Both the position numbers and the translations under genes were made by a program. DNA of 64,000 nucleotides, taken from assembly GCF_014837045.1 (NCBI RefSeq), contig NZ_JACSPR010000007.1:1-64000 (forward strand), in the 5' to 3' direction. This document shows, in pieces, positions 1 to 64,000 of this stretch (the stretch's first letter is position 1; each line of letters begins with the position of its first letter). The notes beneath the pieces were generated by a model, which ran no database searches, was not told the origin of the DNA, and was given only the letters and a program-made list of their open reading frames with translations. This stretch comes from Corynebacterium gallinarum (GTDB lineage: Bacteria > Actinomycetota > Actinomycetes > Mycobacteriales > Mycobacteriaceae).

Positions 1-72
1 GAAATTGGGTATGGCATGGACCCAACTATCAATAGTGCAGGCGAACCAGCCCCGAAGGGTTGGGTAAGGTAG
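1..72 (+). CDS. C-terminal end of an unidentified protein (cut by window start)
   Basis: The frame beginning at base 1 is open for 23 codons and stops with TAG at 70-72, and a good intrinsic terminator follows 23 bases later. This arrangement is what the 3' end of a plus-strand gene would look like. The visible tail (ending ...PAPKGWVR) is too short to assign to a family. A second frame is also open for nearly as long, so the call rests mainly on the terminator position. Confidence 0.35.
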   Translation, partial: EIGYGMDPTINSAGEPAPKGWVR

Positions 73-94
73 AAGCTGTTACCACATCCTCAGA

Positions 95-126
95 GCCCGC
101 GGTCATCATTTGGCCGCGGGTTTTGT
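95..126 (+). terminator. Intrinsic terminator
   Basis: A perfect 7-bp stem CCCGCGG/CCGCGGG (96-102 and 114-120) with an 11-base loop is followed by TTTTGT. It probably ends the gene running in from the left edge. Confidence 0.7.
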
Positions 127-414
127 CATGCTTTGAGACCGCCCAGCAGTTTTCCTGACGGGGTTGGGTTCCTCACCCCCCCCCATCATGTTGCCGTGAG
201 GCCCTCTCTCTCCGGTTGGGTTGGGCTGTTTTCATCACTGGGAAAGGACTGTTGCGAAGGTTTCACACGCGCGACCCCGGGTAGTGCTAGAGACAGAGAG
301 GGCAAAAAACCGGGAAATGATCAGAGACAGCACCTGTACCCGCTTGGGAAAAGTGGTGGGACGTTCCACGCTCACGCGCGCATGGAGGTGCCCCGAACGT
401 GCAGATTGAGTGAA
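127..414. other. Noncoding stretch, no gene seen
   Basis: About 290 bases between the first terminator and the tRNA terminator. Short open frames exist on both strands, but none has a convincing ribosome binding site or a recognisable product. The only notable feature is a run of nine C at 176-184. I see no RNA gene here. Confidence 0.5.
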
Positions 415-468
415 GGAAAATAATAAGTGGAGACTTTTTGGAGAGTTACCTCCATCTAGTCTCCACTT
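415..468 (-). terminator. Terminator downstream of the UAA tRNA
   Basis: A perfect 10-bp inverted repeat AAGTGGAGAC/GTCTCCACTT (425-434 and 459-468) lies 25 bases beyond the tRNA 3' end. On the minus strand it is followed by a T-rich run (ATTATTTTCC). Position and polarity fit termination of the tRNA transcript. Confidence 0.65.
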
Positions 469-492
469 CACCAGTCTTTACACTGGTCACTG

Positions 493-566
493 TGCCCCCA
501 GTGGGACTCGAACCCACACTGAATTGATTTTAAGTCAACCGCCTCTGCCGATTGGGCTATGGGGGC
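493..566 (-). tRNA. tRNA with UAA anticodon (Leu), short variable loop
   Basis: The minus strand folds into a complete cloverleaf of 74 nt: acceptor GCCCCCA/TGGGGGC, anticodon stem GTTGA/TCAAT with loop CTTAAAA (anticodon UAA), T arm GTGGG-TTCGAGT-CCCAC, and discriminator A73. CCA is not encoded. UAA reads the leucine codon UUA. The variable loop is only five bases (TCAGT), whereas bacterial tRNA-Leu normally carries a long class II arm. The D stem has three pairs plus one mismatch. My memory is that mycobacteria have a similar tRNA near ppx2, but I cannot verify it here. The identity as leucine rests on the anticodon. Confidence 0.85.
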
Positions 567-632
567 GCCGTACCAGCCGACACCAGAACATCATAGAACA
601 TGGCACCGGCCGGTCAGGTGAGAAGGGCCCGG

Positions 633-1601
633 TTAGGGTGACACGGCGCCGTATTCCTCCACGAGCCCCAGGATGAGGCCGTCGAGGATGTCTTTCTCCG
701 AGATGACAATGGAGTTGACCCCGGCTTCACGGGCAGCCAGGTCGATGGCCCCCTGGACCACCACGGATCCACCGGCGATGACGTCGGCGCGACCCGGATC
801 CACCACCGGGTTACTGGCCCGCTGTGCGGACGACTCCCGGATGATCTCGTCGGTGACCACCCGCAGGGCGTCGAAATTCAGCTCCGAGAGATGGATGGCC
901 GCCCGGTCGTAGGATTCCAGTCCCTGCACCCACGCCGAGATGGTGGTGAAGGTACCGGCCACACCCACGAAGGTGTTCGCCTTGGAGATCGGCACGATGG
1001 CGCTGACATCCGCGATCCGTTCGGCGACATAATCGCGGGCGATCTCGACCTCGGTGGCGGTGGGGGGATCACTGCGCATGATGCGTTCGGTCAGACGGAC
1101 ACACCCCATCTGTGCGGAGTGGGAGCCGAGGATCTCACCGTCGTGGGTGCCCACGATGAATTCGGTGGAGCCACCGCCCAGGTCGATGACGCAGAACGGT
1201 CCCTGTGCGGGATCCAGATCGGCCACCGCACCACGGAAGGACAGCTGTGCCTCCTCCTCCCCGGTGATGACCTCCGCCTGGTATCCGGGGCGGATCCGGG
1301 AGAGCAGGACGCGGGTCATGGAGAAGAACGCATCGCGGTTGGCGGCATCACGGGTGGCGGCGGTGGCCACCATGCGTACCACCTGCACGCCTTCGGCCTC
1401 CATGAGCTCGACGTACTCGGTCAGCGCGACGCGGGTGCGTTCGATGGCCTCCGGATCAAGTTCCCCGGTGGCATCCACGCCCTGGCCCAGGCGCACAATC
1501 CTGTTCTCCCGGGTGATCTCCCGGAAACCATCTGCGGTCACCTCGGTGATGAGCAGACGGATGGAGTTGGTACCACAGTCCACCGCGGCGAAACGGGTCA
1601 T
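633..1601 (-). CDS. ppx2: Exopolyphosphatase, Ppx/GppA family
   Basis: A 322-residue enzyme of the ASKHA superfamily that removes terminal phosphate from polyphosphate (members may also act on pppGpp). The phosphate-1 loop DCGTNSIRLL lies near residue 8, GEEEA near 113 and the glycine-rich VIDLGGGSTE near 140, all as expected. The length fits the short actinobacterial Ppx type without the C-terminal HD domain of E. coli Ppx. ATG at 1601 overlaps the TGA of the DUF501 gene by one base, which suggests translational coupling; a GTG one codon earlier is also possible. A PPK2 gene elsewhere in the window makes the opposite half of a polyphosphate cycle. The symbol follows C. glutamicum usage. Confidence 0.9.
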   Translation of the reverse strand: MTRFAAVDCGTNSIRLLITEVTADGFREITRENRIVRLGQGVDATGELDPEAIERTRVALTEYVELMEAEGVQVVRMVATAATRDAANRDAFFSMTRVLLSRIRPGYQAEVITGEEEAQLSFRGAVADLDPAQGPFCVIDLGGGSTEFIVGTHDGEILGSHSAQMGCVRLTERIMRSDPPTATEVEIARDYVAERIADVSAIVPISKANTFVGVAGTFTTISAWVQGLESYDRAAIHLSELNFDALRVVTDEIIRESSAQRASNPVVDPGRADVIAGGSVVVQGAIDLAAREAGVNSIVISEKDILDGLILGLVEEYGAVSP

Positions 1602-2155
1602 CACAGTCCCCCCGCCCGGGAGAAATCGAAATCGGTCAGCTCAATGCCGAGGTCCGCGGTGGTCGGCCAGTCCTGTGGGATGGCGGTGCCACGCAGCTCA
1701 CCGTGATCCGCGGCAAGTGCCACGGCCTCAGTGCCCAGACGGAAGTGGTCCGGCCCCTCCGCCAAGGCGTAGGCGATCAGGACATGCAGACACTTGACGC
1801 GATCGGGCATGCCACCACCGGAGAAATCGGTGCCCAGATCCTCGATCGCGTTGCGCTTGGCCAGGAAGTGGTCATGTGCCCGCTGGTAGTCGGCACGGAG
1901 GTCCTCATCGGTGTCGAGGCGATCCGTCATCCACTTCATCACATGTGCCACCTCGAGGCGGGAGGCCTCGGTGGTCAGGCGTGGATCGGTGAGGTAGTAC
2001 AAGGTCGGGAACGGGGTACCGTCCTCCAACCTGGGTGCTGTCATCACAACACCGGGGGCTCCGTCCGGGCACCGGTAGGAGATCTCCAGAACTCCGCGGG
2101 GAGCCCTCCCCAGTTGTTCTTCGACCGCGAGAAGGTCTGCTTCAGATACACTCAT
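1601..2155 (-). CDS. DUF501 family protein
   Basis: A 184-residue protein of the actinobacterial DUF501 family, recognised from the motif MPDRVKCLHVLIAYALA near residue 115 and from its fixed place between divIC and ppx2, an order I recall from mycobacteria too. It has no signal peptide or membrane segment, so it should be cytosolic. The function is unknown. Its stop overlaps the start of ppx2, and the divIC-like gene lies about 35 bases upstream, so the three are probably cotranscribed. Confidence 0.8.
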   Translation of the reverse strand: MSVSEADLLAVEEQLGRAPRGVLEISYRCPDGAPGVVMTAPRLEDGTPFPTLYYLTDPRLTTEASRLEVAHVMKWMTDRLDTDEDLRADYQRAHDHFLAKRNAIEDLGTDFSGGGMPDRVKCLHVLIAYALAEGPDHFRLGTEAVALAADHGELRGTAIPQDWPTTADLGIELTDFDFSRAGGL

Positions 2156-2190
2156 GCGCTCTATTCTGTCATGAGTGTGCGAAGTCCTCC

Positions 2191-2748
2191 CTATTGCACC
2201 GTCTCCCCCTCAGGTACAGCGGGTTCACCGGTCCCGTTGTCCGGGATGACCGGATCCGCCGGTGGCGGCGGCAACTCATCGGGTTCCAGCAGCTCAGGTT
2301 CCGTGACCGACTCCCAGAGGGTCTCATACCAGGTGCCGCGGGGTTCCTGCTCCGTGCCGTCGGAGGTGACGGTCGCATCGTTCTCTAGAGCAGGGTCCAG
2401 GATGCGGAAGGCGGTCTCCCCCTCCTCGATGACACCGAGCCGCAGACGCGCCTGCTCACGGATATAGGCCTCCGAGCGGTACCGCTCCAACTCTCCGGTC
2501 AGGTCCTCGATCTGCTGCTGCTTGGCCAGAATGGATTCCTCGGTGCGGGCGATCTCCGCGCGCTGCTGGAAGTAGTTGCGCAGCGGGATCGCCACCGCGA
2601 TGAGGATGAGCAACACCACCACAGCCAGGGCCACCACCCCCACCGCACCGAGCCGGAAAGGCGCGCGAGCAGCAGAAACAGTCTCAGGTGCACGATCTCT
2701 GCTGGAGACCGGAACAATGCCCCTGTGGGGTTTCTTCTGCTTCGCCAT
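2191..2748 (-). CDS. Septum formation initiator, DivIC/FtsB-like
   Basis: A 185-residue bitopic membrane protein. A basic cytoplasmic head (about residues 1-33) is followed by one transmembrane segment (about 35-57), a predicted coiled coil (about 60-98, with IEDLTGELERY) and a Pro/Glu-rich tail. This is the DivIC/FtsB layout; such proteins join FtsL and FtsQ in the divisome. ATG at 2748 is preferred over a TTG two codons earlier. A -10-like TATGAT lies 8 bases upstream of the ATG, so the transcript may be nearly leaderless. The place next to eno matches other Corynebacteriales. Confidence 0.85.
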   Translation of the reverse strand: MAKQKKPHRGIVPVSSRDRAPETVSAARAPFRLGAVGVVALAVVVLLILIAVAIPLRNYFQQRAEIARTEESILAKQQQIEDLTGELERYRSEAYIREQARLRLGVIEEGETAFRILDPALENDATVTSDGTEQEPRGTWYETLWESVTEPELLEPDELPPPPADPVIPDNGTGEPAVPEGETVQ

Positions 2749-2818
2749 AATCAACGATCATAGTCCCACCCGTCACGCCAGCTGCTTTGCGACGCCCGAA
2801 CATGCCCGGATACGACAA

Positions 2819-2850
2819 CATCCCGCCACCTTTCAGGAGGTGACGGGATG
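2819..2850 (-). terminator. Terminator after eno
   Basis: An inverted repeat CATCCCG-C-CACCT / AGGTG-A-CGGGATG (one internal mismatch) lies about 28 bases past the eno stop. The following minus-strand sequence is only weakly T-rich (TTGTCG), so efficiency is uncertain. Confidence 0.5.
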
Positions 2851-2877
2851 CTGGGTTAGGGTTTCGTCGACAAGCGT

Positions 2878-4164
<1,287 letters not shown>

Positions 4165-4265
4165 CTATGCCAACTTGGGAACTAACCAGATATGTTCACG
4201 CGACAAAAGGAACCAGGGCGGCGGCATGCACCGGAATGGACCATCAGTCACGTCTGGGTCCAATT

Positions 4266-4294
4266 GTTACACGAATTTCCTTTTCGTGACGCAA
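4266..4294 (-). promoter_or_regulatory. Candidate eno promoter
   Basis: On the minus strand TTGCGT (4289-4294) is separated by 17 bases from TGTAAC (4266-4271), about 110 bases upstream of the eno start. The long leader between contains nothing I recognise. Confidence 0.35.
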
Positions 4295-4400
4295 AGGGAT
4301 CAGATTCATCGCAGTGTCATGGCTGAAATGGGGTTTTTGGGTGCGTGGGGCGTCACAATCGGGGTTACGGGAAGGGCTGAAAGTCGCCTGGGACGCGGGT

Positions 4401-5189
4401 TCAGATCACCGGTTGGCGCAGTGCGTAGGAGGCCGCCGCATCACGGACATTGATGAGATACTCGGTCGACCTGTTATAGGCGTACAGCGCCGTGGTCCAC
4501 CCTTCCGCAGCCGTGAGGTTGCCACCCGTCTTACACAGCAGGTGCGCGGCGCTCAGCGCCGCATCATCGATCTGGTGCGGATCGGCGTACCCATCCCCGC
4601 TGGCATCCCGGCCGTAGCGTTTCCAGGATTCCGGGATGAACTGCATGGGACCCACCGCCCGGTCATACTCGGTATCCCCGTCGTATTTGCCGTCATCGGT
4701 GTCCTGGATGCGGGCAACCCCCGGGGAACCATCAAGCGCAATGCCGATGATCGGCGGGTTGGCCACACCGTTCTCATCGAGCGAACTGCCGCCGAACATC
4801 TTCCCGTTGTAGGTGCCGTGACGGGTTTCCACATATCCGATGCCCGCCAGGGTCGTCCAGGCGATACCGCACTCCGGCCATGCCTCCGCGGCGATCAGGG
4901 CGGCATTGCCATAGGCCGCGATGGCCTGGGAGGACACCCCGGTATCCGCGGCGATGGGATCAGCCCAGTACGTCAGATGTTGGGAGGTGCGTCCGTCAGC
5001 GTGGATGTCGATGGAGGGCACCGGCTCCCCCGCCGCCGGAGGGACATTGTCCGGGATCGGCTGCAACTGGCGGATCGGGGCGGCCCCATCCATGAAACTC
5101 AACGCCCATCCCACAAACGAGATGACCATGATGACAGCCAGAACCGCCCCACAACCACATCCAGCCGCCTTTTTTGCCCCAGAACTCAT
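4401..5189 (-). CDS. Lytic transglycosylase-like protein, LpqU type
   Basis: A 262-residue membrane-anchored protein. One transmembrane segment lies at about residues 10-32, followed by an exported domain with SLT features: IGYVETRHGTY, whose Glu sits where the catalytic residue of the fold is expected, then AVGPMQFIPESWKRYG and ALYAYNRS. It should cleave peptidoglycan glycan strands outside the membrane. The place beside eno matches mycobacterial LpqU, but a lipobox is not evident: CGC occurs within the N-terminal segment without a canonical L-x-x-C context. ATG at 5189 follows TACTAT by eight bases, suggesting a leaderless message; upstream in-frame starts lack support. Confidence 0.8.
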   Translation of the reverse strand: MSSGAKKAAGCGCGAVLAVIMVISFVGWALSFMDGAAPIRQLQPIPDNVPPAAGEPVPSIDIHADGRTSQHLTYWADPIAADTGVSSQAIAAYGNAALIAAEAWPECGIAWTTLAGIGYVETRHGTYNGKMFGGSSLDENGVANPPIIGIALDGSPGVARIQDTDDGKYDGDTEYDRAVGPMQFIPESWKRYGRDASGDGYADPHQIDDAALSAAHLLCKTGGNLTAAEGWTTALYAYNRSTEYLINVRDAAASYALRQPVI

Positions 5190-5298
5190 GAGTAGCGATA
5201 GTACCGTTCGCAGCCCACAGAGCCTCATTGTTGGAAGTCAAGCGGCATTTATGCATTATCAGCAGAGTTTCTTGCTGTGTTAATTGATGAAAAAACAG

Positions 5299-5327
5299 TT
5301 TTATGTGGGCCGCGCCACAGGTACACT
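5299..5327 (+). promoter_or_regulatory. Promoter of the porin cluster with a GlxR-like palindrome
   Basis: TTTTAT (5299-5304) and TACACT (5322-5327) form a plausible -35/-10 pair with 17 bases between. The palindrome TGTGG-GCCGCG-CCACA (5304-5319) fills the spacer. It resembles the corynebacterial cAMP-receptor (GlxR) consensus TGTGA-N6-TCACA with one substitution in each arm. Binding is inference only. Confidence 0.35.
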
Positions 5328-5373
5328 TGCTTAAGAACAGATAAGAATCCGCATCGAAAAGGAGTATTTCATC

Positions 5374-5688
5374 ATGAAGATCTCAACTCGCATCGCTGCC
5401 ATCAGTGCATCTGCATTCCTGGCAATGTCCGCTTTCTCTGCACCTGCAATCGCCGCAGAAGAGGATCCAAGCGCTTTCGAGTGTGGAGCGCTCGAGCTCT
5501 TCCTGAAGGCCCAGGGCCTGCCTGAAGAGAACATGCGCAACACCGAGCTCTCTGACGCCCTTGAAGAGAAGGGCTACAACGCCAAGACCGCCTCCAAGAC
5601 CGCCGACACGGCTGAGGACTGCGGCCTGGTCAAGCCGGACACCATTTTCACCAACATCAGCTCCACCTTCGCAGGCCTGTCTTCCTAA
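5374..5688 (+). CDS. PorB/PorC-like secreted porin protein, copy 1
   Basis: A 104-residue secreted protein. The signal peptide (residues 1-27, cleavage after APAIA) leads to a mature part of about 77 residues with two cysteines, one in FECGALELFLKAQGL and one in EDCGLVKPD. The spacing Cys-(hydrophobic helix)-GL...Cys-GLV resembles PorB/PorC, small anion-selective porins of the corynebacterial mycolate membrane, whose two cysteines form a disulfide. It is the most divergent of the three tandem copies and is strongly acidic. AAGGAG stands eight bases before the ATG. A hairpin terminator follows. Confidence 0.7.
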   Translation: MKISTRIAAISASAFLAMSAFSAPAIAAEEDPSAFECGALELFLKAQGLPEENMRNTELSDALEEKGYNAKTASKTADTAEDCGLVKPDTIFTNISSTFAGLSS

Positions 5689-5724
5689 GACAGACCTCAG
5701 CAGGAAACCAACCCCGCCTGCCAC

Positions 5725-5776
5725 AAACGCCACATGAGTCACATCCATCACATATGATGTGTCGCGTGTGGCGTTT
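5725..5776 (+). terminator. Hairpin between porin copies 1 and 2
   Basis: A perfect 10-bp inverted repeat AAACGCCACA/TGTGGCGTTT encloses a smaller CATCA/TGATG hairpin. There is no strong U-tract (TTTATGCG), so it may terminate partially or stabilise mRNA. Confidence 0.5.
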
Positions 5777-5825
5777 ATGCGTTTCACAGCTTTGCCCCTC
5801 CCCTCGTTATTTTTAAAGGAAACTC

Positions 5826-6206
5826 ATGAAGATTCGTCGTACCCTCACCATCGCTGCAGCAACCATCGCCCTGACCGCAGGCCTCACCCCGGCAGCTTCT
5901 GCCCAGGGACTGGGAGACCTGCTCGGAGGCGCTAATGAAATCATCGATAACCTCGATTGCAACCTTCTGCGTGAAGGCCTCACCCGTAGCGGACTGGTCA
6001 CCTCAGAAACCACCCGCGCTGAACTGGCAGCAAGCCTGAAGAACACCGCAAATCTTGGCGAGGTTGATGTCTCTCTCAGCCTTCTGGGCAACGTCTACTC
6101 TGACCGCCTCGCCAACCGCGCACTGACCTGTGATATCGTCAAGGCTGACCCACAGCAGGACATCTTCGCTCAGCTGCAGACCATCTCCAGCAACCTGTCC
6201 TCATAG
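5826..6206 (+). CDS. porB: PorB/PorC-like porin, copy 2
   Basis: A 126-residue secreted protein with a clear signal peptide (cleavage after PAASA, residue 26). The mature part has cysteines in DNLDCNLLREGL and ALTCDIVKADP, the two-Cys frame of corynebacterial PorB/PorC porins, which form anion channels in the mycolic-acid outer membrane. AAAGGAAA lies just before the ATG, and a U-tailed terminator follows. Of the three copies this is a good candidate for the PorB orthologue, but assigning B versus C by eye is uncertain. The C-terminus ends SNLSS; copies 1 and 3 end similarly (AGLSS, QLLSS). Confidence 0.72.
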   Translation: MKIRRTLTIAAATIALTAGLTPAASAQGLGDLLGGANEIIDNLDCNLLREGLTRSGLVTSETTRAELAASLKNTANLGEVDVSLSLLGNVYSDRLANRALTCDIVKADPQQDIFAQLQTISSNLSS

Positions 6207-6232
6207 GAATATCCCGGCAACGGGCATTCATC

Positions 6233-6279
6233 TGCCGCATCTGTCTCATCCGCATGGATGGGCGCGGTGTGGCATTTTT
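6233..6279 (+). terminator. Intrinsic terminator after porin copy 2
   Basis: The stem TGCCGCA/TGTGGCA (6233-6239 and 6268-6274, one G-U pair) is followed directly by TTTTT. Confidence 0.6.
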
Positions 6280-6314
6280 CTGTTATCCCCCACTGATCCT
6301 CTGAGGACCCGCTG

Positions 6315-6698
6315 ATGAAGAAGCGCCACTCACGCCTTGCTCTGACACTCACCCTGGGTGCCACCCTCACACTCACCGCGACGTTCACTCCGGCCACCGC
6401 CTATCCCGAAGGGCCTACCTCAAGGGTGGATAATATCCATTGTTCCAGCCTCCATGGAGGACTGGCAGAAAATGGCCTGCCCCGCCCCAATATGACACGT
6501 TCTGATCTCGCAGAAGCACTGAACACCACCTCCAACCTCGGTGATATCAGCTACCTGCTGGAAGGAATCAGTGGCCACAACTACGCCGGACGTCTCGCAG
6601 ACCGGGCTGTAGCCTGTGGCATCGTGTGGAAGGATCCACAGGAGCCCCTCCCCGCCATCAGAGGTTTCCAGCTACTGAGCCAACTGCTATCTTCCTGA
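6315..6698 (+). CDS. porC: PorB/PorC-like porin, copy 3
   Basis: A 127-residue secreted protein. The signal peptide ends near residue 29 (TPATA) and the mature part has cysteines in NIHCSSLHGGLAENGL and AVACGIVWKDP. It aligns well with copy 2 (RSDLAEALN versus RAELAASLK; YAGRLADRAVACGIV versus YSDRLANRALTCDIV), so the two arose by duplication. GAGGA precedes the ATG. The gene is convergent with mazG and their ends overlap by 12 bases. Porin function is inferred from the family. Confidence 0.7.
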   Translation: MKKRHSRLALTLTLGATLTLTATFTPATAYPEGPTSRVDNIHCSSLHGGLAENGLPRPNMTRSDLAEALNTTSNLGDISYLLEGISGHNYAGRLADRAVACGIVWKDPQEPLPAIRGFQLLSQLLSS

Positions 6699-7286
6699 TG
6701 ATTCCTGCTCCCGAGCCTTCCCCTCAGCCCAGAGCCGCTCCTGCTCCTCGGTGTCAATGACACCTTCGGTGCCATCAAAAAGATAGGGCGAACGGGAACG
6801 CATCTTGGCCACAAAGCTGGCGGCAACATCAGTGAAGTCCCATGCTCCCCGGCGCGCGGCGATCTCCGCATGGAACAACACCTGCAGGAGAACATCACCC
6901 AGTTCCTTGAGCAGTTCTTCCTCCGGGGCATCTGTTTCCACGGCTTCGATGAATTCCTCAGATTCCTCGCGGAGGTACGGGATGAGGGAGTGGTGGGTTT
7001 GGGACTGTTCCCACTCCCCCTGTGCCAGGGCACGCTGCATGACCTCGATGGCTTCAGCCACGTGGGTGCGGCGGGCGTCGATAAGCATGCCTGGGCGTGC
7101 AGTGGAAGGGTCTGCGGTGATGAACCACCGTGCCCCGGCGTCAATGGTGATGCCCCAGGATGCAAAATCGACTCCCACGGAGTCGTCCACCTCCACGCTG
7201 TCCCCCCGACGCAGTGTGGCGTCGAGGAGTTCAGCGGGCAGGACGGGATCGTGGGAGTCGATGAGGACGGTGATGTTATCGGCCAT
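6687..7286 (-). CDS. mazG: MazG-family nucleotide pyrophosphohydrolase
   Basis: A 199-residue protein. The C-terminal two thirds carry the MazG metal-binding pattern: REESEEFIEAVE (E-E-x-x-E) near residue 103, then KELGDVLLQVLFHAEIA near 122 with its E-x-x-D. Such enzymes hydrolyse NTPs to NMP and pyrophosphate and can lower (p)ppGpp or clear damaged nucleotides. The N-terminal 70 residues form an extra domain without a motif I recognise. It lies 11 bases downstream of the MT0933-type gene. The ATG has no ribosome binding site, but TAAACT sits eight bases before it, so a leaderless message is possible. Confidence 0.9.
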   Translation of the reverse strand: MADNITVLIDSHDPVLPAELLDATLRRGDSVEVDDSVGVDFASWGITIDAGARWFITADPSTARPGMLIDARRTHVAEAIEVMQRALAQGEWEQSQTHHSLIPYLREESEEFIEAVETDAPEEELLKELGDVLLQVLFHAEIAARRGAWDFTDVAASFVAKMRSRSPYLFDGTEGVIDTEEQERLWAEGKAREQESSGR

Positions 7287-7297
7287 AGGCCAATAGT

Positions 7298-7567
7298 TTA
7301 GGCGTTGCCTGGCTCCCTGCCTGGCTCAGCGTGTGGTTCCTGGCCCGGTTCATTCTGCTCAGGGTTTGGCTGGTTGCCATCATTATTGTTACCAACACGC
7401 TCATCCAGGGTGTCGCGAACACGGTCGATATGATCCGACTTCCCCTCACCCAGACGGGCCTTGGCAGCATCAGCAGCACGGTCCAGGAGTGCATCTGACT
7501 GCTGCTCGCCCTTATCGGTGTTGAGGAACTCGGTTGCCTTGTTCTTGGCATTGTCAAAAATACCCAT
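7298..7567 (-). CDS. MT0933-like antitoxin-family small protein
   Basis: An 89-residue, very hydrophilic protein. The N-terminus GIFDNAKNKATEFLN and the helical repeat-like section (KSDHIDRVRDTLDERVG) resemble the mycobacterial MT0933 'antitoxin' family, which is named for one proposed toxin-antitoxin pair. The C-terminal 30 residues are disordered (N, P, E, Q, G). No toxin-like gene stands beside it; the downstream partner is mazG, 11 bases away. GAAAG lies before the ATG. The antitoxin role is therefore doubtful here. Confidence 0.6.
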   Translation of the reverse strand: MGIFDNAKNKATEFLNTDKGEQQSDALLDRAADAAKARLGEGKSDHIDRVRDTLDERVGNNNDGNQPNPEQNEPGQEPHAEPGREPGNA

Positions 7568-7661
7568 GTGCTTTCACATCCCTGTGTTTCGTACTTAGTC
7601 AGTTCCCCCGCCAGGATACGCAAAGTTCGATAAACCTGTCAGGGTGGTTTAGTTTTATCTA

Positions 7662-9158
7662 ATGCTCAATGACACCACCGCGCCGGAGGCCACAAGCCAC
7701 ACCGTTCCCATGCGCACCCTCATCGCCCTGATCGTCGGATCGATGGTCGGTGCAGGAATTTTCTCACTTCCCCAAAACATCGGATCGGTCGCAGCACCCG
7801 GCACCATGCTGATCGGTTGGGTCATCGCTGGCTTTGGCATGATGTCCGTGGCCTTCGTCTTCCACGTACTGGCCCGGCGGAAACCACACCTGGATTCCGG
7901 TGTGTATTCCTATGCACGCGTGGGCCTGGGCGACTTCGTGGGCTTCTGCTCCGCCTGGGGCTATTGGTTGGGTTCTGTCATCGCCCAGGTGGGTTACGCC
8001 ACCTTGTTCTTCAGCACCCTGGGCCATTATGTTCCGCTGTTCTCAGCGGACAATCCGGTGATCTCAGCACTCGCGGTGAGTGTCCTGACCTGGCTGATCT
8101 TCGCGGTGGTGGCCAGTGGTGTCAAACAGGCCGCCTTCCTGACAACGGTGACCACCGTGGTGAAGATTCTGCCGCTGCTGGCCTTCATCATCCTGGTGGC
8201 TTTCCTCGGTTTCAGCTGGGATAAGTTCACCATTGATTTCTGGGGCACCGGCGCTGATAGCACCGTGGGCTCGGTGTTTGATCAGCTCAAGGCGATCATG
8301 GTGTTCACGGTGTGGGTGTTCATCGGTGTTGAGGGTGCCTCGGTCTACTCCCGCCAGGCACGTTCCCGCAAGGACATCAGTCGCGCCACCATCATCGGAT
8401 TCTTCTCCGTATTGGTGCTGCTGGTGACCATCTCATCCCTGAGCTACGGTGTGCTCACCCAGCAGGAACTGGCGGTGCTGCCGGATAACTCCATGGCTTC
8501 TGTCCTGGAAGCTGTGGTCGGTGACTGGGGTGCGGCGTTGATCTCCGCTGGCCTGTGCCTGTCGGTGCTGGGTGCCTATGTGTCCTGGCAGATGCTGTGT
8601 GCCGAACCGCTGGCGCTGATGGCTGCAGACGGCCTGATCCCCTCCAAGGTTGGTGCCATCAACTCTCGTGGCGCTGCCTGGATGGCGCAGTTGATCTCCA
8701 CCATCGTGATCCAGATCTTCATCGTGATCTTCTTCCTCAACGAGACCACCTATGTGTCCATGGTGCAACTGGCCACCGTGCTCTACCTGGTGCCCTATTT
8801 CTTTGCAGCGCTCTACCTGGTTGCGCTGGCCACCCGCGGCCGCGGCATCAGCCACCCCCATGCCGGCAAGCTTTTCGACGACTCCGGCCCCACCATCCCT
8901 GTGGCGGAAAATAGGCGCCACGCCCTCGTCGGCATCGTGGCCACCGTGTATTCCATCTGGCTCTTCTACGCAGCTGACCCCAAGTACCTGCTCTTCGGTG
9001 CCATCGCCCTGCTCCCCGGTCTGATCCCCTATGTGTTAACCCGCATGCACCGCAATGAAAAGATCTTCAACACCTTCGAATACGGCGTGCTGGTCCTGCT
9101 GGTGATCGCTGCCGGCTTCGGACTCTTTGGCCTGATCGGTGGCGGGCTGACGCTCTAA
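7662..9158 (+). CDS. lysI: L-lysine permease, APC superfamily
   Basis: A 498-residue inner-membrane transporter with about 12-13 hydrophobic segments. The consensus GSMVGAGIFSLPQNIG near residue 27 is the first-helix substrate motif of basic amino acid APC transporters. Long stretches (HVLARRKPHLDSGVYSYARVGLG, FSTLGHYVPLFS, AYVSWQMLCAEPLALMAADG) match C. glutamicum LysI as I remember it, so import of lysine is the likely role. TAGTTT lies six bases before the ATG, consistent with a leaderless transcript. An antiporter role (arginine/ornithine type) is the alternative. Confidence 0.9.
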   Translation: MLNDTTAPEATSHTVPMRTLIALIVGSMVGAGIFSLPQNIGSVAAPGTMLIGWVIAGFGMMSVAFVFHVLARRKPHLDSGVYSYARVGLGDFVGFCSAWGYWLGSVIAQVGYATLFFSTLGHYVPLFSADNPVISALAVSVLTWLIFAVVASGVKQAAFLTTVTTVVKILPLLAFIILVAFLGFSWDKFTIDFWGTGADSTVGSVFDQLKAIMVFTVWVFIGVEGASVYSRQARSRKDISRATIIGFFSVLVLLVTISSLSYGVLTQQELAVLPDNSMASVLEAVVGDWGAALISAGLCLSVLGAYVSWQMLCAEPLALMAADGLIPSKVGAINSRGAAWMAQLISTIVIQIFIVIFFLNETTYVSMVQLATVLYLVPYFFAALYLVALATRGRGISHPHAGKLFDDSGPTIPVAENRRHALVGIVATVYSIWLFYAADPKYLLFGAIALLPGLIPYVLTRMHRNEKIFNTFEYGVLVLLVIAAGFGLFGLIGGGLTL

Positions 9159-9168
9159 GCTTGGGCGC

Positions 9169-9798
9169 ATGAAAGAAACAGAGGTCATCACACTGGAGAT
9201 CGGTCCTGTCCTCTTCGAATCCTCCACGAGATCCACGGAGGTCAAGAGACTGGACGGGGACAATATTCCAGGACAGGGATCTGGTATCGGCAGCATGGAC
9301 CTGCCCTTGAAGCAATTCCGAGATACCCTTGATCCTGCACTACGCAGGTCTGTTGCTGATGAACTCTTCTACCGGGTGTCACTGGACCCACGGCACGCAG
9401 ACAGGGTTGAAGACTACAAAAACCAGCTGGTGCACTGATTGGGTGGCCACATCGTCAACGGCGAGGTCACTCACACCAGTTTGGAATTCGGGCGCGTGGT
9501 GTTGGAATCATTCCACAACCGCACTCATTCCTTCATTTATGCAGATCCCGCCGCTACCTGGTCTTATTCTGGCCAGCTTGACGCCAACCTACCACTGGAT
9601 CAGGCACGTCTGGAATGGAGTTCTGATCAAAAATTCACCTATGCACGACAGGTTTTTGATGACTCCGAAGAACAGTTTTTCGGCGGCCACGGAGCTCTCA
9701 AAAAAATCCTAGATGTGGAATATCCCGGTGGGTCTGAATTGGCACACATGGAGTTACTGAAGTGGTTGCACTCTGATCCAGTCACGAATCAAGATTAA
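9169..9798 (+). pseudogene. Unknown gene split by an in-frame TGA
   Basis: One reading frame runs from ATG 9169 to the stop at 9798 except for TGA at 9436-9438. The first part gives 89 residues (hydrophilic, ...RVEDYKNQLVH) and the second 119 residues beginning LGGHIVNGEVTHTSLEFG; the second could only restart at TTG 9439, which has no ribosome binding site. A single TGG-to-TGA change (VHWLGG) would explain the break. I do not recognise the protein; it has no signal peptide or membrane segment. It begins 10 bases after lysI with no clear binding site, and its end overlaps the convergent nuclease-like gene by 17 bases. A sequencing error, a true pseudogene or two separate genes are all possible. 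Confidence 0.6.
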
Positions 9799-10861
9799 AC
9801 GCCTTGCTCACCTGTTCAATGGTGAACTGCTGGCGGAGTTTGGTCACTGAGTTCTGGTTGGCGAACATCCCCCTCTTCCAGAAGGCTGCTTCCCGCGGGA
9901 CCGTATGAACCCACTTCACCGGAACAACCCACTCAGCCAACTCATCACCGGGCCCATAGTGATAGCTCCCCTGGAGTGTCTGCCCCTTCAATGACTGTTC
10001 CACCCCGTCGATGTTGACCCGCGCACGATCAAAGATTTCGGCAGGTCCAATCACTATCCCAACCCCTACGTATCCGGCTTTGGGGATGTTGACAAAGATG
10101 CGTGCTTCCGGTTTCAGGTTCTTCACTGTCCGTGAGTACCACTCCCCACCACCAGCGGAGATGAAGCCATATTTCCGGGCATCAGACCAGTTCCTGCCGG
10201 TGGGGTCATCACCGAAGGATACATACCAATCTGTACCATTCCAGGTTTCCCTGGTCTTCTTCTTGCCACCCGTCCCGACTGCAGGCGTCACCCCTTCATG
10301 ATCGACAAGCCAGGTCCTGGCCAGGTAGTTGGAGCCCTGGTCGGTGAAATGCCGGAAGAATACAACATTGATGGGGACGGTGAAGTTCTCATTCAAGAAA
10401 CGGACGATTCGCTCCGTTGCCGGATCAATGTGGGAGGCCACGATCGTGAACACCTGCTCAGCGTTGACCTCCTCCGGCAGGGTGTCATTGAATGTGGTGT
10501 CGAAGGCCTCCTCCAGAGCCAGACCCGGACGGTAGGCCTCAAACATCGCCTTGATCTGGTCACGGCTCTGGGTTGCCACCCAGGAACCATAATCCAAGGT
10601 CTGCGCGGTGACGTCACGGGGCGTCTTGTCACGCTTGAGCTCGATGACATGAACCGCTGCCGACTCATCCAGGGCGAGCAAATCAATGAATCCACCATGT
10701 GCCGTCTGAACCTGCCGGCCAATGATGAGCAATTTCTTGCCCAGGATATCGGGGTCAGACTCAATGAAATCCTCCAGCTGGGATTCCAACCCCACCGACG
10801 TGGGCGCAATCCTCACCAGTTTATTGCCCTCGGTACGCCACAGGCCCATCTCCAATGTCAT
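9782..10861 (-). CDS. PD-(D/E)XK nuclease-like protein (DUF91/NucS-like N-terminus)
   Basis: A 359-residue protein. Residues about 24-95 look like a PD-(D/E)XK core: ESQLEDFIESDPDIL, then FIDLLALDES (Asp60) and VIELKRD (Glu74, Lys76), then a Gln/Tyr helix (TAQTLDYGSW). This is the arrangement of DUF91/NucS-type nuclease domains. The C-terminal half contains KYGFISAGGGEWYS and IPKAGYVGVGIVIGPA, which recalls PUA/EVE-like nucleic-acid-binding folds; that part is inference. It is flanked by a broken gene on one side and a long inverted repeat on the other. A restriction or repair role is possible but not shown. AGGGA lies about 10 bases before the ATG. Confidence 0.7.
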   Translation of the reverse strand: MTLEMGLWRTEGNKLVRIAPTSVGLESQLEDFIESDPDILGKKLLIIGRQVQTAHGGFIDLLALDESAAVHVIELKRDKTPRDVTAQTLDYGSWVATQSRDQIKAMFEAYRPGLALEEAFDTTFNDTLPEEVNAEQVFTIVASHIDPATERIVRFLNENFTVPINVVFFRHFTDQGSNYLARTWLVDHEGVTPAVGTGGKKKTRETWNGTDWYVSFGDDPTGRNWSDARKYGFISAGGGEWYSRTVKNLKPEARIFVNIPKAGYVGVGIVIGPAEIFDRARVNIDGVEQSLKGQTLQGSYHYGPGDELAEWVVPVKWVHTVPREAAFWKRGMFANQNSVTKLRQQFTIEQVSKAFNLDS

Positions 10862-10951
10862 ATTGCAGTTCCCTCACACTAGTGATCAAGCAGTTTCTCC
10901 ACATTAACAAGGGATGGGCTTCTCCCAGCGGCTTTCACAGCACCCTCCGGC

Positions 10952-11026
10952 GTACATTTGTGGAACTTGGTGAAACCCATCCTGAGGTTATGCACATGTG
11001 AAGCCCTTAAAGTTCCACCAATGTAC
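10952..11026. repeat. Long inverted repeat upstream of the nuclease-like gene
   Basis: Arms at 10952-10968 (GTACATTTGTGGAACTT) and 11010-11026 (AAGTTCCACCAATGTAC) pair over 17 bases with one mismatch around a 41-base loop. It lies about 90 bases before the nuclease-like start codon, beyond the mfd terminator. It could be a cruciform or hairpin regulatory site or a remnant of a small mobile element; no transposase is present. Confidence 0.75.
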
Positions 11027-11041
11027 AACCAGCCCAGGAGC

Positions 11042-11094
11042 AAAGCCCTCCCTGACGCATCCCGACATTAGGGGGGTACTTCAGAAAGGGCTTT
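11042..11094 (-). terminator. Terminator after mfd
   Basis: The perfect 8-bp repeat AAAGCCCT/AGGGCTTT (11042-11049 and 11087-11094) starts 18 bases past the mfd stop. The loop is long (37 bases) and the following tract is weak. Confidence 0.45.
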
Positions 11095-11112
11095 TGCCAT
11101 ATGGGACAGCAT

Positions 11113-14100
11113 CTACTGCCCCACTGAGATCACACCGGACTTCTTCTTGCCCTGTCCGGCGCGTGGGCCACGGACATCGACTTCATCCACGTCGAACATC
11201 TTGGTGATGAAGTCTGCCACCCACTGCAGCAGATCCACATCACGCAACAGGGGGTCGGTGACGTTGCGGCCGGCCTTGGGGAAGGACACCTGGATCGCCT
11301 TCGCCGCGGCCCGGTAGGTGGCACTCGGGAACAGGCGTTTGAGGCGCACCTGCTGGGAGTCCTTCAGGTCCACCGGGTGGATCTTGATGCGGGTGCCCTG
11401 CACGGCCACATCGGTCAGCCCGGCGGCACGCAGCTGGTGACGCAGGCGGGCCACGGCCAGCAGGCGGGAGACCTCCTCCGGGATCGGACCATAGCGGTCC
11501 TCCATCTCCTCCACCGCCAGCTGCAGGTCCGACTCTGATTCAGAGGTGGCCAGTTTGCGGTAGATCTCCAGACGCAGGCGCTCGGAGTTGATGTAGCTTT
11601 CCGGGATGTGGGCATCCACGGGCAGATCAACACGGACCTCAGTGGGTCCCTTGACGGTGCCGTCGACAGGCTTGCCGTCCGCCAGGGCGCGGTAGGCCTC
11701 CACCGCCTCGCCGACGAGACGGACGTAGAGATCAAAGCCCACGCCTGCGATGTGGCCGGACTGCTCCGCGCCCAAGACGTTGCCGGCACCGCGCATCTCC
11801 AGGTCCTTCATGGCCACAGCCATGCCGGCACCCAGGTCATTGTTCTGGGCGATGGTGGCCAGACGGTCGTAGCTGGTTTCAGTCAGCGTGGCACCCTTGG
11901 GGTACAGGAAGTAGGCATACCCGCGTTCACGGGAACGACCCACGCGACCGCGCAGCTGGTGCAGCTGGGACAGACCCATGTGGTGGGCGTTCTCCACGAT
12001 CAGGGTGTTGGCGTTGGCGATGTCCAGGCCGGTCTCGACGATGGTGGTACAGACCAGCACGTCATATTCACGGTCCCAGAATCCCTGGACGGTCTGCTCG
12101 AGCAGTTCCTCACTCATCTGCCCGTGGGCCACCACCACGCGCGCCTCGGGAACCAGGTCACGCAGCTCGCGGGCCTTCTTCTCGATGTCCGCGACCTTGT
12201 TGTGGATGAAGAACACCTGGCCGTCACGCAGCAGCTCACGACGGATCGACGCCGCCACCTGCTTGTCCTCATAGGGGCCGACGTAGGTGAGGATCGGGTG
12301 ACGGTCCTCCGGCGGGGTGAGCATGGTGGTCATCTCTCGGATACCCGCCATGGACATCTCCAGGGTTCGTGGGATCGGGGTGGCGGACATGGTCAGCACA
12401 TCCACGTGACTGCGCAGCGCCTTGATGTGTTCCTTGTGTTCCACACCGAACCGCTGCTCCTCATCCACAATGACCAGGCCCAGGTTCTTCCAGTGCACAC
12501 CGGTCTGCAGGAGGCGGTGGGTGCCCACCACGATGTCCACCTCACCTGAGGCGAGGCCAGCCAGGGTCTCCTTCGATTCCGCCGTGGAGGTGAACCGGGA
12601 CAGTCCGTGGATGGTCACGGGGAAACCTGCCATGCGTTCCTTGAAGGTGGATTCATGCTGCTGCGCGAGCAGGGTCGTGGGTACCAGCACCGCGACCTGC
12701 TTGCCGTCCTGCACGGCCTTGAAGGCCGCACGCACCGCCACCTCGGTCTTGCCGTAACCGACATCGCCGACGATCACGCGGTCCATGGGCACGGGTTTTT
12801 CCATGTCCTCCTTGACCGCGTCGATGGCCAGCATCTGGTCCTCGGTCTCCACGTAGGGGAAGTTGTCCTCCATCTCCTTCTGCCAGGGGCTGTCGGGGCC
12901 GAAGGCATGACCCGGCGCGGCCTGTCGCTTGGCGTAGAGCTCCACCAGTTCCCCGGCGATCTCCCGGACCGCGGCGCGGGCCTTCTTCTTGGTGTTCTTC
13001 CAGTCGGAGCCACCCATCTTGGACAGCGTCGGCTTCTCGCCGCCGACGTACCTGCTGAGCATGTCGAGGGAATCCATCGGCACATACAGCTGGTCACCGG
13101 GCTGCCCGCGCTTGGACGGGGCGTATTCCAGGACGATGTACTCCCGGCGCGAGGTCTCATCGCCGGAGGAGATGGTGCGTTCGGTCATCTTGATGAACCG
13201 GCCGATGCCGTGGGTTTCATGGACCACCAGATCGCCCGGGGTCAGCGCCAGCGGATCGACCTTGTTGCGTCGACGTGCGGGACGCCTCTTGGCACCGGCG
13301 ATATCCCCGACGCGGTTGCCGGTGAGGTCGGTTTCGGTGATGACCACCAGCGGCAGCGCATCGGCGTCGCGGTGTTTGCGTACCTTCGGGAACACCAGAC
13401 CGGCGTGGCTGAGCGCGTGGTACAGCGTCACCTGTCCGGGGCTGGGCTCCCAGCCTGGTGTGGCCACATGGGTGGGGATACCCTGCTCGGCGAAGCGCTC
13501 CACCATGCGTTTGATCGCACCCTCGGTCGGGGCGATGAACGCCGCGCGTCCACCGGCCCTGGTGTGCGCCAGCAGCAGCGCCATCATCTCATTGATGGCC
13601 TCCAGATCACCACGCGGGGTGGGGCCGGGCTCGAAATCCAGGGGCAGCGTCTCCGCGTCCGACGCCTCGAACATCCCGGTCGGGGCGAAGGTCCACCAGG
13701 GCAGCTTGCTTGTCGACGCCGATACCTCCAGCGATTCATAGCTGCGGTAGGAAGATGCCTCCAGATCCAGTCCCTTGACGGAGACCGGGCCATCCGCCCC
13801 CATGGCTGCGGCCTCCCAACCGGCGGCCATGAACTCCGCATCCGTGGCCTCAAGATCCGCGATGCGGGTGCGGACCTTTTCCGGGGCGATGACCATGATG
13901 TGGGTGTTCTCCGGCATCAGCTCCAGCAGCGGCACCATCGGGGTGTCCACCAGAGCCGGGATCAGGGCCTCCATGCCGTCGACATCCGTGCGGTCGGAGA
14001 TACGGGACAACATCTCCACCAGCGTCGGGTTGCCGGGGTGTTTGACCATCAGCTCCCCGGCGCGGGCGGCCACCGCATCGGTGATGAGCAGTTCACGCGC

Positions 14101-14766
14101 CGGGTAGATCTCGATCTCATCCAGGGTCATCTCCGGGATGGTGCGCTGATCGGCGACGGAGAACTGGCGGATGTCGGAGACCTCGTCGCCCCAGAACTCG
14201 ATGCGGACGGGATAGTCGAGGGTGGTCGGGAAGACATCGAGGATGCCACCGCGGGTGGCGAACTCCCCACGCTTGGCCACCATGTCCACATTCTTGTAGG
14301 CACGGAAGACCAGTTCCTCGCTCAGGGCGGAGAAGTCTGCTTCTGCCCCCTCCTTCAGGATGAGGGGCCTGCGTCCCTCTGCCTCCTTGAGAACAGGTTG
14401 GCAGAACGCGCGGGCAGCGGTGACGATGATCTGTGCGTCGTCAAGCTTGTTGAGCACCTGCGCGCGCCGACCCACAATGTCCACGCCGGGGGACAGACGC
14501 TCATGCGGGAGCGTCTCCCAGGACGGGAACCAGGCGACCTTGTCGCCCATCATCGCGCGCAGCTCCGCGGTGAGATCCTCCGCCTCACGGCCGGTGGCCG
14601 TGACCACCAGCACGGGTGCATGATGCGCCAGCGTGCCGATCACCCAGGGACGTGCCTGATCCACACCCGTGAGATGCAGATTGCGTGCGCCCACATTCGA
14701 GATCATGCCCTTCAGCTTGGGATCTGTGGCCGCGACCTTCAACAGGCCGGCGAGCATCGGTGTCAC
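11113..14766 (-). CDS. mfd: Transcription-repair coupling factor
   Basis: A 1217-residue protein of full family length. Mfd removes RNA polymerase stalled at DNA lesions and recruits UvrA. Domains in order: UvrB-homology N-terminal region, a CarD-like RNA-polymerase-interaction module ([16 protein letters not shown] near residue 512), a superfamily 2 translocase with Walker [12 protein letters not shown] near 665 and the DEEQ box in [13 protein letters not shown], motif VI in [17 protein letters not shown], and a TRCF C-terminal domain. The start is GTG at 14766, overlapping the TGA of the TetR gene by four bases, with AAGGAG nine bases upstream inside that gene. The two are translationally coupled. 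Confidence 0.97.
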
Positions 14767-15479
14767 TCTCGGATCTCCTTCACGGTGTTCACAGTATTCA
14801 CGGTGTTCGTGCCATCATTTTTCTCTTTGCCCAGAATCGCCCCGACGGGGCTGCTCTCCTCAGAGAGCGTGGGGTTGATCTCCATGCCGGCCAGGCCATT
14901 CCAACAGAGGTTGACGATATGCGCCGCCACCTCCTCCTTGCTGGGATGACGCTGATCCAACCACCACTGGGCAGTCATGGACACCATCCCCACCAACGCC
15001 TGCCCGTAGAGGATCGCGTACTGCGGATCCAACCCGGACCGGGTGAACGCCCGACCAAGGATATGCGACACCTGCGTGGTGGCGTCATTGAGCAGGGTCC
15101 CGTAGGTGCGCTCCCGACCGGACTCCTCATCCCGCACACCCGGGTTCATGTCACGGACCAGGATGAGAAACCCATCGGTCTCATCCTCCACATAGGTCAG
15201 CAGAGCGAGTACCGCCTGTTCAATGCGGTGCCGGGACCGCCCCTGCGCCAGGGACTGGGTGATCGCCGTCTCCAGCTTCACCATCTCACGCTCCACGACC
15301 ACCGCGTAGAGCCCCTCCTTGCCCCCGAAGTGCTCATAGATCACCGGCTTGGACACCTTCGCGCGGACAGCAATCTCCTCCACGCTGGCGCCGTCGAATC
15401 CGCGTTCCGCGAATAACGCACGCCCGATGGAGATTAACTGTTCCCGGCGTTCCTGCCCGGTCATCCGCTGTCGAACCAT
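14763..15479 (-). CDS. TetR/AcrR-family regulator
   Basis: A 238-residue repressor-type protein. The N-terminal helix-turn-helix (about residues 8-55: [19 protein letters not shown], then [20 protein letters not shown]) is typical; the C-terminal ligand domain is unassigned. ATG at 15479 is chosen because the HTH begins shortly after it and GGAG lies three bases upstream; an upstream start would add an unsupported 18 residues. The C-terminus carries the threefold repeat NTV-NTV-NTV from a 9-bp tandem DNA repeat just before the mfd ribosome binding site. The gene is coupled to mfd. No operator is obvious. Confidence 0.88.
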
Positions 15480-15569
15480 GATCTCCAGACTATCCCAGCC
15501 CAGTCCACCCCGATAATTGGAACCACGATGCAATTGTGTAATATCTAGCGGTGCGGTCTATGTTCCGTA

Positions 15570-15601
15570 TTCACGTGCATACCCCCGCATTTCTGTATAT
15601 T
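15570..15601 (+). promoter_or_regulatory. Candidate tRNA-Gln promoter
   Basis: TATATT at 15596-15601 lies nine bases before the tRNA 5' end. A weak -35 (TTCACG, 15570-15575) stands 20 bases upstream of it. Confidence 0.4.
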
Positions 15602-15610
15602 TCGCAGCAT

Positions 15611-15682
15611 TTCCCCATGGTGTAATTGGCAACACAGCGGTTTTTGGTACCGTCGTTCAAGGTTCGAGTCCTTGTGGGGAAG
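15611..15682 (+). tRNA. tRNA-Gln (UUG)
   Basis: A 72-nt cloverleaf: acceptor TTCCCCA/TGGGGAA, D stem GTG/CAC, anticodon stem GCGGT/ACCGT with loop TTTTGGT (anticodon UUG, glutamine), four-base variable loop, T arm CAAGG-TTCGAGT-CCTTG, discriminator G73. CCA is not encoded. Confidence 0.92.
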
Positions 15683-15707
15683 CTTTCATTTCGTGTTCTT
15701 GGGACAC

Positions 15708-15770
15708 GGACGCACAACACCCGTCCAGCCGGTAGAAGATTCACTCCGGGTGGGCGGGTGTTGTGCGTCC
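15708..15770. terminator. Long hairpin between tRNA-Gln and the convergent lipoprotein gene
   Basis: A perfect 16-bp inverted repeat (arms 15708-15723 and 15755-15770, starting GGACGCACAACACCCG) encloses a smaller CCGG/CCGG hairpin. Lying between convergent genes, it probably terminates both; no U-tract is present in either direction. Confidence 0.55.
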
Positions 15771-15783
15771 CTGGGGCGTCTAT

Positions 15784-16506
15784 CTAACGCACCTGGGTAT
15801 CCTGGGCGACCTCCGCGAAGAGGTCCTCGTAGATCCCCAGGAGCTCATCGCGCTGGGCATCGGTCATCGGCTCGAAGGGATCGGTCTGGGAGTCAACGGT
15901 GGAGATGTGGCTACCGACCACCTCACCGTTCTTGACCGCGACCACCAGCGGGACGTAGATCCGGCGCTGTTCGGGATCATCCAGGCCCTCATACTCAGGG
16001 GCGGCATCCCCCAGCTCGGCGAGGATCTCGGAGTAGCCCTCGGTGCCAGGTTCCTCCTCCACAATGTTGCCGTCCGCATCCAGGGTCCGGACATCACGGA
16101 TCTCGGAGACATTCAGGTAGTGGATCTGGCCGATGTCGGTGTTCTTACCTGCCTCATCCATCACCGGCATGGCCGCACGGCACCACGGGCACTCCGGGAA
16201 ACCGAAGTACAACACGCCGGTGCCCTGCTGCAGCATCACCACCGCCTCGTCCTCGGTGATGGTGGAGAAGACGTGATCATCGGTTAAAGAAACGTCCAGG
16301 TACTCCTGACCATCCGGGGTGGTGCTTCCGTTGAGTGCCGCGTACTCCTCCCTCACCTCCGGATCACCTGCGCCGGTGACGGAGGCTGTCTCCGTGGCCG
16401 GATCCGTCTCCTCCTCGGCGGAGGAACAACCACTCAGCACCAACACCGAGGCGAGCAGGGCTGCGAAGAGGATGAAACCGGTGGACCGTGAATTGAGCCG
16501 GGGCAT
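15784..16506 (-). CDS. Secreted thioredoxin-like lipoprotein
   Basis: A 240-residue lipoprotein. A signal sequence with lipobox LSGC (residues 25-28) is followed by an acidic/Thr linker and a thioredoxin-like domain with GVLYFGFPECPWCRAAMPVM; the CPWC pair is the likely redox centre. It should sit on the outer face of the cell membrane and act in disulfide exchange or reduction, but the substrate is unknown. CAGGA nine bases upstream supports ATG 16506; a GTG nine codons earlier is the alternative. The gene is convergent with tRNA-Gln across a strong hairpin. Confidence 0.8.
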   Translation of the reverse strand: MPRLNSRSTGFILFAALLASVLVLSGCSSAEEETDPATETASVTGAGDPEVREEYAALNGSTTPDGQEYLDVSLTDDHVFSTITEDEAVVMLQQGTGVLYFGFPECPWCRAAMPVMDEAGKNTDIGQIHYLNVSEIRDVRTLDADGNIVEEEPGTEGYSEILAELGDAAPEYEGLDDPEQRRIYVPLVVAVKNGEVVGSHISTVDSQTDPFEPMTDAQRDELLGIYEDLFAEVAQDTQVR

Positions 16507-16638
16507 GGACAGGTTCCTGGACGATGCGTGCACAGCGGATCCCTTCGGGACGATGACAGTTAACGATGACAGTTACGGGCACCAGCCTATTCACTTCATA
16601 GGGCGTGTGCTGCCCATTCGTCGAACCCGGAAAACAAC

Positions 16639-16683
16639 AACCACCCGTCCGCCTGCTCTGTGAAAGCAGGTGGACGGGTGGTT
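16639..16683 (-). terminator. Strong terminator after the 93-residue gene
   Basis: An 18-bp stem AACCACCCGTCC-G-CCTGC / GCAGG-T-GGACGGGTGGTT (one G-T pair) is followed on the minus strand by GTTGTTTTCC. Confidence 0.75.
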
Positions 16684-16743
16684 GGTCGGCGCCTCTACGG
16701 CACCTCTACAGCGCAGTGCTCAGCCAGTAGCTAAGGCCAGCTG

Positions 16744-17025
16744 TTAAGCCGCGGTCAGTCCACGGGCCGCCCAGGCACCGGGGACGGTGAAGTCCGGGTG
16801 GACCCCTGCCATCTCCTCAAGCTGGAACATGGCCTTCTTCTCGATGAAGATCTTGTGGAAGCGGTTGATGCGCCCCTCGTATCCGGCTGCAACGGCATCG
16901 AGTACACCATCGACAAGGTGCGGCTTGACCAGTCCATCGAATTTTTCATGAAGATCCTCCCGGATGCTCCACAGGTTATCGTGGCTGCGCTCAATCCGGG
17001 TGATCTCGTCGTTGATATTCCTCAC
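16744..17025 (-). CDS. Small conserved-looking hypothetical protein
   Basis: A 93-residue cytosolic protein, mostly helical (NINDEITRIERSHDNLWSIREDL), with no signal peptide or cysteines. I do not recognise the family. AAAGGGACGAAC lies before the ATG, and a strong terminator follows, so it is probably a monocistronic real gene. Its upstream region, shared with the divergent ggt gene, is unusually AT-rich with five TTAA motifs. Confidence 0.65.
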   Translation of the reverse strand: MRNINDEITRIERSHDNLWSIREDLHEKFDGLVKPHLVDGVLDAVAAGYEGRINRFHKIFIEKKAMFQLEEMAGVHPDFTVPGAWAARGLTAA

Positions 17026-17053
17026 TGTTCGTCCCTTTCCAGAACGGGTGGAG

Positions 17054-17123
17054 TTAATTCTTTTAACCCCTTTTGTTTACCTACTGTTAACCTTAGTTCA
17101 TCTTTAGTTAAATGTCCAATTAA
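17054..17123. promoter_or_regulatory. AT-rich divergent control region with five TTAA motifs
   Basis: TTAA occurs at 17054, 17063, 17087, 17108 and 17120 inside a 70-base island far richer in A+T than its surroundings; the middle one is the palindrome GTTAAC. It separates the 93-residue gene (minus) from ggt (plus). Which factor binds is unknown. Confidence 0.4.
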
Positions 17124-17223
17124 CGCGGGTGGGGCGGGGCAAATTAGCGTCGCAAAGCAGTCGCGCTACCTAGCGTGCCGCCAACCCCTTCCCGACCAGC
17201 GGAAACCCTGCTAATCTCATGGC

Positions 17224-19281
17224 ATGAATGTGATAGAGAACACACCATGCCGGGTTGTGGCGACACTGTCCGCGGCCGCCCTGGCCCTCACTCTGAGCTC
17301 CTGTGTCAACGAGGACGGATCCAGCGTCGCCATCACTGAGGCAGCTGACACCACTCAAACCCAGGACACCGCGACCACCGCCGACACCTCCGCCACCACA
17401 TCGGCGGGGACCTCCAGCGTGACCGTCACAGAAACAACAACCGGAAGCGCTCCCCCGCCCATGGAACCCTGCGAACTACCCGAGGACGCCAACCGTGAGG
17501 AGGGGAAGGACGGCTCCCACTCGGGCGAGGACATCTCGGTCGCCCCGGAGATCTCCACCGGTTACCGGTCCGGCATGGAACCGGTCACCACCCGCAACTA
17601 TGCGGTCTCCACCGCGAACCCACACGCATCACGTGCCGCGTGCGATATTCTCCGCGAGGGCGGAACCGCAGCGGATGCACTGGTCACCGCCCAGTTCGTC
17701 CTTGGACTCACCGAGCCTCAGTCCTCCGGCATCGGCGGCGGTGGCTACATCCTCTACTATGACGCCGGCACCCACCAGGTCACCGCCATCGACGGCCGCG
17801 AGACCGCACCGGTGGCCGCCGACGAGAACTACCTGATCCGGGTATCGGCCGAGGATGAGTCCGCACCCGTCCCGGATGCCCGCCGTTCCGGCCGCTCCAT
17901 CGGCGTGCCGGGTATCGTCGCCGCCCTCGGACACCTCCACGAGTCGCAAGGGCGCACCGAATGGTCCGGGCTGTTGGAGGAAGCCCAGACGCTGGCCGCC
18001 GACGGTTTCGAGATCAGCCCGCGCATGTCCGCATCCATCGCCAACTCCGCGGAGGATCTCGCCCGTGACCCCGAGGCGGCGGCCTACTTCCTCGACCGTG
18101 ACGGTCAGGCCAAGTCCCCGGGCACGCTGCTGCGCAACCCGGAGTACGCCGACACCCTGCGCCTGATCGCCGAGGGTGGCCCCGATGCCTTCTACACCGG
18201 TGACATCGCCGCCGACATCGTCGAACGTGCCACCCGGGAGGTTGAGGGTGTCACCCCGTCGCTGCTGAGCACCGCTGATCTGGCTGCCTACACCCCCATG
18301 ACCCACGACGCGCTGTGCGCCCCCTACCGGGACCGGATGGTGTGCGGCATGCCCCCGTCCTCCTCGGGTGGCTCCACGGTGCTGGGCACCCTCGGCATCC
18401 TCAACCACTTCGACCTGGGCCAGTACGCCCCCACCGATGCCGGCCCCGACGGTGGACTCCCCGACCCCGAGGCGGTCCACATCATCGCCGAGGCCCAGCG
18501 CCTGGCCTACGCCGACCGCAACGCCTACATCGCCGACCCCGCCTTCGTGGACGTGCCGGGTGGCGGCGTCGAGGAGCTCATCAGCCGGGAGTACACGCAG
18601 CGGCGCGCCGAGCTTATCGACGAAAAAACCTCCATGGGCACAGCCGAGGCCGGCCTGGATGACGTCCCCGTCGGGGCCCCGGTTCCAGAAAGTGGCACCA
18701 GCCATGTCTCCATCATCGACTCCTACGGCAATGCCGCCTCCCTGACCACCAGCGTCGAGGCCGCCTTCGGATCCTTCCACTTCACCCGTGGTTTCATCCT
18801 CAACAACCAGCTGACGGACTTCTCCGCAGAACCGGTGGATGAGAACGGTGAGCCGGTGGCCAACCGTGTGGAGTCGGCGAAACGACCACGCTCCTCCATG
18901 GCCCCCACCCTGGTCTTCGCCACCGGCGACAATGGTGACATCGGTGAACTCGAGATGGTCCTCGGCTCCCCCGGTGGCGCCCTGATCATCCAGTACGTGG
19001 TGAAGACCCTGGTCAACATCATCGACTGGGGTATGAACCCCCAGCAGGCTGTCTCCGCACCGAACTTCGGTGCCATGAACCAGCCCGCCACCGGCATCGG
19101 CATTGAACACCCCCTCATGGCGGAACACGAAGCCGAGCTGATCGACGCCCTGGAGGACCTGGGTCATGAGGTCAACCCGACCGAACAATCCAGTGGCCTA
19201 TCAGCCCTGATGCGCGGAACGGGCAACTCCATCATCGGTGGCGCCGACCCCCGCCGCGAGGGGGTGGTGTTGGGCGGGTAA
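17224..19281 (+). CDS. ggt: Gamma-glutamyltransferase lipoprotein
   Basis: A 685-residue extracytoplasmic enzyme that hydrolyses or transfers gamma-glutamyl groups. The N-terminus has a lipoprotein signal with LSSC (Cys at residue 27), then a Thr/Ser-rich linker to about residue 90. The catalytic core has SSGIGGGGYILYYD, and the autoprocessing site ESGTSHVSIID places the nucleophile at Thr492, which becomes the N-terminus of the small subunit. The oxyanion-type motif GSPGGALIIQYV follows. Single gene; the end faces a convergent SWIM-domain gene across a hairpin. C. glutamicum has more than one ggt paralogue, so I leave off a letter. Confidence 0.93.
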   Translation: MNVIENTPCRVVATLSAAALALTLSSCVNEDGSSVAITEAADTTQTQDTATTADTSATTSAGTSSVTVTETTTGSAPPPMEPCELPEDANREEGKDGSHSGEDISVAPEISTGYRSGMEPVTTRNYAVSTANPHASRAACDILREGGTAADALVTAQFVLGLTEPQSSGIGGGGYILYYDAGTHQVTAIDGRETAPVAADENYLIRVSAEDESAPVPDARRSGRSIGVPGIVAALGHLHESQGRTEWSGLLEEAQTLAADGFEISPRMSASIANSAEDLARDPEAAAYFLDRDGQAKSPGTLLRNPEYADTLRLIAEGGPDAFYTGDIAADIVERATREVEGVTPSLLSTADLAAYTPMTHDALCAPYRDRMVCGMPPSSSGGSTVLGTLGILNHFDLGQYAPTDAGPDGGLPDPEAVHIIAEAQRLAYADRNAYIADPAFVDVPGGGVEELISREYTQRRAELIDEKTSMGTAEAGLDDVPVGAPVPESGTSHVSIIDSYGNAASLTTSVEAAFGSFHFTRGFILNNQLTDFSAEPVDENGEPVANRVESAKRPRSSMAPTLVFATGDNGDIGELEMVLGSPGGALIIQYVVKTLVNIIDWGMNPQQAVSAPNFGAMNQPATGIGIEHPLMAEHEAELIDALEDLGHEVNPTEQSSGLSALMRGTGNSIIGGADPRREGVVLGG

Positions 19282-19286
19282 CCCGG

Positions 19287-19306
19287 GGGCTGTTCCCCTA
19301 CAGCCC
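19287..19306. terminator. Small hairpin between convergent ggt and SWIM genes
   Basis: GGGCTGT/ACAGCCC (19287-19293 and 19300-19306) overlaps the stop codon of the minus-strand gene. No U-tract. Confidence 0.35.
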
Positions 19307-20995
19307 GTGGCGGTCGAAGATCGCGAGCATCTTGGTCCGCCGGTAGTGGGTGTGACGCAGCTCAGTAAGAGTGCGGGACAGCTCCAGCGAGGCTGGCTGG
19401 AGTTTTCTCGCCCGTGAGAACAACTCAGCAGCACGTTTGTAGTTCTTTTCAACTGCCGGGCCGCTGGCCACGTCCCTGCCCAACCGGATGAGCAACTCCA
19501 GCGCCCTGTCCGGGGCGTTGCGTTCAAAGTAGGTGATCACCGAATCGGGAACCAGCATCGCCTCCCTCGTGGCGATGAGCTCCCACAGGGCATCGGTGTC
19601 CTCCTCATGCAGGAGCACTTCCTGAAGGGCAAATACATTGGTGATCATGGCCCGTGCCTCTGACTGCAGCTTGTCCCCACAGGCCTGACCCGCCTCGACC
19701 AGGAGGAGGTAGTTGCCCAGGCTCTGGTGCCTGCCCAGCTCCCGGCGGGCGAACTCCACGGCCTCATCGGCCCGGTTGGTTTCTACGAGAATGTCCATGA
19801 TCTCCCCAGCGGCAAGGCGGTGACCCGGCAGGCCCTGCCAGTTCCCGAGCATCTGCTCAAAGAGGTCCTGGGCCTGTTCCATCCGGTTGGCCTCCACCAG
19901 CCGGTGGAATGCCTCCTTGAGGTTGCCTGTGTGCTCCAGGGTGGTGACCGCCAGGTCCACATCGCCCGCGGCATCGGCGAACTCAACCAGGTGGCGACTG
20001 ATTGACCAGCGTCGACTATCGTGCCTGTCCCCCTCAGGATTATCCAGCGCGCTCTCCAGACCCCGACGGTATTTCCCCTGCGCCCGGTCATCAAGGATGG
20101 GCCAGAAATCCGCGATGCTGACCTCCGGCCACCCGGGACCCGTCAGCTGCACCTTGAGCACCCAATCCACCACCTTGCCCGGGTGCGCCTCCCCCGTGAC
20201 GCAGATGAAGGCATGCAGTGCTGAGGCATCCTCCAGGACCCCGCCGAGATAACCATCGGAATCATCAGTTCGCTCCAGGATCGTGGAGATCCGATCCACC
20301 AGCCTTCTTGACTGTTTGATGAGTGCTTTCTGGTGACCCGCCATGGCGAGGGCTTCGATCTCATGGACCACCTGCCCAAGCTGGTCGGCAACCTCCCCGG
20401 CGCGGTGATAGTCCACGAAGGGGCCCACGCGGCAGGCGTCGGTGATCAGCTGCCTGACGTGGTTCTCCACCTCCTCCGGGGTCAGATCGGCAGCGATACC
20501 CGAACCTGTGAGGACTGCGTGGGATAGCTGCATCAGATACTCCTCCACCCCGGGCACCGCGTCACGCAGTGCATCGAGCACGGTGAGCAGATCCTCCCCG
20601 TCGAGGGTGGCCAGCATCTGTGAGACGGGGTCGGTTTCAAGGGGCTGCCCAGGAACGGGTACATCGTCGAACGCGTCATCATCGAAGGACAATACCCCCG
20701 GTTCCAGTGGTTCATCCAGGAGGGCCAGGCCCAAAGCCACCAGATGTTTGCAGAAGAATCCCCGCTGGTGATGGGGACAGGAACAAAACGACTGGATCTG
20801 CCCACCCACCAGCCGAAACCCCACCTCGTACAGGCGGGTGCCCCGGACAGCACCCTCCACCTGGCGATCACCGTCGCCCTCAATAGTCACCGCATGCAGC
20901 AGCTGCTCACCCCGTTCGAAGACATCCGATCCTGCGTTAGCTTCGAGGAGATCTCTGCTGAGGGCGGCACGCAGAGTGGTGATGGGTGAAGTCAT
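19298..20995 (-). CDS. SWIM zinc-finger protein with a helical-repeat C-terminus
   Basis: A 565-residue cytosolic protein. The SWIM motif C-x-C-x(8)-C-x-H is complete (Cys71, Cys73, Cys82, His84 in SFCSCPHHQRGFFCKHLVAL). The remaining 450 residues look like a TPR-like helical solenoid. SWIM domains bind nucleic acid or protein partners; the function of this architecture is unknown to me. The gene is convergent with ggt and its start lies upstream of the YihY gene, which runs into it in the same direction with about 50 bases between. Confidence 0.8.
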   Translation of the reverse strand: MTSPITTLRAALSRDLLEANAGSDVFERGEQLLHAVTIEGDGDRQVEGAVRGTRLYEVGFRLVGGQIQSFCSCPHHQRGFFCKHLVALGLALLDEPLEPGVLSFDDDAFDDVPVPGQPLETDPVSQMLATLDGEDLLTVLDALRDAVPGVEEYLMQLSHAVLTGSGIAADLTPEEVENHVRQLITDACRVGPFVDYHRAGEVADQLGQVVHEIEALAMAGHQKALIKQSRRLVDRISTILERTDDSDGYLGGVLEDASALHAFICVTGEAHPGKVVDWVLKVQLTGPGWPEVSIADFWPILDDRAQGKYRRGLESALDNPEGDRHDSRRWSISRHLVEFADAAGDVDLAVTTLEHTGNLKEAFHRLVEANRMEQAQDLFEQMLGNWQGLPGHRLAAGEIMDILVETNRADEAVEFARRELGRHQSLGNYLLLVEAGQACGDKLQSEARAMITNVFALQEVLLHEEDTDALWELIATREAMLVPDSVITYFERNAPDRALELLIRLGRDVASGPAVEKNYKRAAELFSRARKLQPASLELSRTLTELRHTHYRRTKMLAIFDRHGL

Positions 20996-21048
20996 GGGGT
21001 CAGTATAGGGGGCCTGAGATCAGACAGCCGGGACTTCCGCACCGGCAG

Positions 21049-22323
21049 TTATTCCACCTCGCGGTACCCCACACGCCGCGAACCCCGATGCTCAATCCGC
21101 AGAGTATCCGCCTCTGACTCCTCCGGTTCATCCTCCTGGTCGGAGGCCCCGTTTGCTGCCACATTCTCTGCGACATGCTTGAGCCGGAACTGTCGTGCAT
21201 CCTCGACAATGCCCTCCCGGATCTTCTTGTCCCGCACCGCCGCGGTGGTTGACCGGGGTGGTGCGAGGTTGTTCTCCTCCGCCGGCAGGCCCGCCTGCAA
21301 CTGGCGGGCGCGGCTGACCTCGGCGTCGATCTTGATGCCGAGGATGAGCACGATGTTGAGGATCCACATGCCTACGAACAACGCCATGACCGAGCCCACC
21401 GCGCCGTAGCTGTTGAAGGCGGCAAACGTGGTGAAGTAGATGTTCAAACCCCAACCGGCGAACAGGATTCCGAGGATGGCGAAGACGGATCCGGCACTCA
21501 ACCATTTGAACTTATGGGGTTTGACGTTGGGGGCGAGGTGATAGAGAAGCGCAACCAACCCCATGAGGATGAGGAGGATCGCCGGCCATCTCACCCAGTT
21601 CCACACCGGCAGGAACGTCTCGGAAAGATAGGTGAGGACATCGGTCAGTCCCAGGGGTGCGGCGATCGGTCCGAACAGGCGCATCACCGTGGTCTCATTG
21701 ATCAGCAGCGAGATCAGGATGGCGGCCACACCCATCAGCAAGGACAGGTTCATGAGCACCATCATCAACCAGTGCTTCAGCAGGAACCGCCCCTCGGTGC
21801 GCCCGTAGACCGTGTTGGCGCAGCGGGAGAAGGCGCGCACATACGCCGAGGAGGTCCACAGCGCGACGACGATACCCACGATCAGGCCGACCAGACCCGC
21901 GGAGGCGGAGCCTGCCACGGCATCCACCACGCTGAGGACAATCTGCTGCTGGTCCTCGGCGACATGCTGGGCGATGAATTCCCTGGCCTGATCAAGTACT
22001 TCCAGGGGTCCGCTGGCCAGCACCAGCGTGACCAGGGAGTAGGCCACCAGGAGGCCCGGGGCGACGGACAGCACCGAGAAATAGGTCAGGAGGGCACCCA
22101 GATCCCACAACCGTTCAATGAAGAATTCCTTGGCCACCCGTTTGATCGCATGACGCCAACCCTCGGCGGAGAGTGGACGGAGTTTGTCCACATCGATCTC
22201 TTCGCCGGAGGTATCGGTGTCCGCCGCGATCAATGTTGCGTTCAGGTATTCACTGGGTTGTACCACATTCTCAATCCTCCCATAGGACCCTGACCCGGTG
22301 GTGGGTATGGCGGCCTGCCCCAT
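21049..22323 (-). CDS. YihY/BrkB-family membrane protein
   Basis: A 424-residue inner-membrane protein with about six transmembrane helices. The family pattern is visible: FSVLSVAPGLLVAYSLV, GIVVALWTSSAYVRAF and FNSYGAVGSVMALFVGMWI. The C-terminal 80 residues are charged and cytosolic. The family was once called ribonuclease BN in error; its role is not settled. ATG 22323 is used because a -10-like TATACC stands about 15 bases upstream; an ATG 51 bases earlier is the alternative. Confidence 0.85.
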   Translation of the reverse strand: MGQAAIPTTGSGSYGRIENVVQPSEYLNATLIAADTDTSGEEIDVDKLRPLSAEGWRHAIKRVAKEFFIERLWDLGALLTYFSVLSVAPGLLVAYSLVTLVLASGPLEVLDQAREFIAQHVAEDQQQIVLSVVDAVAGSASAGLVGLIVGIVVALWTSSAYVRAFSRCANTVYGRTEGRFLLKHWLMMVLMNLSLLMGVAAILISLLINETTVMRLFGPIAAPLGLTDVLTYLSETFLPVWNWVRWPAILLILMGLVALLYHLAPNVKPHKFKWLSAGSVFAILGILFAGWGLNIYFTTFAAFNSYGAVGSVMALFVGMWILNIVLILGIKIDAEVSRARQLQAGLPAEENNLAPPRSTTAAVRDKKIREGIVEDARQFRLKHVAENVAANGASDQEDEPEESEADTLRIEHRGSRRVGYREVE

Positions 22324-22425
22324 GATCACAACATGCGGGTATAGACCTTTTTCATCTTCCCCGGTGACCATCAACCGGATAGCATTGAGGCATACTCCGT
22401 GATATCCATGATCACTGTAGTTTCA

Positions 22426-22453
22426 CCTGGTGGCTGCAGTCTGGCACCAGGTC
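22426..22453 (-). terminator. Hairpin after the two-component operon
   Basis: ACCTGGTG/CACCAGGT (22426-22433 and 22446-22453) lies about 65 bases past the response-regulator stop. There is no U-tract, so termination is uncertain. Confidence 0.35.
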
Positions 22454-22516
22454 ATGAGGGCCTTGGCATCCAACGGTGCCGGGGCCTTCGCCATGGCCGG
22501 GGCACGTCCATCGCGT

Positions 22517-23140
22517 TTAGAGCCACCCCAGTTCACGGGCCCGGGTGAACGCCTCGAAACGGTTCTGTGCCCCCACCTTGCCCATCGCCTGCGACAGGTA
22601 GTTACGTGTGGTGCCGGGAGCCAGGTGTACAGCAGCCGCGATCTCCTCGACGCTCCGCCCCTTGCCCGCCAGTTCCAGGACGCGTTCCTCACCCGGGGTG
22701 AGTGGGGATTCACCGGCGCTGATGGTCAGGGCGGCGAGCTCCGGATCGATATAGCGTCGGCCGGAATGCACACTGCGGATGGCGTCGGCGAAGTCGGCGG
22801 CGGTGGAGGTCTTGGGCAGAAATCCCCGGACCCCGCTGGTCAGGGCGCGTTTGAGCTGTCGGGGTCGGGCGTGACTGGTGACAATCAGCACGGGAAGGTC
22901 CTCAGTCAACGCACGCAGCGCCACGGCCGTATCAATGCCGTCCATCCCACCCAGCTGAAGGTCCAGCACACAGACATCGGCGCACTCCTCCCCCGCGGCC
23001 TGCCGTTCACGCCACCAGGTGAGTAGTTCCTCCCCGGAGCTGCAGACGGCCACCACCTCGAGGTCAGCCTCCAGGCCCAACAGGGTGGCAAGGGAGCTCG
23101 CCACGAGGGATTCATCATCGACGATGGCAATGGTGATCAT
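22517..23140 (-). CDS. NarL/FixJ-family response regulator
   Basis: A 207-residue two-component regulator. Receiver domain: acidic pocket Asp8/Asp9, phosphoacceptor Asp60 in VCVLDLQL, and conserved Lys near 109 (LPKTS). The C-terminal LuxR-type helix-turn-helix (about 143-205) has LTPGEERVLELAGKGRSVEEIA. It overlaps the kinase gene by four bases and is the last gene of an operon with an ABC-2 transporter. NarL-type dimers bind paired heptamers, and a 7-2-7 palindrome lies in front of the operon, which suggests autoregulation. I recall a similar cluster in C. glutamicum among the Cgt systems. Confidence 0.95.
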   Translation of the reverse strand: MITIAIVDDESLVASSLATLLGLEADLEVVAVCSSGEELLTWWRERQAAGEECADVCVLDLQLGGMDGIDTAVALRALTEDLPVLIVTSHARPRQLKRALTSGVRGFLPKTSTAADFADAIRSVHSGRRYIDPELAALTISAGESPLTPGEERVLELAGKGRSVEEIAAAVHLAPGTTRNYLSQAMGKVGAQNRFEAFTRARELGWL

Positions 23141-24363
23141 GCCGGGACCGCGCTTTCCAGGAGAAGTCGGACGGTGAAGTGCTCGCCCTCGCAGTTCACC
23201 TGCAGGGCTGCCCCCGCAGCGTCCGCGCGTTGTCGCAGGGCACCGAGGCCTGAGAGTCTACCCACCGCGCCGCTGGCACCGTCGTTGGTCATGCGGACAT
23301 CCGTGTCCGACAGGTACAGGTCAACCGTGGTGGCATCCGAGTGGCGCAGGACATTGGTGGTGGCCTCCCGCACCAACCAGGCTGCCAGTTCACGGTGGGG
23401 TGCGGGGACGTCACCGGCGGCACCGTGGACGTGGAGGGTGATGCGGGCGTCGTCAAGCAGGCTTCTGGCACCGTCGATCTCGGTGGCGAGGTTGATGGAG
23501 CGGTACCCCTGGACCACCTCCCGCATCTGCGACATGGAGGTGCGTGCAAGTGTCTGCAGTTCACGCAGCTCATCCTCCAACCGGTCATCACCGCGGGTGG
23601 CCAGGGCGAGGGCCACCTCGGATTTCAACGACATGGCCGCCAGGTGCTGGCCGAGGGTGTCATGGAGTTCCTGGGCGAAACGCAGACGTTCCTCCGTGAC
23701 CCGGAGGGAGGCCTCCAGCTCGCGGGAGTGCTCCACCTCCTTCATCACATTGACCGTCCAGATGGTCATGCGCACCGTGACCACCGTGACCGGTGCAAAC
23801 ACCAACCACCAGGAGGACGCCGGCACGGTCATGTTCACGATCATCCCGACCATCAGGGTGAGACCGATGATGATGAGCCAGGAGTGCCTCAACCAGGGCA
23901 CATAGGCGATCGACAGGGCAAACAGTGACATCACCGTGATGATGACCGCCGCCTGACGCCCCGCCATGGAAAAAGACGGATGTTGCAACGCCAGTGACAC
24001 CACCAGGCCGAGCACTGTGATGGCCAGCCCTGCACGGAAGAGTGGTTCCACGGGTCTGCGTTGCCGGGTGTTGAGGTCCGGGTGCACCTCGAAGATCATG
24101 ATGGGGAAGATCAGGAGCAGCACCACATAGATACCCTCCACCACGAGGCGCCAGGAGGGGATGCCTGCGGTGGAGAGGAAGTCGGCGGTGCCCACCAGGT
24201 AGCTCAGGATCACGGCCACCGGAATGAGCTGCATGGACACCCGGGTGTACAGCGCGTATTTGTCCACGCCCCCGAGTCCCCGCCACCGGTGCAGTGGGGT
24301 GAGGAGGTTCTCCAACCTGGACGAGTGTGTGGACGAGTGTGGTTCAGTCATCGGAAAACCCAT
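23137..24363 (-). CDS. Sensor histidine kinase, HisKA_3 type
   Basis: A 408-residue membrane kinase. Five or six hydrophobic segments fill residues 40-200, followed by a dimerisation helix with the phosphoacceptor His234 in RFAQELHDTLGQHLAA and a HATPase_c domain (VREATTNVLRHSDA near 335; GRLSGLGALRQRADAAGA near 368). No large extracytoplasmic domain is evident, so it probably senses membrane stress or works through the transporter, as in BceS/LiaS-like kinases. It starts one base after the permease stop. Confidence 0.95.
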   Translation of the reverse strand: MGFPMTEPHSSTHSSRLENLLTPLHRWRGLGGVDKYALYTRVSMQLIPVAVILSYLVGTADFLSTAGIPSWRLVVEGIYVVLLLIFPIMIFEVHPDLNTRQRRPVEPLFRAGLAITVLGLVVSLALQHPSFSMAGRQAAVIITVMSLFALSIAYVPWLRHSWLIIIGLTLMVGMIVNMTVPASSWWLVFAPVTVVTVRMTIWTVNVMKEVEHSRELEASLRVTEERLRFAQELHDTLGQHLAAMSLKSEVALALATRGDDRLEDELRELQTLARTSMSQMREVVQGYRSINLATEIDGARSLLDDARITLHVHGAAGDVPAPHRELAAWLVREATTNVLRHSDATTVDLYLSDTDVRMTNDGASGAVGRLSGLGALRQRADAAGAALQVNCEGEHFTVRLLLESAVPA

Positions 24364-24364
24364 G

Positions 24365-25216
24365 TTAGCGGTGGGTGTCCCAGCGCATGAAGTGTCGTGC
24401 CGCGATAACCGCCAGAACCGTCCACGCCGTCACGATCAGCAGTGGTTGCACGCCGGCACCCAGGACACCGGTGAAATCGAGTGCCTCTGCACCGTTCATG
24501 GCCGCGGTGAAGGTCTGCCCCGCCCAGCCGAGCTGAACCAGGTCGCTGATCGCGGCGAAGGGGGTGTAGCTGATGATGTCAGCCACCACCCCATCGCCGA
24601 AGATGGGCCGCACAGTCCCCAGGCCGATCAGGGCGATGGTGAACACCGGCATCGAGGTCAGCTGGGCGGCCTCGGCGTTGCGGGTGAACGCGCTGGTGAT
24701 AAACGCGAGCGCACTGACCAACACGATGCCGATGAGCACGGCCACGATGACCGGGATGAGATTGACGGGGGCCGGCGCACCCATGAGCATCAGGAGGGCC
24801 ACCACGATGACGGTGAACACCACCGTCAGCAGCGCACCCGGCACGCAGATCGCCCCGAGGATCTCCCCGTCACGGGCCTCCCCGGTGCGCAGCCTTTTCA
24901 GCACACGTTCATCACGCCGGGTGGTCACCATCGACAACACGGTGTAGAACTGCACGAACAACAGGGTGTACAGCGCAAAGATATCGAAGGTGTTGGCAGC
25001 CTCCAGGGCACCACGGTCCCCGACACCGAACAGAAACAGTGGGATGCCGACAGGGAAGGCCGCGATGAACAGCAGTGTCTTATTGCGGCGGAACTGCAAC
25101 CACTCGGCGGTACCCAGTGATCTCAACCGGGACAGGGAGGTACTGGGAGGCCGGTTCCTGGACGGGACAGACGGGGCGGACGGGGCGGCTGAGATGGAGC
25201 TGGCTGAGGTATTCAT
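24365..25216 (-). CDS. ABC-2 type permease
   Basis: A 283-residue membrane protein with six transmembrane segments, typical of ABC-2 exporters (drug, lipid or polysaccharide efflux). A cytoplasmic loop after the second helix has TTRRDERVLKRLRTGEARDGEI, characteristic of the family. ATG 25216 has CAGGAGAAA seven bases upstream and is preferred over a start at 25252 that would add 12 residues. It pairs with the ATPase gene immediately upstream and is followed by the kinase gene. Confidence 0.9.
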   Translation of the reverse strand: MNTSASSISAAPSAPSVPSRNRPPSTSLSRLRSLGTAEWLQFRRNKTLLFIAAFPVGIPLFLFGVGDRGALEAANTFDIFALYTLLFVQFYTVLSMVTTRRDERVLKRLRTGEARDGEILGAICVPGALLTVVFTVIVVALLMLMGAPAPVNLIPVIVAVLIGIVLVSALAFITSAFTRNAEAAQLTSMPVFTIALIGLGTVRPIFGDGVVADIISYTPFAAISDLVQLGWAGQTFTAAMNGAEALDFTGVLGAGVQPLLIVTAWTVLAVIAARHFMRWDTHR

Positions 25217-25252
25217 GTCTGTTTCTCCTGGGGTCGGTTCGTGACGGGTCAA

Positions 25253-26221
25253 TTATTGGGCGATGTTGTCGGCGATGTTGTGGCCGGCGATGCCCATGAA
25301 CACCGACTCCAGGGTGGCCGGGCGCGCGGCGAAATTCTCCAGCTCCACACCCTGATCCGCCGCCCACTGCAGCAGCTGGAGGGTGTGGTCCTGCAGCTGG
25401 GTGGTGGAGATGACCACGCGGTTGTTGTCTCGCCGCACCTCCGCACCGGTGAGCTCCGGGAGATCTAAGGGCCGGTGGTCCGTGGTGAAGCTGATCTCCG
25501 CGCGCACCCGCCCCACCAGTTCCCGGAGACTGCCCTCCAGGGCTATCTCCCCGGCGTCCATAATCGCGATCCGGTCGGCGAGGTATTCCGCCTCCTCGAG
25601 GTAATGGGTGGTCAGGATCATGGTCACGCCGCGTTTCTTCAGGGTGAGCAGCAGGTCCCAGGTCTGGCGGCGTGATTCCGGGTCCAGGCCGGTGGTGGGT
25701 TCATCCAGGAACAGGATCGACGGATCCCCCAGCAGCGCGCAGGCCAGATCGAGGCGTCGTTGTTCACCGCCGGACAGCGAGCCAACCTTGACATCCCCGC
25801 GGTGGGTGAGATCGACGTCGGTGAGCACCTCATCGATGTCCCGTGGATACGAGCACGTGCCGTGCCACATCGTCATGGTCTCCTGCACCGTCAGCTGCGA
25901 GGGCAGACCCCCGGACTGCAGCATGATGCCGAGCTCCGGGCGCAGGACGTTCCGATCGGCCAGGGGATCCAGCCCGTTGATGCGCACCTGCCCGCCGGTG
26001 GGTGGGGCGAGTCCCTCCATGATCTCCAGTGTGGAGGTCTTGCCCGCACCGTTGGTGCCCAGCAGGGCGAACACCTCACCACGCTGAACGTTAAAACTGC
26101 AGTTCCGCACCGCCTGGTACGCCTTGTCCCCCTTGCCGTAGGTGCGGGAGAGGTCGGTGACCTCAATAACGGTGGTGGTCTGCTGCCCTGCAATGTCCGG
26201 AGTGTTCAGTGTGCCTGTCAT
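25253..26221 (-). CDS. ABC transporter ATP-binding protein, drug-export type
   Basis: A 322-residue ATPase. Walker A GTNGAGKT (residues 55-62), Q-loop GIMLQSGGLPSQLT, signature SLSGGEQRRLDLA near 160, Walker B ILFLDEPTTGLD and the switch His in TTHYLEEAEYLADR. The C-terminal 90 residues form the accessory domain common in DrrA/CcmA-like exporters. It is the first gene of a four-gene operon (ATPase, permease, kinase, regulator). The substrate is unknown; a detoxification or envelope-stress role is inference from the linked two-component system. Confidence 0.95.
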   Translation of the reverse strand: MTGTLNTPDIAGQQTTTVIEVTDLSRTYGKGDKAYQAVRNCSFNVQRGEVFALLGTNGAGKTSTLEIMEGLAPPTGGQVRINGLDPLADRNVLRPELGIMLQSGGLPSQLTVQETMTMWHGTCSYPRDIDEVLTDVDLTHRGDVKVGSLSGGEQRRLDLACALLGDPSILFLDEPTTGLDPESRRQTWDLLLTLKKRGVTMILTTHYLEEAEYLADRIAIMDAGEIALEGSLRELVGRVRAEISFTTDHRPLDLPELTGAEVRRDNNRVVISTTQLQDHTLQLLQWAADQGVELENFAARPATLESVFMGIAGHNIADNIAQ

Positions 26222-26259
26222 GACACTGATTCTTCCCCGGATCTGCCGCCGTCACCAGA

Positions 26260-26317
26260 GTCATATGTCAGGAGTGTGATGCCGGTTTGTCACCTCCCGG
26301 GCATGACAAATGTCATG
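26260..26317 (-). promoter_or_regulatory. Promoter region of the ABC/two-component operon with 7-2-7 palindrome
   Basis: The perfect palindrome CATGACA-AA-TGTCATG spans 26302-26317. A candidate -10 (TATGAC on the minus strand, 26260-26265) puts the palindrome centre near -56, an activator position. NarL-family regulators favour inverted heptamers two bases apart, and this operon encodes one. Binding is inferred. Confidence 0.45.
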
Positions 26318-26355
26318 GGCAACCCGGTGCTCAACGGTGCTTGACGACGCCCCGA

Positions 26356-27894
26356 TCACCCCACGTGGTGCGCGTGTGCGTGGGACCCACCCCCGAGCTG
26401 GTCCGCCGGCTGCCCACCGGGTTCCACGATGACGAACTGACCCATCATGCCCTGGTCCTCGTGGTAGAGCATGTGGCAGTGGTACATGTACGGCCACGCG
26501 GGATCCGGGTGGTAACCGAACTCCACAGCCAGGCGCGCGGTGGCACCGGGTGGGAGGCCTACGGTGTCCTTCCACCCGTCGACAGGCACCTCGATGTCGG
26601 TGCCGGTCATGGAGACGACCTTGAAGCGTGCGTTGTGGATGTGGAAGTTGTGGGGCCAGTCCGAGTTGTCGTTGGTGACCTCCCAGATCTCCGGGCCGTC
26701 GTGGTCGATGACCACATCCACCCGCTGCATGTCCATCATCTGGTCATTGATGGAGAAGGTGTTGAGCACGAAGGTACGCTCCGGTGCGTCGATGACATCC
26801 GGATCCTGACGGGCGGCCGGATCGAACACACCGGGAATGGCCGGGGTGGACGGTGCCTCCTCGGCGGGGCCGGTGATGGTGAGCAGGTCGAAGGAATCCG
26901 CGAACCCGAAATCCGGGGTGTACTCATCCTCCGGCACACCGAAATTCCCGGGGAACGCCACCGACCGCAGGGTGACATCCTCCCCCGGCTCCAGATCCAC
27001 CAGGATCTCCCAGCGCTCACCGGGGCCGATGATCAGGCTGCTGCGCTCGAGTGGTTCGGCGAAGAAACCGGAATCACCGGCGATGACCTGGAAGGGACGG
27101 TCATCGGAGAAGGCCAGATTGAAAAACCGCATGTTGGATCCATCCAGCAGACGGAAACGGACGCGGCGGGTGGTGGCGTCGAAATGCGCTCCGGTGATGC
27201 CGTTGACGGTCGGGGTGTCCCCGAGCAGACCCAGGTCGGGCAGATCCTCCTCGTCCAGGGAACCATCCTCATGGAAACGGTGGTCCATGAGCACCACCGG
27301 GATGTCATCCACGCCGTAGTCCTTCGGGATGTCGAGGGAATCAGAGACCTCATCCTCGATGACGAAGGCGCCCGCCAGTCCGCGGTAGGCGTGCAGGCCG
27401 GTCAACCCGTGTGGGTGCGGGTGGTACCAGAGGGTGGCCGCGGTGTTGCTCACCGTCCAGGACGGGGACCAGGTCTCCCCCGGTTCGATGGGCGAATGGG
27501 GTCCACCGTCGGCAATGCCGGGCAGTTTCATCCCGTGCCAGTGGATGGTGGTCATCTCCCCCAGCCCGTTGGTGATCTCGACGGTGACCTCATCACCCTT
27601 GCGGGCAGTCAGCGTCGGGCCCAGGTGGTCGCCGTTGAAACCCCAGGTTCGGGTGGTCACATCGGGCAGGATATTGCTCTGCCCCTCCTGGGCGGTGAGC
27701 CGGTAGATCACCCGGTTCCCCTCCCGTTCGCCCTCTGCCAGCGGCGGGATGGGAAGTGGACGGGGTTCACCGCCATAACCCCGGGGTGTGGAATCCCCGG
27801 CACAGGCCACCAGAAACCGCGAGGCCGCCACCATGGCCACCGTCGCTCCCGCACCCTTGATGAACGCCCGACGGTTGATCTCTGGCAGCTGCAT
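26356..27894 (-). CDS. Multicopper oxidase, Tat-exported
   Basis: A 512-residue secreted cupredoxin-type oxidase. The Tat signal has RRAFIKG near residue 8 and a hydrophobic core ending VACAG, so it could be lipid-anchored. All copper motifs are present: HWHGMK, WYHPHPHG, HNFHIHNARF and the type 1 site YHCHMLYHEDQGMM. Such enzymes oxidise Cu(I), phenols or metals outside the cell. ATG 27894 is chosen because the Tat motif starts seven residues later. It is divergent from an MFS permease about 110 bases away. Whether it serves copper resistance is inference. Confidence 0.92.
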   Translation of the reverse strand: MQLPEINRRAFIKGAGATVAMVAASRFLVACAGDSTPRGYGGEPRPLPIPPLAEGEREGNRVIYRLTAQEGQSNILPDVTTRTWGFNGDHLGPTLTARKGDEVTVEITNGLGEMTTIHWHGMKLPGIADGGPHSPIEPGETWSPSWTVSNTAATLWYHPHPHGLTGLHAYRGLAGAFVIEDEVSDSLDIPKDYGVDDIPVVLMDHRFHEDGSLDEEDLPDLGLLGDTPTVNGITGAHFDATTRRVRFRLLDGSNMRFFNLAFSDDRPFQVIAGDSGFFAEPLERSSLIIGPGERWEILVDLEPGEDVTLRSVAFPGNFGVPEDEYTPDFGFADSFDLLTITGPAEEAPSTPAIPGVFDPAARQDPDVIDAPERTFVLNTFSINDQMMDMQRVDVVIDHDGPEIWEVTNDNSDWPHNFHIHNARFKVVSMTGTDIEVPVDGWKDTVGLPPGATARLAVEFGYHPDPAWPYMYHCHMLYHEDQGMMGQFVIVEPGGQPADQLGGGSHAHAHHVG

Positions 27895-28003
27895 GATGTG
27901 GGCCCACTCCTGATTTTCTACGGTGAAAACACTAGTAATCATCCTACTGAGCGAGGGAAGCGTGATCCAACCCCCGGCACCGGCCCTGCCTACAATGACG
28001 GCC

Positions 28004-29284
28004 ATGAGCACAGACGGAACCACCCACCAGGACAACCCGGACCCGGCGCTGGAGGAACACAACGCATCGCGGTTCATCTGGTCCAACGGCCTGCAGAACG
28101 TCGGTGACCAGATCATCGCCGCCAAGACGGTGCTGCCCTGGTTGCTGCATGCCGGCGGCGCGCCGGGGTTCTTCATCGCGCTGCTCGTCCCCATCCGTGA
28201 ATCCGGGTCCATGCTGCCGCAGGCCGCGATCACCCCGTGGGTGTTGCGGCAGGCCTCCCGCAGCCGGGTGTGGATCATCGGTTCCAACGGCCAGTTCCTC
28301 TCCGGGCTGGGCATCGGGATCGCGGCACTGTTCCTCGAGGGGTGGGCGCTCGGTATCACCGTGGTGGCCCTGCTGGGCATCCTGGCACTGTTCCGGTCGA
28401 TGTGTTCCATCTCCTCCAAGGATGTCCAGGGCAAGACCATCACCAAGGGACGCCGCGGCCTGATCAATGGTCGTGCCACCGCGATCGGTGGTGCGGTCGG
28501 TCTGGCCGTCGGTCTGGCCATCACCTTCCTGCTTGATGCGGACTCCCCCTCCTGGGTCCTGGCCGCCACCGTGATCGCCAGTTCCTTCTCCTGGTTGATC
28601 GCCTCCTTCATCTTCGCCGGCATCCGGGAACCGGATACCCGGGATGAGGCACTACCCTGGGATCCTGAGGAGAAGAACCACTGGTGGAAGGACTGCGCGG
28701 ACCTGCTCGTGGAGGATGTGAACTTCCGGAAGTTCGTCATCGTGCGCTCACTCATGCTCGTCACCGCACTGTCCACCGCGTTCATCGTCACCCTCGCCGC
28801 GGAGGCGGAGCAGGACATCACCGCACTCGGTTTCTTCGTCATCGCCTCAGGCCTGGCCTCGATGGTGGGTGGTCGCATCTCCGGGATCTGGTCTGATCGT
28901 TCCTCCCGCGATGTGATGGCCGGTGGTGCCCTGCTCGGCTCCCTGGTGCTGTTCGCCCTGGTCGCCAGCGCGCAGTGGGCCCCGTCGATCGTCAACGTGA
29001 TCGCGTTCCCGGCCGGGTTCTTCCTGGTCAACCTCGCCCACACCGCCATCCGCGTGGCGCGCAAAACCTATGTGGTGGACATGGCCGAAGGGGATCAGCG
29101 CACCAGGTATGTCGCGGCGGCCAACACGCTGATGGGTGTGATCCTGCTGGTCGTGGGTGCCATTTCGGGTGCCATCGCCATGCTGGGAACCCGCTGGGCA
29201 CTGATCTTCCTCGCCGTCATCGGACTGGTGGGGGTGGTGTTCTCCCGCACCCTGGAAGAGGTCTCCGCACCACAATCCGGATAA
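28004..29284 (+). CDS. MFS permease
   Basis: A 426-residue membrane protein with about 12 hydrophobic segments, organised as two six-helix halves around a charged central loop (PWDPEEKNHWWKDCADL near residue 223). The conserved MFS loop DRSSRDVMAGG follows the eighth helix. The substrate is unknown. TACAAT at 27991-27996 lies seven bases before ATG 28004, giving a leaderless start; another ATG three codons earlier overlaps that -10. It is divergent from the multicopper oxidase. Confidence 0.85.
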   Translation: MSTDGTTHQDNPDPALEEHNASRFIWSNGLQNVGDQIIAAKTVLPWLLHAGGAPGFFIALLVPIRESGSMLPQAAITPWVLRQASRSRVWIIGSNGQFLSGLGIGIAALFLEGWALGITVVALLGILALFRSMCSISSKDVQGKTITKGRRGLINGRATAIGGAVGLAVGLAITFLLDADSPSWVLAATVIASSFSWLIASFIFAGIREPDTRDEALPWDPEEKNHWWKDCADLLVEDVNFRKFVIVRSLMLVTALSTAFIVTLAAEAEQDITALGFFVIASGLASMVGGRISGIWSDRSSRDVMAGGALLGSLVLFALVASAQWAPSIVNVIAFPAGFFLVNLAHTAIRVARKTYVVDMAEGDQRTRYVAAANTLMGVILLVVGAISGAIAMLGTRWALIFLAVIGLVGVVFSRTLEEVSAPQSG

Positions 29285-29316
29285 GTGAGCCACCACAGCT
29301 GCGAATAACCACGCCC

Positions 29317-29338
29317 CGCCCGCTTCGGGCGTTATGCT
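29317..29338 (+). promoter_or_regulatory. Hairpin and candidate glmU promoter
   Basis: A tight hairpin CGCCCG-CTT-CGGGCG (29317-29331) follows the MFS gene and could terminate it. It abuts TATGCT (29333-29338), a plausible -10 for glmU with a leader of about 45 bases. Confidence 0.4.
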
Positions 29339-29386
29339 GTCTTGCGTACATGTGCCCCCGGTAAATTTTTAGAAGTTGAGGTCATC

Positions 29387-30847
29387 TTGAGCGCGAGCGA
29401 TTCCTCCAGCGCAGTTGTTGTACTGGCAGCGGGTGCTGGAACCCGCATGAAGTCAGATCTTCAGAAGACATTGCACAGCATCGGGGGTCGCAGCCTCATC
29501 TCCCACAGCCTGCATGCGGCTGCGGGGCTGAACCCGACCCACATCGTGGCCGTCATCGGTCACGGCCGCGACCAGGTCGGTCCTGCGGTTGAGGGCGTTG
29601 CCACGCAGCTGGGCCATGAGGTCCGGGTTGCCATCCAGGAGGAGCAGAACGGAACCGGTCACGCCGTGCAATGCGCGATGGACCAGCTCGAGGGATTCGA
29701 CGGCACCATCATCGTCACCAACGGTGACGTGCCCCTGCTGACCTCCGACACCCTCGGTTCCCTGCTGGCGGCCCACACCGCCACCCCCACCGCGGTCACC
29801 GTGCTCACCATGAACCTGGACGACCCCACCGGTTACGGCCGCATCGTCCGCAACTCCGACGGTGAGGTCACCGCGATTGTCGAGCAGAAGGACGCCTCCG
29901 ATGAGGAGCGCTCCATCACCGAGGTCAACTCCGGTGTGTTCGCCTTCGACGCGACCATCCTGCGGTCCGCCCTCTCCCAGCTGAAGTCCAACAACGCGCA
30001 GGGCGAGCTCTACCTCACCGATGTCCTCGGCATCGCCCGCAGCGAGGGCCACCCGGTCCGCGCTCACATCGCCGCCGATGCGCGCGAACTCGCCGGTGTC
30101 AATGACCGGGTCCAGCTCGCCGAGGCCGGCGCTGAACTCAACCGTCGCACCGTGGAGGCCGCCATGCGCGGGGGTGCCACCATCGTCGACCCGGCCACCA
30201 CCTGGATCGATGTGGAGGTCACCATCGGCCGTGACGTGCTCATCAACCCGGGCACCCAGCTTCGGGGCACCACCTCCATCGGTGACCGCGCGGAGATCGG
30301 TCCCGACACCACCCTGACCAACATGGTCATCGGCACCGGAGCATCCGTCATCCGCACCCACGGGTCCGATTCCGAGATCGGCGAGGACGCCACCGTCGGA
30401 CCCTTCACCTACATCCGTCCGGGCACCAAGCTCGGCGCGGAGAGCAAGCTCGGTGGTTTCGTGGAAACCAAGAAGGCCACCATCGGCCGTGGCTCCAAGG
30501 TCCCCCACCTGACCTACGTCGGCGATGCCACCATCGGTGAGTACTCCAACATCGGGGCCTCCTCCGTGTTCGTCAACTATGACGGTGTGAACAAGAACCA
30601 CACCACCATCGGCTCCCATGTGCGCACCGGTTCCGACACCATGTTCATCGCTCCGGTGACCGTGGGTGATGGCGCCTATTCCGGTGCGGGTACAGTGATC
30701 AAGGATGATGTTCCTCCGGGGGCCCTGGCCGTGTCGGGGGGACGTCAACGCAACATCGAAGGCTGGGTGCAGAAGAAGCGCCCGGGTACGGCCGCCGCCG
30801 ATGCCGCAGCAGCCGCACAGAACTCTGTCCCAAACCAGGAAGGCTAA
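29387..30847 (+). CDS. glmU: Bifunctional GlcNAc-1-P uridyltransferase / GlcN-1-P acetyltransferase
   Basis: A 486-residue two-domain enzyme that makes UDP-N-acetylglucosamine for peptidoglycan. The N-terminal nucleotidyltransferase has [18 protein letters not shown]; the C-terminal left-handed beta helix (from about 255) has hexapeptide repeats and the acetyltransferase motif [15 protein letters not shown]. The start is TTG at 29387 (SASDSSSA follows), which matches the C. glutamicum N-terminus as I recall it; an upstream TTG would add 15 unlike residues. prs follows after 11 bases, so both supply nucleotide-sugar and nucleotide precursors in one operon. Confidence 0.95.
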
Positions 30848-30858
30848 GCAGACTCACC

Positions 30859-31836
30859 ATGACTGCTCACTGGAAAGAAAACCATAAGAACCTCATGCTC
30901 TTCTCGGGCCGTGCACACCCGGAGCTGGCTGAGGCCGTCGCCCGCGATCTCGAGGTGGAGGTCACCCCGATGACCGCCCGCGACTTCGCCAATGGTGAGA
31001 TCTACGTACGTTTCGAGGAGTCCGTCCGTGGCTCCGACTGCTTTGTCATCCAGTCCCACACCCAGCCACTGAACAAGTGGCTGATGGAACAGCTGCTGAT
31101 GATCGATGCACTCAAGCGTGGCTCCGCCAAGCGCATCACCGCCATCCTGCCGTTCTACCCCTATGCCCGTCAGGACAAGAAGCACCGCGGCCGCGAGCCC
31201 ATCTCCGCACGCCTGATCGCCGATCTGCTCCAGACCGCCGGCGCCGACCGCATCGTGTCGGTCGACCTGCACACCGACCAGATCCAGGGCTTCTTCGACG
31301 GCCCCGTCGATCACATGCACGCCATGCCGATCCTCACCGACTACATCAAGGACAAGTACGACCTGTCCAACATCGTGGTTGTCTCCCCGGATGCCGGCCG
31401 CGTGAAGGTCGCCGAGAAGTGGGCCAACACCTTAGGGGATGCCCCGATGGCGTTTGTGCACAAGACCCGCTCCACCGAGGTGGCCAATGAAGTCGTGTCC
31501 AACCGTGTCGTCGGTGATGTCTCAGGCAAGGACTGTGTTCTGCTCGATGACATGATCGACACCGGCGGCACCATCGCCGGTGCCGTGGGCGTGCTCAAGG
31601 AGGCCGGTGCCCGGTCCGTGGTCATCGCCTGCACCCACGGTGTGTTCTCCGATCCGGCCCGTGAGCGTCTGTCCAGCTGTGGCGCCGAGGAAGTCATCAC
31701 CACCGACACCCTCCCGCAGTCCACCGAGGGCTGGGCCAACCTGACCGTCCTGCCGATCGCACCGCTACTGGCCCGCACCATCAACGAGATCTTCGAGAAC
31801 GGTTCTGTCACCACCCTCTTCGAGGGCGACGCCTAA
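30859..31836 (+). CDS. prs: Ribose-phosphate pyrophosphokinase (PRPP synthase)
   Basis: A 325-residue class I PRPP synthase making phosphoribosyl pyrophosphate from ribose 5-phosphate and ATP for nucleotide, His, Trp and, in this group, decaprenyl-arabinose synthesis. The metal/ATP signature VDLHTDQIQGFFDGPVDH lies near residue 133, the flexible loop ARQDKKHRGREP near 100 and the PRPP-binding loop LLDDMIDTGGTIAG near 228. It follows glmU closely, the usual order in actinobacteria. Confidence 0.97.
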   Translation: MTAHWKENHKNLMLFSGRAHPELAEAVARDLEVEVTPMTARDFANGEIYVRFEESVRGSDCFVIQSHTQPLNKWLMEQLLMIDALKRGSAKRITAILPFYPYARQDKKHRGREPISARLIADLLQTAGADRIVSVDLHTDQIQGFFDGPVDHMHAMPILTDYIKDKYDLSNIVVVSPDAGRVKVAEKWANTLGDAPMAFVHKTRSTEVANEVVSNRVVGDVSGKDCVLLDDMIDTGGTIAGAVGVLKEAGARSVVIACTHGVFSDPARERLSSCGAEEVITTDTLPQSTEGWANLTVLPIAPLLARTINEIFENGSVTTLFEGDA

Positions 31837-31864
31837 CCCACCCTCTTCACCCAGGAGCCCTCGG

Positions 31865-32485
31865 ATGCCTGATTCCTTCACCCGTATCCGGCAGGCTCTT
31901 GAGCCACTGGCCGACCCCGCACGTGCCGCCGAGATGACGGCGTACATGCGGGGTCGGTTTCCGTTTCTGGGGATCGGGACACCCGCGCGCAGGACAGCCA
32001 CCATGCCGATCCTGCGCACCCTCCGTGAGTTCGATACCGACCTGGTCACCGCCTGTTTCGACGCGGAGGAGCGGGAATACCAGTATGTGGCCTGCGATCA
32101 CATCCGGCGGGTCGGCATCACCGACCTGGACCTCGCCGAGCGTCTGGTCCGGACGAAATCCTGGTGGGACACCGTCGATGCCCTGGCCAAACCCATCGGC
32201 GCCAACCACGCCGATGACACCATGCGTGCCTGGGCAACCCACGGGGATTTCTGGGTGCGCAGGGTCGCGATCCTCCACCAGCTGGGCAGGAAGACCGACA
32301 CCGACCTGGACCTGCTCGCCTGGATCATCCGGCAGAACCTCGGATCCGGGGAGTTCTTCATCAATAAGGCCGTCGGCTGGGCACTGCGCGATCTGGCCCA
32401 CCATGATCCCGCCTGGGTCCGGGCCTTCGTCGATGCAACCGACCTGCATTCCCTGAGTCGCAGGGAGGCGCTGAAGAACCTGTGA
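31865..32485 (+). CDS. DNA alkylation repair protein, AlkD-like
   Basis: A 206-residue HEAT-like repeat protein of the AlkC/AlkD family, which excises bulky or positively charged alkylated bases such as 7-methylguanine. Visible family features are MRGRFPFLGIGTPARR near residue 28, CDHIRRVG, the TKSWWDTVDALAKPIG segment containing the catalytic-type Trp/Asp and FFINKAVGWALRDLA near the end. It starts 28 bases after prs and may be cotranscribed. Substrate range cannot be read from sequence alone. Confidence 0.85.
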   Translation: MPDSFTRIRQALEPLADPARAAEMTAYMRGRFPFLGIGTPARRTATMPILRTLREFDTDLVTACFDAEEREYQYVACDHIRRVGITDLDLAERLVRTKSWWDTVDALAKPIGANHADDTMRAWATHGDFWVRRVAILHQLGRKTDTDLDLLAWIIRQNLGSGEFFINKAVGWALRDLAHHDPAWVRAFVDATDLHSLSRREALKNL

Positions 32486-32514
32486 CCGGTTTGGTTTCCG
32501 CTGATGTGGCGTGC

Positions 32515-32700
32515 TAGCCTGTCTGAGTCTCGGCGAGGGCCGATCACGCGGGAGAATCCGCCACAGTGGTCACGGCCGTTATCGACGCGATTCAGACTTC
32601 CATGGAAGCCACCCGGGTGGGCATGATACCCACCGGCTGGTTCCCACGCCTGCGAAGACTCGACCAAGACACTCGAGTCGGTCGTGGGCTTTATTTGTTG
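32515..32700 (+). ncRNA. Structured region upstream of rplY
   Basis: The 259 bases between the AlkD gene and rplY hold nested hairpins: a closing helix GTCTGAGTC/GATTCAGAC (32521-32529 and 32589-32597) around CGGC-GAGG-GCCG and GCGG-GAGAAT-CCGC, then a CCGGGTGGG/CCCACCGG hairpin (about 32613-32636), then a compound hairpin CCCACG...GACTCGA/TCGAGTC...CGTGGG (32643-32688) followed by CTTTATTTG. The last looks like an intrinsic terminator or attenuator 50 bases before the start codon. A possible -10 at 32515-32520 would begin transcription inside the first helix arm, so the outer helix may not form in RNA. Leader function is inferred. Confidence 0.45.
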
Positions 32701-32744
32701 TCGCGGCCGAGTTGATCCGGATCATCCCATTCAAGGAGAAACAC

Positions 32745-33353
32745 ATGGCTAACAAGTTCGAAACCATTGAGGCTGCCAACCGCACCGAGTTCGGCAAGGG
32801 CTCCGCACGCCGCGCCCGCGTCGCCGGCCTGGTTCCCGCCGTTGTCTACGGCGCCGACCTGGACAACAACCTCCACCTGACCCTCAGCCACCGCGACTTC
32901 GCCGGCCTGGTTCGCCGCAACGGCGTCAACGCCGTCATGGAGCTGGACGTCGAGGGTGTCAAGCAGCTCGCCATGATCAAGCACATCGATCAGAACGTCC
33001 TGACCTTCAACATCGACCACGTCGACCTCCTCGCCATCACCCGTGGCGAGAAGGTTGAGGTTGAGATCCCGGTCATCATCGAGGGCCAGCCTGCACCGAA
33101 CACCATGGTCGTCCAGGATGCCGACACCATCCGCATCGAGGCTGACGTCCTGAACATCCCTGAAGAGCTCATCGTCTCCGTTGAGGGCCTGGAGCTCGGC
33201 TCCCAGATCACCGCCGGCGACATCAAGCTCGGTGAGGACATGACCCTCATCGACGACGCTGAGCTGCTCATCGTCAACGTCGTTCTCCCGGCTGTCGAGG
33301 AAGCTCCTGCCGAGGACGAAGAGGGCGAGACCGAGGGCGAGTCCGAGGCTTAA
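32745..33353 (+). CDS. rplY: 50S ribosomal protein L25, CTC form
   Basis: A 202-residue protein: an L25 domain (residues 1-95, with TEFGKGSARRARVAGLVPAVVYG) that binds 5S rRNA, plus the C-terminal TL5/CTC domain and an acidic tail rich in Glu. AAGGAG lies six bases before the ATG, which starts MANKFETIEAANRTEFGKG. A strong terminator follows. A structured upstream region with an attenuator-like hairpin precedes it. The CTC form is linked to general stress in some bacteria. Confidence 0.96.
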   Translation: MANKFETIEAANRTEFGKGSARRARVAGLVPAVVYGADLDNNLHLTLSHRDFAGLVRRNGVNAVMELDVEGVKQLAMIKHIDQNVLTFNIDHVDLLAITRGEKVEVEIPVIIEGQPAPNTMVVQDADTIRIEADVLNIPEELIVSVEGLELGSQITAGDIKLGEDMTLIDDAELLIVNVVLPAVEEAPAEDEEGETEGESEA

Positions 33354-33372
33354 ACCCCCTCTGCTCCAACCG

Positions 33373-33414
33373 GGCCGCTGAGGTGACAGTGCACAGTCAC
33401 CTCAGCGGCCTTTT
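33373..33414 (+). terminator. Strong terminator after rplY
   Basis: A perfect 15-bp stem GGCCGCTGAGGTGAC/GTCACCTCAGCGGCC with an eight-base loop, followed by TTTT. Confidence 0.9.
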
Positions 33415-33492
33415 CTCATGCTTGTCGACGCCCCGACCACCCCGCGTACCCCACCGTTTGACCGGGGGACGCGGCGTGGTTGACTGGGGTGT

Positions 33493-34026
33493 GTGAATGA
33501 CTCCCCTGTTCTTGTTGTCGGTCTCGGTAACCCGGGCCCGAAATATGTCGGTACCCGCCACAACATCGGTTTCGAGGTGGTGGAGGAACTCGTGGACCGC
33601 AACCACGCGAACTTCAGCGTGCACAAGCGGTCCAATACCGAGATCGCGCAGCTGCCCGGTCTGATCGTGGCCAAGCCCCGCAGTTTCATGAACCTGTCCG
33701 GCACCCCGATCCGCGGGCTGTGTGACTTCTTCAAGATCTCCCCAGCGAATGTCCTGGTGGTCCATGATGAACTGGATCTGGATTTCGGTCAGGTCAAACT
33801 GCGTCAGGGTGGCGGCGATCATGGCCACAACGGTTTGAAGTCCACCAGCAAATCCCTGGGAACCAAGGACTACTGGAAACTCAGCGTGGGCATCGGCAGG
33901 CCACCGGGCCGGATGGACCCGGCCAGCTTTGTGCTCAAACCCTTTTCCAAGCAGGAGCAGGACAGTGTGCCGATCATGGCCGCGGATGCCGCGGACCTCA
34001 TCGAGGAGCACATCAGGACGTTGTGA
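33493..34026 (+). CDS. pth: Peptidyl-tRNA hydrolase, copy 1
   Basis: A 177-residue Pth that releases peptides from prematurely dropped peptidyl-tRNA. The active-site residues are all present: Asn in VVGLGNPGPKY, His in GTRHNIGF, Asp in VVHDELDLDFG and Asn in GHNGLKS. The start is GTG 33493 without a clear binding site. Its stop is back-to-back with the convergent small Cys4 gene (tga/tca). A second Pth gene lies 3 kb away, and both appear intact. Confidence 0.95.
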   Translation: MNDSPVLVVGLGNPGPKYVGTRHNIGFEVVEELVDRNHANFSVHKRSNTEIAQLPGLIVAKPRSFMNLSGTPIRGLCDFFKISPANVLVVHDELDLDFGQVKLRQGGGDHGHNGLKSTSKSLGTKDYWKLSVGIGRPPGRMDPASFVLKPFSKQEQDSVPIMAADAADLIEEHIRTL

Positions 34027-34212
34027 TCACCACCGGCGGGCGTGTTTGAGGGCCTTGCGCAGTGCGGCGTCGTCAAGCTCGAGGGCGCCCGCCTTGCGCA
34101 GGCGGTGCGCCACGGTCGGGCACGAGGAACACCGGGGGTTGTCCTTGCAGCACTTCTTCTTGACCTTGCCGGATTCCAGGCGTTTGCGCACCTTGGTCAT
34201 GGATTTGCCCAT
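34027..34212 (-). CDS. Small Cys4 protein, copy A
   Basis: A 61-residue basic protein with KKCCKDNPRCSSCP, that is CC-x5-C-x2-C, a likely metal-binding knuckle. The C-terminal part (LRKAGALELDDAALRKALKHARR) is helical. It is clearly related to the gene just upstream, whose stop lies six bases before this ATG, so the two form an operon of paralogues. AGGGGG precedes the ATG. I know no function; zinc or iron-sulfur binding is inference. Confidence 0.75.
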   Translation of the reverse strand: MGKSMTKVRKRLESGKVKKKCCKDNPRCSSCPTVAHRLRKAGALELDDAALRKALKHARRW

Positions 34213-34218
34213 GGCCCC

Positions 34219-34422
34219 CTACTTCCTGCGTGCTTCCTTGAGGCGGCGGGGCAGGTCGATATCATCGTTTTCCAGGGCCCCGGACTTGAGCAGTCGGGTG
34301 TAGACCACCGGGCAGTTAGTGCACCGTGGTGTCTTCCGGCAACACGTACTCTTCAGTTTCAACCCGAGCGGATTTTGTGTCACCGTCACGCGTGAGGTGG
34401 GTCTTTTCCTACGCTTGCTCAT
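34219..34422 (-). CDS. Small Cys4 protein, copy B
   Basis: A 67-residue basic protein with a positively charged N-terminus (SKRRKRPTSR) and STCCRKTPRCTNCPVV, the same CC-x5-C-x2-C knuckle as copy A, followed by a shared LLKSGALENDD segment. ATG 34422 is chosen because TACACT lies seven bases upstream, giving a leaderless start; an upstream start would add 11 residues through that promoter. It is first in a two-gene operon with copy A. Confidence 0.72.
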   Translation of the reverse strand: MSKRRKRPTSRVTVTQNPLGLKLKSTCCRKTPRCTNCPVVYTRLLKSGALENDDIDLPRRLKEARRK

Positions 34423-34460
34423 GGTTCCCAGTGTAGCGCCTGAGGCAAGGGACACCTAAC

Positions 34461-34510
34461 AAAAAATCCGGCTGCACCACCGGTGATGTCTCACTGGTGG
34501 GCAGCCGGAT
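34461..34510 (-). terminator. Strong terminator after gapB
   Basis: A long stem ATCCGGCTGC...GCAGCCGGAT with an inner ACCACCGGTGA/TCACTGGTGG continuation, followed on the minus strand by six T (34461-34466). Confidence 0.9.
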
Positions 34511-34531
34511 CACTCTCCGGGCTAGCCGGGG

Positions 34532-35974
34532 TTAGAGGGCGACGGGCAGGGCGCGCTCCGGGTAGACCTTCGGGCGTGCACCGGCGATCTCCTCCACGAT
34601 GCGGACAACCTGGCTGGAGTAGCCGAACTCGTTGTCGTACCAGACGTAGAGCACCAGGTGGCGGCCGGTGGCGATGGTGGCCAGACCGTCGACAATGCCA
34701 GCGTGGGTGGTGCCCACGAAGTCGGTGGAGACCACCTCCGGGGAGCGGATCCAGTCGATCTGCTGACGCAGGTTGGAGTGCAGGGACACCCGGCGCAGGA
34801 AGTCGTTGACCTCCTCGCGGTCAACCTCCTGGTTGAGGGTCAGGTTGAGCACCGCCATGGACACATCCGGGGTGGGGACGCGGATGGCGTTGCCGGTCAG
34901 CTTGCCGGCGAGCTCCGGCAGGGCCTTGGCCACGGCCTTGGCAGCACCGGTCTCGGTGAGAACCATGTTGAGGCCTGCTGCGCGACCACGGCGGGAACCC
35001 TTGTGGAAGTTGTCGATGAGGTTCTGGTCATTGGTGAAGGAGTGGACCGTCTCCACGTGTCCGAACTCCACACCGTAGCGGTCGTTGATGACCTTGAGCA
35101 CCGGGGTGATGGCATTGGTGGTGCACGATGCCGCGGTGATGATGGTGTCATCCTCGGCGATGTCGGAGTGGTTGATGCCGTAGACGATGTTCTTCAGATC
35201 GCCCTTGCCCGGCGCGGTGAGGACCACCTTGGACACACCCTTGGCCTGCAGGTGCTGGCTCAGGCCCTCACGGTCACGCCAGCGGCCGGTGTTATCGACC
35301 ACGATGGCGTTGTCGATACCGTATTCGGTGTAGTCGACCGTGGTGGGATCATTGGAGTAGATCACCTGGATCGGGGTGCCGTTGGCCCAGATGATGTTGT
35401 TCTCATAATCGGTGGTGATGGTGCCGTCGAAGGCACCGTGCACGGAGTCACGGCGCAGCAGGGAGGCGCGCTTGACCAGGTCATCCTCGGAGTTCTTGCG
35501 CACGACGATGGCGCGCAGGCGGACACCGTCGTAGAGGGCCTCACGGGAGACGAGGATGCGGGCCAGGAGGCGTCCGATGCGGCCGAAACCGTAGAGGACG
35601 ACATCGGCATGTTTGGTGGTCGGGCCGGTGCCGATGACATCCGCGAGTGATTCCTCCAGGAAGGCACGCAGATCGGTGCCTTCGGAGGTCTCGAAGTTGT
35701 AGGCCAGCTGTCCGAGATCGATCGACGCCGTGCCGAGGTTCATGTCCGCCAGCTCGCGCAGGATCGCCAGGGTGTCCTCCAGGGGAAGTTCCTTGGAGGT
35801 GATGTGGCGTGCGTAGCGGTGGGACTTGATGATGTCGATGTCAGAGACATTCACAAGGAGACGACCGAAGACCGACACCACGACATTATTATTGCGGTGC
35901 AGACGCCCGATCAGGGGCACCATCTGCTCCGCAACTGCGATGCGTTCGTTCCAGTCCTTGTGGTTGTTCGTCAT
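34532..35974 (-). CDS. gapB: Glyceraldehyde-3-phosphate dehydrogenase, long form
   Basis: A 480-residue GAPDH. An N-terminal extension of about 125 residues precedes the Rossmann fold (VVLYGFGRIGRLLARI near 127). The catalytic Cys lies in TAASCTTNAITPVLKV near residue 283, and NEFGYSSQVVRIVEEI closes the catalytic domain. The extended form corresponds to corynebacterial GapB (also called GapX), which works with NADP or NAD mainly in the gluconeogenic direction as I recall. Single gene with a strong terminator. Confidence 0.93.
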   Translation of the reverse strand: MTNNHKDWNERIAVAEQMVPLIGRLHRNNNVVVSVFGRLLVNVSDIDIIKSHRYARHITSKELPLEDTLAILRELADMNLGTASIDLGQLAYNFETSEGTDLRAFLEESLADVIGTGPTTKHADVVLYGFGRIGRLLARILVSREALYDGVRLRAIVVRKNSEDDLVKRASLLRRDSVHGAFDGTITTDYENNIIWANGTPIQVIYSNDPTTVDYTEYGIDNAIVVDNTGRWRDREGLSQHLQAKGVSKVVLTAPGKGDLKNIVYGINHSDIAEDDTIITAASCTTNAITPVLKVINDRYGVEFGHVETVHSFTNDQNLIDNFHKGSRRGRAAGLNMVLTETGAAKAVAKALPELAGKLTGNAIRVPTPDVSMAVLNLTLNQEVDREEVNDFLRRVSLHSNLRQQIDWIRSPEVVSTDFVGTTHAGIVDGLATIATGRHLVLYVWYDNEFGYSSQVVRIVEEIAGARPKVYPERALPVAL

Positions 35975-36024
35975 TTAATGCGTCCTTCGATGGGTAGGTG
36001 GAGAACAAGCCCCCTCAGCCTAGC

Positions 36025-37041
36025 TCACACGGAAGGATTCATCGTGCTCAATATCCGTTTCACCGACCCCTGATTGATATTATCAATACCGGCTCCCACC
36101 AGGCAGTAGGCATAATCCCAGTTCCGTGTCGCCCCCGCAGCAGCACGCAGTGGGGAGATCATCGGGTTCAGGTACGGGTAGACCGGGGGTAAACTGTCAT
36201 TCTCCTTCACGAACCTGGTGGCCACCCCCCTGGCGTATCTCCCTGAGAAGCCCCTCGAACAGATGGTATCCAGACCCCGATCGGTGGCCGAGAGCAACAG
36301 CTCACGGTTGGCTGCGGAGGTGCCGGCCTCATCGGCCAGGAGGAACGCCGACCCACACGCCACGGCATCGGCACCCAGGTCCAGGATCCGGCGCACATCC
36401 GCGCGGGTGGTCACCCCGCCCGCGGCGACCACCGGCACCCGCACCTTGTCCACCACAGCGCGCACCAGCTCCTCCAGCGGTGTCGTATCCGGTTCCTCCG
36501 TGAGCGACCAGGTGGACCGGTGCCCACCGGCCTCGGGGCCCTGGACCACGAGGACATCAGCACCGGCACGCTCCGCCGCGTGGGCATCCGCCTCATTGGT
36601 CACGGTGACCCAGGCCTGGATCCCCGCCTGGTGCAGGGTGGCGAACTCGTCCGGCGTGAAGATTCCGAAGGTGCAGGAGATCACTGCGGGACGCGCCGCC
36701 ACCGCGAGACGGAACTTCTCCTCCCAACCGTTGCTCAGGTCCACAGTGGGAACCGACGGGTCACCGAGCCCATACCCACGGAAGGCCTGGGTGAGCAGGC
36801 CGGCCACCTCATCAACATCGGATGGTGTCGGCTTCTGCTCCTGTGGCCGGAACAGGTTCACCCCGAAACGGCCGGACACCTGCGCCAGTTCCGTCCGGAA
36901 CTGGGTCACGCTCGAGGTGCCACCGGCGAGGAAACCCAGGGAACCCGCCTCCGCGGCGGCGGTGACCATCGCGGGCGTGGAGGGTCCCCCGGCCATCGGG
37001 GCGATGATGACGGGAGTGGACAGCGAATCGAGAATACCCAT
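36025..37041 (-). CDS. Nitronate monooxygenase-family flavoprotein
   Basis: A 338-residue TIM-barrel FMN enzyme of the NMO/2-nitropropane dioxygenase family. Family signatures: PVIIAPMAGGPSTPAMV near residue 10, QGPEAGGHRST near 168 (containing the catalytic-type His), and VPVVAAGGVTTRADV near 207 for FMN phosphate binding. It oxidises alkyl nitronates or related toxic compounds; the physiological substrate is unknown. Divergent from the second pth gene with only 22 bases between start codons; TAGTAT lies eight bases before its ATG. Confidence 0.9.
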   Translation of the reverse strand: MGILDSLSTPVIIAPMAGGPSTPAMVTAAAEAGSLGFLAGGTSSVTQFRTELAQVSGRFGVNLFRPQEQKPTPSDVDEVAGLLTQAFRGYGLGDPSVPTVDLSNGWEEKFRLAVAARPAVISCTFGIFTPDEFATLHQAGIQAWVTVTNEADAHAAERAGADVLVVQGPEAGGHRSTWSLTEEPDTTPLEELVRAVVDKVRVPVVAAGGVTTRADVRRILDLGADAVACGSAFLLADEAGTSAANRELLLSATDRGLDTICSRGFSGRYARGVATRFVKENDSLPPVYPYLNPMISPLRAAAGATRNWDYAYCLVGAGIDNINQGSVKRILSTMNPSV

Positions 37042-37063
37042 GGCACCCCATACTATTGACCGG
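37042..37063. promoter_or_regulatory. 22-base divergent promoter with shared -10
   Basis: CATACTATTG reads as TACTAT on the plus strand (37051-37056), seven bases before GTG 37064, and as TAGTAT on the minus strand, eight bases before ATG 37041. Both genes would be leaderless and served by overlapping -10 boxes. Confidence 0.6.
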
Positions 37064-37720
37064 GTGAGTTTCTTCTCCCGAATTCAGGCATTCTTCCAGT
37101 CCTCCCGCACCCCCGAGGTTTCCGAGGTCCCCGGCCACACCGACCTGCCCGAGGCCCGGTGGCTGGTGGTCGGTCTGGGCAATCCAAGTGCGAAATACGA
37201 ATCCACGAGACACAATGTGGGTTACATGTGCGTCGATACGCTTCTGGACAGGCGCACCGACAACGCCGCCCCGCCACTGGCCCCGGTCCGGGGACTGAAG
37301 GTGCTCACCGCTCCCCTGCCCGACGCGGCCGAGCGTGCCCTCGCGGTGCGGTCGACGACGTTCATGAACCACTCCGGTCAGGGTGTCGCACCCCTGGCGG
37401 AGAAACTGGGGATCCCGCCGGAGCGGATCATCGTCATCCACGATGAGCTGGACCTGCCTGCCGGTAAGGTGCGTCTAAAAAAGGGCGGTAATGAAAACGG
37501 CCACAACGGCCTGAAATCCCTGACACAGGAGCTGGGAACCCGTGATTACCTGCGCGTGCGCATCGGCATCTCCCGCCCACCCACGGGCATGAGTGTCCCC
37601 GACTACGTCCTGGCCCCGGTGACGGAACAGCAACCCGGTATCGATGTGGCAGCCGATGCGGTGGATCTGATCATCGCGCGGGGGTTGGCGGCTGCTCAGA
37701 ATGAGATTCACAGCCGCTGA
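37064..37720 (+). CDS. pth: Peptidyl-tRNA hydrolase, copy 2
   Basis: A 218-residue Pth with a 40-residue N-terminal extension compared with copy 1. Active-site residues are present: Asn in VVGLGNPSAKY, His in STRHNVGY, Asp in VIHDELDLPAG and Asn in GHNGLKSLT. GTG 37064 is selected because TACTAT stands seven bases upstream, giving a leaderless message; the reading frame stays open for long upstream, but that part lies antisense to the nitronate monooxygenase gene. Keeping two intact paralogues suggests different substrates or conditions. Confidence 0.93.
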   Translation: MSFFSRIQAFFQSSRTPEVSEVPGHTDLPEARWLVVGLGNPSAKYESTRHNVGYMCVDTLLDRRTDNAAPPLAPVRGLKVLTAPLPDAAERALAVRSTTFMNHSGQGVAPLAEKLGIPPERIIVIHDELDLPAGKVRLKKGGNENGHNGLKSLTQELGTRDYLRVRIGISRPPTGMSVPDYVLAPVTEQQPGIDVAADAVDLIIARGLAAAQNEIHSR

Positions 37721-37822
37721 TCGAGCCGATTGATCACCCACTAGGGCACTCCGTGGCGCCCCATGCCATATCGACCCCCGCTCCACACCCCCTGCACAGA
37801 AGCGGATACGCCAATACTCCTG

Positions 37823-37838
37823 ATACCCTGGGGGGTAT
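37823..37838. promoter_or_regulatory. CsoR/FrmR-like palindrome at the SRPBCC promoter
   Basis: ATACCC-TGGG-GGGTAT overlaps the candidate -10 (TACCCT) and the ATG of the following gene. It resembles operators of CsoR-family copper or formaldehyde repressors (TACCC...GGGTA). No CsoR gene is in the window. Confidence 0.35.
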
Positions 37839-38310
37839 GAGTAAATTTCGGGTATCGTCCAGCAGATTCATCCCTGTTCCAGCACAGTCACTCTTCGACA
37901 TTGTGGCCGATCCGCGTCAGCATCCACGTATCGATGGATCCGGCAGCGTCAAGAGCGCCGATGTCAACGGGCCAACCAAACTTCACTTGGGCAGCACCTT
38001 TGGCATCGGAATGAAATTCGGAAAAAGCTACACCATGACCAACACCGTCACCGAATATGAAGAAGGCCGCCTCATCACCTGGAAACCACAAGGTGATTAC
38101 ACCTGGAGCTACGCCTTCACACCTGTCGACGGTGGCACCATCGTCACGGAGACCTGGGATGCCAGCACCTCCACACGCCGGTTCATGATGGGACTGCTGG
38201 GCTTTCCCAAGCGCAACCAGAGGGGAATCACCCAGACTCTGCAGCGCCTCCATGACCTGGCACTGGAAGCACACGATGATGCCGACAGGCAGTCCACCAG
38301 TACCAGCTAG
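37837..38310 (+). CDS. SRPBCC-family protein
   Basis: A 157-residue START/Bet v1-like protein: SSSRFIPVPAQSLFDIVADPRQHPRID at the N-terminus (first strand and helices) and a C-terminal helix (GITQTLQRLHDLALEA). Such folds bind hydrophobic ligands, or act as polyketide cyclases. No catalytic residues can be assigned. ATG 37837 overlaps a GC-rich palindrome; TACCCT lies seven bases upstream. It stands alone before prfC. Confidence 0.8.
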   Translation: MSKFRVSSSRFIPVPAQSLFDIVADPRQHPRIDGSGSVKSADVNGPTKLHLGSTFGIGMKFGKSYTMTNTVTEYEEGRLITWKPQGDYTWSYAFTPVDGGTIVTETWDASTSTRRFMMGLLGFPKRNQRGITQTLQRLHDLALEAHDDADRQSTSTS

Positions 38311-38345
38311 GGTCTGGCCCACCCCACCAGCTATTCTTGATATCC

Positions 38346-39986
38346 ATGAGCACCACCAGCACAGCATCAGAGGCACAACGCCGCCGGACATTTGCCGTCA
38401 TCGCCCACCCCGACGCCGGTAAATCAACACTGACCGAGGCGCTCGCACTGCATGCGCACATCATCTCCGAGGCTGGTGCCACCCACGGCAAGGCCGGCCG
38501 CAAGGCCACCGTCTCCGACTGGATGGAGATGGAGAAGGACCGCGGTATCTCGATCGCCTCCTCCGCCCTGCAGTTCGAGTACGCGCCCGAGGATCACGAG
38601 GGCGAGCCCTACATGATCAACCTCGTGGACACCCCGGGTCACGCCGACTTCTCCGAGGACACCTACCGTGTGCTCATGGCCGTCGATGCCGCCGTCATGC
38701 TCATCGACGCCGCCAAGGGCCTCGAGCCGCAGACCCTGCAGCTCTTCCGCGTGTGCAAAGCCCGCGGCCTGCCGATCATCACCGTGATCAACAAGTGGGA
38801 CCGTGTCGGTCGTACCCCCCTTGAGCTTGTCGACGAGATCGTCCAGGAAATCGACCTCCAGCCCACCCCCTTGTTCTGGCCCGTCGGTGAGGCCGGCGAC
38901 TTCCGTGGACTAGCCCGCATCAACGAAGACGGTGAAGCCGAGGAGTACATCCAGTTCACCCGTACCGCCGGTGGTTCCACCATCGCCCCGGAGGCTTTCT
39001 ACACCCCGGACCAGGCCGCGGAACGGGAGGGTGAGGTGTGGGAGAACGCCACCGAGGAGGCTGAACTGCTCGCTGCCGACGGCGCCGTGCACGATCAGGA
39101 GATGTTCCTCAGCTGCACCACCTCCCCACTGATCTTCGCCTCCGCGATGCTCAATTTCGGTGTCCACCAGATCCTGGACGCCCTGTGCGCCCTGGCACCC
39201 TCCCCGCAGGGCCGCGATGCCGACCCGAAGGCCCTTGAGGCCTCCACCACCGCCATGGATGAACGCCGTGAGGTCACCGACGAGTTCTCCGGCATGGTGT
39301 TCAAGGTGCAGGCCGGCATGGACCGCAACCACCGTGACACCCTCGCCTTCATGCGTGTGGTCTCCGGGGAGTTCGACCGTGGCATGCAGGTCACCCACGC
39401 GCAGACCTCCCGCAGTTTCTCCACCAAGTACGCCCTGACGGTGTTCGGACGCACCCGGTCCACCGTGGAGACAGCCTTCCCGGGCGATATCGTGGGCCTG
39501 GTCAACGCCGGTGCCCTGGCACCCGGTGACACCATCTACGCCGGGCGTAAGATCCAGTACGCGCCGATGCCCAAGTTCGCCCCCGAGCACTTCCGGATCC
39601 TGCGTGCGAAGTCCCTGGGCAAGTACAAGCAGTTCCGCAAGGCACTGGAGCAGCTCGATTCCGAGGGTGTTGTCCAGATCCTGCGCAACGACCTGCGTGG
39701 CGAGGCCAACCCGGTCATGGCCGCTGTCGGCCCCATGCAGTTCGAGGTCATGCAGGCCCGCATGGAGGTCGAGTACAACGTGGAGACCGTCGCCGATCCG
39801 ATCCCGTACACCGTGGCACGCCGCACCACCCCGGAGACCGCGGTGGAACTGTCCAAGCAGCGCGGTGTGGAGATCTTCACCCGCACCGACGGCGAACTGA
39901 TCGCCCTGTTCGGTGACAAGTGGCGTCTGTCCTTCATCGAGAAGGAGCACCCGGAGTTCGTGCTGGAGTCCCTCGTGGCGGAATAG
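38346..39986 (+). CDS. prfC: Peptide chain release factor 3
   Basis: A 546-residue translational GTPase that recycles RF1/RF2 after termination. G1 is AHPDAGKSTLTE near residue 20, G2 and switch region around KDRGISIASSALQFEY, G3 DTPGHADFSEDTYR and G4 NKWDR; domains II and III follow, including a FRILRAKSLGKYKQFRKALEQL segment. Length is normal. TATTCT eight bases before ATG 38346 suggests a leaderless or nearly leaderless message. A strong terminator follows. Confidence 0.96.
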   Translation: MSTTSTASEAQRRRTFAVIAHPDAGKSTLTEALALHAHIISEAGATHGKAGRKATVSDWMEMEKDRGISIASSALQFEYAPEDHEGEPYMINLVDTPGHADFSEDTYRVLMAVDAAVMLIDAAKGLEPQTLQLFRVCKARGLPIITVINKWDRVGRTPLELVDEIVQEIDLQPTPLFWPVGEAGDFRGLARINEDGEAEEYIQFTRTAGGSTIAPEAFYTPDQAAEREGEVWENATEEAELLAADGAVHDQEMFLSCTTSPLIFASAMLNFGVHQILDALCALAPSPQGRDADPKALEASTTAMDERREVTDEFSGMVFKVQAGMDRNHRDTLAFMRVVSGEFDRGMQVTHAQTSRSFSTKYALTVFGRTRSTVETAFPGDIVGLVNAGALAPGDTIYAGRKIQYAPMPKFAPEHFRILRAKSLGKYKQFRKALEQLDSEGVVQILRNDLRGEANPVMAAVGPMQFEVMQARMEVEYNVETVADPIPYTVARRTTPETAVELSKQRGVEIFTRTDGELIALFGDKWRLSFIEKEHPEFVLESLVAE

Positions 39987-40002
39987 TCACGGTCGCGACA
40001 AG

Positions 40003-40030
40003 AACCCACCCTGTCCGCAGGGTGGGTTTT
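40003..40030 (+). terminator. Terminator after prfC
   Basis: An 11-bp perfect stem AACCCACCCTG/CAGGGTGGGTT with loop TCCG, ending in TTTT. Confidence 0.85.
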
Positions 40031-40187
40031 GTCGTTGTCTGTGACCTGCTCCCGGGGTGGGTTATCCACAGCGGGGGCGACACGGTCGGGAACCATCCAC
40101 AGGTTCTGCACGGCCATGCTGGTCGGGGCTGCACCAGGCGGCTTAGCGTGAGGGCTGATTGAACAACCCGTGCACGAAAGGACCGTC

Positions 40188-40709
40188 ATGAAACCCGTCC
40201 ACTACTTCTGCCCCGACTGCGACCACGCCCACGTCGGCATCCCTGCCATCGCCCGGATCCATCCGGACATCATCGCGGAGAAGATCCACCGGGCCCTGCC
40301 CTGGCGTCTGCAGGTCGGCGATGATGTCTGCCGCGTCCTCTATCCGAAACCGCGGCGCAGTTTCATCCGTGCGAACCTGGATATCCCGGTCATCGGGGAG
40401 ACCGAACCACTGCAGTACGGGCTCTGGGTGGAGCTGTCCGAACAGGATTTCACCCGGTACCAGCGGTATGAGCGTCAGGATATCCCACTGGTGCTGGAAG
40501 GCCGACTGGCCAATGAGGCACCGGAATTCCCCGGCACCTTCGACATCCCCGTCCGTCTGGTCACCCGCCCCTTCCCCCTGCGGCCCCTCATCCACCCGGT
40601 CGAGGATGACAATGACCTGTGGCGTGCCTATGACGATGGACTGGAGGACTGGGAGGCGCAGATGCGCCTGGAGCTCTCCGTGTCGGTCATCGGCAGCACG
40701 GCCGCCTGA
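40188..40709 (+). CDS. DUF2199 family protein
   Basis: A 173-residue cytosolic protein. HYFCPDCDHAHVGIP at the N-terminus is a small zinc-ribbon-like start, followed by WVELSEQDFTRY, typical of DUF2199. Function unknown. AAAGGA lies eight bases before ATG 40188. It stands alone between the prfC terminator and the alcohol dehydrogenase. Confidence 0.8.
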   Translation: MKPVHYFCPDCDHAHVGIPAIARIHPDIIAEKIHRALPWRLQVGDDVCRVLYPKPRRSFIRANLDIPVIGETEPLQYGLWVELSEQDFTRYQRYERQDIPLVLEGRLANEAPEFPGTFDIPVRLVTRPFPLRPLIHPVEDDNDLWRAYDDGLEDWEAQMRLELSVSVIGSTAA

Positions 40710-40744
40710 CCGTAAAACCAATTCGGCGCCCCGCCTGGTGTTGC

Positions 40745-40764
40745 CTACCTATACTCCGGGGTAG
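40745..40764. promoter_or_regulatory. Palindrome at the alcohol dehydrogenase promoter
   Basis: CTACC-N10-GGTAG (40745-40764) encloses the candidate -10 TATACT (40750-40755), about 45 bases before the start codon. A repressor site that masks the promoter is plausible; its C-run/G-run arms recall CsoR/FrmR operators. Confidence 0.35.
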
Positions 40765-40808
40765 CTACACATTCACTCATACCCATGCCCAGAAATGAGG
40801 ACACCCCC

Positions 40809-41933
40809 ATGAACATCGATGCCTATGTCATTGAGGAAATCGGCGCCCCCTTCCGCCGTGAGCAGCTCACCCTTGCAGATCCCGGCCCCGGGGAGGTGCT
40901 GGTCAGGGTTGTCGGCACCGGTGTCTGCCACACGGATCTGAACACCCAGTCCGGGGATATGCCCCTGCCACTCCCGGGTGTTCTGGGCCACGAGGGTTCC
41001 GGTGTTGTCGAGGCCGTCGGTGAGGGGGTGACCACGGTGACACCGGGTGATCACGTCATCATGGGATGGCCCTACTGCGGTGAATGCCGCAACTGCATCC
41101 GCGGTGAGCACCGCTACTGCCTCAACATCGGGGCCGAACTGCTCGCCGGTGTGCGTCTGCATGGACCCGATGCCGGGTCCTCCGCCTACACCCGCGCCGA
41201 CGGCACCGCGCTGTCCGGGCATTTCTTCGGCCAGTCCTCCTTCGCCACCTACTCCCTGACCCGTGCGAATGCTGTGGTGAAGGTGGATAAGGACATCGAC
41301 CTTCTGCTGCTGGGGCCACTCGCGTGTGGCATCACCACCGGCGCGGGTGCGGTGTTCAACACCGCGCAGCCCCAGCCCGGGGAATCCATCGTCATCATCG
41401 GTGCCGGGGCTGTCGGGCTCGGGGCGATCATGGCTGCCCACAACACGCCCGCCACGAAGATCATCGCCATGGATCTGCAGGATTCCCGCCTGGAACTTGC
41501 ACGCGAACTCGGTGCCACCCACACCGTCAACACCGGTGACCGTGACATCGTCGATGCCGTGACCGAGATCTGTGGTGGTCCGGCCGACTACGTCCTGGAC
41601 TGCACCGGCAGCATCAGGGTGATCGAGCAGGCCGCGGATGCCGTCGGTCTGATGGGCACCTTCATTCTCGTCGGTGGCGCACCGGCTGAGGCACGCTTCT
41701 CCCTCGACCACATGCGCACACTGTTCGGCAAGACGGTGGTGGGCACCCTGGGTGGTTCCTCCAACAGCCTCACCCTGATCCCCGCACTCATCGACCTGTA
41801 CAAACAGGGCCGGTTCCCCTTCGACCGGCTGATCACCACCTACAGCTTCGATGAGATCGACACGGCCATCCATGATGCCCACGAGGGTGGCACCATCAAG
41901 GCGGTCCTGGAGGTCTCCCCGACCAACGGTTAA
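40809..41933 (+). CDS. Zinc-dependent alcohol dehydrogenase (MDR family)
   Basis: A 374-residue medium-chain dehydrogenase. Catalytic zinc ligands: Cys in GTGVCHTDL near 38 and GHEGSGVV near 60. Structural zinc lobe: YCGECRNCIRGEHRYC near residues 90-105. Rossmann motif VIIGAGAVGLGAI near 198. The sequence is nearest to NAD-dependent aryl- or benzyl-alcohol dehydrogenases; substrate not certain. ATG 40809 has GAGGAC about nine bases upstream. A compound terminator follows. Confidence 0.9.
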   Translation: MNIDAYVIEEIGAPFRREQLTLADPGPGEVLVRVVGTGVCHTDLNTQSGDMPLPLPGVLGHEGSGVVEAVGEGVTTVTPGDHVIMGWPYCGECRNCIRGEHRYCLNIGAELLAGVRLHGPDAGSSAYTRADGTALSGHFFGQSSFATYSLTRANAVVKVDKDIDLLLLGPLACGITTGAGAVFNTAQPQPGESIVIIGAGAVGLGAIMAAHNTPATKIIAMDLQDSRLELARELGATHTVNTGDRDIVDAVTEICGGPADYVLDCTGSIRVIEQAADAVGLMGTFILVGGAPAEARFSLDHMRTLFGKTVVGTLGGSSNSLTLIPALIDLYKQGRFPFDRLITTYSFDEIDTAIHDAHEGGTIKAVLEVSPTNG

Positions 41934-41954
41934 AGCAGCACGAGCAGATACTTG

Positions 41955-42003
41955 CAACCCCTGATCCCGGGGCGCGGTTCAGGCACCCGGGACTCGGGGG
42001 TTG
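41955..42003. terminator. Compound hairpin between convergent genes
   Basis: Outer stem CAACCCC/GGGGTTG and inner stem TCCCGGG/CCCGGGA lie between the alcohol dehydrogenase and the convergent membrane-protein gene. Probably bidirectional; no U-tract. Confidence 0.55.
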
Positions 42004-42030
42004 TCGCATGCCGTGGCGGTATTACGCCAT

Positions 42031-42693
42031 CTAGATCAATGAGAGTGCACCCATGGCCGTCAGCACGATGGCCACCAGGTATCCGGCCCATTTGGCCAGC
42101 GCGGTCTTGTTCTGCCCGGCCTTGTCGAAGAGAACACCCACGGGGCTCTCCGGGTAGGCCCGGACCCAACCGACCAGGAAGGCGATGATCGTCGGCAGGC
42201 TGAGTGCGAGGCTGGCGTAGATGATCAGTCCGCCGTACCGGACGGCCACGCTGAAATCACCCGCACTGAGCACCGCCAGGCCGGCGTAGAAGGGTGCGGA
42301 GGTCGCGGACTGGATGAGGCCGAGGAGCAGGCCCGCACCGACCGTCAACAACGAGGGCCTGCGCACCGGGGCCAGGAACCGTTCAATCATGTCGGTATTG
42401 CCATCACCCCTGCTCAGCTTGGTGGCGATGAAGGAGGCCACACCGACGACGATGAGCACGATGCCGAACACCGGTGAGTCGAGGAACTGTTGGATCAGAT
42501 CCCCGAGCCCATCGAAGATGACCATGACCACGATGCACAGGAGGAACACCCCCAGCCAGTCACCGAGGATGAGCAGGAAGGCGATCAGCCCGTATCTGCC
42601 GGACCGGGGAAGAAAGGCCCCGATCGCCACGACGATTCCGATGAGTAAGACATTTACTGAGTCCAGCAATGCGAAACTCACGGCTAGTAGCAC
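42031..42693 (-). CDS. Six-helix membrane protein, LysE/GAP-like
   Basis: A 220-residue integral membrane protein with six hydrophobic segments in a 3+3 pattern and a charged central loop (KLSRGDGNTDMIERFLAPVRR). SFALLDSVNVLLIGIVVAIG and LIQSATSAPFYAGLAVLS resemble the repeated halves of small exporters of the LysE/GAP superfamily. Substrate unknown. The start is GTG at 42693 with AAAGAG seven bases upstream; another in-frame GTG four codons later is possible. It follows rraA in the same direction, about 150 bases downstream. Confidence 0.7.
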   Translation of the reverse strand: MLLAVSFALLDSVNVLLIGIVVAIGAFLPRSGRYGLIAFLLILGDWLGVFLLCIVVMVIFDGLGDLIQQFLDSPVFGIVLIVVGVASFIATKLSRGDGNTDMIERFLAPVRRPSLLTVGAGLLLGLIQSATSAPFYAGLAVLSAGDFSVAVRYGGLIIYASLALSLPTIIAFLVGWVRAYPESPVGVLFDKAGQNKTALAKWAGYLVAIVLTAMGALSLI

Positions 42694-42843
42694 AGGGGCA
42701 CTCTTTCATTCGATCGACAACAGTGGTGAAAACCCTCTCCCGGGTAGCTGTTCAGATCTGTTCAGCGGCCACGGGACCGATTCACCGTGGGGGATGTCGG
42801 ATCGGCCGCAGGAAACGTTACGCCGTTCCGGCGTCACGTCCGG

Positions 42844-43356
42844 CTAGGTGCCTGCTGGGGCCTCCACCGGGTTTTCGGTAACCACGATACCGTCGGAGTC
42901 CGCATACAGGTAATGCCCCGGGATGAAATCGACCCCACCGAAGGAGATCACCACGTCACGCTCACCCGCGCCGGTCTTGGAGGACTTGCGGGGGTTGGTG
43001 CCCAGGGCCTTGCAGCCGAACTCCATCTCACCGATGACCGCGGAGTCGCGGATGGCACCGTTGACCACCACTCCGGCCCACCCGTGATCCTTACCCAGGC
43101 CTGCGATGATGTCGCCGACGAGTGCGGTGTGCAGTGACGCATCCCCGTCGATGACGAGCACGCCGCCGGGATTGTCCTCACCGAGGACGGACTTGAGCAG
43201 GGCGTTGTCCTGGAAGCATTTCACGGTGGTGATGGTTCCGTGGAAGTCGGTGCGGCCACCGAGGTTACGGAACTGGGTGTCGCAGGAGCGGACGTCGTCG
43301 CCGATGATGTCAACGAGGTCGGCGGTGGGAATGAAGGAGCCATGTGTGTCAGTCAT
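42844..43356 (-). CDS. rraA: RraA family protein
   Basis: A 170-residue protein of the RraA fold. The family core [20 protein letters not shown] and the acidic D-S-D-G near the end are present. In E. coli RraA inhibits RNase E; other members are 4-hydroxy-4-methyl-2-oxoglutarate aldolases, and the family was once misnamed MenG. Which applies here is not clear. ATG 43356 lies six bases after TATGCT, so the message is probably leaderless; a start 63 bases earlier would overlap that promoter. Confidence 0.85.
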
Positions 43357-43488
43357 GACACCAGCATAAAACCATTTCAGTACGCCTGTCCTGGTTTCCC
43401 GGCCCGCAACACCCATCACGCCCCTTCCTCGACGTTGGATGCGTCACAAACAGCCCGTGTGACTGGCTGATCCCCTCCCCCCGCCCGT

Positions 43489-43513
43489 AAACTTGCACCC
43501 GTTCTGCAAGTTT
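43489..43513. promoter_or_regulatory. Candidate TetR operator before the MmpL-TetR operon
   Basis: A perfect inverted repeat AAACTTGCA-CCCGTTC-TGCAAGTTT (arms 43489-43497 and 43505-43513). A possible -10, TAAACT (43488-43493), overlaps the left arm, so a bound repressor would block transcription of the transporter and its TetR gene. A further half site (GTGCAAAT) follows. Confidence 0.5.
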
Positions 43514-43590
43514 TCATCCGGTGTGCAAATAACCACCGGACCCGGAACTTCCCCACCACCCCGCTGGACCGATCAACAAGTGAAGGACCC

Positions 43591-45984
43591 ATGTCAAAAC
43601 TCCTCTACAGGTTGGGCTCGACCGCCTACCGGAAGAAATGGCCGTTCCTGGCCTTCTGGATGGTGCTGCTCATCGCTGTCGGCACCCTCGCAGGCCTGTT
43701 CGCCAAACCAACCACCAGCTCGTTTTCCATCCCCGGCATTGATTCCGTGGTCACCATGGAGAAGATGCAGGAACGTTTCCCCGCAGCGGAGGACGCTACC
43801 AGCGCCCCCACCGGCAACGTGGTGATCCAGGCCCCGGAGGGAACCACCCTCACCGATCCCGAGATCTCCGCCGAGGTCAACGCCATGCTCGCGGAGGTCC
43901 GTGACACCGGTGTGCTCGTCGATCCCGAGACCACCGTCATCGACCCCGTGATGGCTGCCCAGGGCCTGGCCGCACAGATGACCCCACAGCTGCAGGCTCA
44001 GGGTATCCCGGAGGAGAAGATCGCCGCCGACCTGGCCGCCATCAGCCCCCTGAGCCCCGATGAGACCACCGGCATTGTCTCCATGACCTTCGATGCACCG
44101 GCCGTCATGGACATCACCGCCGAGGAGCGTGAGGCGGTCACCGACATCCTCGACGAGTACAACGAGGGCGATCTCACCGTTGTGTACAACGGCAACGTCT
44201 TCGGTGCTGCGGCGACCTCCATCAACATGACCTCCGAGATCGTCGGTCTCCTGGTCGCGGCCGTCGTCCTGATCGTCACCTTCGGTTCCTTCATCGCCGC
44301 CGGTATGCCGTTGATCTCCGCGATCGTCGGCGTCGGCATCGGTGTCCTCGGTGTGTCCCTGGCCACCGTGTTCTCCGATGACATCAATGACATGACCCCG
44401 GTGCTGGCCACCATGATCGGTCTGGCCGTGGGCATCGACTACGCCCTGTTCATCGTCTCCAGGTTCCGTAATGAGCTGATCTCCCAGTCCGGGGCCAATG
44501 ACCTGGAACCGAAGGAACTCGCCCAGCGTCTGCGCACCATGGACCTGGCCACCCGTTCCCACGCCATGGGTATGGCCGTGGGTACCGCCGGCTCCGCCGT
44601 GGTCTTCGCTGGCATCACCGTGCTCATCGCCCTGGTGGCCCTGTCCATCATCAACATCCCGTTCCTCACCGCCATGGCACTGGCCGCCGGTGCCACCGTG
44701 TTCCTCGCGGTGCTCATCGCCGTGTCCTTCCTGCCTGCTCTCGTCGGTCTGCTGGGCACCAGGATCTTCGCCGCGCGCGTGCCGGGACCGAAGGTCCCCG
44801 ACCCCGAGGATGAGCACCCGACCATGGGCCTGCAGTGGGTCCGCCGGATCCGCAAACGCCCGGTCACCCACCTGCTGGTGGGTGTGATCCTGCTGGGGAT
44901 CATCGCCATCCCGGCCGCCGGCATGCGTCTGGCCATGCCCACCGACGGCACCGCCACCCCGGGCACCGCCCCACGCGAGGCTTACGACATGACAGCCGAG
45001 GCGTTCGGCCCGGGCCGTAACGCCCCGATGATCGCGCTGGTGGATGCCGTGGATGTGCCGGAGCAGGAACGCCCGCTGGTCTTCGGTCAGGCCGTGGAAC
45101 AGTTCCTGGGCACCGAGGGCGTCGCCAATGCCCAGGTCGCCCAGACCACCGAGAATTTCGACACCGCGCAGATCCTCATCACCCCTGAATTCGATGCCAT
45201 TGATGAACGCACCTCCGAGACCCTCGGGCAGCTGCGCGCCGATATCACCGGCTTCGAGGACGCGACCGGTGCCACCTACGGCATCACCGGCGTCACCCCG
45301 ATCTACGACGACATCTCCGAGCGACTCTCCGATGCCCTGCTCCCCTACATCGGGATCGTGCTGGCCCTGGCCTTCATCGTCCTGCTGCTGGTGTTCCGTT
45401 CCATCTGGGTCCCGCTGATCGCCGCGCTCGGCTTCGGCCTGTCGGTGGCCGCCACCTTCGGCGCCACCGTCGCCATCTTCCAGGAGGGCTGGCTGGGTAT
45501 CATCAGCGATCCGCAGCCGATCCTGTCCTTCCTGCCGATCATGCTCATCGGCCTGGTCTTCGGCCTGGCCATGGATTACCAGATCTTCCTGGTCACCCGC
45601 ATGCGTGAGGGCTTCACCAAGGGTAAGACCGCCGGCAATGCCACCTCCAACGGTTTCAAGCACGGTGCCCGCGTGGTCACCGCCGCCGCCCTGATCATGA
45701 TCTCCGTGTTCGCGGCCTTCATCGCGCAGGACATGTCGTTCATCAAGACGATGGGCTTCGCTCTCGCGATCGCCATCTTCTTCGATGCCTTCATCGTCCG
45801 CATGACCATCATCCCGGCGACGATGTTCCTGCTCGGCGACCGTGCCTGGTGGTTGCCTCAGTGGCTGGACAGGATCCTGCCCAATATCGACGTCGAGGGT
45901 GAGGCCTTAAGCGAATACGATGAGCAGCGCACCCGCGAGCTCCGTGAGAACCCGAAGGAATCCGTCGGTGTCGGGGCTTCGTGA
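43591..45984 (+). CDS. cmpL4: MmpL-family RND transporter
   Basis: A 797-residue RND-type transporter with about 11-12 transmembrane helices and two large extracytoplasmic domains (about 35-200 and 450-590). MMPL signatures: MIGLAVGIDYALFIVSRFRNE near residue 275 and GLVFGLAMDYQIFLVTRMREG near 655, whose Asp-Tyr pairs carry proton transfer. In mycolate bacteria such pumps export trehalose mycolates and other envelope lipids. A TetR regulator overlaps its end, and a mycolyltransferase gene is convergent nearby. The symbol follows my memory of the C. glutamicum order and should be treated as tentative. Confidence 0.88.
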   Translation: MSKLLYRLGSTAYRKKWPFLAFWMVLLIAVGTLAGLFAKPTTSSFSIPGIDSVVTMEKMQERFPAAEDATSAPTGNVVIQAPEGTTLTDPEISAEVNAMLAEVRDTGVLVDPETTVIDPVMAAQGLAAQMTPQLQAQGIPEEKIAADLAAISPLSPDETTGIVSMTFDAPAVMDITAEEREAVTDILDEYNEGDLTVVYNGNVFGAAATSINMTSEIVGLLVAAVVLIVTFGSFIAAGMPLISAIVGVGIGVLGVSLATVFSDDINDMTPVLATMIGLAVGIDYALFIVSRFRNELISQSGANDLEPKELAQRLRTMDLATRSHAMGMAVGTAGSAVVFAGITVLIALVALSIINIPFLTAMALAAGATVFLAVLIAVSFLPALVGLLGTRIFAARVPGPKVPDPEDEHPTMGLQWVRRIRKRPVTHLLVGVILLGIIAIPAAGMRLAMPTDGTATPGTAPREAYDMTAEAFGPGRNAPMIALVDAVDVPEQERPLVFGQAVEQFLGTEGVANAQVAQTTENFDTAQILITPEFDAIDERTSETLGQLRADITGFEDATGATYGITGVTPIYDDISERLSDALLPYIGIVLALAFIVLLLVFRSIWVPLIAALGFGLSVAATFGATVAIFQEGWLGIISDPQPILSFLPIMLIGLVFGLAMDYQIFLVTRMREGFTKGKTAGNATSNGFKHGARVVTAAALIMISVFAAFIAQDMSFIKTMGFALAIAIFFDAFIVRMTIIPATMFLLGDRAWWLPQWLDRILPNIDVEGEALSEYDEQRTRELRENPKESVGVGAS

Positions 45985-46555
45985 GACCAAGAAGGCCGCA
46001 ACCCGCACCGCACTGACCCGGGCGGCAGCCGAGCTCGCCCTGGATCACGGCCCGGAGGGCCTGATCATCGCTGAGATCGCCGCCCGGGCGGGGGTGTCGG
46101 CCAGGACCTTCCACAACTATTTCGCCTCACGTGAGGAGGCCCTGCTGGGTTTCCTCTCCGACCAGATCAGCAACCTCATCGATCAACTCGATGAACTCCC
46201 GGAGCAGATGCGGTTGGTGGAGGCGGTGGAACACCTCGTCGTGGAGCATCTGCGCACCGGGGAGGATGAACTGGATTCCTTCGGCTCCCTGTTCCGGATC
46301 TCGGAGATCATCGGGGCGCTCAGCCCCACCCCGCAGCACCCGAATGCCGGGGCCATCGTGGTTCCCCTGCTTCCGGCGGTCCACCCCCGGGCACCGGAGC
46401 TGGATGAGTTCGAGGCGTGCGTGGCCATCAACACCATCGCCACCACCGTTCGTGTGGCACTGGACTGGTACTACCGGCTCCCCGAACCCCGCGACATCGA
46501 GGTCGGCGCGCAACTGGTGCGCCGTGCCTGCCGGATGGTGCGACTCGACGGGTGA
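45968..46555 (+). CDS. TetR-family regulator of the MmpL operon
   Basis: A 195-residue regulator. The HTH region has LRETKKAATRTALTRAAAELAL and IIAEIAARAGVSARTFHNYFASREEAL. GTG 45968 is preferred: AAGGA lies eight bases upstream and the HTH starts at once; ATG 45920 would extend the protein 16 residues inside the transporter. Overlap with the transporter is 17 bases with the GTG start, so they are cotranscribed. The palindrome at 43489-43513 is the best candidate operator. Confidence 0.88.
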   Translation: MSGLRETKKAATRTALTRAAAELALDHGPEGLIIAEIAARAGVSARTFHNYFASREEALLGFLSDQISNLIDQLDELPEQMRLVEAVEHLVVEHLRTGEDELDSFGSLFRISEIIGALSPTPQHPNAGAIVVPLLPAVHPRAPELDEFEACVAINTIATTVRVALDWYYRLPEPRDIEVGAQLVRRACRMVRLDG

Positions 46556-46563
46556 TCCCCGCA

Positions 46564-46610
46564 GCGGGTGCTTATCGACGCCTTACTGTCCCGCGTCGAC
46601 AAGCACCCGC
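46564..46610. repeat. 18-bp inverted repeat after the TetR gene
   Basis: Arms GCGGGTGCTTATCGACGC (46564-46581) and GCGTCGACAAGCACCCGC (46593-46610) pair over 18 bases with one mismatch and an 11-base loop, nine bases past the TetR stop and just ahead of a second hairpin. Confidence 0.8.
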
Positions 46611-46618
46611 GACATGGT

Positions 46619-46653
46619 AAAGGCCCGACTCCCACGCTGGGGGTCGGGCCTTT
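46619..46653. terminator. Bidirectional terminator between TetR and mycolyltransferase genes
   Basis: AAAGGCCCGAC/GTCGGGCCTTT (11 bp, 46619-46629 and 46643-46653), extended inward by CCCA/TGGG. It ends in TTT on both strands and lies between convergent genes. Confidence 0.75.
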
Positions 46654-46666
46654 GCCACGAACAACG

Positions 46667-48121
46667 CTAGTCCTCGTAGACGCTGCCGGTGGCGCTGGAC
46701 AGCGAGTCCAGAGCCGAGCTGCCGGCGATGAACTCACGGGTGGAGCTTCCCGTCCCGGCGCTCGGCGAACTGCCCTCCAGTGCTCCGGCTGCACCGGCGA
46801 GACTGCTGCCCGAGGACAACGTGGACGACAGGGTGGACTGGTCCAGACCGGTGTCGTTGTAGTCCGGGATCGGGCCGCCATCGAGTCCGAAGCCCTGCAT
46901 CATCAGGGGGAAGAAGCGGTGGAGAGCCTCATTCCAATAATCCCAGGCATGAGTGCCGGTGGGTCGGAAATCGTAGTGGATCGTGTCGATGCCGTGGTAG
47001 TCGGTTGCCGCCTTGAGGTTATGCGTGCAGGTATTCGACAGGGCCTCGATGCGGAAACCGGCGGTGAGGCGGTCTTTCAGGCCGTCCTCGTCAGTGGGAG
47101 CGTTCTCGCCCTCCACATCGATCTCGGACCACACACCGGAGGCGGCGAACACGTACAGGTTGTCCTGGTCCGCCAGCCGGTGGGCGTTGATCACCGGGTC
47201 GTTGTACCGGGAATAATCACTGTCCACCTCACCGAAGATCTGGGTGGGGGTGGCATTGCCGTTGTAGACGGTAGCGGCAATACCCCGTCGCCCGATCCAG
47301 GAGTTGGTCTCCGCACAACCGGACAGCGCCGCCACCGAGGAGTAGAAATTGGGCTGGTGGGAGGCGATGTTGACCACAGATCCACCCGACATGGACATGC
47401 CGATCAGGCTGCGCTGGCCGTCGCCGCCAATGGCGGCTTCCAGGGGCTCCGGCAACTCGTGGGTCAGGAATGTTTCCCACTGCTGCTTGCCTCCAAGGGA
47501 ATCATTCTCCTCCACCCAGTCGGCGTAATAGCTGTAAGAACCCAGCATTGGCAGGATGACGTTAACATTGTTCGAGCTCATCAACTCAACCATGTCGGTG
47601 TTGTTGATCCAGTTGTCATACCCCAGCCCCCCGTCGGCTCCACCGAGGGCGTAGAGGGTGGGGCGGGGCGTGGAGGTGTCCTCCGGCACGATCCACACCA
47701 GGGGGATCCACCGTTCCATGGACGGCGAGTAGGCGTTGATCTGTCGGATCCGTTCCCCATCCACGTTGGCGAACCGTTCCAGACGCGCGAGCACCTCGGG
47801 GTTCATATCAATCTGGGCCTTCGGCAGATGAGCCTTGCCGTCGGGATACCGTGGGTCGCCTTCCTGCGGACGCGCGGAGGTGATGAATCCGCTGGACGCT
47901 GATGCATCCGATGAACCTGTCGATGTCAACCAGTCACCAATAAGAGGAATATCGGATATGCCAGCAGGCCGTTCGGTGATATCGCGAATGGGATTGCCAT
48001 TCGCCCGGGGGTCCATGCCGTAGTCATAGGCGTAGGCGCCAGTGGTGCCTGCGGCGATGGTGCCCACGCCCAGCATGGTGGCCACGGCGGTGGTGAGAAT
48101 TCGGGATTTTACAGCGCGCAC
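46667..48121 (-). CDS. cmt3: Trehalose corynomycolyltransferase, Cmt family
   Basis: A 484-residue secreted alpha/beta-hydrolase of the antigen 85 group that transfers mycolic acid to trehalose or arabinogalactan outside the membrane. A signal peptide (about residues 1-31, ending TTGAYA) precedes a 70-residue linker. The nucleophile is the Ser near 243 in LIGMSMSGGS; a His in PTGTHAWDYWNEAL near 410 fits the triad. The C-terminal 60 residues are a Ser/Gly-rich low-complexity tail. GTG 48121 has AAAGAG six bases upstream. The symbol is from remembered C. glutamicum gene order. Confidence 0.85.
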   Translation of the reverse strand: MRAVKSRILTTAVATMLGVGTIAAGTTGAYAYDYGMDPRANGNPIRDITERPAGISDIPLIGDWLTSTGSSDASASSGFITSARPQEGDPRYPDGKAHLPKAQIDMNPEVLARLERFANVDGERIRQINAYSPSMERWIPLVWIVPEDTSTPRPTLYALGGADGGLGYDNWINNTDMVELMSSNNVNVILPMLGSYSYYADWVEENDSLGGKQQWETFLTHELPEPLEAAIGGDGQRSLIGMSMSGGSVVNIASHQPNFYSSVAALSGCAETNSWIGRRGIAATVYNGNATPTQIFGEVDSDYSRYNDPVINAHRLADQDNLYVFAASGVWSEIDVEGENAPTDEDGLKDRLTAGFRIEALSNTCTHNLKAATDYHGIDTIHYDFRPTGTHAWDYWNEALHRFFPLMMQGFGLDGGPIPDYNDTGLDQSTLSSTLSSGSSLAGAAGALEGSSPSAGTGSSTREFIAGSSALDSLSSATGSVYED

Positions 48122-48271
48122 GGATGGCTCTTTCCGTAAATATAAGGGAATTGTTCTAAGCACTATGCTCCATCTTCACAGACCCCGCAGCCGGAAACCA
48201 AACCCGTCACCGGTAGCGGTAGTGATCAGGCGGACAGTGTCGGGTGCGGTGAGATTGCCTATCCTTGAGGA

Positions 48272-49477
48272 ATGCAGATCCCTCCCCCCACATCCCTCTC
48301 CGATATCATCACCGACGGTTTTCTGGCCCAGACCGGTGTCGACCGCGCCTTCGCCACGCGGCTCGGGAGGATCCGGGGAGTGGAGTTCAACCTGGTCAAC
48401 GGTACCGAGAACACCCCCATCGCCCAGGTCCGCATCAACCGCGCGCAGGGGGAGCCCTTCGACACCACAGGAACTGTGGTGGCGTGGATCAACGGGGAAC
48501 AGTTCACCTGGGTCGAGGACCAGGGCGCGGGCTTTGACATCCCCGAGCTGCACGGCACCCAACCGCTGTCCGATGAACTGATCCGGGCGGCGCGGACCCT
48601 ACACGGTAATGCCCCCGCCTTCATCGCCCCCTTCGGCAAGCGGGGTCAGGCTCTGGTGGTGCTCAATGATCCCCACCACCCCACCGACATCCGCACCGAT
48701 CTCGTGGAGGGACTGGCCCTCCTGCCGTCGCACGCCGATGCCCACCGCGCATTATCCTCCTACGCCGCGTTCCGGGGGCTGGGCATCCAGAGGAACCCCA
48801 GCTACACCGCGTTGAGCAACGGCACCGCCGTCACCTTCCGGCAGGACCGCCCCGTCGAGGTGACCGGGGGCCTGACCCTGCGCGATGTGCGCGCGGATTC
48901 TGCGTTCTCCTCAGCTGAGCACCAGCTGCTTTTCGACGCCCTGTCCCCCACCCGCCAGGTGTCGTACAACCCCCAGGCGGGCACCGCGGTCATCGAGGGG
49001 CAACTCGAGGTGTCCGCCCTGCCCCTGGCCACCATTGACGGTGGGGTGTGGCGCTGGGCCTGGGCTGATACCCGGGTCCGCGGGCAGGGCTCCGGGGGCC
49101 TGCGTCAGTTCGGTGTGGACAACGGGTTACTGCCCCTGGTCAGTCCCACCCTGCCGGTGGCGCAGGCCAACCAGCTCGATCTAACGGCGGTGGCCAAACC
49201 GGTGCTGCAGCTGTGGACCCACGCCACCGTGGATACCGGGGAGGGATTCCAGACCGTGCTGCTGATCAACCATCCCCGGCTCCACCTGCCCCCGGCCTCC
49301 CATGCGGCTATCGAAGCGACCCTGCACACGCGGCTGGACCAGGAACTGGATGCCCGGCGCGCTGTGGCCGCTTATGCCACCCAACGTCAGGTCCCCTTCG
49401 ACGGGTCCCGGATCACGGTGGACAACCGTCATATCACCATGGAATTCCGGGGCAATCAGATCGGGTCGATCAGCTGA
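48272..49477 (+). CDS. DUF6882 domain protein (two divergent copies)
   Basis: A 401-residue cytosolic protein. The motif pair IDGGVWRWAWAD and GLRQFGVDNGLLPLVSPT (residues about 250-295) is typical of DUF6882. A diverged version appears in the first half (VVAWINGEQFTWVED, then IPELHGTQPLSDELIRAA), which suggests an internal duplication. Function unknown. A -10-like TATCCT lies six bases before the ATG. It converges with the DUF5808 gene, overlapping by eight bases. Confidence 0.7.
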   Translation: MQIPPPTSLSDIITDGFLAQTGVDRAFATRLGRIRGVEFNLVNGTENTPIAQVRINRAQGEPFDTTGTVVAWINGEQFTWVEDQGAGFDIPELHGTQPLSDELIRAARTLHGNAPAFIAPFGKRGQALVVLNDPHHPTDIRTDLVEGLALLPSHADAHRALSSYAAFRGLGIQRNPSYTALSNGTAVTFRQDRPVEVTGGLTLRDVRADSAFSSAEHQLLFDALSPTRQVSYNPQAGTAVIEGQLEVSALPLATIDGGVWRWAWADTRVRGQGSGGLRQFGVDNGLLPLVSPTLPVAQANQLDLTAVAKPVLQLWTHATVDTGEGFQTVLLINHPRLHLPPASHAAIEATLHTRLDQELDARRAVAAYATQRQVPFDGSRITVDNRHITMEFRGNQIGSIS

Positions 49478-50192
49478 CGTAGATGACCAGGCCCACGATG
49501 AAGATCGCCGGGATGACCATGGCCACCACCAGCCCCCAGGATGCCGGGCGGGCCATGTTCACCACCGTGGTCTGTCCACCGTCGAGCTCCACGAACACCC
49601 GTGGGTCAGCCGGATTGTGATAGACCAACCCCCATTTCAGGCTGGTGTCATCCTCGCCCATGGGCAGAGCCCGGTCGATGAGGAGCTGACCGCGCCGCAG
49701 GGACACCAACAACGCCCAGGACAGCACCGCGATACACACCACATAGGCGGACATCTCGATGGCGGTGACAAAACCGGGGCTGTTGAAGCGGATCGAGGAC
49801 ACCGCCAGGATCGCCGCGGTGAAGAAACTGAACCAGCCCAGGCAGGACTGCACATTGTTCAGGAAAGCCCAGCGCCGTCCCACCGCAACGGCTGAGGCGT
49901 CGGGGTGGTTCTGCCACAACCGGGCCGACTGGGAGGAGATCAGAACCGAGATTCCCACAGAGATGATCAGAACGAGCAGCGGACCGGCGGTAACCCGGGC
50001 GATGAGCGTACCGGTGCTCATCGGTGGTGAATAGGAACCGCCCAGGGCAACCAGCCCACTGCTCACACGGGCCGGCATCTGCTGCGGAACCAGGCTGAGC
50101 ATCGATGCAGACACCGCCACGCTCACCACGATCAATCCGACGATGCCGAGGTACCAACCCCACGGCACGGGGATCTTCGCCAGCGGCTTCAC
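49470..50192 (-). CDS. Membrane protein with DUF5808-like C-terminus
   Basis: A 240-residue membrane protein with about five hydrophobic segments (near residues 13-33, 65-87, 115-130, 142-162 and 218-238). Between the last two stands KWGLVYHNPADPRVFVE...NMARP, the DUF5808 motif found next to DUF1648-type membrane segments. Function unknown. The end overlaps the convergent DUF6882 gene. Confidence 0.65.
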   Translation of the reverse strand: MKPLAKIPVPWGWYLGIVGLIVVSVAVSASMLSLVPQQMPARVSSGLVALGGSYSPPMSTGTLIARVTAGPLLVLIISVGISVLISSQSARLWQNHPDASAVAVGRRWAFLNNVQSCLGWFSFFTAAILAVSSIRFNSPGFVTAIEMSAYVVCIAVLSWALLVSLRRGQLLIDRALPMGEDDTSLKWGLVYHNPADPRVFVELDGGQTTVVNMARPASWGLVVAMVIPAIFIVGLVIYVS

Positions 50193-50276
50193 TCCACACC
50201 TTCCTTCAAAAGTTGGTGCCCATCAACCAAATGGGTCACTGTCAAAGGTAGCAAAAGGTGGGAGGAAACCCCGCAC

Positions 50277-51353
50277 TCATGACAACAGGTCGCGGAACAC
50301 CGCCTCATCCACCCCGGCATAATCAGCCGGGGTGAAGGCGGCATTGCGGTCCTTGTCCACCAGGACGGCGCGCACCCCCTCGGCGAAATCCGGCTGACGG
50401 ATCATGTGCAGGCTGAGCGCGAGTTCATTGTCCAACCCCTCCCGCAACGTGGCCACCCCACGGTTGGCCTCCATGAGCAGGATGGCCGCCACCACCGATG
50501 CGGGGGCCGCCCCACCCATGAGGTCCCTGACCTGATCAACGAACTCCTGATCGGGGTGGTGGGTGAGGGCTTCGTCGATAAGCTCCCACCGCTCGTGCCC
50601 GAAGGTCTCCTCGATGCGGGGTGCGAGCTGTGCCAGGTCACTCTCCCCCTCCGGTTGGGACCGGAACTCCTCGAGTGCCTCCTCCAGGGACCGCTCGATG
50701 ACGGTCTGTTTGAAGGCCTCCACGTCCCTGGATTCGATGAAGTCGGTGGCCACACCCGCCCAGAGCATGTCCGCGGGGCTCATCCGCCATCCGGTGACCG
50801 CGAGGAACTTGCCGATGGCCGGGGTGGTGACCTGCTGGATGAAGTAGGTGAAACCGACATCGGGGGTGTACCCGATCGCCATCTCCGGCATGGCGGCAAA
50901 CGCCTTCTCCGTGATCACCCGGTGGGATCCGTGCATGGACACCCCCAGGCCACCGCCCATGACCACGCCATCGATGATGGAGATGACCGGCTTGGGGAAA
51001 TTGCCCAGATCATCATTCATCACGAACTCCTCGATGAAATAGTGGTCACCGGCCTCGATATTGTTCCCCAGGACGGCCTCACGGACCGCGCGGACATCGC
51101 CGCCCGCACAGAAGGCACGGTCGGTGGTCGAGTAGATGAGCACGCGGTGCACGGCGTCATCATCAATCCATTTATCCAGGGCCTCCTGGATGAGATCAAC
51201 CATCTCCTGGTTGAGGGAGTTGAGCGCCTTGGGGCGGTTGAGTTCGATCACCCCGGTGGAATGCTGGACGAAGTAGTTGATCACCTGGGTATCGGTACGC
51301 GGTGCGGTGACAGAGGTGGTGAGGGACGTGGTGTTATCGGTGTTATCAGCCAT
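50277..51353 (-). CDS. Enoyl-CoA hydratase / 3-hydroxyisobutyryl-CoA hydrolase-like protein
   Basis: A 358-residue crotonase-fold protein. The oxyanion-hole motifs are DRAFCAGGDVRAVREA near residue 83 and GVVMGGGLGVSMHGSHRV near 129, followed by MPEMAIGYTPDVGFTYF with the Glu of the hydrolase subgroup. The length and extra C-terminal helices fit the ECH_2 (3-hydroxyisobutyryl-CoA hydrolase) group better than simple hydratases. Valine breakdown or another acyl-CoA route is possible; neighbours do not decide. It is divergent from the HAD gene across a palindrome. Confidence 0.85.
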   Translation of the reverse strand: MADNTDNTTSLTTSVTAPRTDTQVINYFVQHSTGVIELNRPKALNSLNQEMVDLIQEALDKWIDDDAVHRVLIYSTTDRAFCAGGDVRAVREAVLGNNIEAGDHYFIEEFVMNDDLGNFPKPVISIIDGVVMGGGLGVSMHGSHRVITEKAFAAMPEMAIGYTPDVGFTYFIQQVTTPAIGKFLAVTGWRMSPADMLWAGVATDFIESRDVEAFKQTVIERSLEEALEEFRSQPEGESDLAQLAPRIEETFGHERWELIDEALTHHPDQEFVDQVRDLMGGAAPASVVAAILLMEANRGVATLREGLDNELALSLHMIRQPDFAEGVRAVLVDKDRNAAFTPADYAGVDEAVFRDLLS

Positions 51354-51361
51354 GGATCAAG

Positions 51362-51375
51362 TGTGACATATCACA
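51362..51375. promoter_or_regulatory. Palindrome between divergent genes
   Basis: TGTGA-CATA-TCACA lies between the hydratase-family start and the HAD gene. The half sites equal those of CRP/GlxR operators, but the spacer is four bases rather than six, so GlxR is not a clean fit. Confidence 0.35.
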
Positions 51376-51465
51376 GGCCGGGCTGGCTGAAAATAGGTAT
51401 GGCCGGGCAGCCGGAGGTGTGGGACAATGGCTGAACAAGACATAATCGGAAAGGAAACCAACCAA

Positions 51466-52278
51466 ATGGACTTTCGCCTTGTCGTCACCGACATGGACGG
51501 CACGCTGCTCAACCCCGAGGGGCACATCCCCGAGGGTTTCTGGAGCCTTCTGGACGACCTCCGGGAACGCGGTGTGGCCTTCGCCCCCGCCAGCGGCCGT
51601 CAGCTCGCCACCCTGCGTCACCAGTTCGAACGCGCCGGTGAACCGATGTCGTATATTGCCGAGAACGGCACGGTGGTGGTCCACGACGGTGAGATCATCT
51701 CCATGACCCCCATCGACCCCGAGGCTGTCCACGCGGTCATCACCGCGGCCCGCGACTCGGATATCGACATGGGTGTGGTCGTCTGTCGCCCTGAACGCGC
51801 GTACGTCGAGCGCAATGACGAGGCCTTCCGCGCCGAGGGCTCCAAGTACTACCTCGCCCTCGATGAGGTGGAGGATCTGCACGAGGTGGTCACCGATGAT
51901 GTGATCAAGGTGGCCGTGTTCACCTTCGAGGACGCGGAAACCATGGTCGCACCGGTCCTGCGTGACGCGGCCCCCGATAACAAGGTGGTGGTCTCCGGTA
52001 AGCACTGGGTGGACATCATGGACCAGTCAGCCGACAAGGGCCGGGCCCTGGTGTCCCTCTGCCTGGCCATGAACATCCCGGTGGACCAGTCGGTGGCGTT
52101 CGGCGATTATCTCAACGACATGGAGCTTCTCCAGGTGGCTGGCACCTCCTACGCCATGGACAATGCCCACCCGGACATCATGGCCATCGCCGACCGCAGG
52201 GCACCCTCGAATGCCGAGGATGGTGTCCTGCTGGTGCTGGGTGACATGCTGGACGGTAAGAACGACGGGAAGAACTAG
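51466..52278 (+). CDS. HAD-superfamily phosphatase, Cof type
   Basis: A 270-residue phosphatase. Motif I is VVTDMDGTLLN (Asp9, Asp11), motif III Lys lies in KGRALVSLC, and motif IV is AFGDYLNDMELL near 206. The cap fits class IIB (Cof/YidA), enzymes acting on sugar phosphates, flavin mononucleotide or pyridoxal phosphate. ATG 51466 has AAGGAAA nine bases upstream, better than an ATG 13 codons earlier. A short terminator overlaps the end of the convergent ppk2. Confidence 0.9.
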   Translation: MDFRLVVTDMDGTLLNPEGHIPEGFWSLLDDLRERGVAFAPASGRQLATLRHQFERAGEPMSYIAENGTVVVHDGEIISMTPIDPEAVHAVITAARDSDIDMGVVVCRPERAYVERNDEAFRAEGSKYYLALDEVEDLHEVVTDDVIKVAVFTFEDAETMVAPVLRDAAPDNKVVVSGKHWVDIMDQSADKGRALVSLCLAMNIPVDQSVAFGDYLNDMELLQVAGTSYAMDNAHPDIMAIADRRAPSNAEDGVLLVLGDMLDGKNDGKN

Positions 52279-52279
52279 G

Positions 52280-52309
52280 CCCGGTCGAGGCCGGGGACCG
52301 GGATTATTT
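52280..52309 (+). terminator. Terminator after the HAD gene
   Basis: CCCGGTC/GACCGGG (52280-52286 and 52296-52302) followed by ATTATTT; it overlaps the ppk2 stop codon. Confidence 0.6.
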
Positions 52310-53323
52310 CCCGTCCTTCCCCGACTTCCCGGCTTTCTTCACTGCCTTGGCGTTCTTGGCCTTCTTGGCCTTCTTGGCGGCCTTCACCTTCTCGGCCGCC
52401 AGCTCCTCAGCCAGCGCCCGCTCCGCCTCCTCCCGGACCTTCTCCTCCGCCTTAGCCTTCTCCCTGGCCGCGGCTACCCGGTGCTCCTCCAGACAGGCGG
52501 CGACATCGGGGACATAACGGAACTCATCGCGCGGCGGACGGATATAATCACTCTCCTGCTCGGGTCGTTCCGGGATCTCCGGCAGGGGGCGCTCGATCTT
52601 CTCGTAGGGGATGGTGTTGAGGATGTGGGAGATGACATTGATGCGGGAACGCTTCTTGTCCTCCGACTCGACGGTGTACCAGGGGGCCGAGGGGATGTCG
52701 GTGTGGATGAACATCTCATCCTTGGCCCGTGAATAGTCCTCCCACCTGGTGATCGAGTGGAGATCGATGGTGGACAGCTTCCACCGGCGCAGGGGATCAC
52801 TGAGGCGACTGCGGAAACGTGCCAGCTGTTCCTCATCGGAGACCGAGAACCAGTATTTCCGCAGATGGATGCCGTCTTCGACGAGCAGGCGCTCGAAGAT
52901 CGGTGCCTGGTGGAGGAAACGGCGGTACTCCTGGGAGGTGCAGAATCCCATGACGCGTTCAACACCGGCGCGGTTGTACCAGGAACGGTCGAAGATGACG
53001 ATCTCACCGGCGGCGGGCAGTTTCTCCACGTACCTCTGGAAATACCACTGCCCCTTCTCCCGTGAGGTGGGGGTGGGCAGCGCCTCGATGCGGGCGGTAC
53101 GGGGGTTGAGGTACTGGGTGATCCGTTTGATTGCCGAGCCCTTACCGGCCGCATCACGGCCCTCCATCACGATGACCACCCTGGAGCCGGTTTCCACGAC
53201 CCACTGCTGCATCTCGACGAGTTCCGCCTGAAGTCGCTTGAGCTCCTTCTTATAGGCCCTGTTGTCGAGTTTCGGAAGCTCCTTGCCGAAGGTGGGCATC
53301 GGGGCGTTGTCCATCTTGTCCAT
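52304..53323 (-). CDS. ppk2: Polyphosphate kinase 2
   Basis: A 339-residue PPK2 that moves phosphate between polyphosphate and nucleoside diphosphates. Walker A GRDAAGKGS (residues 55-63), Walker B and lid IVIFDRSWYNRAGVERVMG near 110, and DPLRRWKLSTID near 175 are all present. The last 60 residues are an Ala/Lys/Glu-rich tail ending in Lys-rich repeats, not needed for the fold. With ppx2 in the same window it covers making and breaking of polyphosphate. Corynebacteria have two PPK2 genes; this one probably corresponds to ppk2A. Confidence 0.93.
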   Translation of the reverse strand: MDKMDNAPMPTFGKELPKLDNRAYKKELKRLQAELVEMQQWVVETGSRVVIVMEGRDAAGKGSAIKRITQYLNPRTARIEALPTPTSREKGQWYFQRYVEKLPAAGEIVIFDRSWYNRAGVERVMGFCTSQEYRRFLHQAPIFERLLVEDGIHLRKYWFSVSDEEQLARFRSRLSDPLRRWKLSTIDLHSITRWEDYSRAKDEMFIHTDIPSAPWYTVESEDKKRSRINVISHILNTIPYEKIERPLPEIPERPEQESDYIRPPRDEFRYVPDVAACLEEHRVAAAREKAKAEEKVREEAERALAEELAAEKVKAAKKAKKAKNAKAVKKAGKSGKDGK

Positions 53324-53362
53324 GATCCAATCCTACAAGGGTGCGGGGCCTGCGGGATAACG

Positions 53363-53408
53363 CAACCCCTCCCCTGTCAGCACGGTTGATGCCACAGGTG
53401 AGGGGTTG
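53363..53408 (-). terminator. Hairpin after the first ABM gene
   Basis: CAACCCCTC-C-CCTGT / ACAGG-T-GAGGGGTTG pairs over 15 bases with one mismatch, about 20 bases past the stop. Confidence 0.55.
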
Positions 53409-53429
53409 TATCGGAAGGTGGTGGGATGA

Positions 53430-53753
53430 TCAGTAGACGGTGAAGTCGTGGAACCGCTCCCACCCCTTCTTCCTGGGAAATTCACTTTCCACGATGAGGG
53501 GTGTTTGCTGGAGCAGCGGTGGCAGGGTTTCCTGAGCCCGGATATAGGGCTCACCCTTTTTGAAGCTGACCGCGCCCTCATCGGTGAACACACCGATCAG
53601 GACATATTCACCGGGGTAGTCGGTGCTGCGGAACCACTCGAAGTAGAGGCAATTCTCATTGGTCCTGGCCTCTTCGGTGAATTTGTCGACGGTGTAGCGG
53701 AAAGTCTCGACGTACTTTGCCTTGGGCTTGAATCTGATGTTGACGATATGCAT
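53430..53753 (-). CDS. ABM-domain protein, putative quinol monooxygenase, copy 1
   Basis: A 107-residue dimeric alpha+beta barrel protein. The pattern VNIRFKPKAKYVETFRYTVDKF, then NENCLYFEWFRSTDYPGEYVLIGVF, matches the antibiotic biosynthesis monooxygenase fold. Such small proteins oxidise quinols or bind haem; activity is unassigned. Its nearest relative is the gene 100 bases upstream, similar along its whole length, so this is a tandem duplication. Confidence 0.8.
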   Translation of the reverse strand: MHIVNIRFKPKAKYVETFRYTVDKFTEEARTNENCLYFEWFRSTDYPGEYVLIGVFTDEGAVSFKKGEPYIRAQETLPPLLQQTPLIVESEFPRKKGWERFHDFTVY

Positions 53754-53852
53754 ATCCCCAGCTTACCGCCGTTTTATCAAATATGCCATGGCCCACACTC
53801 TGATATCATTGTGGGCCGGACCTCACTTCGCAGGGGTGGTAATAGGGATGTG

Positions 53853-54176
53853 CTATCCGACGGAGAACTCCGCCATGCGGTCCCAGTCCGTCTTGCCCTC
53901 GATGAGGGTGTTGATGATCTGAGGGGTCTCCTTCAGGATCTTCGGGAACAGCTCGCCAGCTGCCTTGAAGTGCTCACTGTTGACATGTGCCTCGGCGGCG
54001 TCATCCTCGAAGGCCTCGATGAGGATGAACTCAGAGGGGTCATCGGTGTTGATGGACCAGTCGAAGAAGATGTTGCCCTCCTCCGCGCGGGTCTTCTCGG
54101 TGAACTCGGCGACCTGCTCGCGGAAGGTGTCGACGTACTCGGGCAGGGGGCGGAAACGAACGTTGATTAAAATCAT
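53853..54176 (-). CDS. ABM-domain protein, putative quinol monooxygenase, copy 2
   Basis: A 107-residue ABM protein: ILINVRFRPLPEYVDTFREQ followed by EGNIFFDWSINTDDPSEFILIEAF, with the same length and frame as copy 1, plus a His pair region (NSEHFKAAGELFPKIL) that copy 1 replaces with another sequence. That His is where catalytic or haem-linked residues often sit in ABM enzymes, so the two copies may differ in activity. Divergent from the redoxin gene. Confidence 0.8.
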   Translation of the reverse strand: MILINVRFRPLPEYVDTFREQVAEFTEKTRAEEGNIFFDWSINTDDPSEFILIEAFEDDAAEAHVNSEHFKAAGELFPKILKETPQIINTLIEGKTDWDRMAEFSVG

Positions 54177-54296
54177 GTGACCAACCCTACCGAAAGGACC
54201 GCTGCCCGTCGCCGTGACCCAATGATGGGCGGAACCGCTAGGATGTGAGGCACACCACTGACAGGCCCTACATCATCACCTGAGGAGCTGGTCCCC

Positions 54297-54776
54297 ATGT
54301 CATCGGCCCTGGACAACGCCCCACTGCTGGAACTGGATGTCTCGGAGTGGATCAATCATCCCGGTCTGACGCCGGACGATCTACGGGGGAAGGTGGTGCT
54401 CATCGAGGTCTTCCAGATGCTGTGTCCGGGATGCGTGAATCATTCCCTCCCCCAGGCGGTGAAGATCCACCGCAAGGTAGAGGAGTCCGCCCTGCAGGTC
54501 ATCGGCCTGCACAGTGTGTTTGAGCACCACGAGGTCATGACACCTGCGGCGTTGAAGGTGTTCATGTCGGAATTCGGGATCACCTTCCCGGTCGCGGTGG
54601 ACCGCCCCCGGGAGGGCCAGCGCATTCCCTCGACCATGAAGAAGTACCGCCTGGAGGGCACGCCGTCGACGATCCTGGTGGATAGGAAGGGCCGGATCCG
54701 TCAGGTCCAGTTCGGTCAGGTGGATGACTTCGTGCTGGGCCTGCTCATCGGCAGCCTGCTCGCCGAGGAGGACTGA
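54297..54776 (+). CDS. TlpA/redoxin-like thioredoxin-fold protein
   Basis: A 159-residue protein with a thioredoxin fold: LRGKVVLIEVFQMLCPGCVNHSLPQ holds the CPGC active site near residue 45, and the cis-Pro loop is EGTPSTILVDRKG. No signal peptide is visible, so it should act in the cytosol as a peroxiredoxin or thiol reductase. It ends seven bases before the convergent pyridoxal kinase-like gene. Confidence 0.85.
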   Translation: MSSALDNAPLLELDVSEWINHPGLTPDDLRGKVVLIEVFQMLCPGCVNHSLPQAVKIHRKVEESALQVIGLHSVFEHHEVMTPAALKVFMSEFGITFPVAVDRPREGQRIPSTMKKYRLEGTPSTILVDRKGRIRQVQFGQVDDFVLGLLIGSLLAEED

Positions 54777-54783
54777 CCCCCGC

Positions 54784-55620
54784 CTAGAGCGCGCGGGCGG
54801 TGAGCCCGGCGTGAACCGTCGCGGCGGCGTGGGTGGCGGCGTCGACAAGCGTCATCTTGTTGTGGAGACCGGCGACCAGCGCTGCTGCGTACACATCGCC
54901 CGCCCCCTTCGCGCCGGTGACCACCAGGGGATTGCTCACCTGCGTGGTGCTGTCGCGGGTGATGATCAGGTCGGTGACCGTCTCCCCCGCCACCTCAGAA
55001 CTGGTCACCACGACCCACTGGCCGTGCTCGCCCAGCATGGCGCGGGCCGCCGCCACCGGATCGTCAGCCTGGTCGGTCAGGTGGGAGAACTCGAAGGCGT
55101 TGGGGACCAGGCCGGTGGCCAGGGGAACCAGGTGCTCACGCAGGGCGGCGTCGATACCCGGCGCGGTGTAGACCCCCACGTCATAGTCGCCGATGGTGGG
55201 ATCGACCACCACCGTGATATGCGGGTGGCTGAGGCGGATTTGGCGTAGCCACGTGGCCACCACCTCCACCTGTTCCGCGGAGGCGAAATACCCCGTGGCG
55301 ATCGTGGTGATCTCATCGACCAGACCCAGCACCACCAGGTCATTGAGGGTGTCGGCCAGCCACCCGGCATCATGGGGCACCGCATGGCAGTTGGCGTAAT
55401 GCGGCATGGCGCTGAGCACAATGGTCGGAACCGCCAGCACGTGCAACCCCTCGCGGTGCAGGACGGGCAGCGCCGCGCTCATGCCCACCGTGCCGTAGAC
55501 CACCTGACTGCCGATGATGAGAACATCCGCGGGGGTCTGCCGCAGTTCTGCGTGCGTGCGGTGCTCCCGCTGCGCTGCGGCGGCTTCGTGTTCCGGGAGT
55601 CCGCTTCCGACCTGTGCCAT
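54784..55620 (-). CDS. pdxY: Pyridoxal kinase-like protein
   Basis: A 278-residue ribokinase-superfamily enzyme of the PdxK/PdxY type, phosphorylating pyridoxal. SQVVYGTVGMSAALPVL near residue 37 is the substrate-binding start, VVVDPTIGDYDVGVY lies near 138, and the catalytic loop is TGAKGAGDVYAAALVAG near 235, with Asp as the base. ATG 55620 follows AGGA by five bases; an upstream start would add 13 residues inside the ABC-F gene. It is the last gene of the ABC-F operon. Confidence 0.85.
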   Translation of the reverse strand: MAQVGSGLPEHEAAAAQREHRTHAELRQTPADVLIIGSQVVYGTVGMSAALPVLHREGLHVLAVPTIVLSAMPHYANCHAVPHDAGWLADTLNDLVVLGLVDEITTIATGYFASAEQVEVVATWLRQIRLSHPHITVVVDPTIGDYDVGVYTAPGIDAALREHLVPLATGLVPNAFEFSHLTDQADDPVAAARAMLGEHGQWVVVTSSEVAGETVTDLIITRDSTTQVSNPLVVTGAKGAGDVYAAALVAGLHNKMTLVDAATHAAATVHAGLTARAL

Positions 55621-55625
55621 CGTTC

Positions 55626-57533
55626 CTACCCTTCGATCTCTTCGCCCAGCTCCAGCCACTGCATCTCCAGTTCGGAGTGCTCCTCACGGACGGCACGGAG
55701 TGTGGTGTCCAGCTCGGTCAGTTTCGCGGTGTCCATCTTCTCCGCGGCATCGGCGAGCTGCTGGTTGAGCTTATCCATCTGCTGATCCAGCTTGCCCATC
55801 TTGCGTTCCAGGGCGTTCATCTCCTTGGTGATGCGCTGGTGTTCCTGGGCGGACAGCCCGGAGGTCGCGGATCCGGAAGCCCCCGAACCTGCCGCCGGGG
55901 TGGCGGAACGTGCGGCGCCGGAATTTCCGGTGCCAGCACCTGCGGCACCTGCGGCACCTGCGGCACCTGCAGCATCAGAACCCGCGGTGATTCCCGCACC
56001 GAGGTCGAGCACACCCGCGCCCTCCGCCTCCGCCATGGCGACGCGGCGGGCCAGGTACTCCTCGATGCCGCCGGGCAGGTTGGTGAGCTTGCCATCGCCG
56101 AACAGGGCCCAGGTGGAGTCGGTGACACGTTCGATGAGGTAACGGTCGTGGGAGATGACCACCAGGGTGCCGGGCCAACCGTCGAGCAGGGATTCCAGTT
56201 CCTGGAGGGTGTCGATATCCAGGTCGTTGGTGGGCTCATCGAGCAGCAGCACATTCGGCTCCGCCATGAGCACACGGGTCAGCTGCAGTCGGCGGCGTTC
56301 ACCACCGGAGAGGTCACCGACGGGGGTGCGCTGGCGTTTCGGGGAGAACCCGAGCCGTTCCGCCAGCTGGGAGGCGGAGATTTGCTTGTCCCCCATCTGG
56401 ACGTAGCTGGCCACATCCTCCACGCAGTCGATGAGACGACGTTTCAGATCCAGGTCATCGAGTTCCTGACGCAGCCATCCCAGGCGCACGGTCTGACCCT
56501 CGATGCGTTTGCCCGCAGTCAGGGGGTGTTCGCCGGCCAGGGCACGCAGCAGGGTGGTCTTGCCGGAACCGTTGACACCGACCAGACCGATGCGTTCACC
56601 CGGTGCCAGGCGCCAGGTGAGATCATCCACCAGCATCCGTCCGTCGGGGGTTTCAATGCGGGCATCCTCCAGCTCGATGACCACCTTGCCCTGACGGGAT
56701 TTGGAGAAGGCCATGAGTTCGACCTTGTCCCGTGGTGGCGGGACATCGGAGATGAGTGCCTCGGCGGCCTCGATGCGGTATTTCGGCTTGGAGGTTCGTG
56801 CCGGTGCACCGCGGCGCAGCCAGGCCAGTTCCTTGCGGGCCAGGTTCTGCCGGCGCTGTTCGATGGCATCGGCCTGACGGGAGCGTTCGGCACGCGCGAA
56901 GGTCCAGTCGTTGTAACCGCCTTCATACGCGTCGACCACACCGTCATGCACCTCCCAGGTGGTGGTGGCAATGGTGTCCAGGAACCAGCGGTCGTGTGTG
57001 ACCACCACAATGGCGATCCTGCGGGAGAGCAGATACTCCGCCAGCCACTGCACACCCTCCACGTCAAGGTGGTTGGTCGGCTCGTCGAGGATGATGAGGT
57101 CGAGGTCCTGCACGAGTGCGGCGGCGAGGTTGGTGCGGCGGCGCTCACCTCCGGAGAGCTGACCGACCTTACTGTCCAGCCCCAGATCCACGATGCCGAG
57201 TCCACCGAGCACGTCGCGGACGGTGGCGTTGGAGGCCCATTCGAAGACCTCCAGGCCCAGCGGCCCGAGCACGACATCGGCGACGGTATCCTCGTCGTTG
57301 AGTTCGGCGCGCTGGGTCACCACCGCCATGCGCAGGTCGGAGTTGTGGGAGACGCGGCCGGAATCCGGGGGTTCAATGCCGGTGAGCACCTCAAGCAGGG
57401 TGGTCTTGCCGCCACCGTTGAGGCCGACGACACCGATGCGGTCGCCGGTTTGAACGCCGAGGGAGACGCCGTCGAGAAGCGTCTTGAGTCCCCACGTCTT
57501 GGTGACGTTCTCCAGATTGATCAGATTGGCCAT
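55626..57533 (-). CDS. uup: ABC-F family ATPase, Uup type
   Basis: A 635-residue soluble protein with two ABC cassettes. Cassette 1: Walker A GLNGGGKTT near residue 37, signature GQLSGGERRRTNLA. Cassette 2: GVNGSGKTT near 318, GDLSGGERRRLQLT, Walker B LLLDEPTNDLD. A linker of the ABC-F kind joins them. The C-terminus has a Gly/Ala-rich segment (9-bp DNA repeats at 55936-55971) and a coiled coil (EMNALERKMGKLDQQMDKL), as in Uup. ABC-F proteins act at the ribosomal E site. Confidence 0.92.
   Translation of the reverse strand: MANLINLENVTKTWGLKTLLDGVSLGVQTGDRIGVVGLNGGGKTTLLEVLTGIEPPDSGRVSHNSDLRMAVVTQRAELNDEDTVADVVLGPLGLEVFEWASNATVRDVLGGLGIVDLGLDSKVGQLSGGERRRTNLAAALVQDLDLIILDEPTNHLDVEGVQWLAEYLLSRRIAIVVVTHDRWFLDTIATTTWEVHDGVVDAYEGGYNDWTFARAERSRQADAIEQRRQNLARKELAWLRRGAPARTSKPKYRIEAAEALISDVPPPRDKVELMAFSKSRQGKVVIELEDARIETPDGRMLVDDLTWRLAPGERIGLVGVNGSGKTTLLRALAGEHPLTAGKRIEGQTVRLGWLRQELDDLDLKRRLIDCVEDVASYVQMGDKQISASQLAERLGFSPKRQRTPVGDLSGGERRRLQLTRVLMAEPNVLLLDEPTNDLDIDTLQELESLLDGWPGTLVVISHDRYLIERVTDSTWALFGDGKLTNLPGGIEEYLARRVAMAEAEGAGVLDLGAGITAGSDAAGAAGAAGAAGAGTGNSGAARSATPAAGSGASGSATSGLSAQEHQRITKEMNALERKMGKLDQQMDKLNQQLADAAEKMDTAKLTELDTTLRAVREEHSELEMQWLELGEEIEG
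55936..55971 (-). repeat. Four tandem 9-bp repeats within uup
   Basis: GCACCTGCG occurs three times in a row, then GCACCTGCA (plus-strand reading), encoding an Ala-Gly-Ala tract. The unit is a multiple of three, so copy-number change keeps the frame. Confidence 0.9.
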
Positions 57534-57545
57534 TGTTGTTTTCTT

Positions 57546-58493
57546 CTACTCCGATTCGATGGACACGATGTGGGCGCCGCGGTTCTTCGCGGGCCCGGGG
57601 ACAGGGCTGGTGGCGGGGTGGACGGACAGGCCGATGCCTTCCTCCATGAGGGCATCCGCAACATCCCGGGCGGACTGGGCATCATCACAGAGCAGGGCGA
57701 TGGTGGGGCCGGAACCGGAGACCATCGTGGTCAGGGCACCGGCGCGCAGGCCCGCCAGCTGGGTTTTGCGCAGATCGGGGCGCAGGCTGAGTGCGGCGGG
57801 CGCGAGGTCATTCTCCAACACCTCCGCGAGAGCCCCGGCGCTGCCGTCAAGCAGTGCCTGACTCATCGGGGTGACATCCATGGTGGACTGCAGGGACATC
57901 TCATCGAATTTGGCGAACACCTCCGGGGTGGACAGTCCCTTCGGGGAGACCACGAGCGCCCAGTGGTAGGTACCGCGGCTGAGCATATCCACCAGCTGCT
58001 CACCACGCCCGGTGCCCAGTTTGGTACCACCGAGCAGGCAGAACGGGACATCCGAACCGAGTTCGGCGGCGACCTCCAGCAGGGTCTCCTCCCCGAACGG
58101 GCCGATCCAGGCATCCACCGCACGCAGCGCGGCGGCCGCATCGGCGGAGCCACCGGCCATGCCACCGGCGACGGGGATGCCCTTGGTGATGTGCAGGTCG
58201 ACGGCCAGCAGTGGCGTACGGTCACGCTCACGGCGGCGCTCGACGAGCGCGTCCACCGCCCGCCACGCCAGGTTATCCGGGCCGGTGGGCACCCCACGCG
58301 GTCCGGTGACCGTGAGTTGCTTGACGACGCTCCCCTCCTCCACCAGCTCATCCTCGAGTGTGGTCAGGGTGATTGTCTCCGCGAGATCAATGGTCTGGAA
58401 GACCGTGACCAGTTCGTGGTAGCCGTCCTCGCGGGCAGGGCCAACCCCCAAATGCAGATTGATCTTGCCCCAGGCCCGGGCGGTGATCCTCAC
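57546..58493 (-). CDS. ispE: 4-diphosphocytidyl-2-C-methyl-D-erythritol kinase
   Basis: A 315-residue GHMP kinase of the MEP pathway for isoprenoids. The first motif is [12 protein letters not shown], the ATP-binding loop is [19 protein letters not shown] near residue 110, and [10 protein letters not shown] near 280 is the third GHMP motif. It overlaps ksgA by four bases (ATGA), the usual actinobacterial ksgA-ispE-ABC-F order. Confidence 0.95.
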
Positions 58494-59359
58494 GATCCGA
58501 TCACCCCGGCCAGACGCACATAATCAGCCACGTCGAGGCGCTCGCCGCGCAACTGCGGATCAATACCGGCGGCGCGCAGGGCCTCCTCAGCGGCCGGGGC
58601 GGAACTGAAATGACCCGACAGCGCGGCACGCAGGGTCTTGCGGCGCTGCAGGAAGGCGGCATCGATGACAGGCCAGACCTTCGCCCGGGTTTCCTTATCC
58701 TGTGGCCATGGGGTCTTGGTGCGCACGATCTTGACCAGCCCGGATTCAATCTGCGGGGCCGGCCAGAACACATGCTTGCCGATGGTGCCCGCCTTGGACA
58801 CGTCCCCATAGAACGATGCCTTCACGCTGGGCACACCGTAGATCTTCGACCCCGGGTCTGCGGCCAGCCGGTCGGCGACCTCCAGCTGGACCATGACCAG
58901 CACCTTGGTGATGGTGGGGAATTCCGCCAGCATGTGCAGCAGCACCGGGACGGAGACGTTGTACGGGAGGTTGGCCACCAGCGCGGTGGGCTGGGTGGCG
59001 AAATCGGACTGCTGCACCTTGAGTGCGTCCTTCTGCACCACGGTCAGTTTGTCTGCCAGCTGTGGGGCACGCCAGGCGAAGGTGGCGGGAAGTTCAGCGG
59101 CGAGGCGGGGATCGATCTCCACCGCGGTCACAGACGCCGCCTTCTCCACCAGCGCCAGGGTCAGCGACCCCAGGCCGGGGCCGACCTCCACGACGTGATC
59201 CTCCGGGGTCAGGTCAGCTGCGGCGACAATGCGTCGCACGGTGTTGGGATCGTGGACGAAGTTCTGTCCCAACTTCTTCGTCGGGGTGACATCGAGCTTT
59301 TCCGCCAGCGCGCGGATCTCCACCGGTCCGAGCAGCTGTGCACCTGAAGGTTCTTCCAT
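58490..59359 (-). CDS. ksgA: 16S rRNA (A1518/A1519) dimethyltransferase
   Basis: A 289-residue rRNA adenine dimethyltransferase (RsmA). [10 protein letters not shown] near residue 28 and the SAM-binding loop [16 protein letters not shown] near 56 are present, with the catalytic motif IV NLPYNVS near 131. It dimethylates adenines 1518 and 1519 of 16S rRNA during small-subunit maturation. It is the first gene of a compact operon with ispE. Loss is known to give kasugamycin resistance. Confidence 0.96.
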
Positions 59360-59476
59360 AGCATCCCAATCTACCGCCCGGATGTGGGATTTCTACTATT
59401 GACCGTGCCGGTGATCCCGCCCGACAGTTGGCACCCGGCAGCGGTGGGGTGCCACGGACGGATCTCCCCCGGGGTA

Positions 59477-60670
59477 CTAGCGGATACCCAGCTTGGCGGT
59501 GCAGGCTGGCCAGGCACCCCAGCCCTGGGCTGCCTGGACCTTCTGGGCGATGACGATCTGCTGTTCGCGGGTGGCTGCGCCTGCGGTGGGTGCGTACTGC
59601 CCGCCGCCGTAGGCCTGCCAGGTCTGTGGGTGGAACTGCAGACCACCGGAGAAACCGTTGCCGGTGTTGATGGACCAGTTGCCGTTGGACTCACACTGGG
59701 CAAGTGCGTCCCAGACGGAGCCACCGGCCACGGATGGGGCCGACGCGGAGGAACCGGATGTCGCGGAGGGGGAGCCGGAGGCTGGGGCGGTGGTCGGGGC
59801 CACCTTGGTGCCACGCTCAATGGTGGTGGGGGTGGCGGCGGTGAGCACAACCTCGCGGAGGACCACGTTCTCCGCCTCGACACCGTTGACGGTGACGATC
59901 TGGCGGGTGATCTCCTTGGCGCCCGGGGTGCCCTCGGCGGCCACGGTCTCGGTGCCCTTGTCGGCCTCCGGATTGTCCACGTAGGTCACGGGTGCGGCGA
60001 TGTCGACGGTTTCGGTGACCTCGGCGGTCTCCACCCGGTCGATGACGATCTCGGTGTTGGTGGTGATCCTGTGGTTGGCATCCAGGTTGAGGCGGTCATC
60101 CTCATCGATGGTGATGCCGCGACGCTCCAGCACCTCGCCGACGGTGCCTGCGGCGATGGAGGTGTACACCACGCGGCCACCGTCGTTGATGGAGATGATC
60201 TTCGGCTTGGTCACCTTCAGCTCGAGACCGGACTCCGGGATGGTGGTGTCCGGGTCGGCGTCGATGGCATCGGCCGGGCTGATCTTATCCAGCTCGCCGA
60301 GGAGGTCCTCAACGCTGACAGCGGTGGTGGTGAGGGTCTCTTCCCGACCGTCGACCACGAGGGCGACCTGCTTGGCGGTGCGCACGGTGACCACGGATTC
60401 ACTGGTCAGGGAGGAATCAGGGGCGGGGGAGACGAAATCCTGCGCGCCCAGCTCCACGCCGGCCTGCTCCAAGGCACCCTCGACCGTTCCCGAGAGGGTG
60501 GTCAGCGCGATCTGCTCGCCATTGACGTCGATGATGACGTCCTTCTTGGCCGTGGCGACGGTGACCCCACCGATGAGCAGGGTGGCGAGCATACCGCCAG
60601 TGGCCAGACGCAAGGGCACGGACCGGGTGCCGTTGAGTTGGTTGATCCGGGATTTCTGATGAATCGCCAT
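59477..60670 (-). CDS. rpf2: Resuscitation-promoting factor, Rpf2 type
   Basis: A 397-residue secreted cell-wall hydrolase. An N-terminal hydrophobic segment (about residues 22-40) acts as signal or anchor. Then come three DUF348 repeats (about 42-85, 95-145, 155-200), a G5 domain (about 205-285), a Ser/Ala/Pro linker and the C-terminal Rpf lysozyme-like domain (about 318-397) with [13 protein letters not shown] and [15 protein letters not shown]. The Glu of CESNGNW is the catalytic residue in the family. C. glutamicum Rpf2 has the same architecture as I recall. It is single and has a GlxR-like site about 150 bases upstream. Confidence 0.95.
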
Positions 60671-60821
60671 GTGAATGCTCTACTTCTTCGCTCTCGGGGT
60701 GATGAACACTTAGTCACAATACGATAACGACCCGTGAGAGTCCAGAACTAAACCCTGATGACATGCAACTTTCTACGCAACAGTCCCAATAGCCACAGAT
60801 GACCACGACCTTCACCCACCC

Positions 60822-60837
60822 TATGAGCTATGTCACG
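60822..60837 (-). promoter_or_regulatory. GlxR-like site upstream of rpf2
   Basis: TATGA-GCTATG-TCACG matches the consensus TGTGA-N6-TCACA at eight of ten defined positions. It lies about 150 bases before the rpf2 start codon and just past the tatD stop. Regulation of rpf2 by GlxR in C. glutamicum is remembered, not verified. Confidence 0.3.
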
Positions 60838-60844
60838 ATTATGG

Positions 60845-61681
60845 TTATGGCTGCGTCGCGAGCCCATAAACCCGGTCGAAGTTGGCCCCGAGCGCCTCTG
60901 CGAGCTCCTCGACCGCCATGCCACGCACCTCAGCGAGACACAGGGCTGTGTGACCGATCAGCGAGGGCTCGTTCCTGCTTCCTCGGAACGGCTCCGGGGT
61001 CATGTACGGCGCATCCGTCTCGATGAGGATCTGCTCCAGCGGGGCCAGACGCGCTGCCTCGCGCAGCTCCTCATTGCGCTTGAAGGTGACATTCCCGGCG
61101 AAGCTCAACACATATCCCCGGTCGAGTGCCTCCCGAGCCATCTCCAGGGGTGAGGAGAAACAGTGCAGGATGGTGTTCGGCGCGGCCGGAGCATCCGCCA
61201 GCACCCGCATGAGGTCCGCATCCGCCTCCCGGTTGTGGAGCATCAGGGTCTTGCCCGCGGACACCGACAGGTCGATGTGCCAGCGCAGCGCCTCCTCCTG
61301 GGTCTCCAGATCCGCGGTGTTCTCCGGGTCATGGGTGATCCAGTAGGTGTCCAGTCCGGTCTCCCCCACCGCCACGCAGGCCGGATCTGCAACCATCTCG
61401 GTCAACCTCTGACGTGCGGCCTCATCCAGTTGCCCGGCCTTGGTCGGGTGGATGGCACAGGCCGCCCACATATTATCGAACTGCCGGGCGGCGTCGAGCG
61501 CGAACCCGGCCTCCTCGAGGCCGTCACCGACGGTGCAGAGCTTGTCGACGCCCGCCTCCCCCGCTCGTGCCACCAGCGTGGCGATATCATCCCTGCACGA
61601 GGTCAGGTGGGTGTGGGCATCGATGAGTCCGGGAATGAACTGGGCCGGAACCGGAATGGGACGGGGCTTCTTCTTAGACAT
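60845..61681 (-). CDS. tatD: TatD-family deoxyribonuclease
   Basis: A 278-residue TIM-barrel metal-dependent nuclease. Metal ligands: LIDAHTHL (His23, His25), VGETGLDTYW near 125, MLHNREAD near 160, LHCFSS near 188, and IETDAPYMTPEPFRG near 234. Members are 3'-5' DNases or tRNA-editing deacylases; the substrate is not settled. It lies upstream of rpf2 on the same strand and starts 20 bases from the divergent cyclase gene. Confidence 0.92.
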   Translation of the reverse strand: MSKKKPRPIPVPAQFIPGLIDAHTHLTSCRDDIATLVARAGEAGVDKLCTVGDGLEEAGFALDAARQFDNMWAACAIHPTKAGQLDEAARQRLTEMVADPACVAVGETGLDTYWITHDPENTADLETQEEALRWHIDLSVSAGKTLMLHNREADADLMRVLADAPAAPNTILHCFSSPLEMAREALDRGYVLSFAGNVTFKRNEELREAARLAPLEQILIETDAPYMTPEPFRGSRNEPSLIGHTALCLAEVRGMAVEELAEALGANFDRVYGLATQP

Positions 61682-61701
61682 AGGCCTTATATTCTAGTCC
61701 C
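61682..61701. promoter_or_regulatory. 20-base divergent promoter between tatD and cyclase gene
   Basis: The plus strand has TATTCT six bases before ATG 61702; the minus strand has TAGAAT nine bases before the tatD ATG. The two -10 boxes overlap, so both genes would have leaderless or nearly leaderless transcripts. Confidence 0.5.
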
Positions 61702-62319
61702 ATGAAGGTCATTGATCTCTCCCACCCGTTTCACCCAGGTCAACCCCGGTATCCCGGTGATCCGGACCAGGTGACAGAGACCATCAGCACCATCGCCGAT
61801 GATGGGTTCCTCATGCACCGCTACCACCTCGTGGGGCCCTGGGGCACCCACATTGACGCACCGGCCCATTTTGATCCAACGGGACGCACCCTGGATGAGA
61901 TCGCAGTGGACGAGTTGATTCTTCCTCTATATACAGTGCGGTTTGACCAACCAGGTCTGCTGACCCCGGATCATCTGCGCGAGGTCGAGGCCACCCACGG
62001 CCCGATTCCCCCAGGCTGCTTCGTGGCCCTGCACACCGGATGGGACTGGGGTGCCGAGGGCACGGCACCCGGGTGGAGCGTTCCGGCATTGGAGCTCCTC
62101 CATGACCGTGGTGTCACAGCGATCGGCCATGATCTCCCCGACACCGATCCCACCCTTGAGGCCCAGAGCTGGTGGCTGCACCATGACCACTGGCAGATCG
62201 AGAACCTCACCCGGCTGGAGCGGGTACCCGATACCGGTGCCACCATCGTCTGCGCCTTCCCCGTTCCGGTGGGTGGGGCCAGTTTCCCGGTGCGCCCCCT
62301 GGCTTTTATCCCCGACTAG
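61702..62319 (+). CDS. Cyclase-family metal hydrolase, KynB-like
   Basis: A 205-residue protein of the cyclase/kynurenine formamidase family. The signature GPWGTHIDAPAHFD gives the metal ligands His50, Asp52 and His56; IDLSHPFHPGQPRYPGD at the N-terminus and ALHTGWDW near 112 are also typical. It hydrolyses amide or ester bonds, but no kynurenine genes are nearby. Its end overlaps recQ by 14 bases. Confidence 0.85.
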   Translation: MKVIDLSHPFHPGQPRYPGDPDQVTETISTIADDGFLMHRYHLVGPWGTHIDAPAHFDPTGRTLDEIAVDELILPLYTVRFDQPGLLTPDHLREVEATHGPIPPGCFVALHTGWDWGAEGTAPGWSVPALELLHDRGVTAIGHDLPDTDPTLEAQSWWLHHDHWQIENLTRLERVPDTGATIVCAFPVPVGGASFPVRPLAFIPD

Positions 62320-64000
62320 CCAGTGCGAACGGCAGTACCTCCTGCCCGGAGCGTTCCGCGATACCGCTTCCGGCCACGGTCACGGACCACCCGGTGTCGA
62401 TGAGATCGGTGACCAGGAGCACCGGACCGTCCACCAGGTTCAGACCCAGGGAGTAATCCCAGTGATCCAGCAGTGCTGCCACCCGGTAGGCGGAGTTCTG
62501 CGCGGTCACCTCCACTGCCCCCGGTGCCACCGGGAGCACCCCGGCGTAGTTCATCCGCCCCACCCGGGCGATGGTTTCCGCCACCTGCTGGGTCAGGGCG
62601 GTTCTTTTCTCATCCACCTGCCCCAGAGCTGCGACGTTGACCGGGCGGGTGGCCCAGTCCCAGTCCGCCAGCACCGCGATGATCCGCTGCATCCAGGGTT
62701 CCTCAGTGAAGGTGCCGGAGTCCAGCAGCTCCCGCAGGGCCGGGCCACGGCCGATGTCGTTGAGGCGTCCCAGTGCACGGCCCTCGTTGAGGCCCTTGAT
62801 CTTCCCCTTCACGGCGATGCCGGTGGGCCACTGTTTCCTGGCCTGCACCCGGGTGCCCGGTGCACTGAGCTGTCTGCCCACCTCGGCGGTGACGGCACTG
62901 TCGGTCTCGGTGGGCCAGTACTTCCCGGTGCAGTTGTCACAGCGTCCGCAGGGGTCGGTGGCGGTGTGGTCATCCAGTTCGCGGCGCAGATAGAGCATCC
63001 GGCACCCGTCGGTGCGCTGGTAGGTGAGCATGCTGTTCTGTTCCTCGGTGCGGGCCTGTTCCAGACCACGGTAGCGCTCGGCGTCGTAGATCCACTCGGC
63101 CCCGGTGGAGACCCAGCCACCACGCACGCGGCAGACCGCGCCGTCCACATCGAGCACCTTGAGTACCTGCTCCAGGCGGGATCTCGACAGATCCACCTGG
63201 GATTCCAGTTTGATGGTGGATTGTGCCTCCTCGGTGAGGACACTGAGCAGCTGGCGGACCACCGGTTCCCGTGGGAAGGACACGGAGGCGAAGTACTCCC
63301 AGATCTCCCTGTCCTCGGTGCCGGGCAGGAGGATGACATCGGCGCGGTCGGTGCCACGGCCGGCACGGCCGATCTGCTGGTAATAGGACACCGGCGAACC
63401 GGGTGCGCCCAGGTGAACCACGAATCCGAGGTCCGGTTTGTCAAAACCCATGCCGAGTGCGGAGGTGGCCACCAGCGCCTTGATCTCATTGTTGAGCAGG
63501 GCCTGTTCCAGGCGTTCGCGTTCCCCGGCCTCGGTGCGGCCGGTGTAGGCGGCCACGGTCCACCCCACCGCGTTGAGTGCATCAGCCAGGTCATGGGCGG
63601 CGGCCACGGTCAGGCAGTAGATGATGCCGGAGCCCTGCAGCTGGTTGAGGTGGGTGGCAAGCCACGCGGGGCGTGCCGTGGAATCCGGGAGGTTCACCAC
63701 CGCGAGGTGGAGCGATTCCCGGTCCAGGCCACCACGCAGCAGACCGGTGTCCTCCCCGAGCTGGGCGCGGACATCCTCCACCACGCGGTCATTGGCGGTC
63801 GCGGTGGTCGCCAGCACCGGCACTCCCGGCGCCAGACCTGCCAACAAATCACGGATGCGGCGGTAATCGGGGCGGAAATCATGACCCCAGTCGGAGATAC
63901 AGTGCGCCTCATCCACCACCACCAACCCGGTCTCCGCGGCCAGGCGGGGCAGGACGGCATCCCGGAAATCGGGGTTGTTGAGGCGTTCCGGGGAGATCAG
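62306..64000 (-). CDS. recQ: RecQ-family DNA helicase (5' end outside the window)
   Basis: The 3' 565 codons of an ATP-dependent helicase; the frame stays open to the right edge, so the start lies beyond 64000. Visible parts: ISPERLNNPDF, the DEAH box in VVVDEAHCISDWGHDFRPDY, motif III TATAND, motif VI QQIGRAGRGTDRADVILL, a zinc-binding cluster (C...CGRCDNC) and, in place of an HRDC domain, a C-terminal phosphoribosyltransferase-like region (LDHWDYSLGLNLVDGPVLLVTDLIDTGW). This fused form is known in some actinobacterial RecQ proteins. Role in recombination and replication repair. Confidence 0.92.
   Translation of the reverse strand: MISPERLNNPDFRDAVLPRLAAETGLVVVDEAHCISDWGHDFRPDYRRIRDLLAGLAPGVPVLATTATANDRVVEDVRAQLGEDTGLLRGGLDRESLHLAVVNLPDSTARPAWLATHLNQLQGSGIIYCLTVAAAHDLADALNAVGWTVAAYTGRTEAGERERLEQALLNNEIKALVATSALGMGFDKPDLGFVVHLGAPGSPVSYYQQIGRAGRGTDRADVILLPGTEDREIWEYFASVSFPREPVVRQLLSVLTEEAQSTIKLESQVDLSRSRLEQVLKVLDVDGAVCRVRGGWVSTGAEWIYDAERYRGLEQARTEEQNSMLTYQRTDGCRMLYLRRELDDHTATDPCGRCDNCTGKYWPTETDSAVTAEVGRQLSAPGTRVQARKQWPTGIAVKGKIKGLNEGRALGRLNDIGRGPALRELLDSGTFTEEPWMQRIIAVLADWDWATRPVNVAALGQVDEKRTALTQQVAETIARVGRMNYAGVLPVAPGAVEVTAQNSAYRVAALLDHWDYSLGLNLVDGPVLLVTDLIDTGWSVTVAGSGIAERSGQEVLPFALASRG

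Follow-up and report, generated by a model that had tools for sequence, protein, structure and literature searches.

A class I tRNA-Leu(UAA) gene in Corynebacterium gallinarum, and its counterparts among the actinobacteria

The locus and its neighbourhood

Near the left end of the 64,000-nucleotide stretch of Corynebacterium gallinarum DNA analysed here (the window) lies a gene for a leucine tRNA with anticodon UAA, encoded on the minus strand, a strand which the earlier note on this DNA did not give. ARAGORN calls a tRNA-Leu(taa) at 492-566, with base 492, a C, counted as the start of the CCA tail; the gene itself does not encode CCA, as it is followed by CAGT. The Rfam tRNA model (RF00005) covers the gene from end to end (493-566, minus strand), scoring 62.7 bits against a gathering score of 29 (E 3.2e-11). 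The stems comprise 7 bp in the acceptor, 3 bp in the D, 5 bp in the anticodon and 5 bp in the T arm, and base 73 is A. ARAGORN, Rfam and the anatomy together confirm the description in the earlier note of an anticodon UAA combined with a five-base variable loop, the class I form.

Class II tRNAs are marked by a long variable arm and by the lack of a 13-22 pair in the D-arm. The gene has a variable loop of 5 nt, as against 13–18 nt in the genome's own class II tRNA-Leu, while its 13-22 position is an unpaired C.A. Its D-loop, AAU(U/C)GGCAG, is the D-loop of the class II tRNA-Leu of the same genome, and it shares with bacterial class II tRNA-Leu, that of E. coli and the genome's own CUN readers, a leucine anticodon, A73, A15-U48, a GGCAGA D-loop and the unpaired 13-22. 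As its sequence is read here, it is a leucine tRNA that combines a D-arm of the class II type with the variable loop of class I. When the bare RNA was folded for minimum energy, the cloverleaf was not obtained; it is assigned because of the covariance model and of the compensatory substitutions in a set of 138 distinct class I sequences (see below).

Table 1. Coordinates of the features discussed. Positions without a prefix refer to the window.
Feature	Position	Strand	Evidence or remark
Class I tRNA-Leu(UAA) gene, 74 nt without CCA	493..566	minus	ARAGORN, Rfam tRNA, genus homologues
Anticodon UAA	530..532	minus	ARAGORN; anticodon loop CUUAAAA
Variable loop UCAGU, 5 nt	518..522	minus	
D-arm GCCC-AAUCGGCAG-AGGC	541..557	minus	3-bp stem, C13.A22 unpaired
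3' part of the tRNA, bases 41-74	493..526	minus	exact 34-nt copy at G000:C32:5300-5333
Promoter-like hexamer pair, weak	590..617	minus	24 nt upstream of tRNA; 1 found against 0.3 expected in shuffles
Ppx-like (exopolyphosphatase family) gene	633..1604	minus	66 nt upstream of tRNA; TIGR03706 E 2.4e-64, below curated cut-off
Class I tRNA-Leu(CAA)	G000:C1:51332-51405	minus	5-nt loop
Class II tRNA-Leu(CAA), genome G030	L316 642-726		
Class II tRNA-Leu(CAA), genome G003	L317 637-721		

Of 30 homologous tRNA loci, 21 have a Ppx homologue no more than 1.5 kb away. The sequences upstream of 30 tRNA-Leu(UAA) homologues revealed no clear conservation of a shared promoter, and a terminator scan found none. 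The exact copy of the 3' part of the gene directly follows two genes, one for an integrase (Phage_integrase, E 2e-12) and one for an HTH protein (L079 3371-5333). Similar repeats occur in two further genomes, with a 28-nt copy beside an integrase and 6.4 kb from the tRNA in G033 (L315 925-7422), and a 32-nt copy 3.2 kb away in G014 (L314 179-3438). The 3' part of the gene is likely the attachment site of an integrated element, and the left end of the window (1-526) would probably lie inside such an element, parts of which are on contigs C31 and C32.

Leucine tRNAs and the use of UUA in one genome

The genome (3.12 Mb in 33 contigs, 99.99% complete) contains 56 matches to the tRNA family, the anticodons of which were typed with ARAGORN. 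Leucine is served by one gene each with anticodon UAA, CAA, UAG and CAG and by two with GAG. The search for other UAA tRNAs that the earlier note had proposed was carried through, and no second one, class II or other, was present among the 56. The tRNA-Leu(CAA) is likewise of class I, while the four CUN tRNA-Leu genes are of class II. The readers of the UUR half-box are both armless and all readers of the CUN box are armed. One gene scores above the cut-off of the LeuRS family in this one genome and with one family model (G000:C27:35692-38490), and the remaining matches to the model, in three further large ORFs, fall below it, as expected of related synthetases. Alignment to full-length PDB LeuRS chains includes the C-terminal end of the enzyme (query 224-956 against 168-879 of 3zgz, from E. 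coli).

In 392 naive ORFs taken from 467 kb of the genome, UUA accounts for 154 of the 13,519 codons for leucine, and for approximately 0.7% when the first 41 codons are ignored, in line with the rarity stated in the earlier note; UUG accounts for 843 codons of the same set. A UUA codon in glmU was taken up as proof of use in an essential gene and dropped, as it is codon 10, ahead of the aligned domain, in an ORF with a probably over-extended start; the ORF counts were repeated without the first 41 codons. Counted in this way, UUA occurs in 71 of 390 ORFs of at least 100 amino acids and in 60 of 288 ORFs of at least 200 amino acids.

These counts bear on the regulatory role that the earlier note had envisaged by analogy with bldA of Streptomyces, a long-armed tRNA-Leu. 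In a system of this type the tRNA would be scarce, late or poorly charged, and UUA would limit the translation of a small gene set. The rarity of UUA (about 0.7–1.1% of leucine codons) and the presence of a single UAA tRNA in the genome fit this proposal. However, a bldA-type codon is confined to few, mostly non-essential genes, and the UUA of this genome is spread over many ORFs; furthermore, the tRNA-Leu(CAA), reader of the commoner UUG, has the same class I form, so the missing arm is not the mark of a UUA switch. Regulation in the manner of bldA is left without support and is considered improbable.

The meaning of the codons was approached through codon conservation, using the ORFs of the first 24 kb of the window together with 20 syntenic 20-kb blocks (18 from the genus, two from the order). 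Six ortholog groups with at least eight members were aligned, and a column was regarded as conserved where at least 70% of its non-UUR codons agree. Among conserved cells, which come from related genomes and are not independent, 68 of 77 UUA and 417 of 457 UUG stand in leucine columns, with mixed columns set aside (39 of 116 UUA and 184 of 641 UUG cells). The CUN controls gave 93–95% (CTG 1212/1301, CTC 737/792, CTT 268/287, CTA 107/113). By this indirect test, UUA and UUG mean leucine in the genus. As no other tRNA of the genome has anticodon UAA, the gene must supply the leucine at UUA. Since UUA and UUG are situated where relatives use CUN leucine codons, mischarging is unlikely, and the suggestion in the earlier note of a mischarged tRNA runs against the 68 of 77 UUA cells.

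Anatomy, leucine identity and charging

A total of 210 loci was examined, 130 of which were obtained with search patterns in which some letters of the D-loop, the anticodon loop and the T-loop are prescribed. They yielded 138 distinct class I UUR sequences (95 UAA, 43 CAA) and three of class II. The stems of the class I sequences are maintained through compensatory changes, with C11-G24 in 129 and U11-A24 in 8, and with five different base pairs represented at 29-41. The variable loop is 5 nt long in 137 sequences and 6 nt in one. Positions 13, 15, 46, 48 and 73 were left free by the search patterns and position 22 was fixed, a limit that applies to the C.A found at 13-22 in 138 of 138. Positions 15-48 are A-U in 129, G-C in 6 and A-C in 3, A73 is present in 137 of 138, and base 46, in the 137 with a 5-nt loop, is A in 125 and G in 12. 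The nearest neighbour of a sequence carries the same anticodon in 133 of the 138 cases, the sequences compared being short.

The unpaired 13-22 sets these tRNAs apart from most class I tRNAs of the genome, in which the pair is formed in 32 of 36 distinct sequences, the exceptions being both UUR tRNA-Leu, tRNA-Cys and tRNA-Gly(UCC); it is unpaired in 8 of 9 distinct class II tRNAs. In tRNAs with m7G46, base 46 pairs with C13-G22 (PMC6320965), so the core of the class I UUR tRNA-Leu must be packed otherwise.

Leucine identity in E. coli has been attributed to A73, A15-U48, G18G19 and an extra A in the D-loop, the long arm not being crucial and minimal variants without it remaining active, according to a 2023 review (PMC9976931). 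All of these elements are carried by tRNA-Leu(UAA), the extra D-loop A being numbered against the genome's class II tRNA-Leu. The combination of A15-U48 with A73 is present in 6 of 6 distinct tRNA-Leu of the genome, as against 2 of its 39 other distinct tRNAs (Arg-ACG and Lys-CUU). A15-U48 by itself is not unique to leucine, occurring in 6 of the 39, four of them without A73.

These features must be set against a mischarged or ambiguous tRNA, a class I molecule that would bear a leucine anticodon and another amino acid, with UUA partly recoded. Such a proposal can point to the class I form itself and to the body outside the D-arm, in which the genome's Arg and Met tRNAs are as close to it as the class II tRNA-Leu. 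It is countered by the share of UUA and UUG cells in leucine columns, which is nearly that of the CUN codons, and by the leucine identity elements kept across the 138 distinct relatives, which makes it very improbable. The bodies of the genome's tRNAs outside the D-arm do not discriminate between the loss of an arm and the remodelling of another class I tRNA.

The preferred reading, considered very probable, is that of a working leucine tRNA without the arm. It would be a genuine leucine tRNA and the only UAA-anticodon reader of the genome, with an identity specified by A73, A15-U48, G18G19 and the extra D-loop A within a class II-type D-arm that lacks the 13-22 pair. The gene would be expressed, and the same single LeuRS would charge both this tRNA and the armed CUN tRNAs, the long arm being dispensable, without an essential role. 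A counterweight is the contact of the long arm with the LeuRS C-terminal domain (PMC5059758), which the armless tRNA-Leu(UAA) cannot use.

Distribution, mobility and significance

In a DNA search with tRNA-Leu(UAA), all 37 of the 37 genus genomes gave a match that spans 72 or more of the 74 bases, as did 54 of 61 relatives overall a match of some kind, some of the latter through other tRNAs or fragments. The best 30 loci are all class I Leu(UAA), with 27 from the genus (this genome included) and three from the order. The corresponding search with the genome's tRNA-Leu(CAA) matched 56 of 61 relatives, and its best 30 loci, all from the genus, are class I Leu(CAA). Two genus genomes (G003 and G030) carry a class II tRNA-Leu(CAA) of 85 nt with CCA (Table 1), and no full-length class I CAA match was found in either, which represents a natural exchange of class I for class II Leu(CAA), or the reverse. 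In its body this class II tRNA is similar to the CUN tRNAs, which would fit an armed tRNA with an altered anticodon.

Comparison with actinobacterial genomes, also proposed in the earlier note, revealed a strict class I UUR pattern in 72 of 396 genomes of the phylum, with 0 in the reversed control. By rank, the pattern is present in 15 of 15 members of the own family, in all of which a UAA tRNA is matched, in 0 of 1 other genome of the order, in 12 of 22 others of the class and in 45 of 358 remaining genomes of the phylum. The class II counterpart was matched in 292 of the 396, this genome being unmatched. Both patterns fix several D-loop and T-loop letters, and an unmatched genome may still have the tRNA; several Streptomyces-like genomes (f18) match neither. 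Mosaic sets occur among the matches listed, with class I UAA and class II CAA in two families (f22, f67), and class I CAA and class II UAA in five genomes of another (f43). By these sequence matches, the class I UUR tRNA-Leu is common among actinobacteria. The earlier note had called the tRNA structurally odd, which is correct against the textbook and incorrect within the lineage, where the form is the rule (37 of 37 genus genomes with homologues, the 27 typed being all Leu(UAA), and 15 of 15 in the family).

A scan of named genomes returned at least 118 class I UUR stretches. Among the 80 loci listed, 74 are from actinobacterial records, including Corynebacterium, Mycobacterium, Nocardia, Gordonia, Rhodococcus, Bifidobacterium and Microbacterium, as well as Streptomyces records, in which the class I form carries CAA. 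Five belong to other groups (Chloroflexaceae, Planctomycetota, Rokuibacteriota, Deltaproteobacteria and Microcoleus) and one to an unspecified bacterium, these six being metagenome-assembled genomes in which contamination is possible. ARAGORN identifies all 81 matches in the 80 loci as tRNA-Leu. The phylum to which the Deltaproteobacteria record belongs gave 1 match in 148 genomes, that record only; the phylum of the Chloroflexaceae one gave 6 in 121, the record included. In the cyanobacterial Microcoleus bin (L201), a tRNA-Leu(CAA) of class I and a tRNA-Leu(UAA) with the arm are found on 4.8 kb of sequence, and in the Chloroflexaceae bin (L175 71-115, 321-365) a class I Leu(UAA) and Leu(CAA) stand approximately 250 bases apart on one strand.

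The tRNA-Leu(UAA) also matches 100 phage records, with 10 loci examined in detail. They contain 11 short-loop tRNA-Leu with a variable region of 5–7 nt and A73; nine loci have UAA and one (Gordonia phage Sixama) UAG, and an Acinetobacter phage has both. The UAG copies are located in the Acinetobacter phage PX050566.1, with its tRNA-Leu genes of both kinds at L361 32-107 and 144-219, and in Sixama (L358 151-226). As phage tRNA-Leu(UAG) also has a short variable region, armless phage leucine tRNAs are not limited to UUR. Rhodococcus phage Trina carries in addition an armed CAA tRNA with a variable region of 15 nt. Recorded hosts include Vibrio, Pseudomonas, Acinetobacter, Lactobacillus, Prochlorococcus and Sinorhizobium, and if the phage tRNAs work, the LeuRS of several phyla would accept an armless tRNA-Leu.

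Carriage of class I tRNA-Leu genes by phages, along with the 3' part repeated beside an integrase gene, would be expected of a pseudo-tRNA or a passenger of a mobile element, unused in translation. However, no other UAA tRNA exists in the almost complete genome, homologues are present throughout the genus, and the Ppx homologue adjoins the tRNA in most of the homologous loci (21 of 30). The repeat pattern, furthermore, fits an element which targets the gene and leaves it whole. An unused gene is considered very improbable, and a tRNA at work in translation is preferred. A broader proposal, offered tentatively and regarded as rather unlikely, is that the armless UUR tRNA-Leu are a single family of old origin, distinguished by a particular tertiary core (C13.A22, A15-U48 and, in most cases, A46). 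Its members would have passed from one bacterium to another, in part aboard phages that carry them, with several exchanges, in either direction, between armless and armed tRNA-Leu as readers of UUA or of UUG.

Short-loop leucine tRNAs are familiar from other systems. The animal mitochondrial tRNA-Leu(UUR) likewise reads UUR without a long arm, with A73 and A14 given as its main identity elements in the review (PMC9976931). Unlike the organellar tRNA, the gene described here is bacterial and chromosomal, in a genome of 3.12 Mb with 56 tRNA genes; its anticodon stem is regular, and the genome also has CUN tRNA-Leu with the arm and a single LeuRS gene. Phage tRNA-Leu, such as those of Cyanophage P-RSM6, Pseudomonas phage ZC03 and Vibrio phage phiKT1024, have the same short loop and A73, but are extra copies, found also in phages of hosts outside the phylum, with 2 of 11 bearing UAG. 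A Mycobacterium tRNA cluster is reported to include one short-loop tRNA-Leu(UAG) (PMC6582537); it resembles the present gene as a mycobacterial tRNA with a short variable loop, but is an extra, CUA-reading gene in a variable cluster, beside an armed isoacceptor, and not part of a UUR pair (PMC6582537). A study on UUA decoding in Streptomyces lists the tRNA-Leu genes and, in the text consulted, does not discuss the arm. No description of a class I UUR tRNA-Leu was found in the open-licence literature, and this widespread and presumably functional variant of tRNA-Leu is apparently undescribed in the phylum, as far as searched. The genes are labelled tRNA-Leu by gene finders and the sequences are already public. 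The variant contradicts the general statement, in the 2023 review, that tRNA-Leu is long-armed everywhere except in animal mitochondria (PMC9976931).

The variant may also matter for annotation. Some methods count on bacterial tRNA-Leu having a long variable region (PMC6297222), and loss of the long arm has been taken as the sign of a pseudogene (PMC8450103); methods built on either assumption could misjudge class I genes. For the genus and many genomes of the phylum, the finding would mean that UUA, and partly UUG, are read by armless tRNAs while the CUN tRNAs of the same cell are armed. They would provide a natural experiment on whether the arm, with its contact to the LeuRS C-terminal domain, matters for charging or editing.
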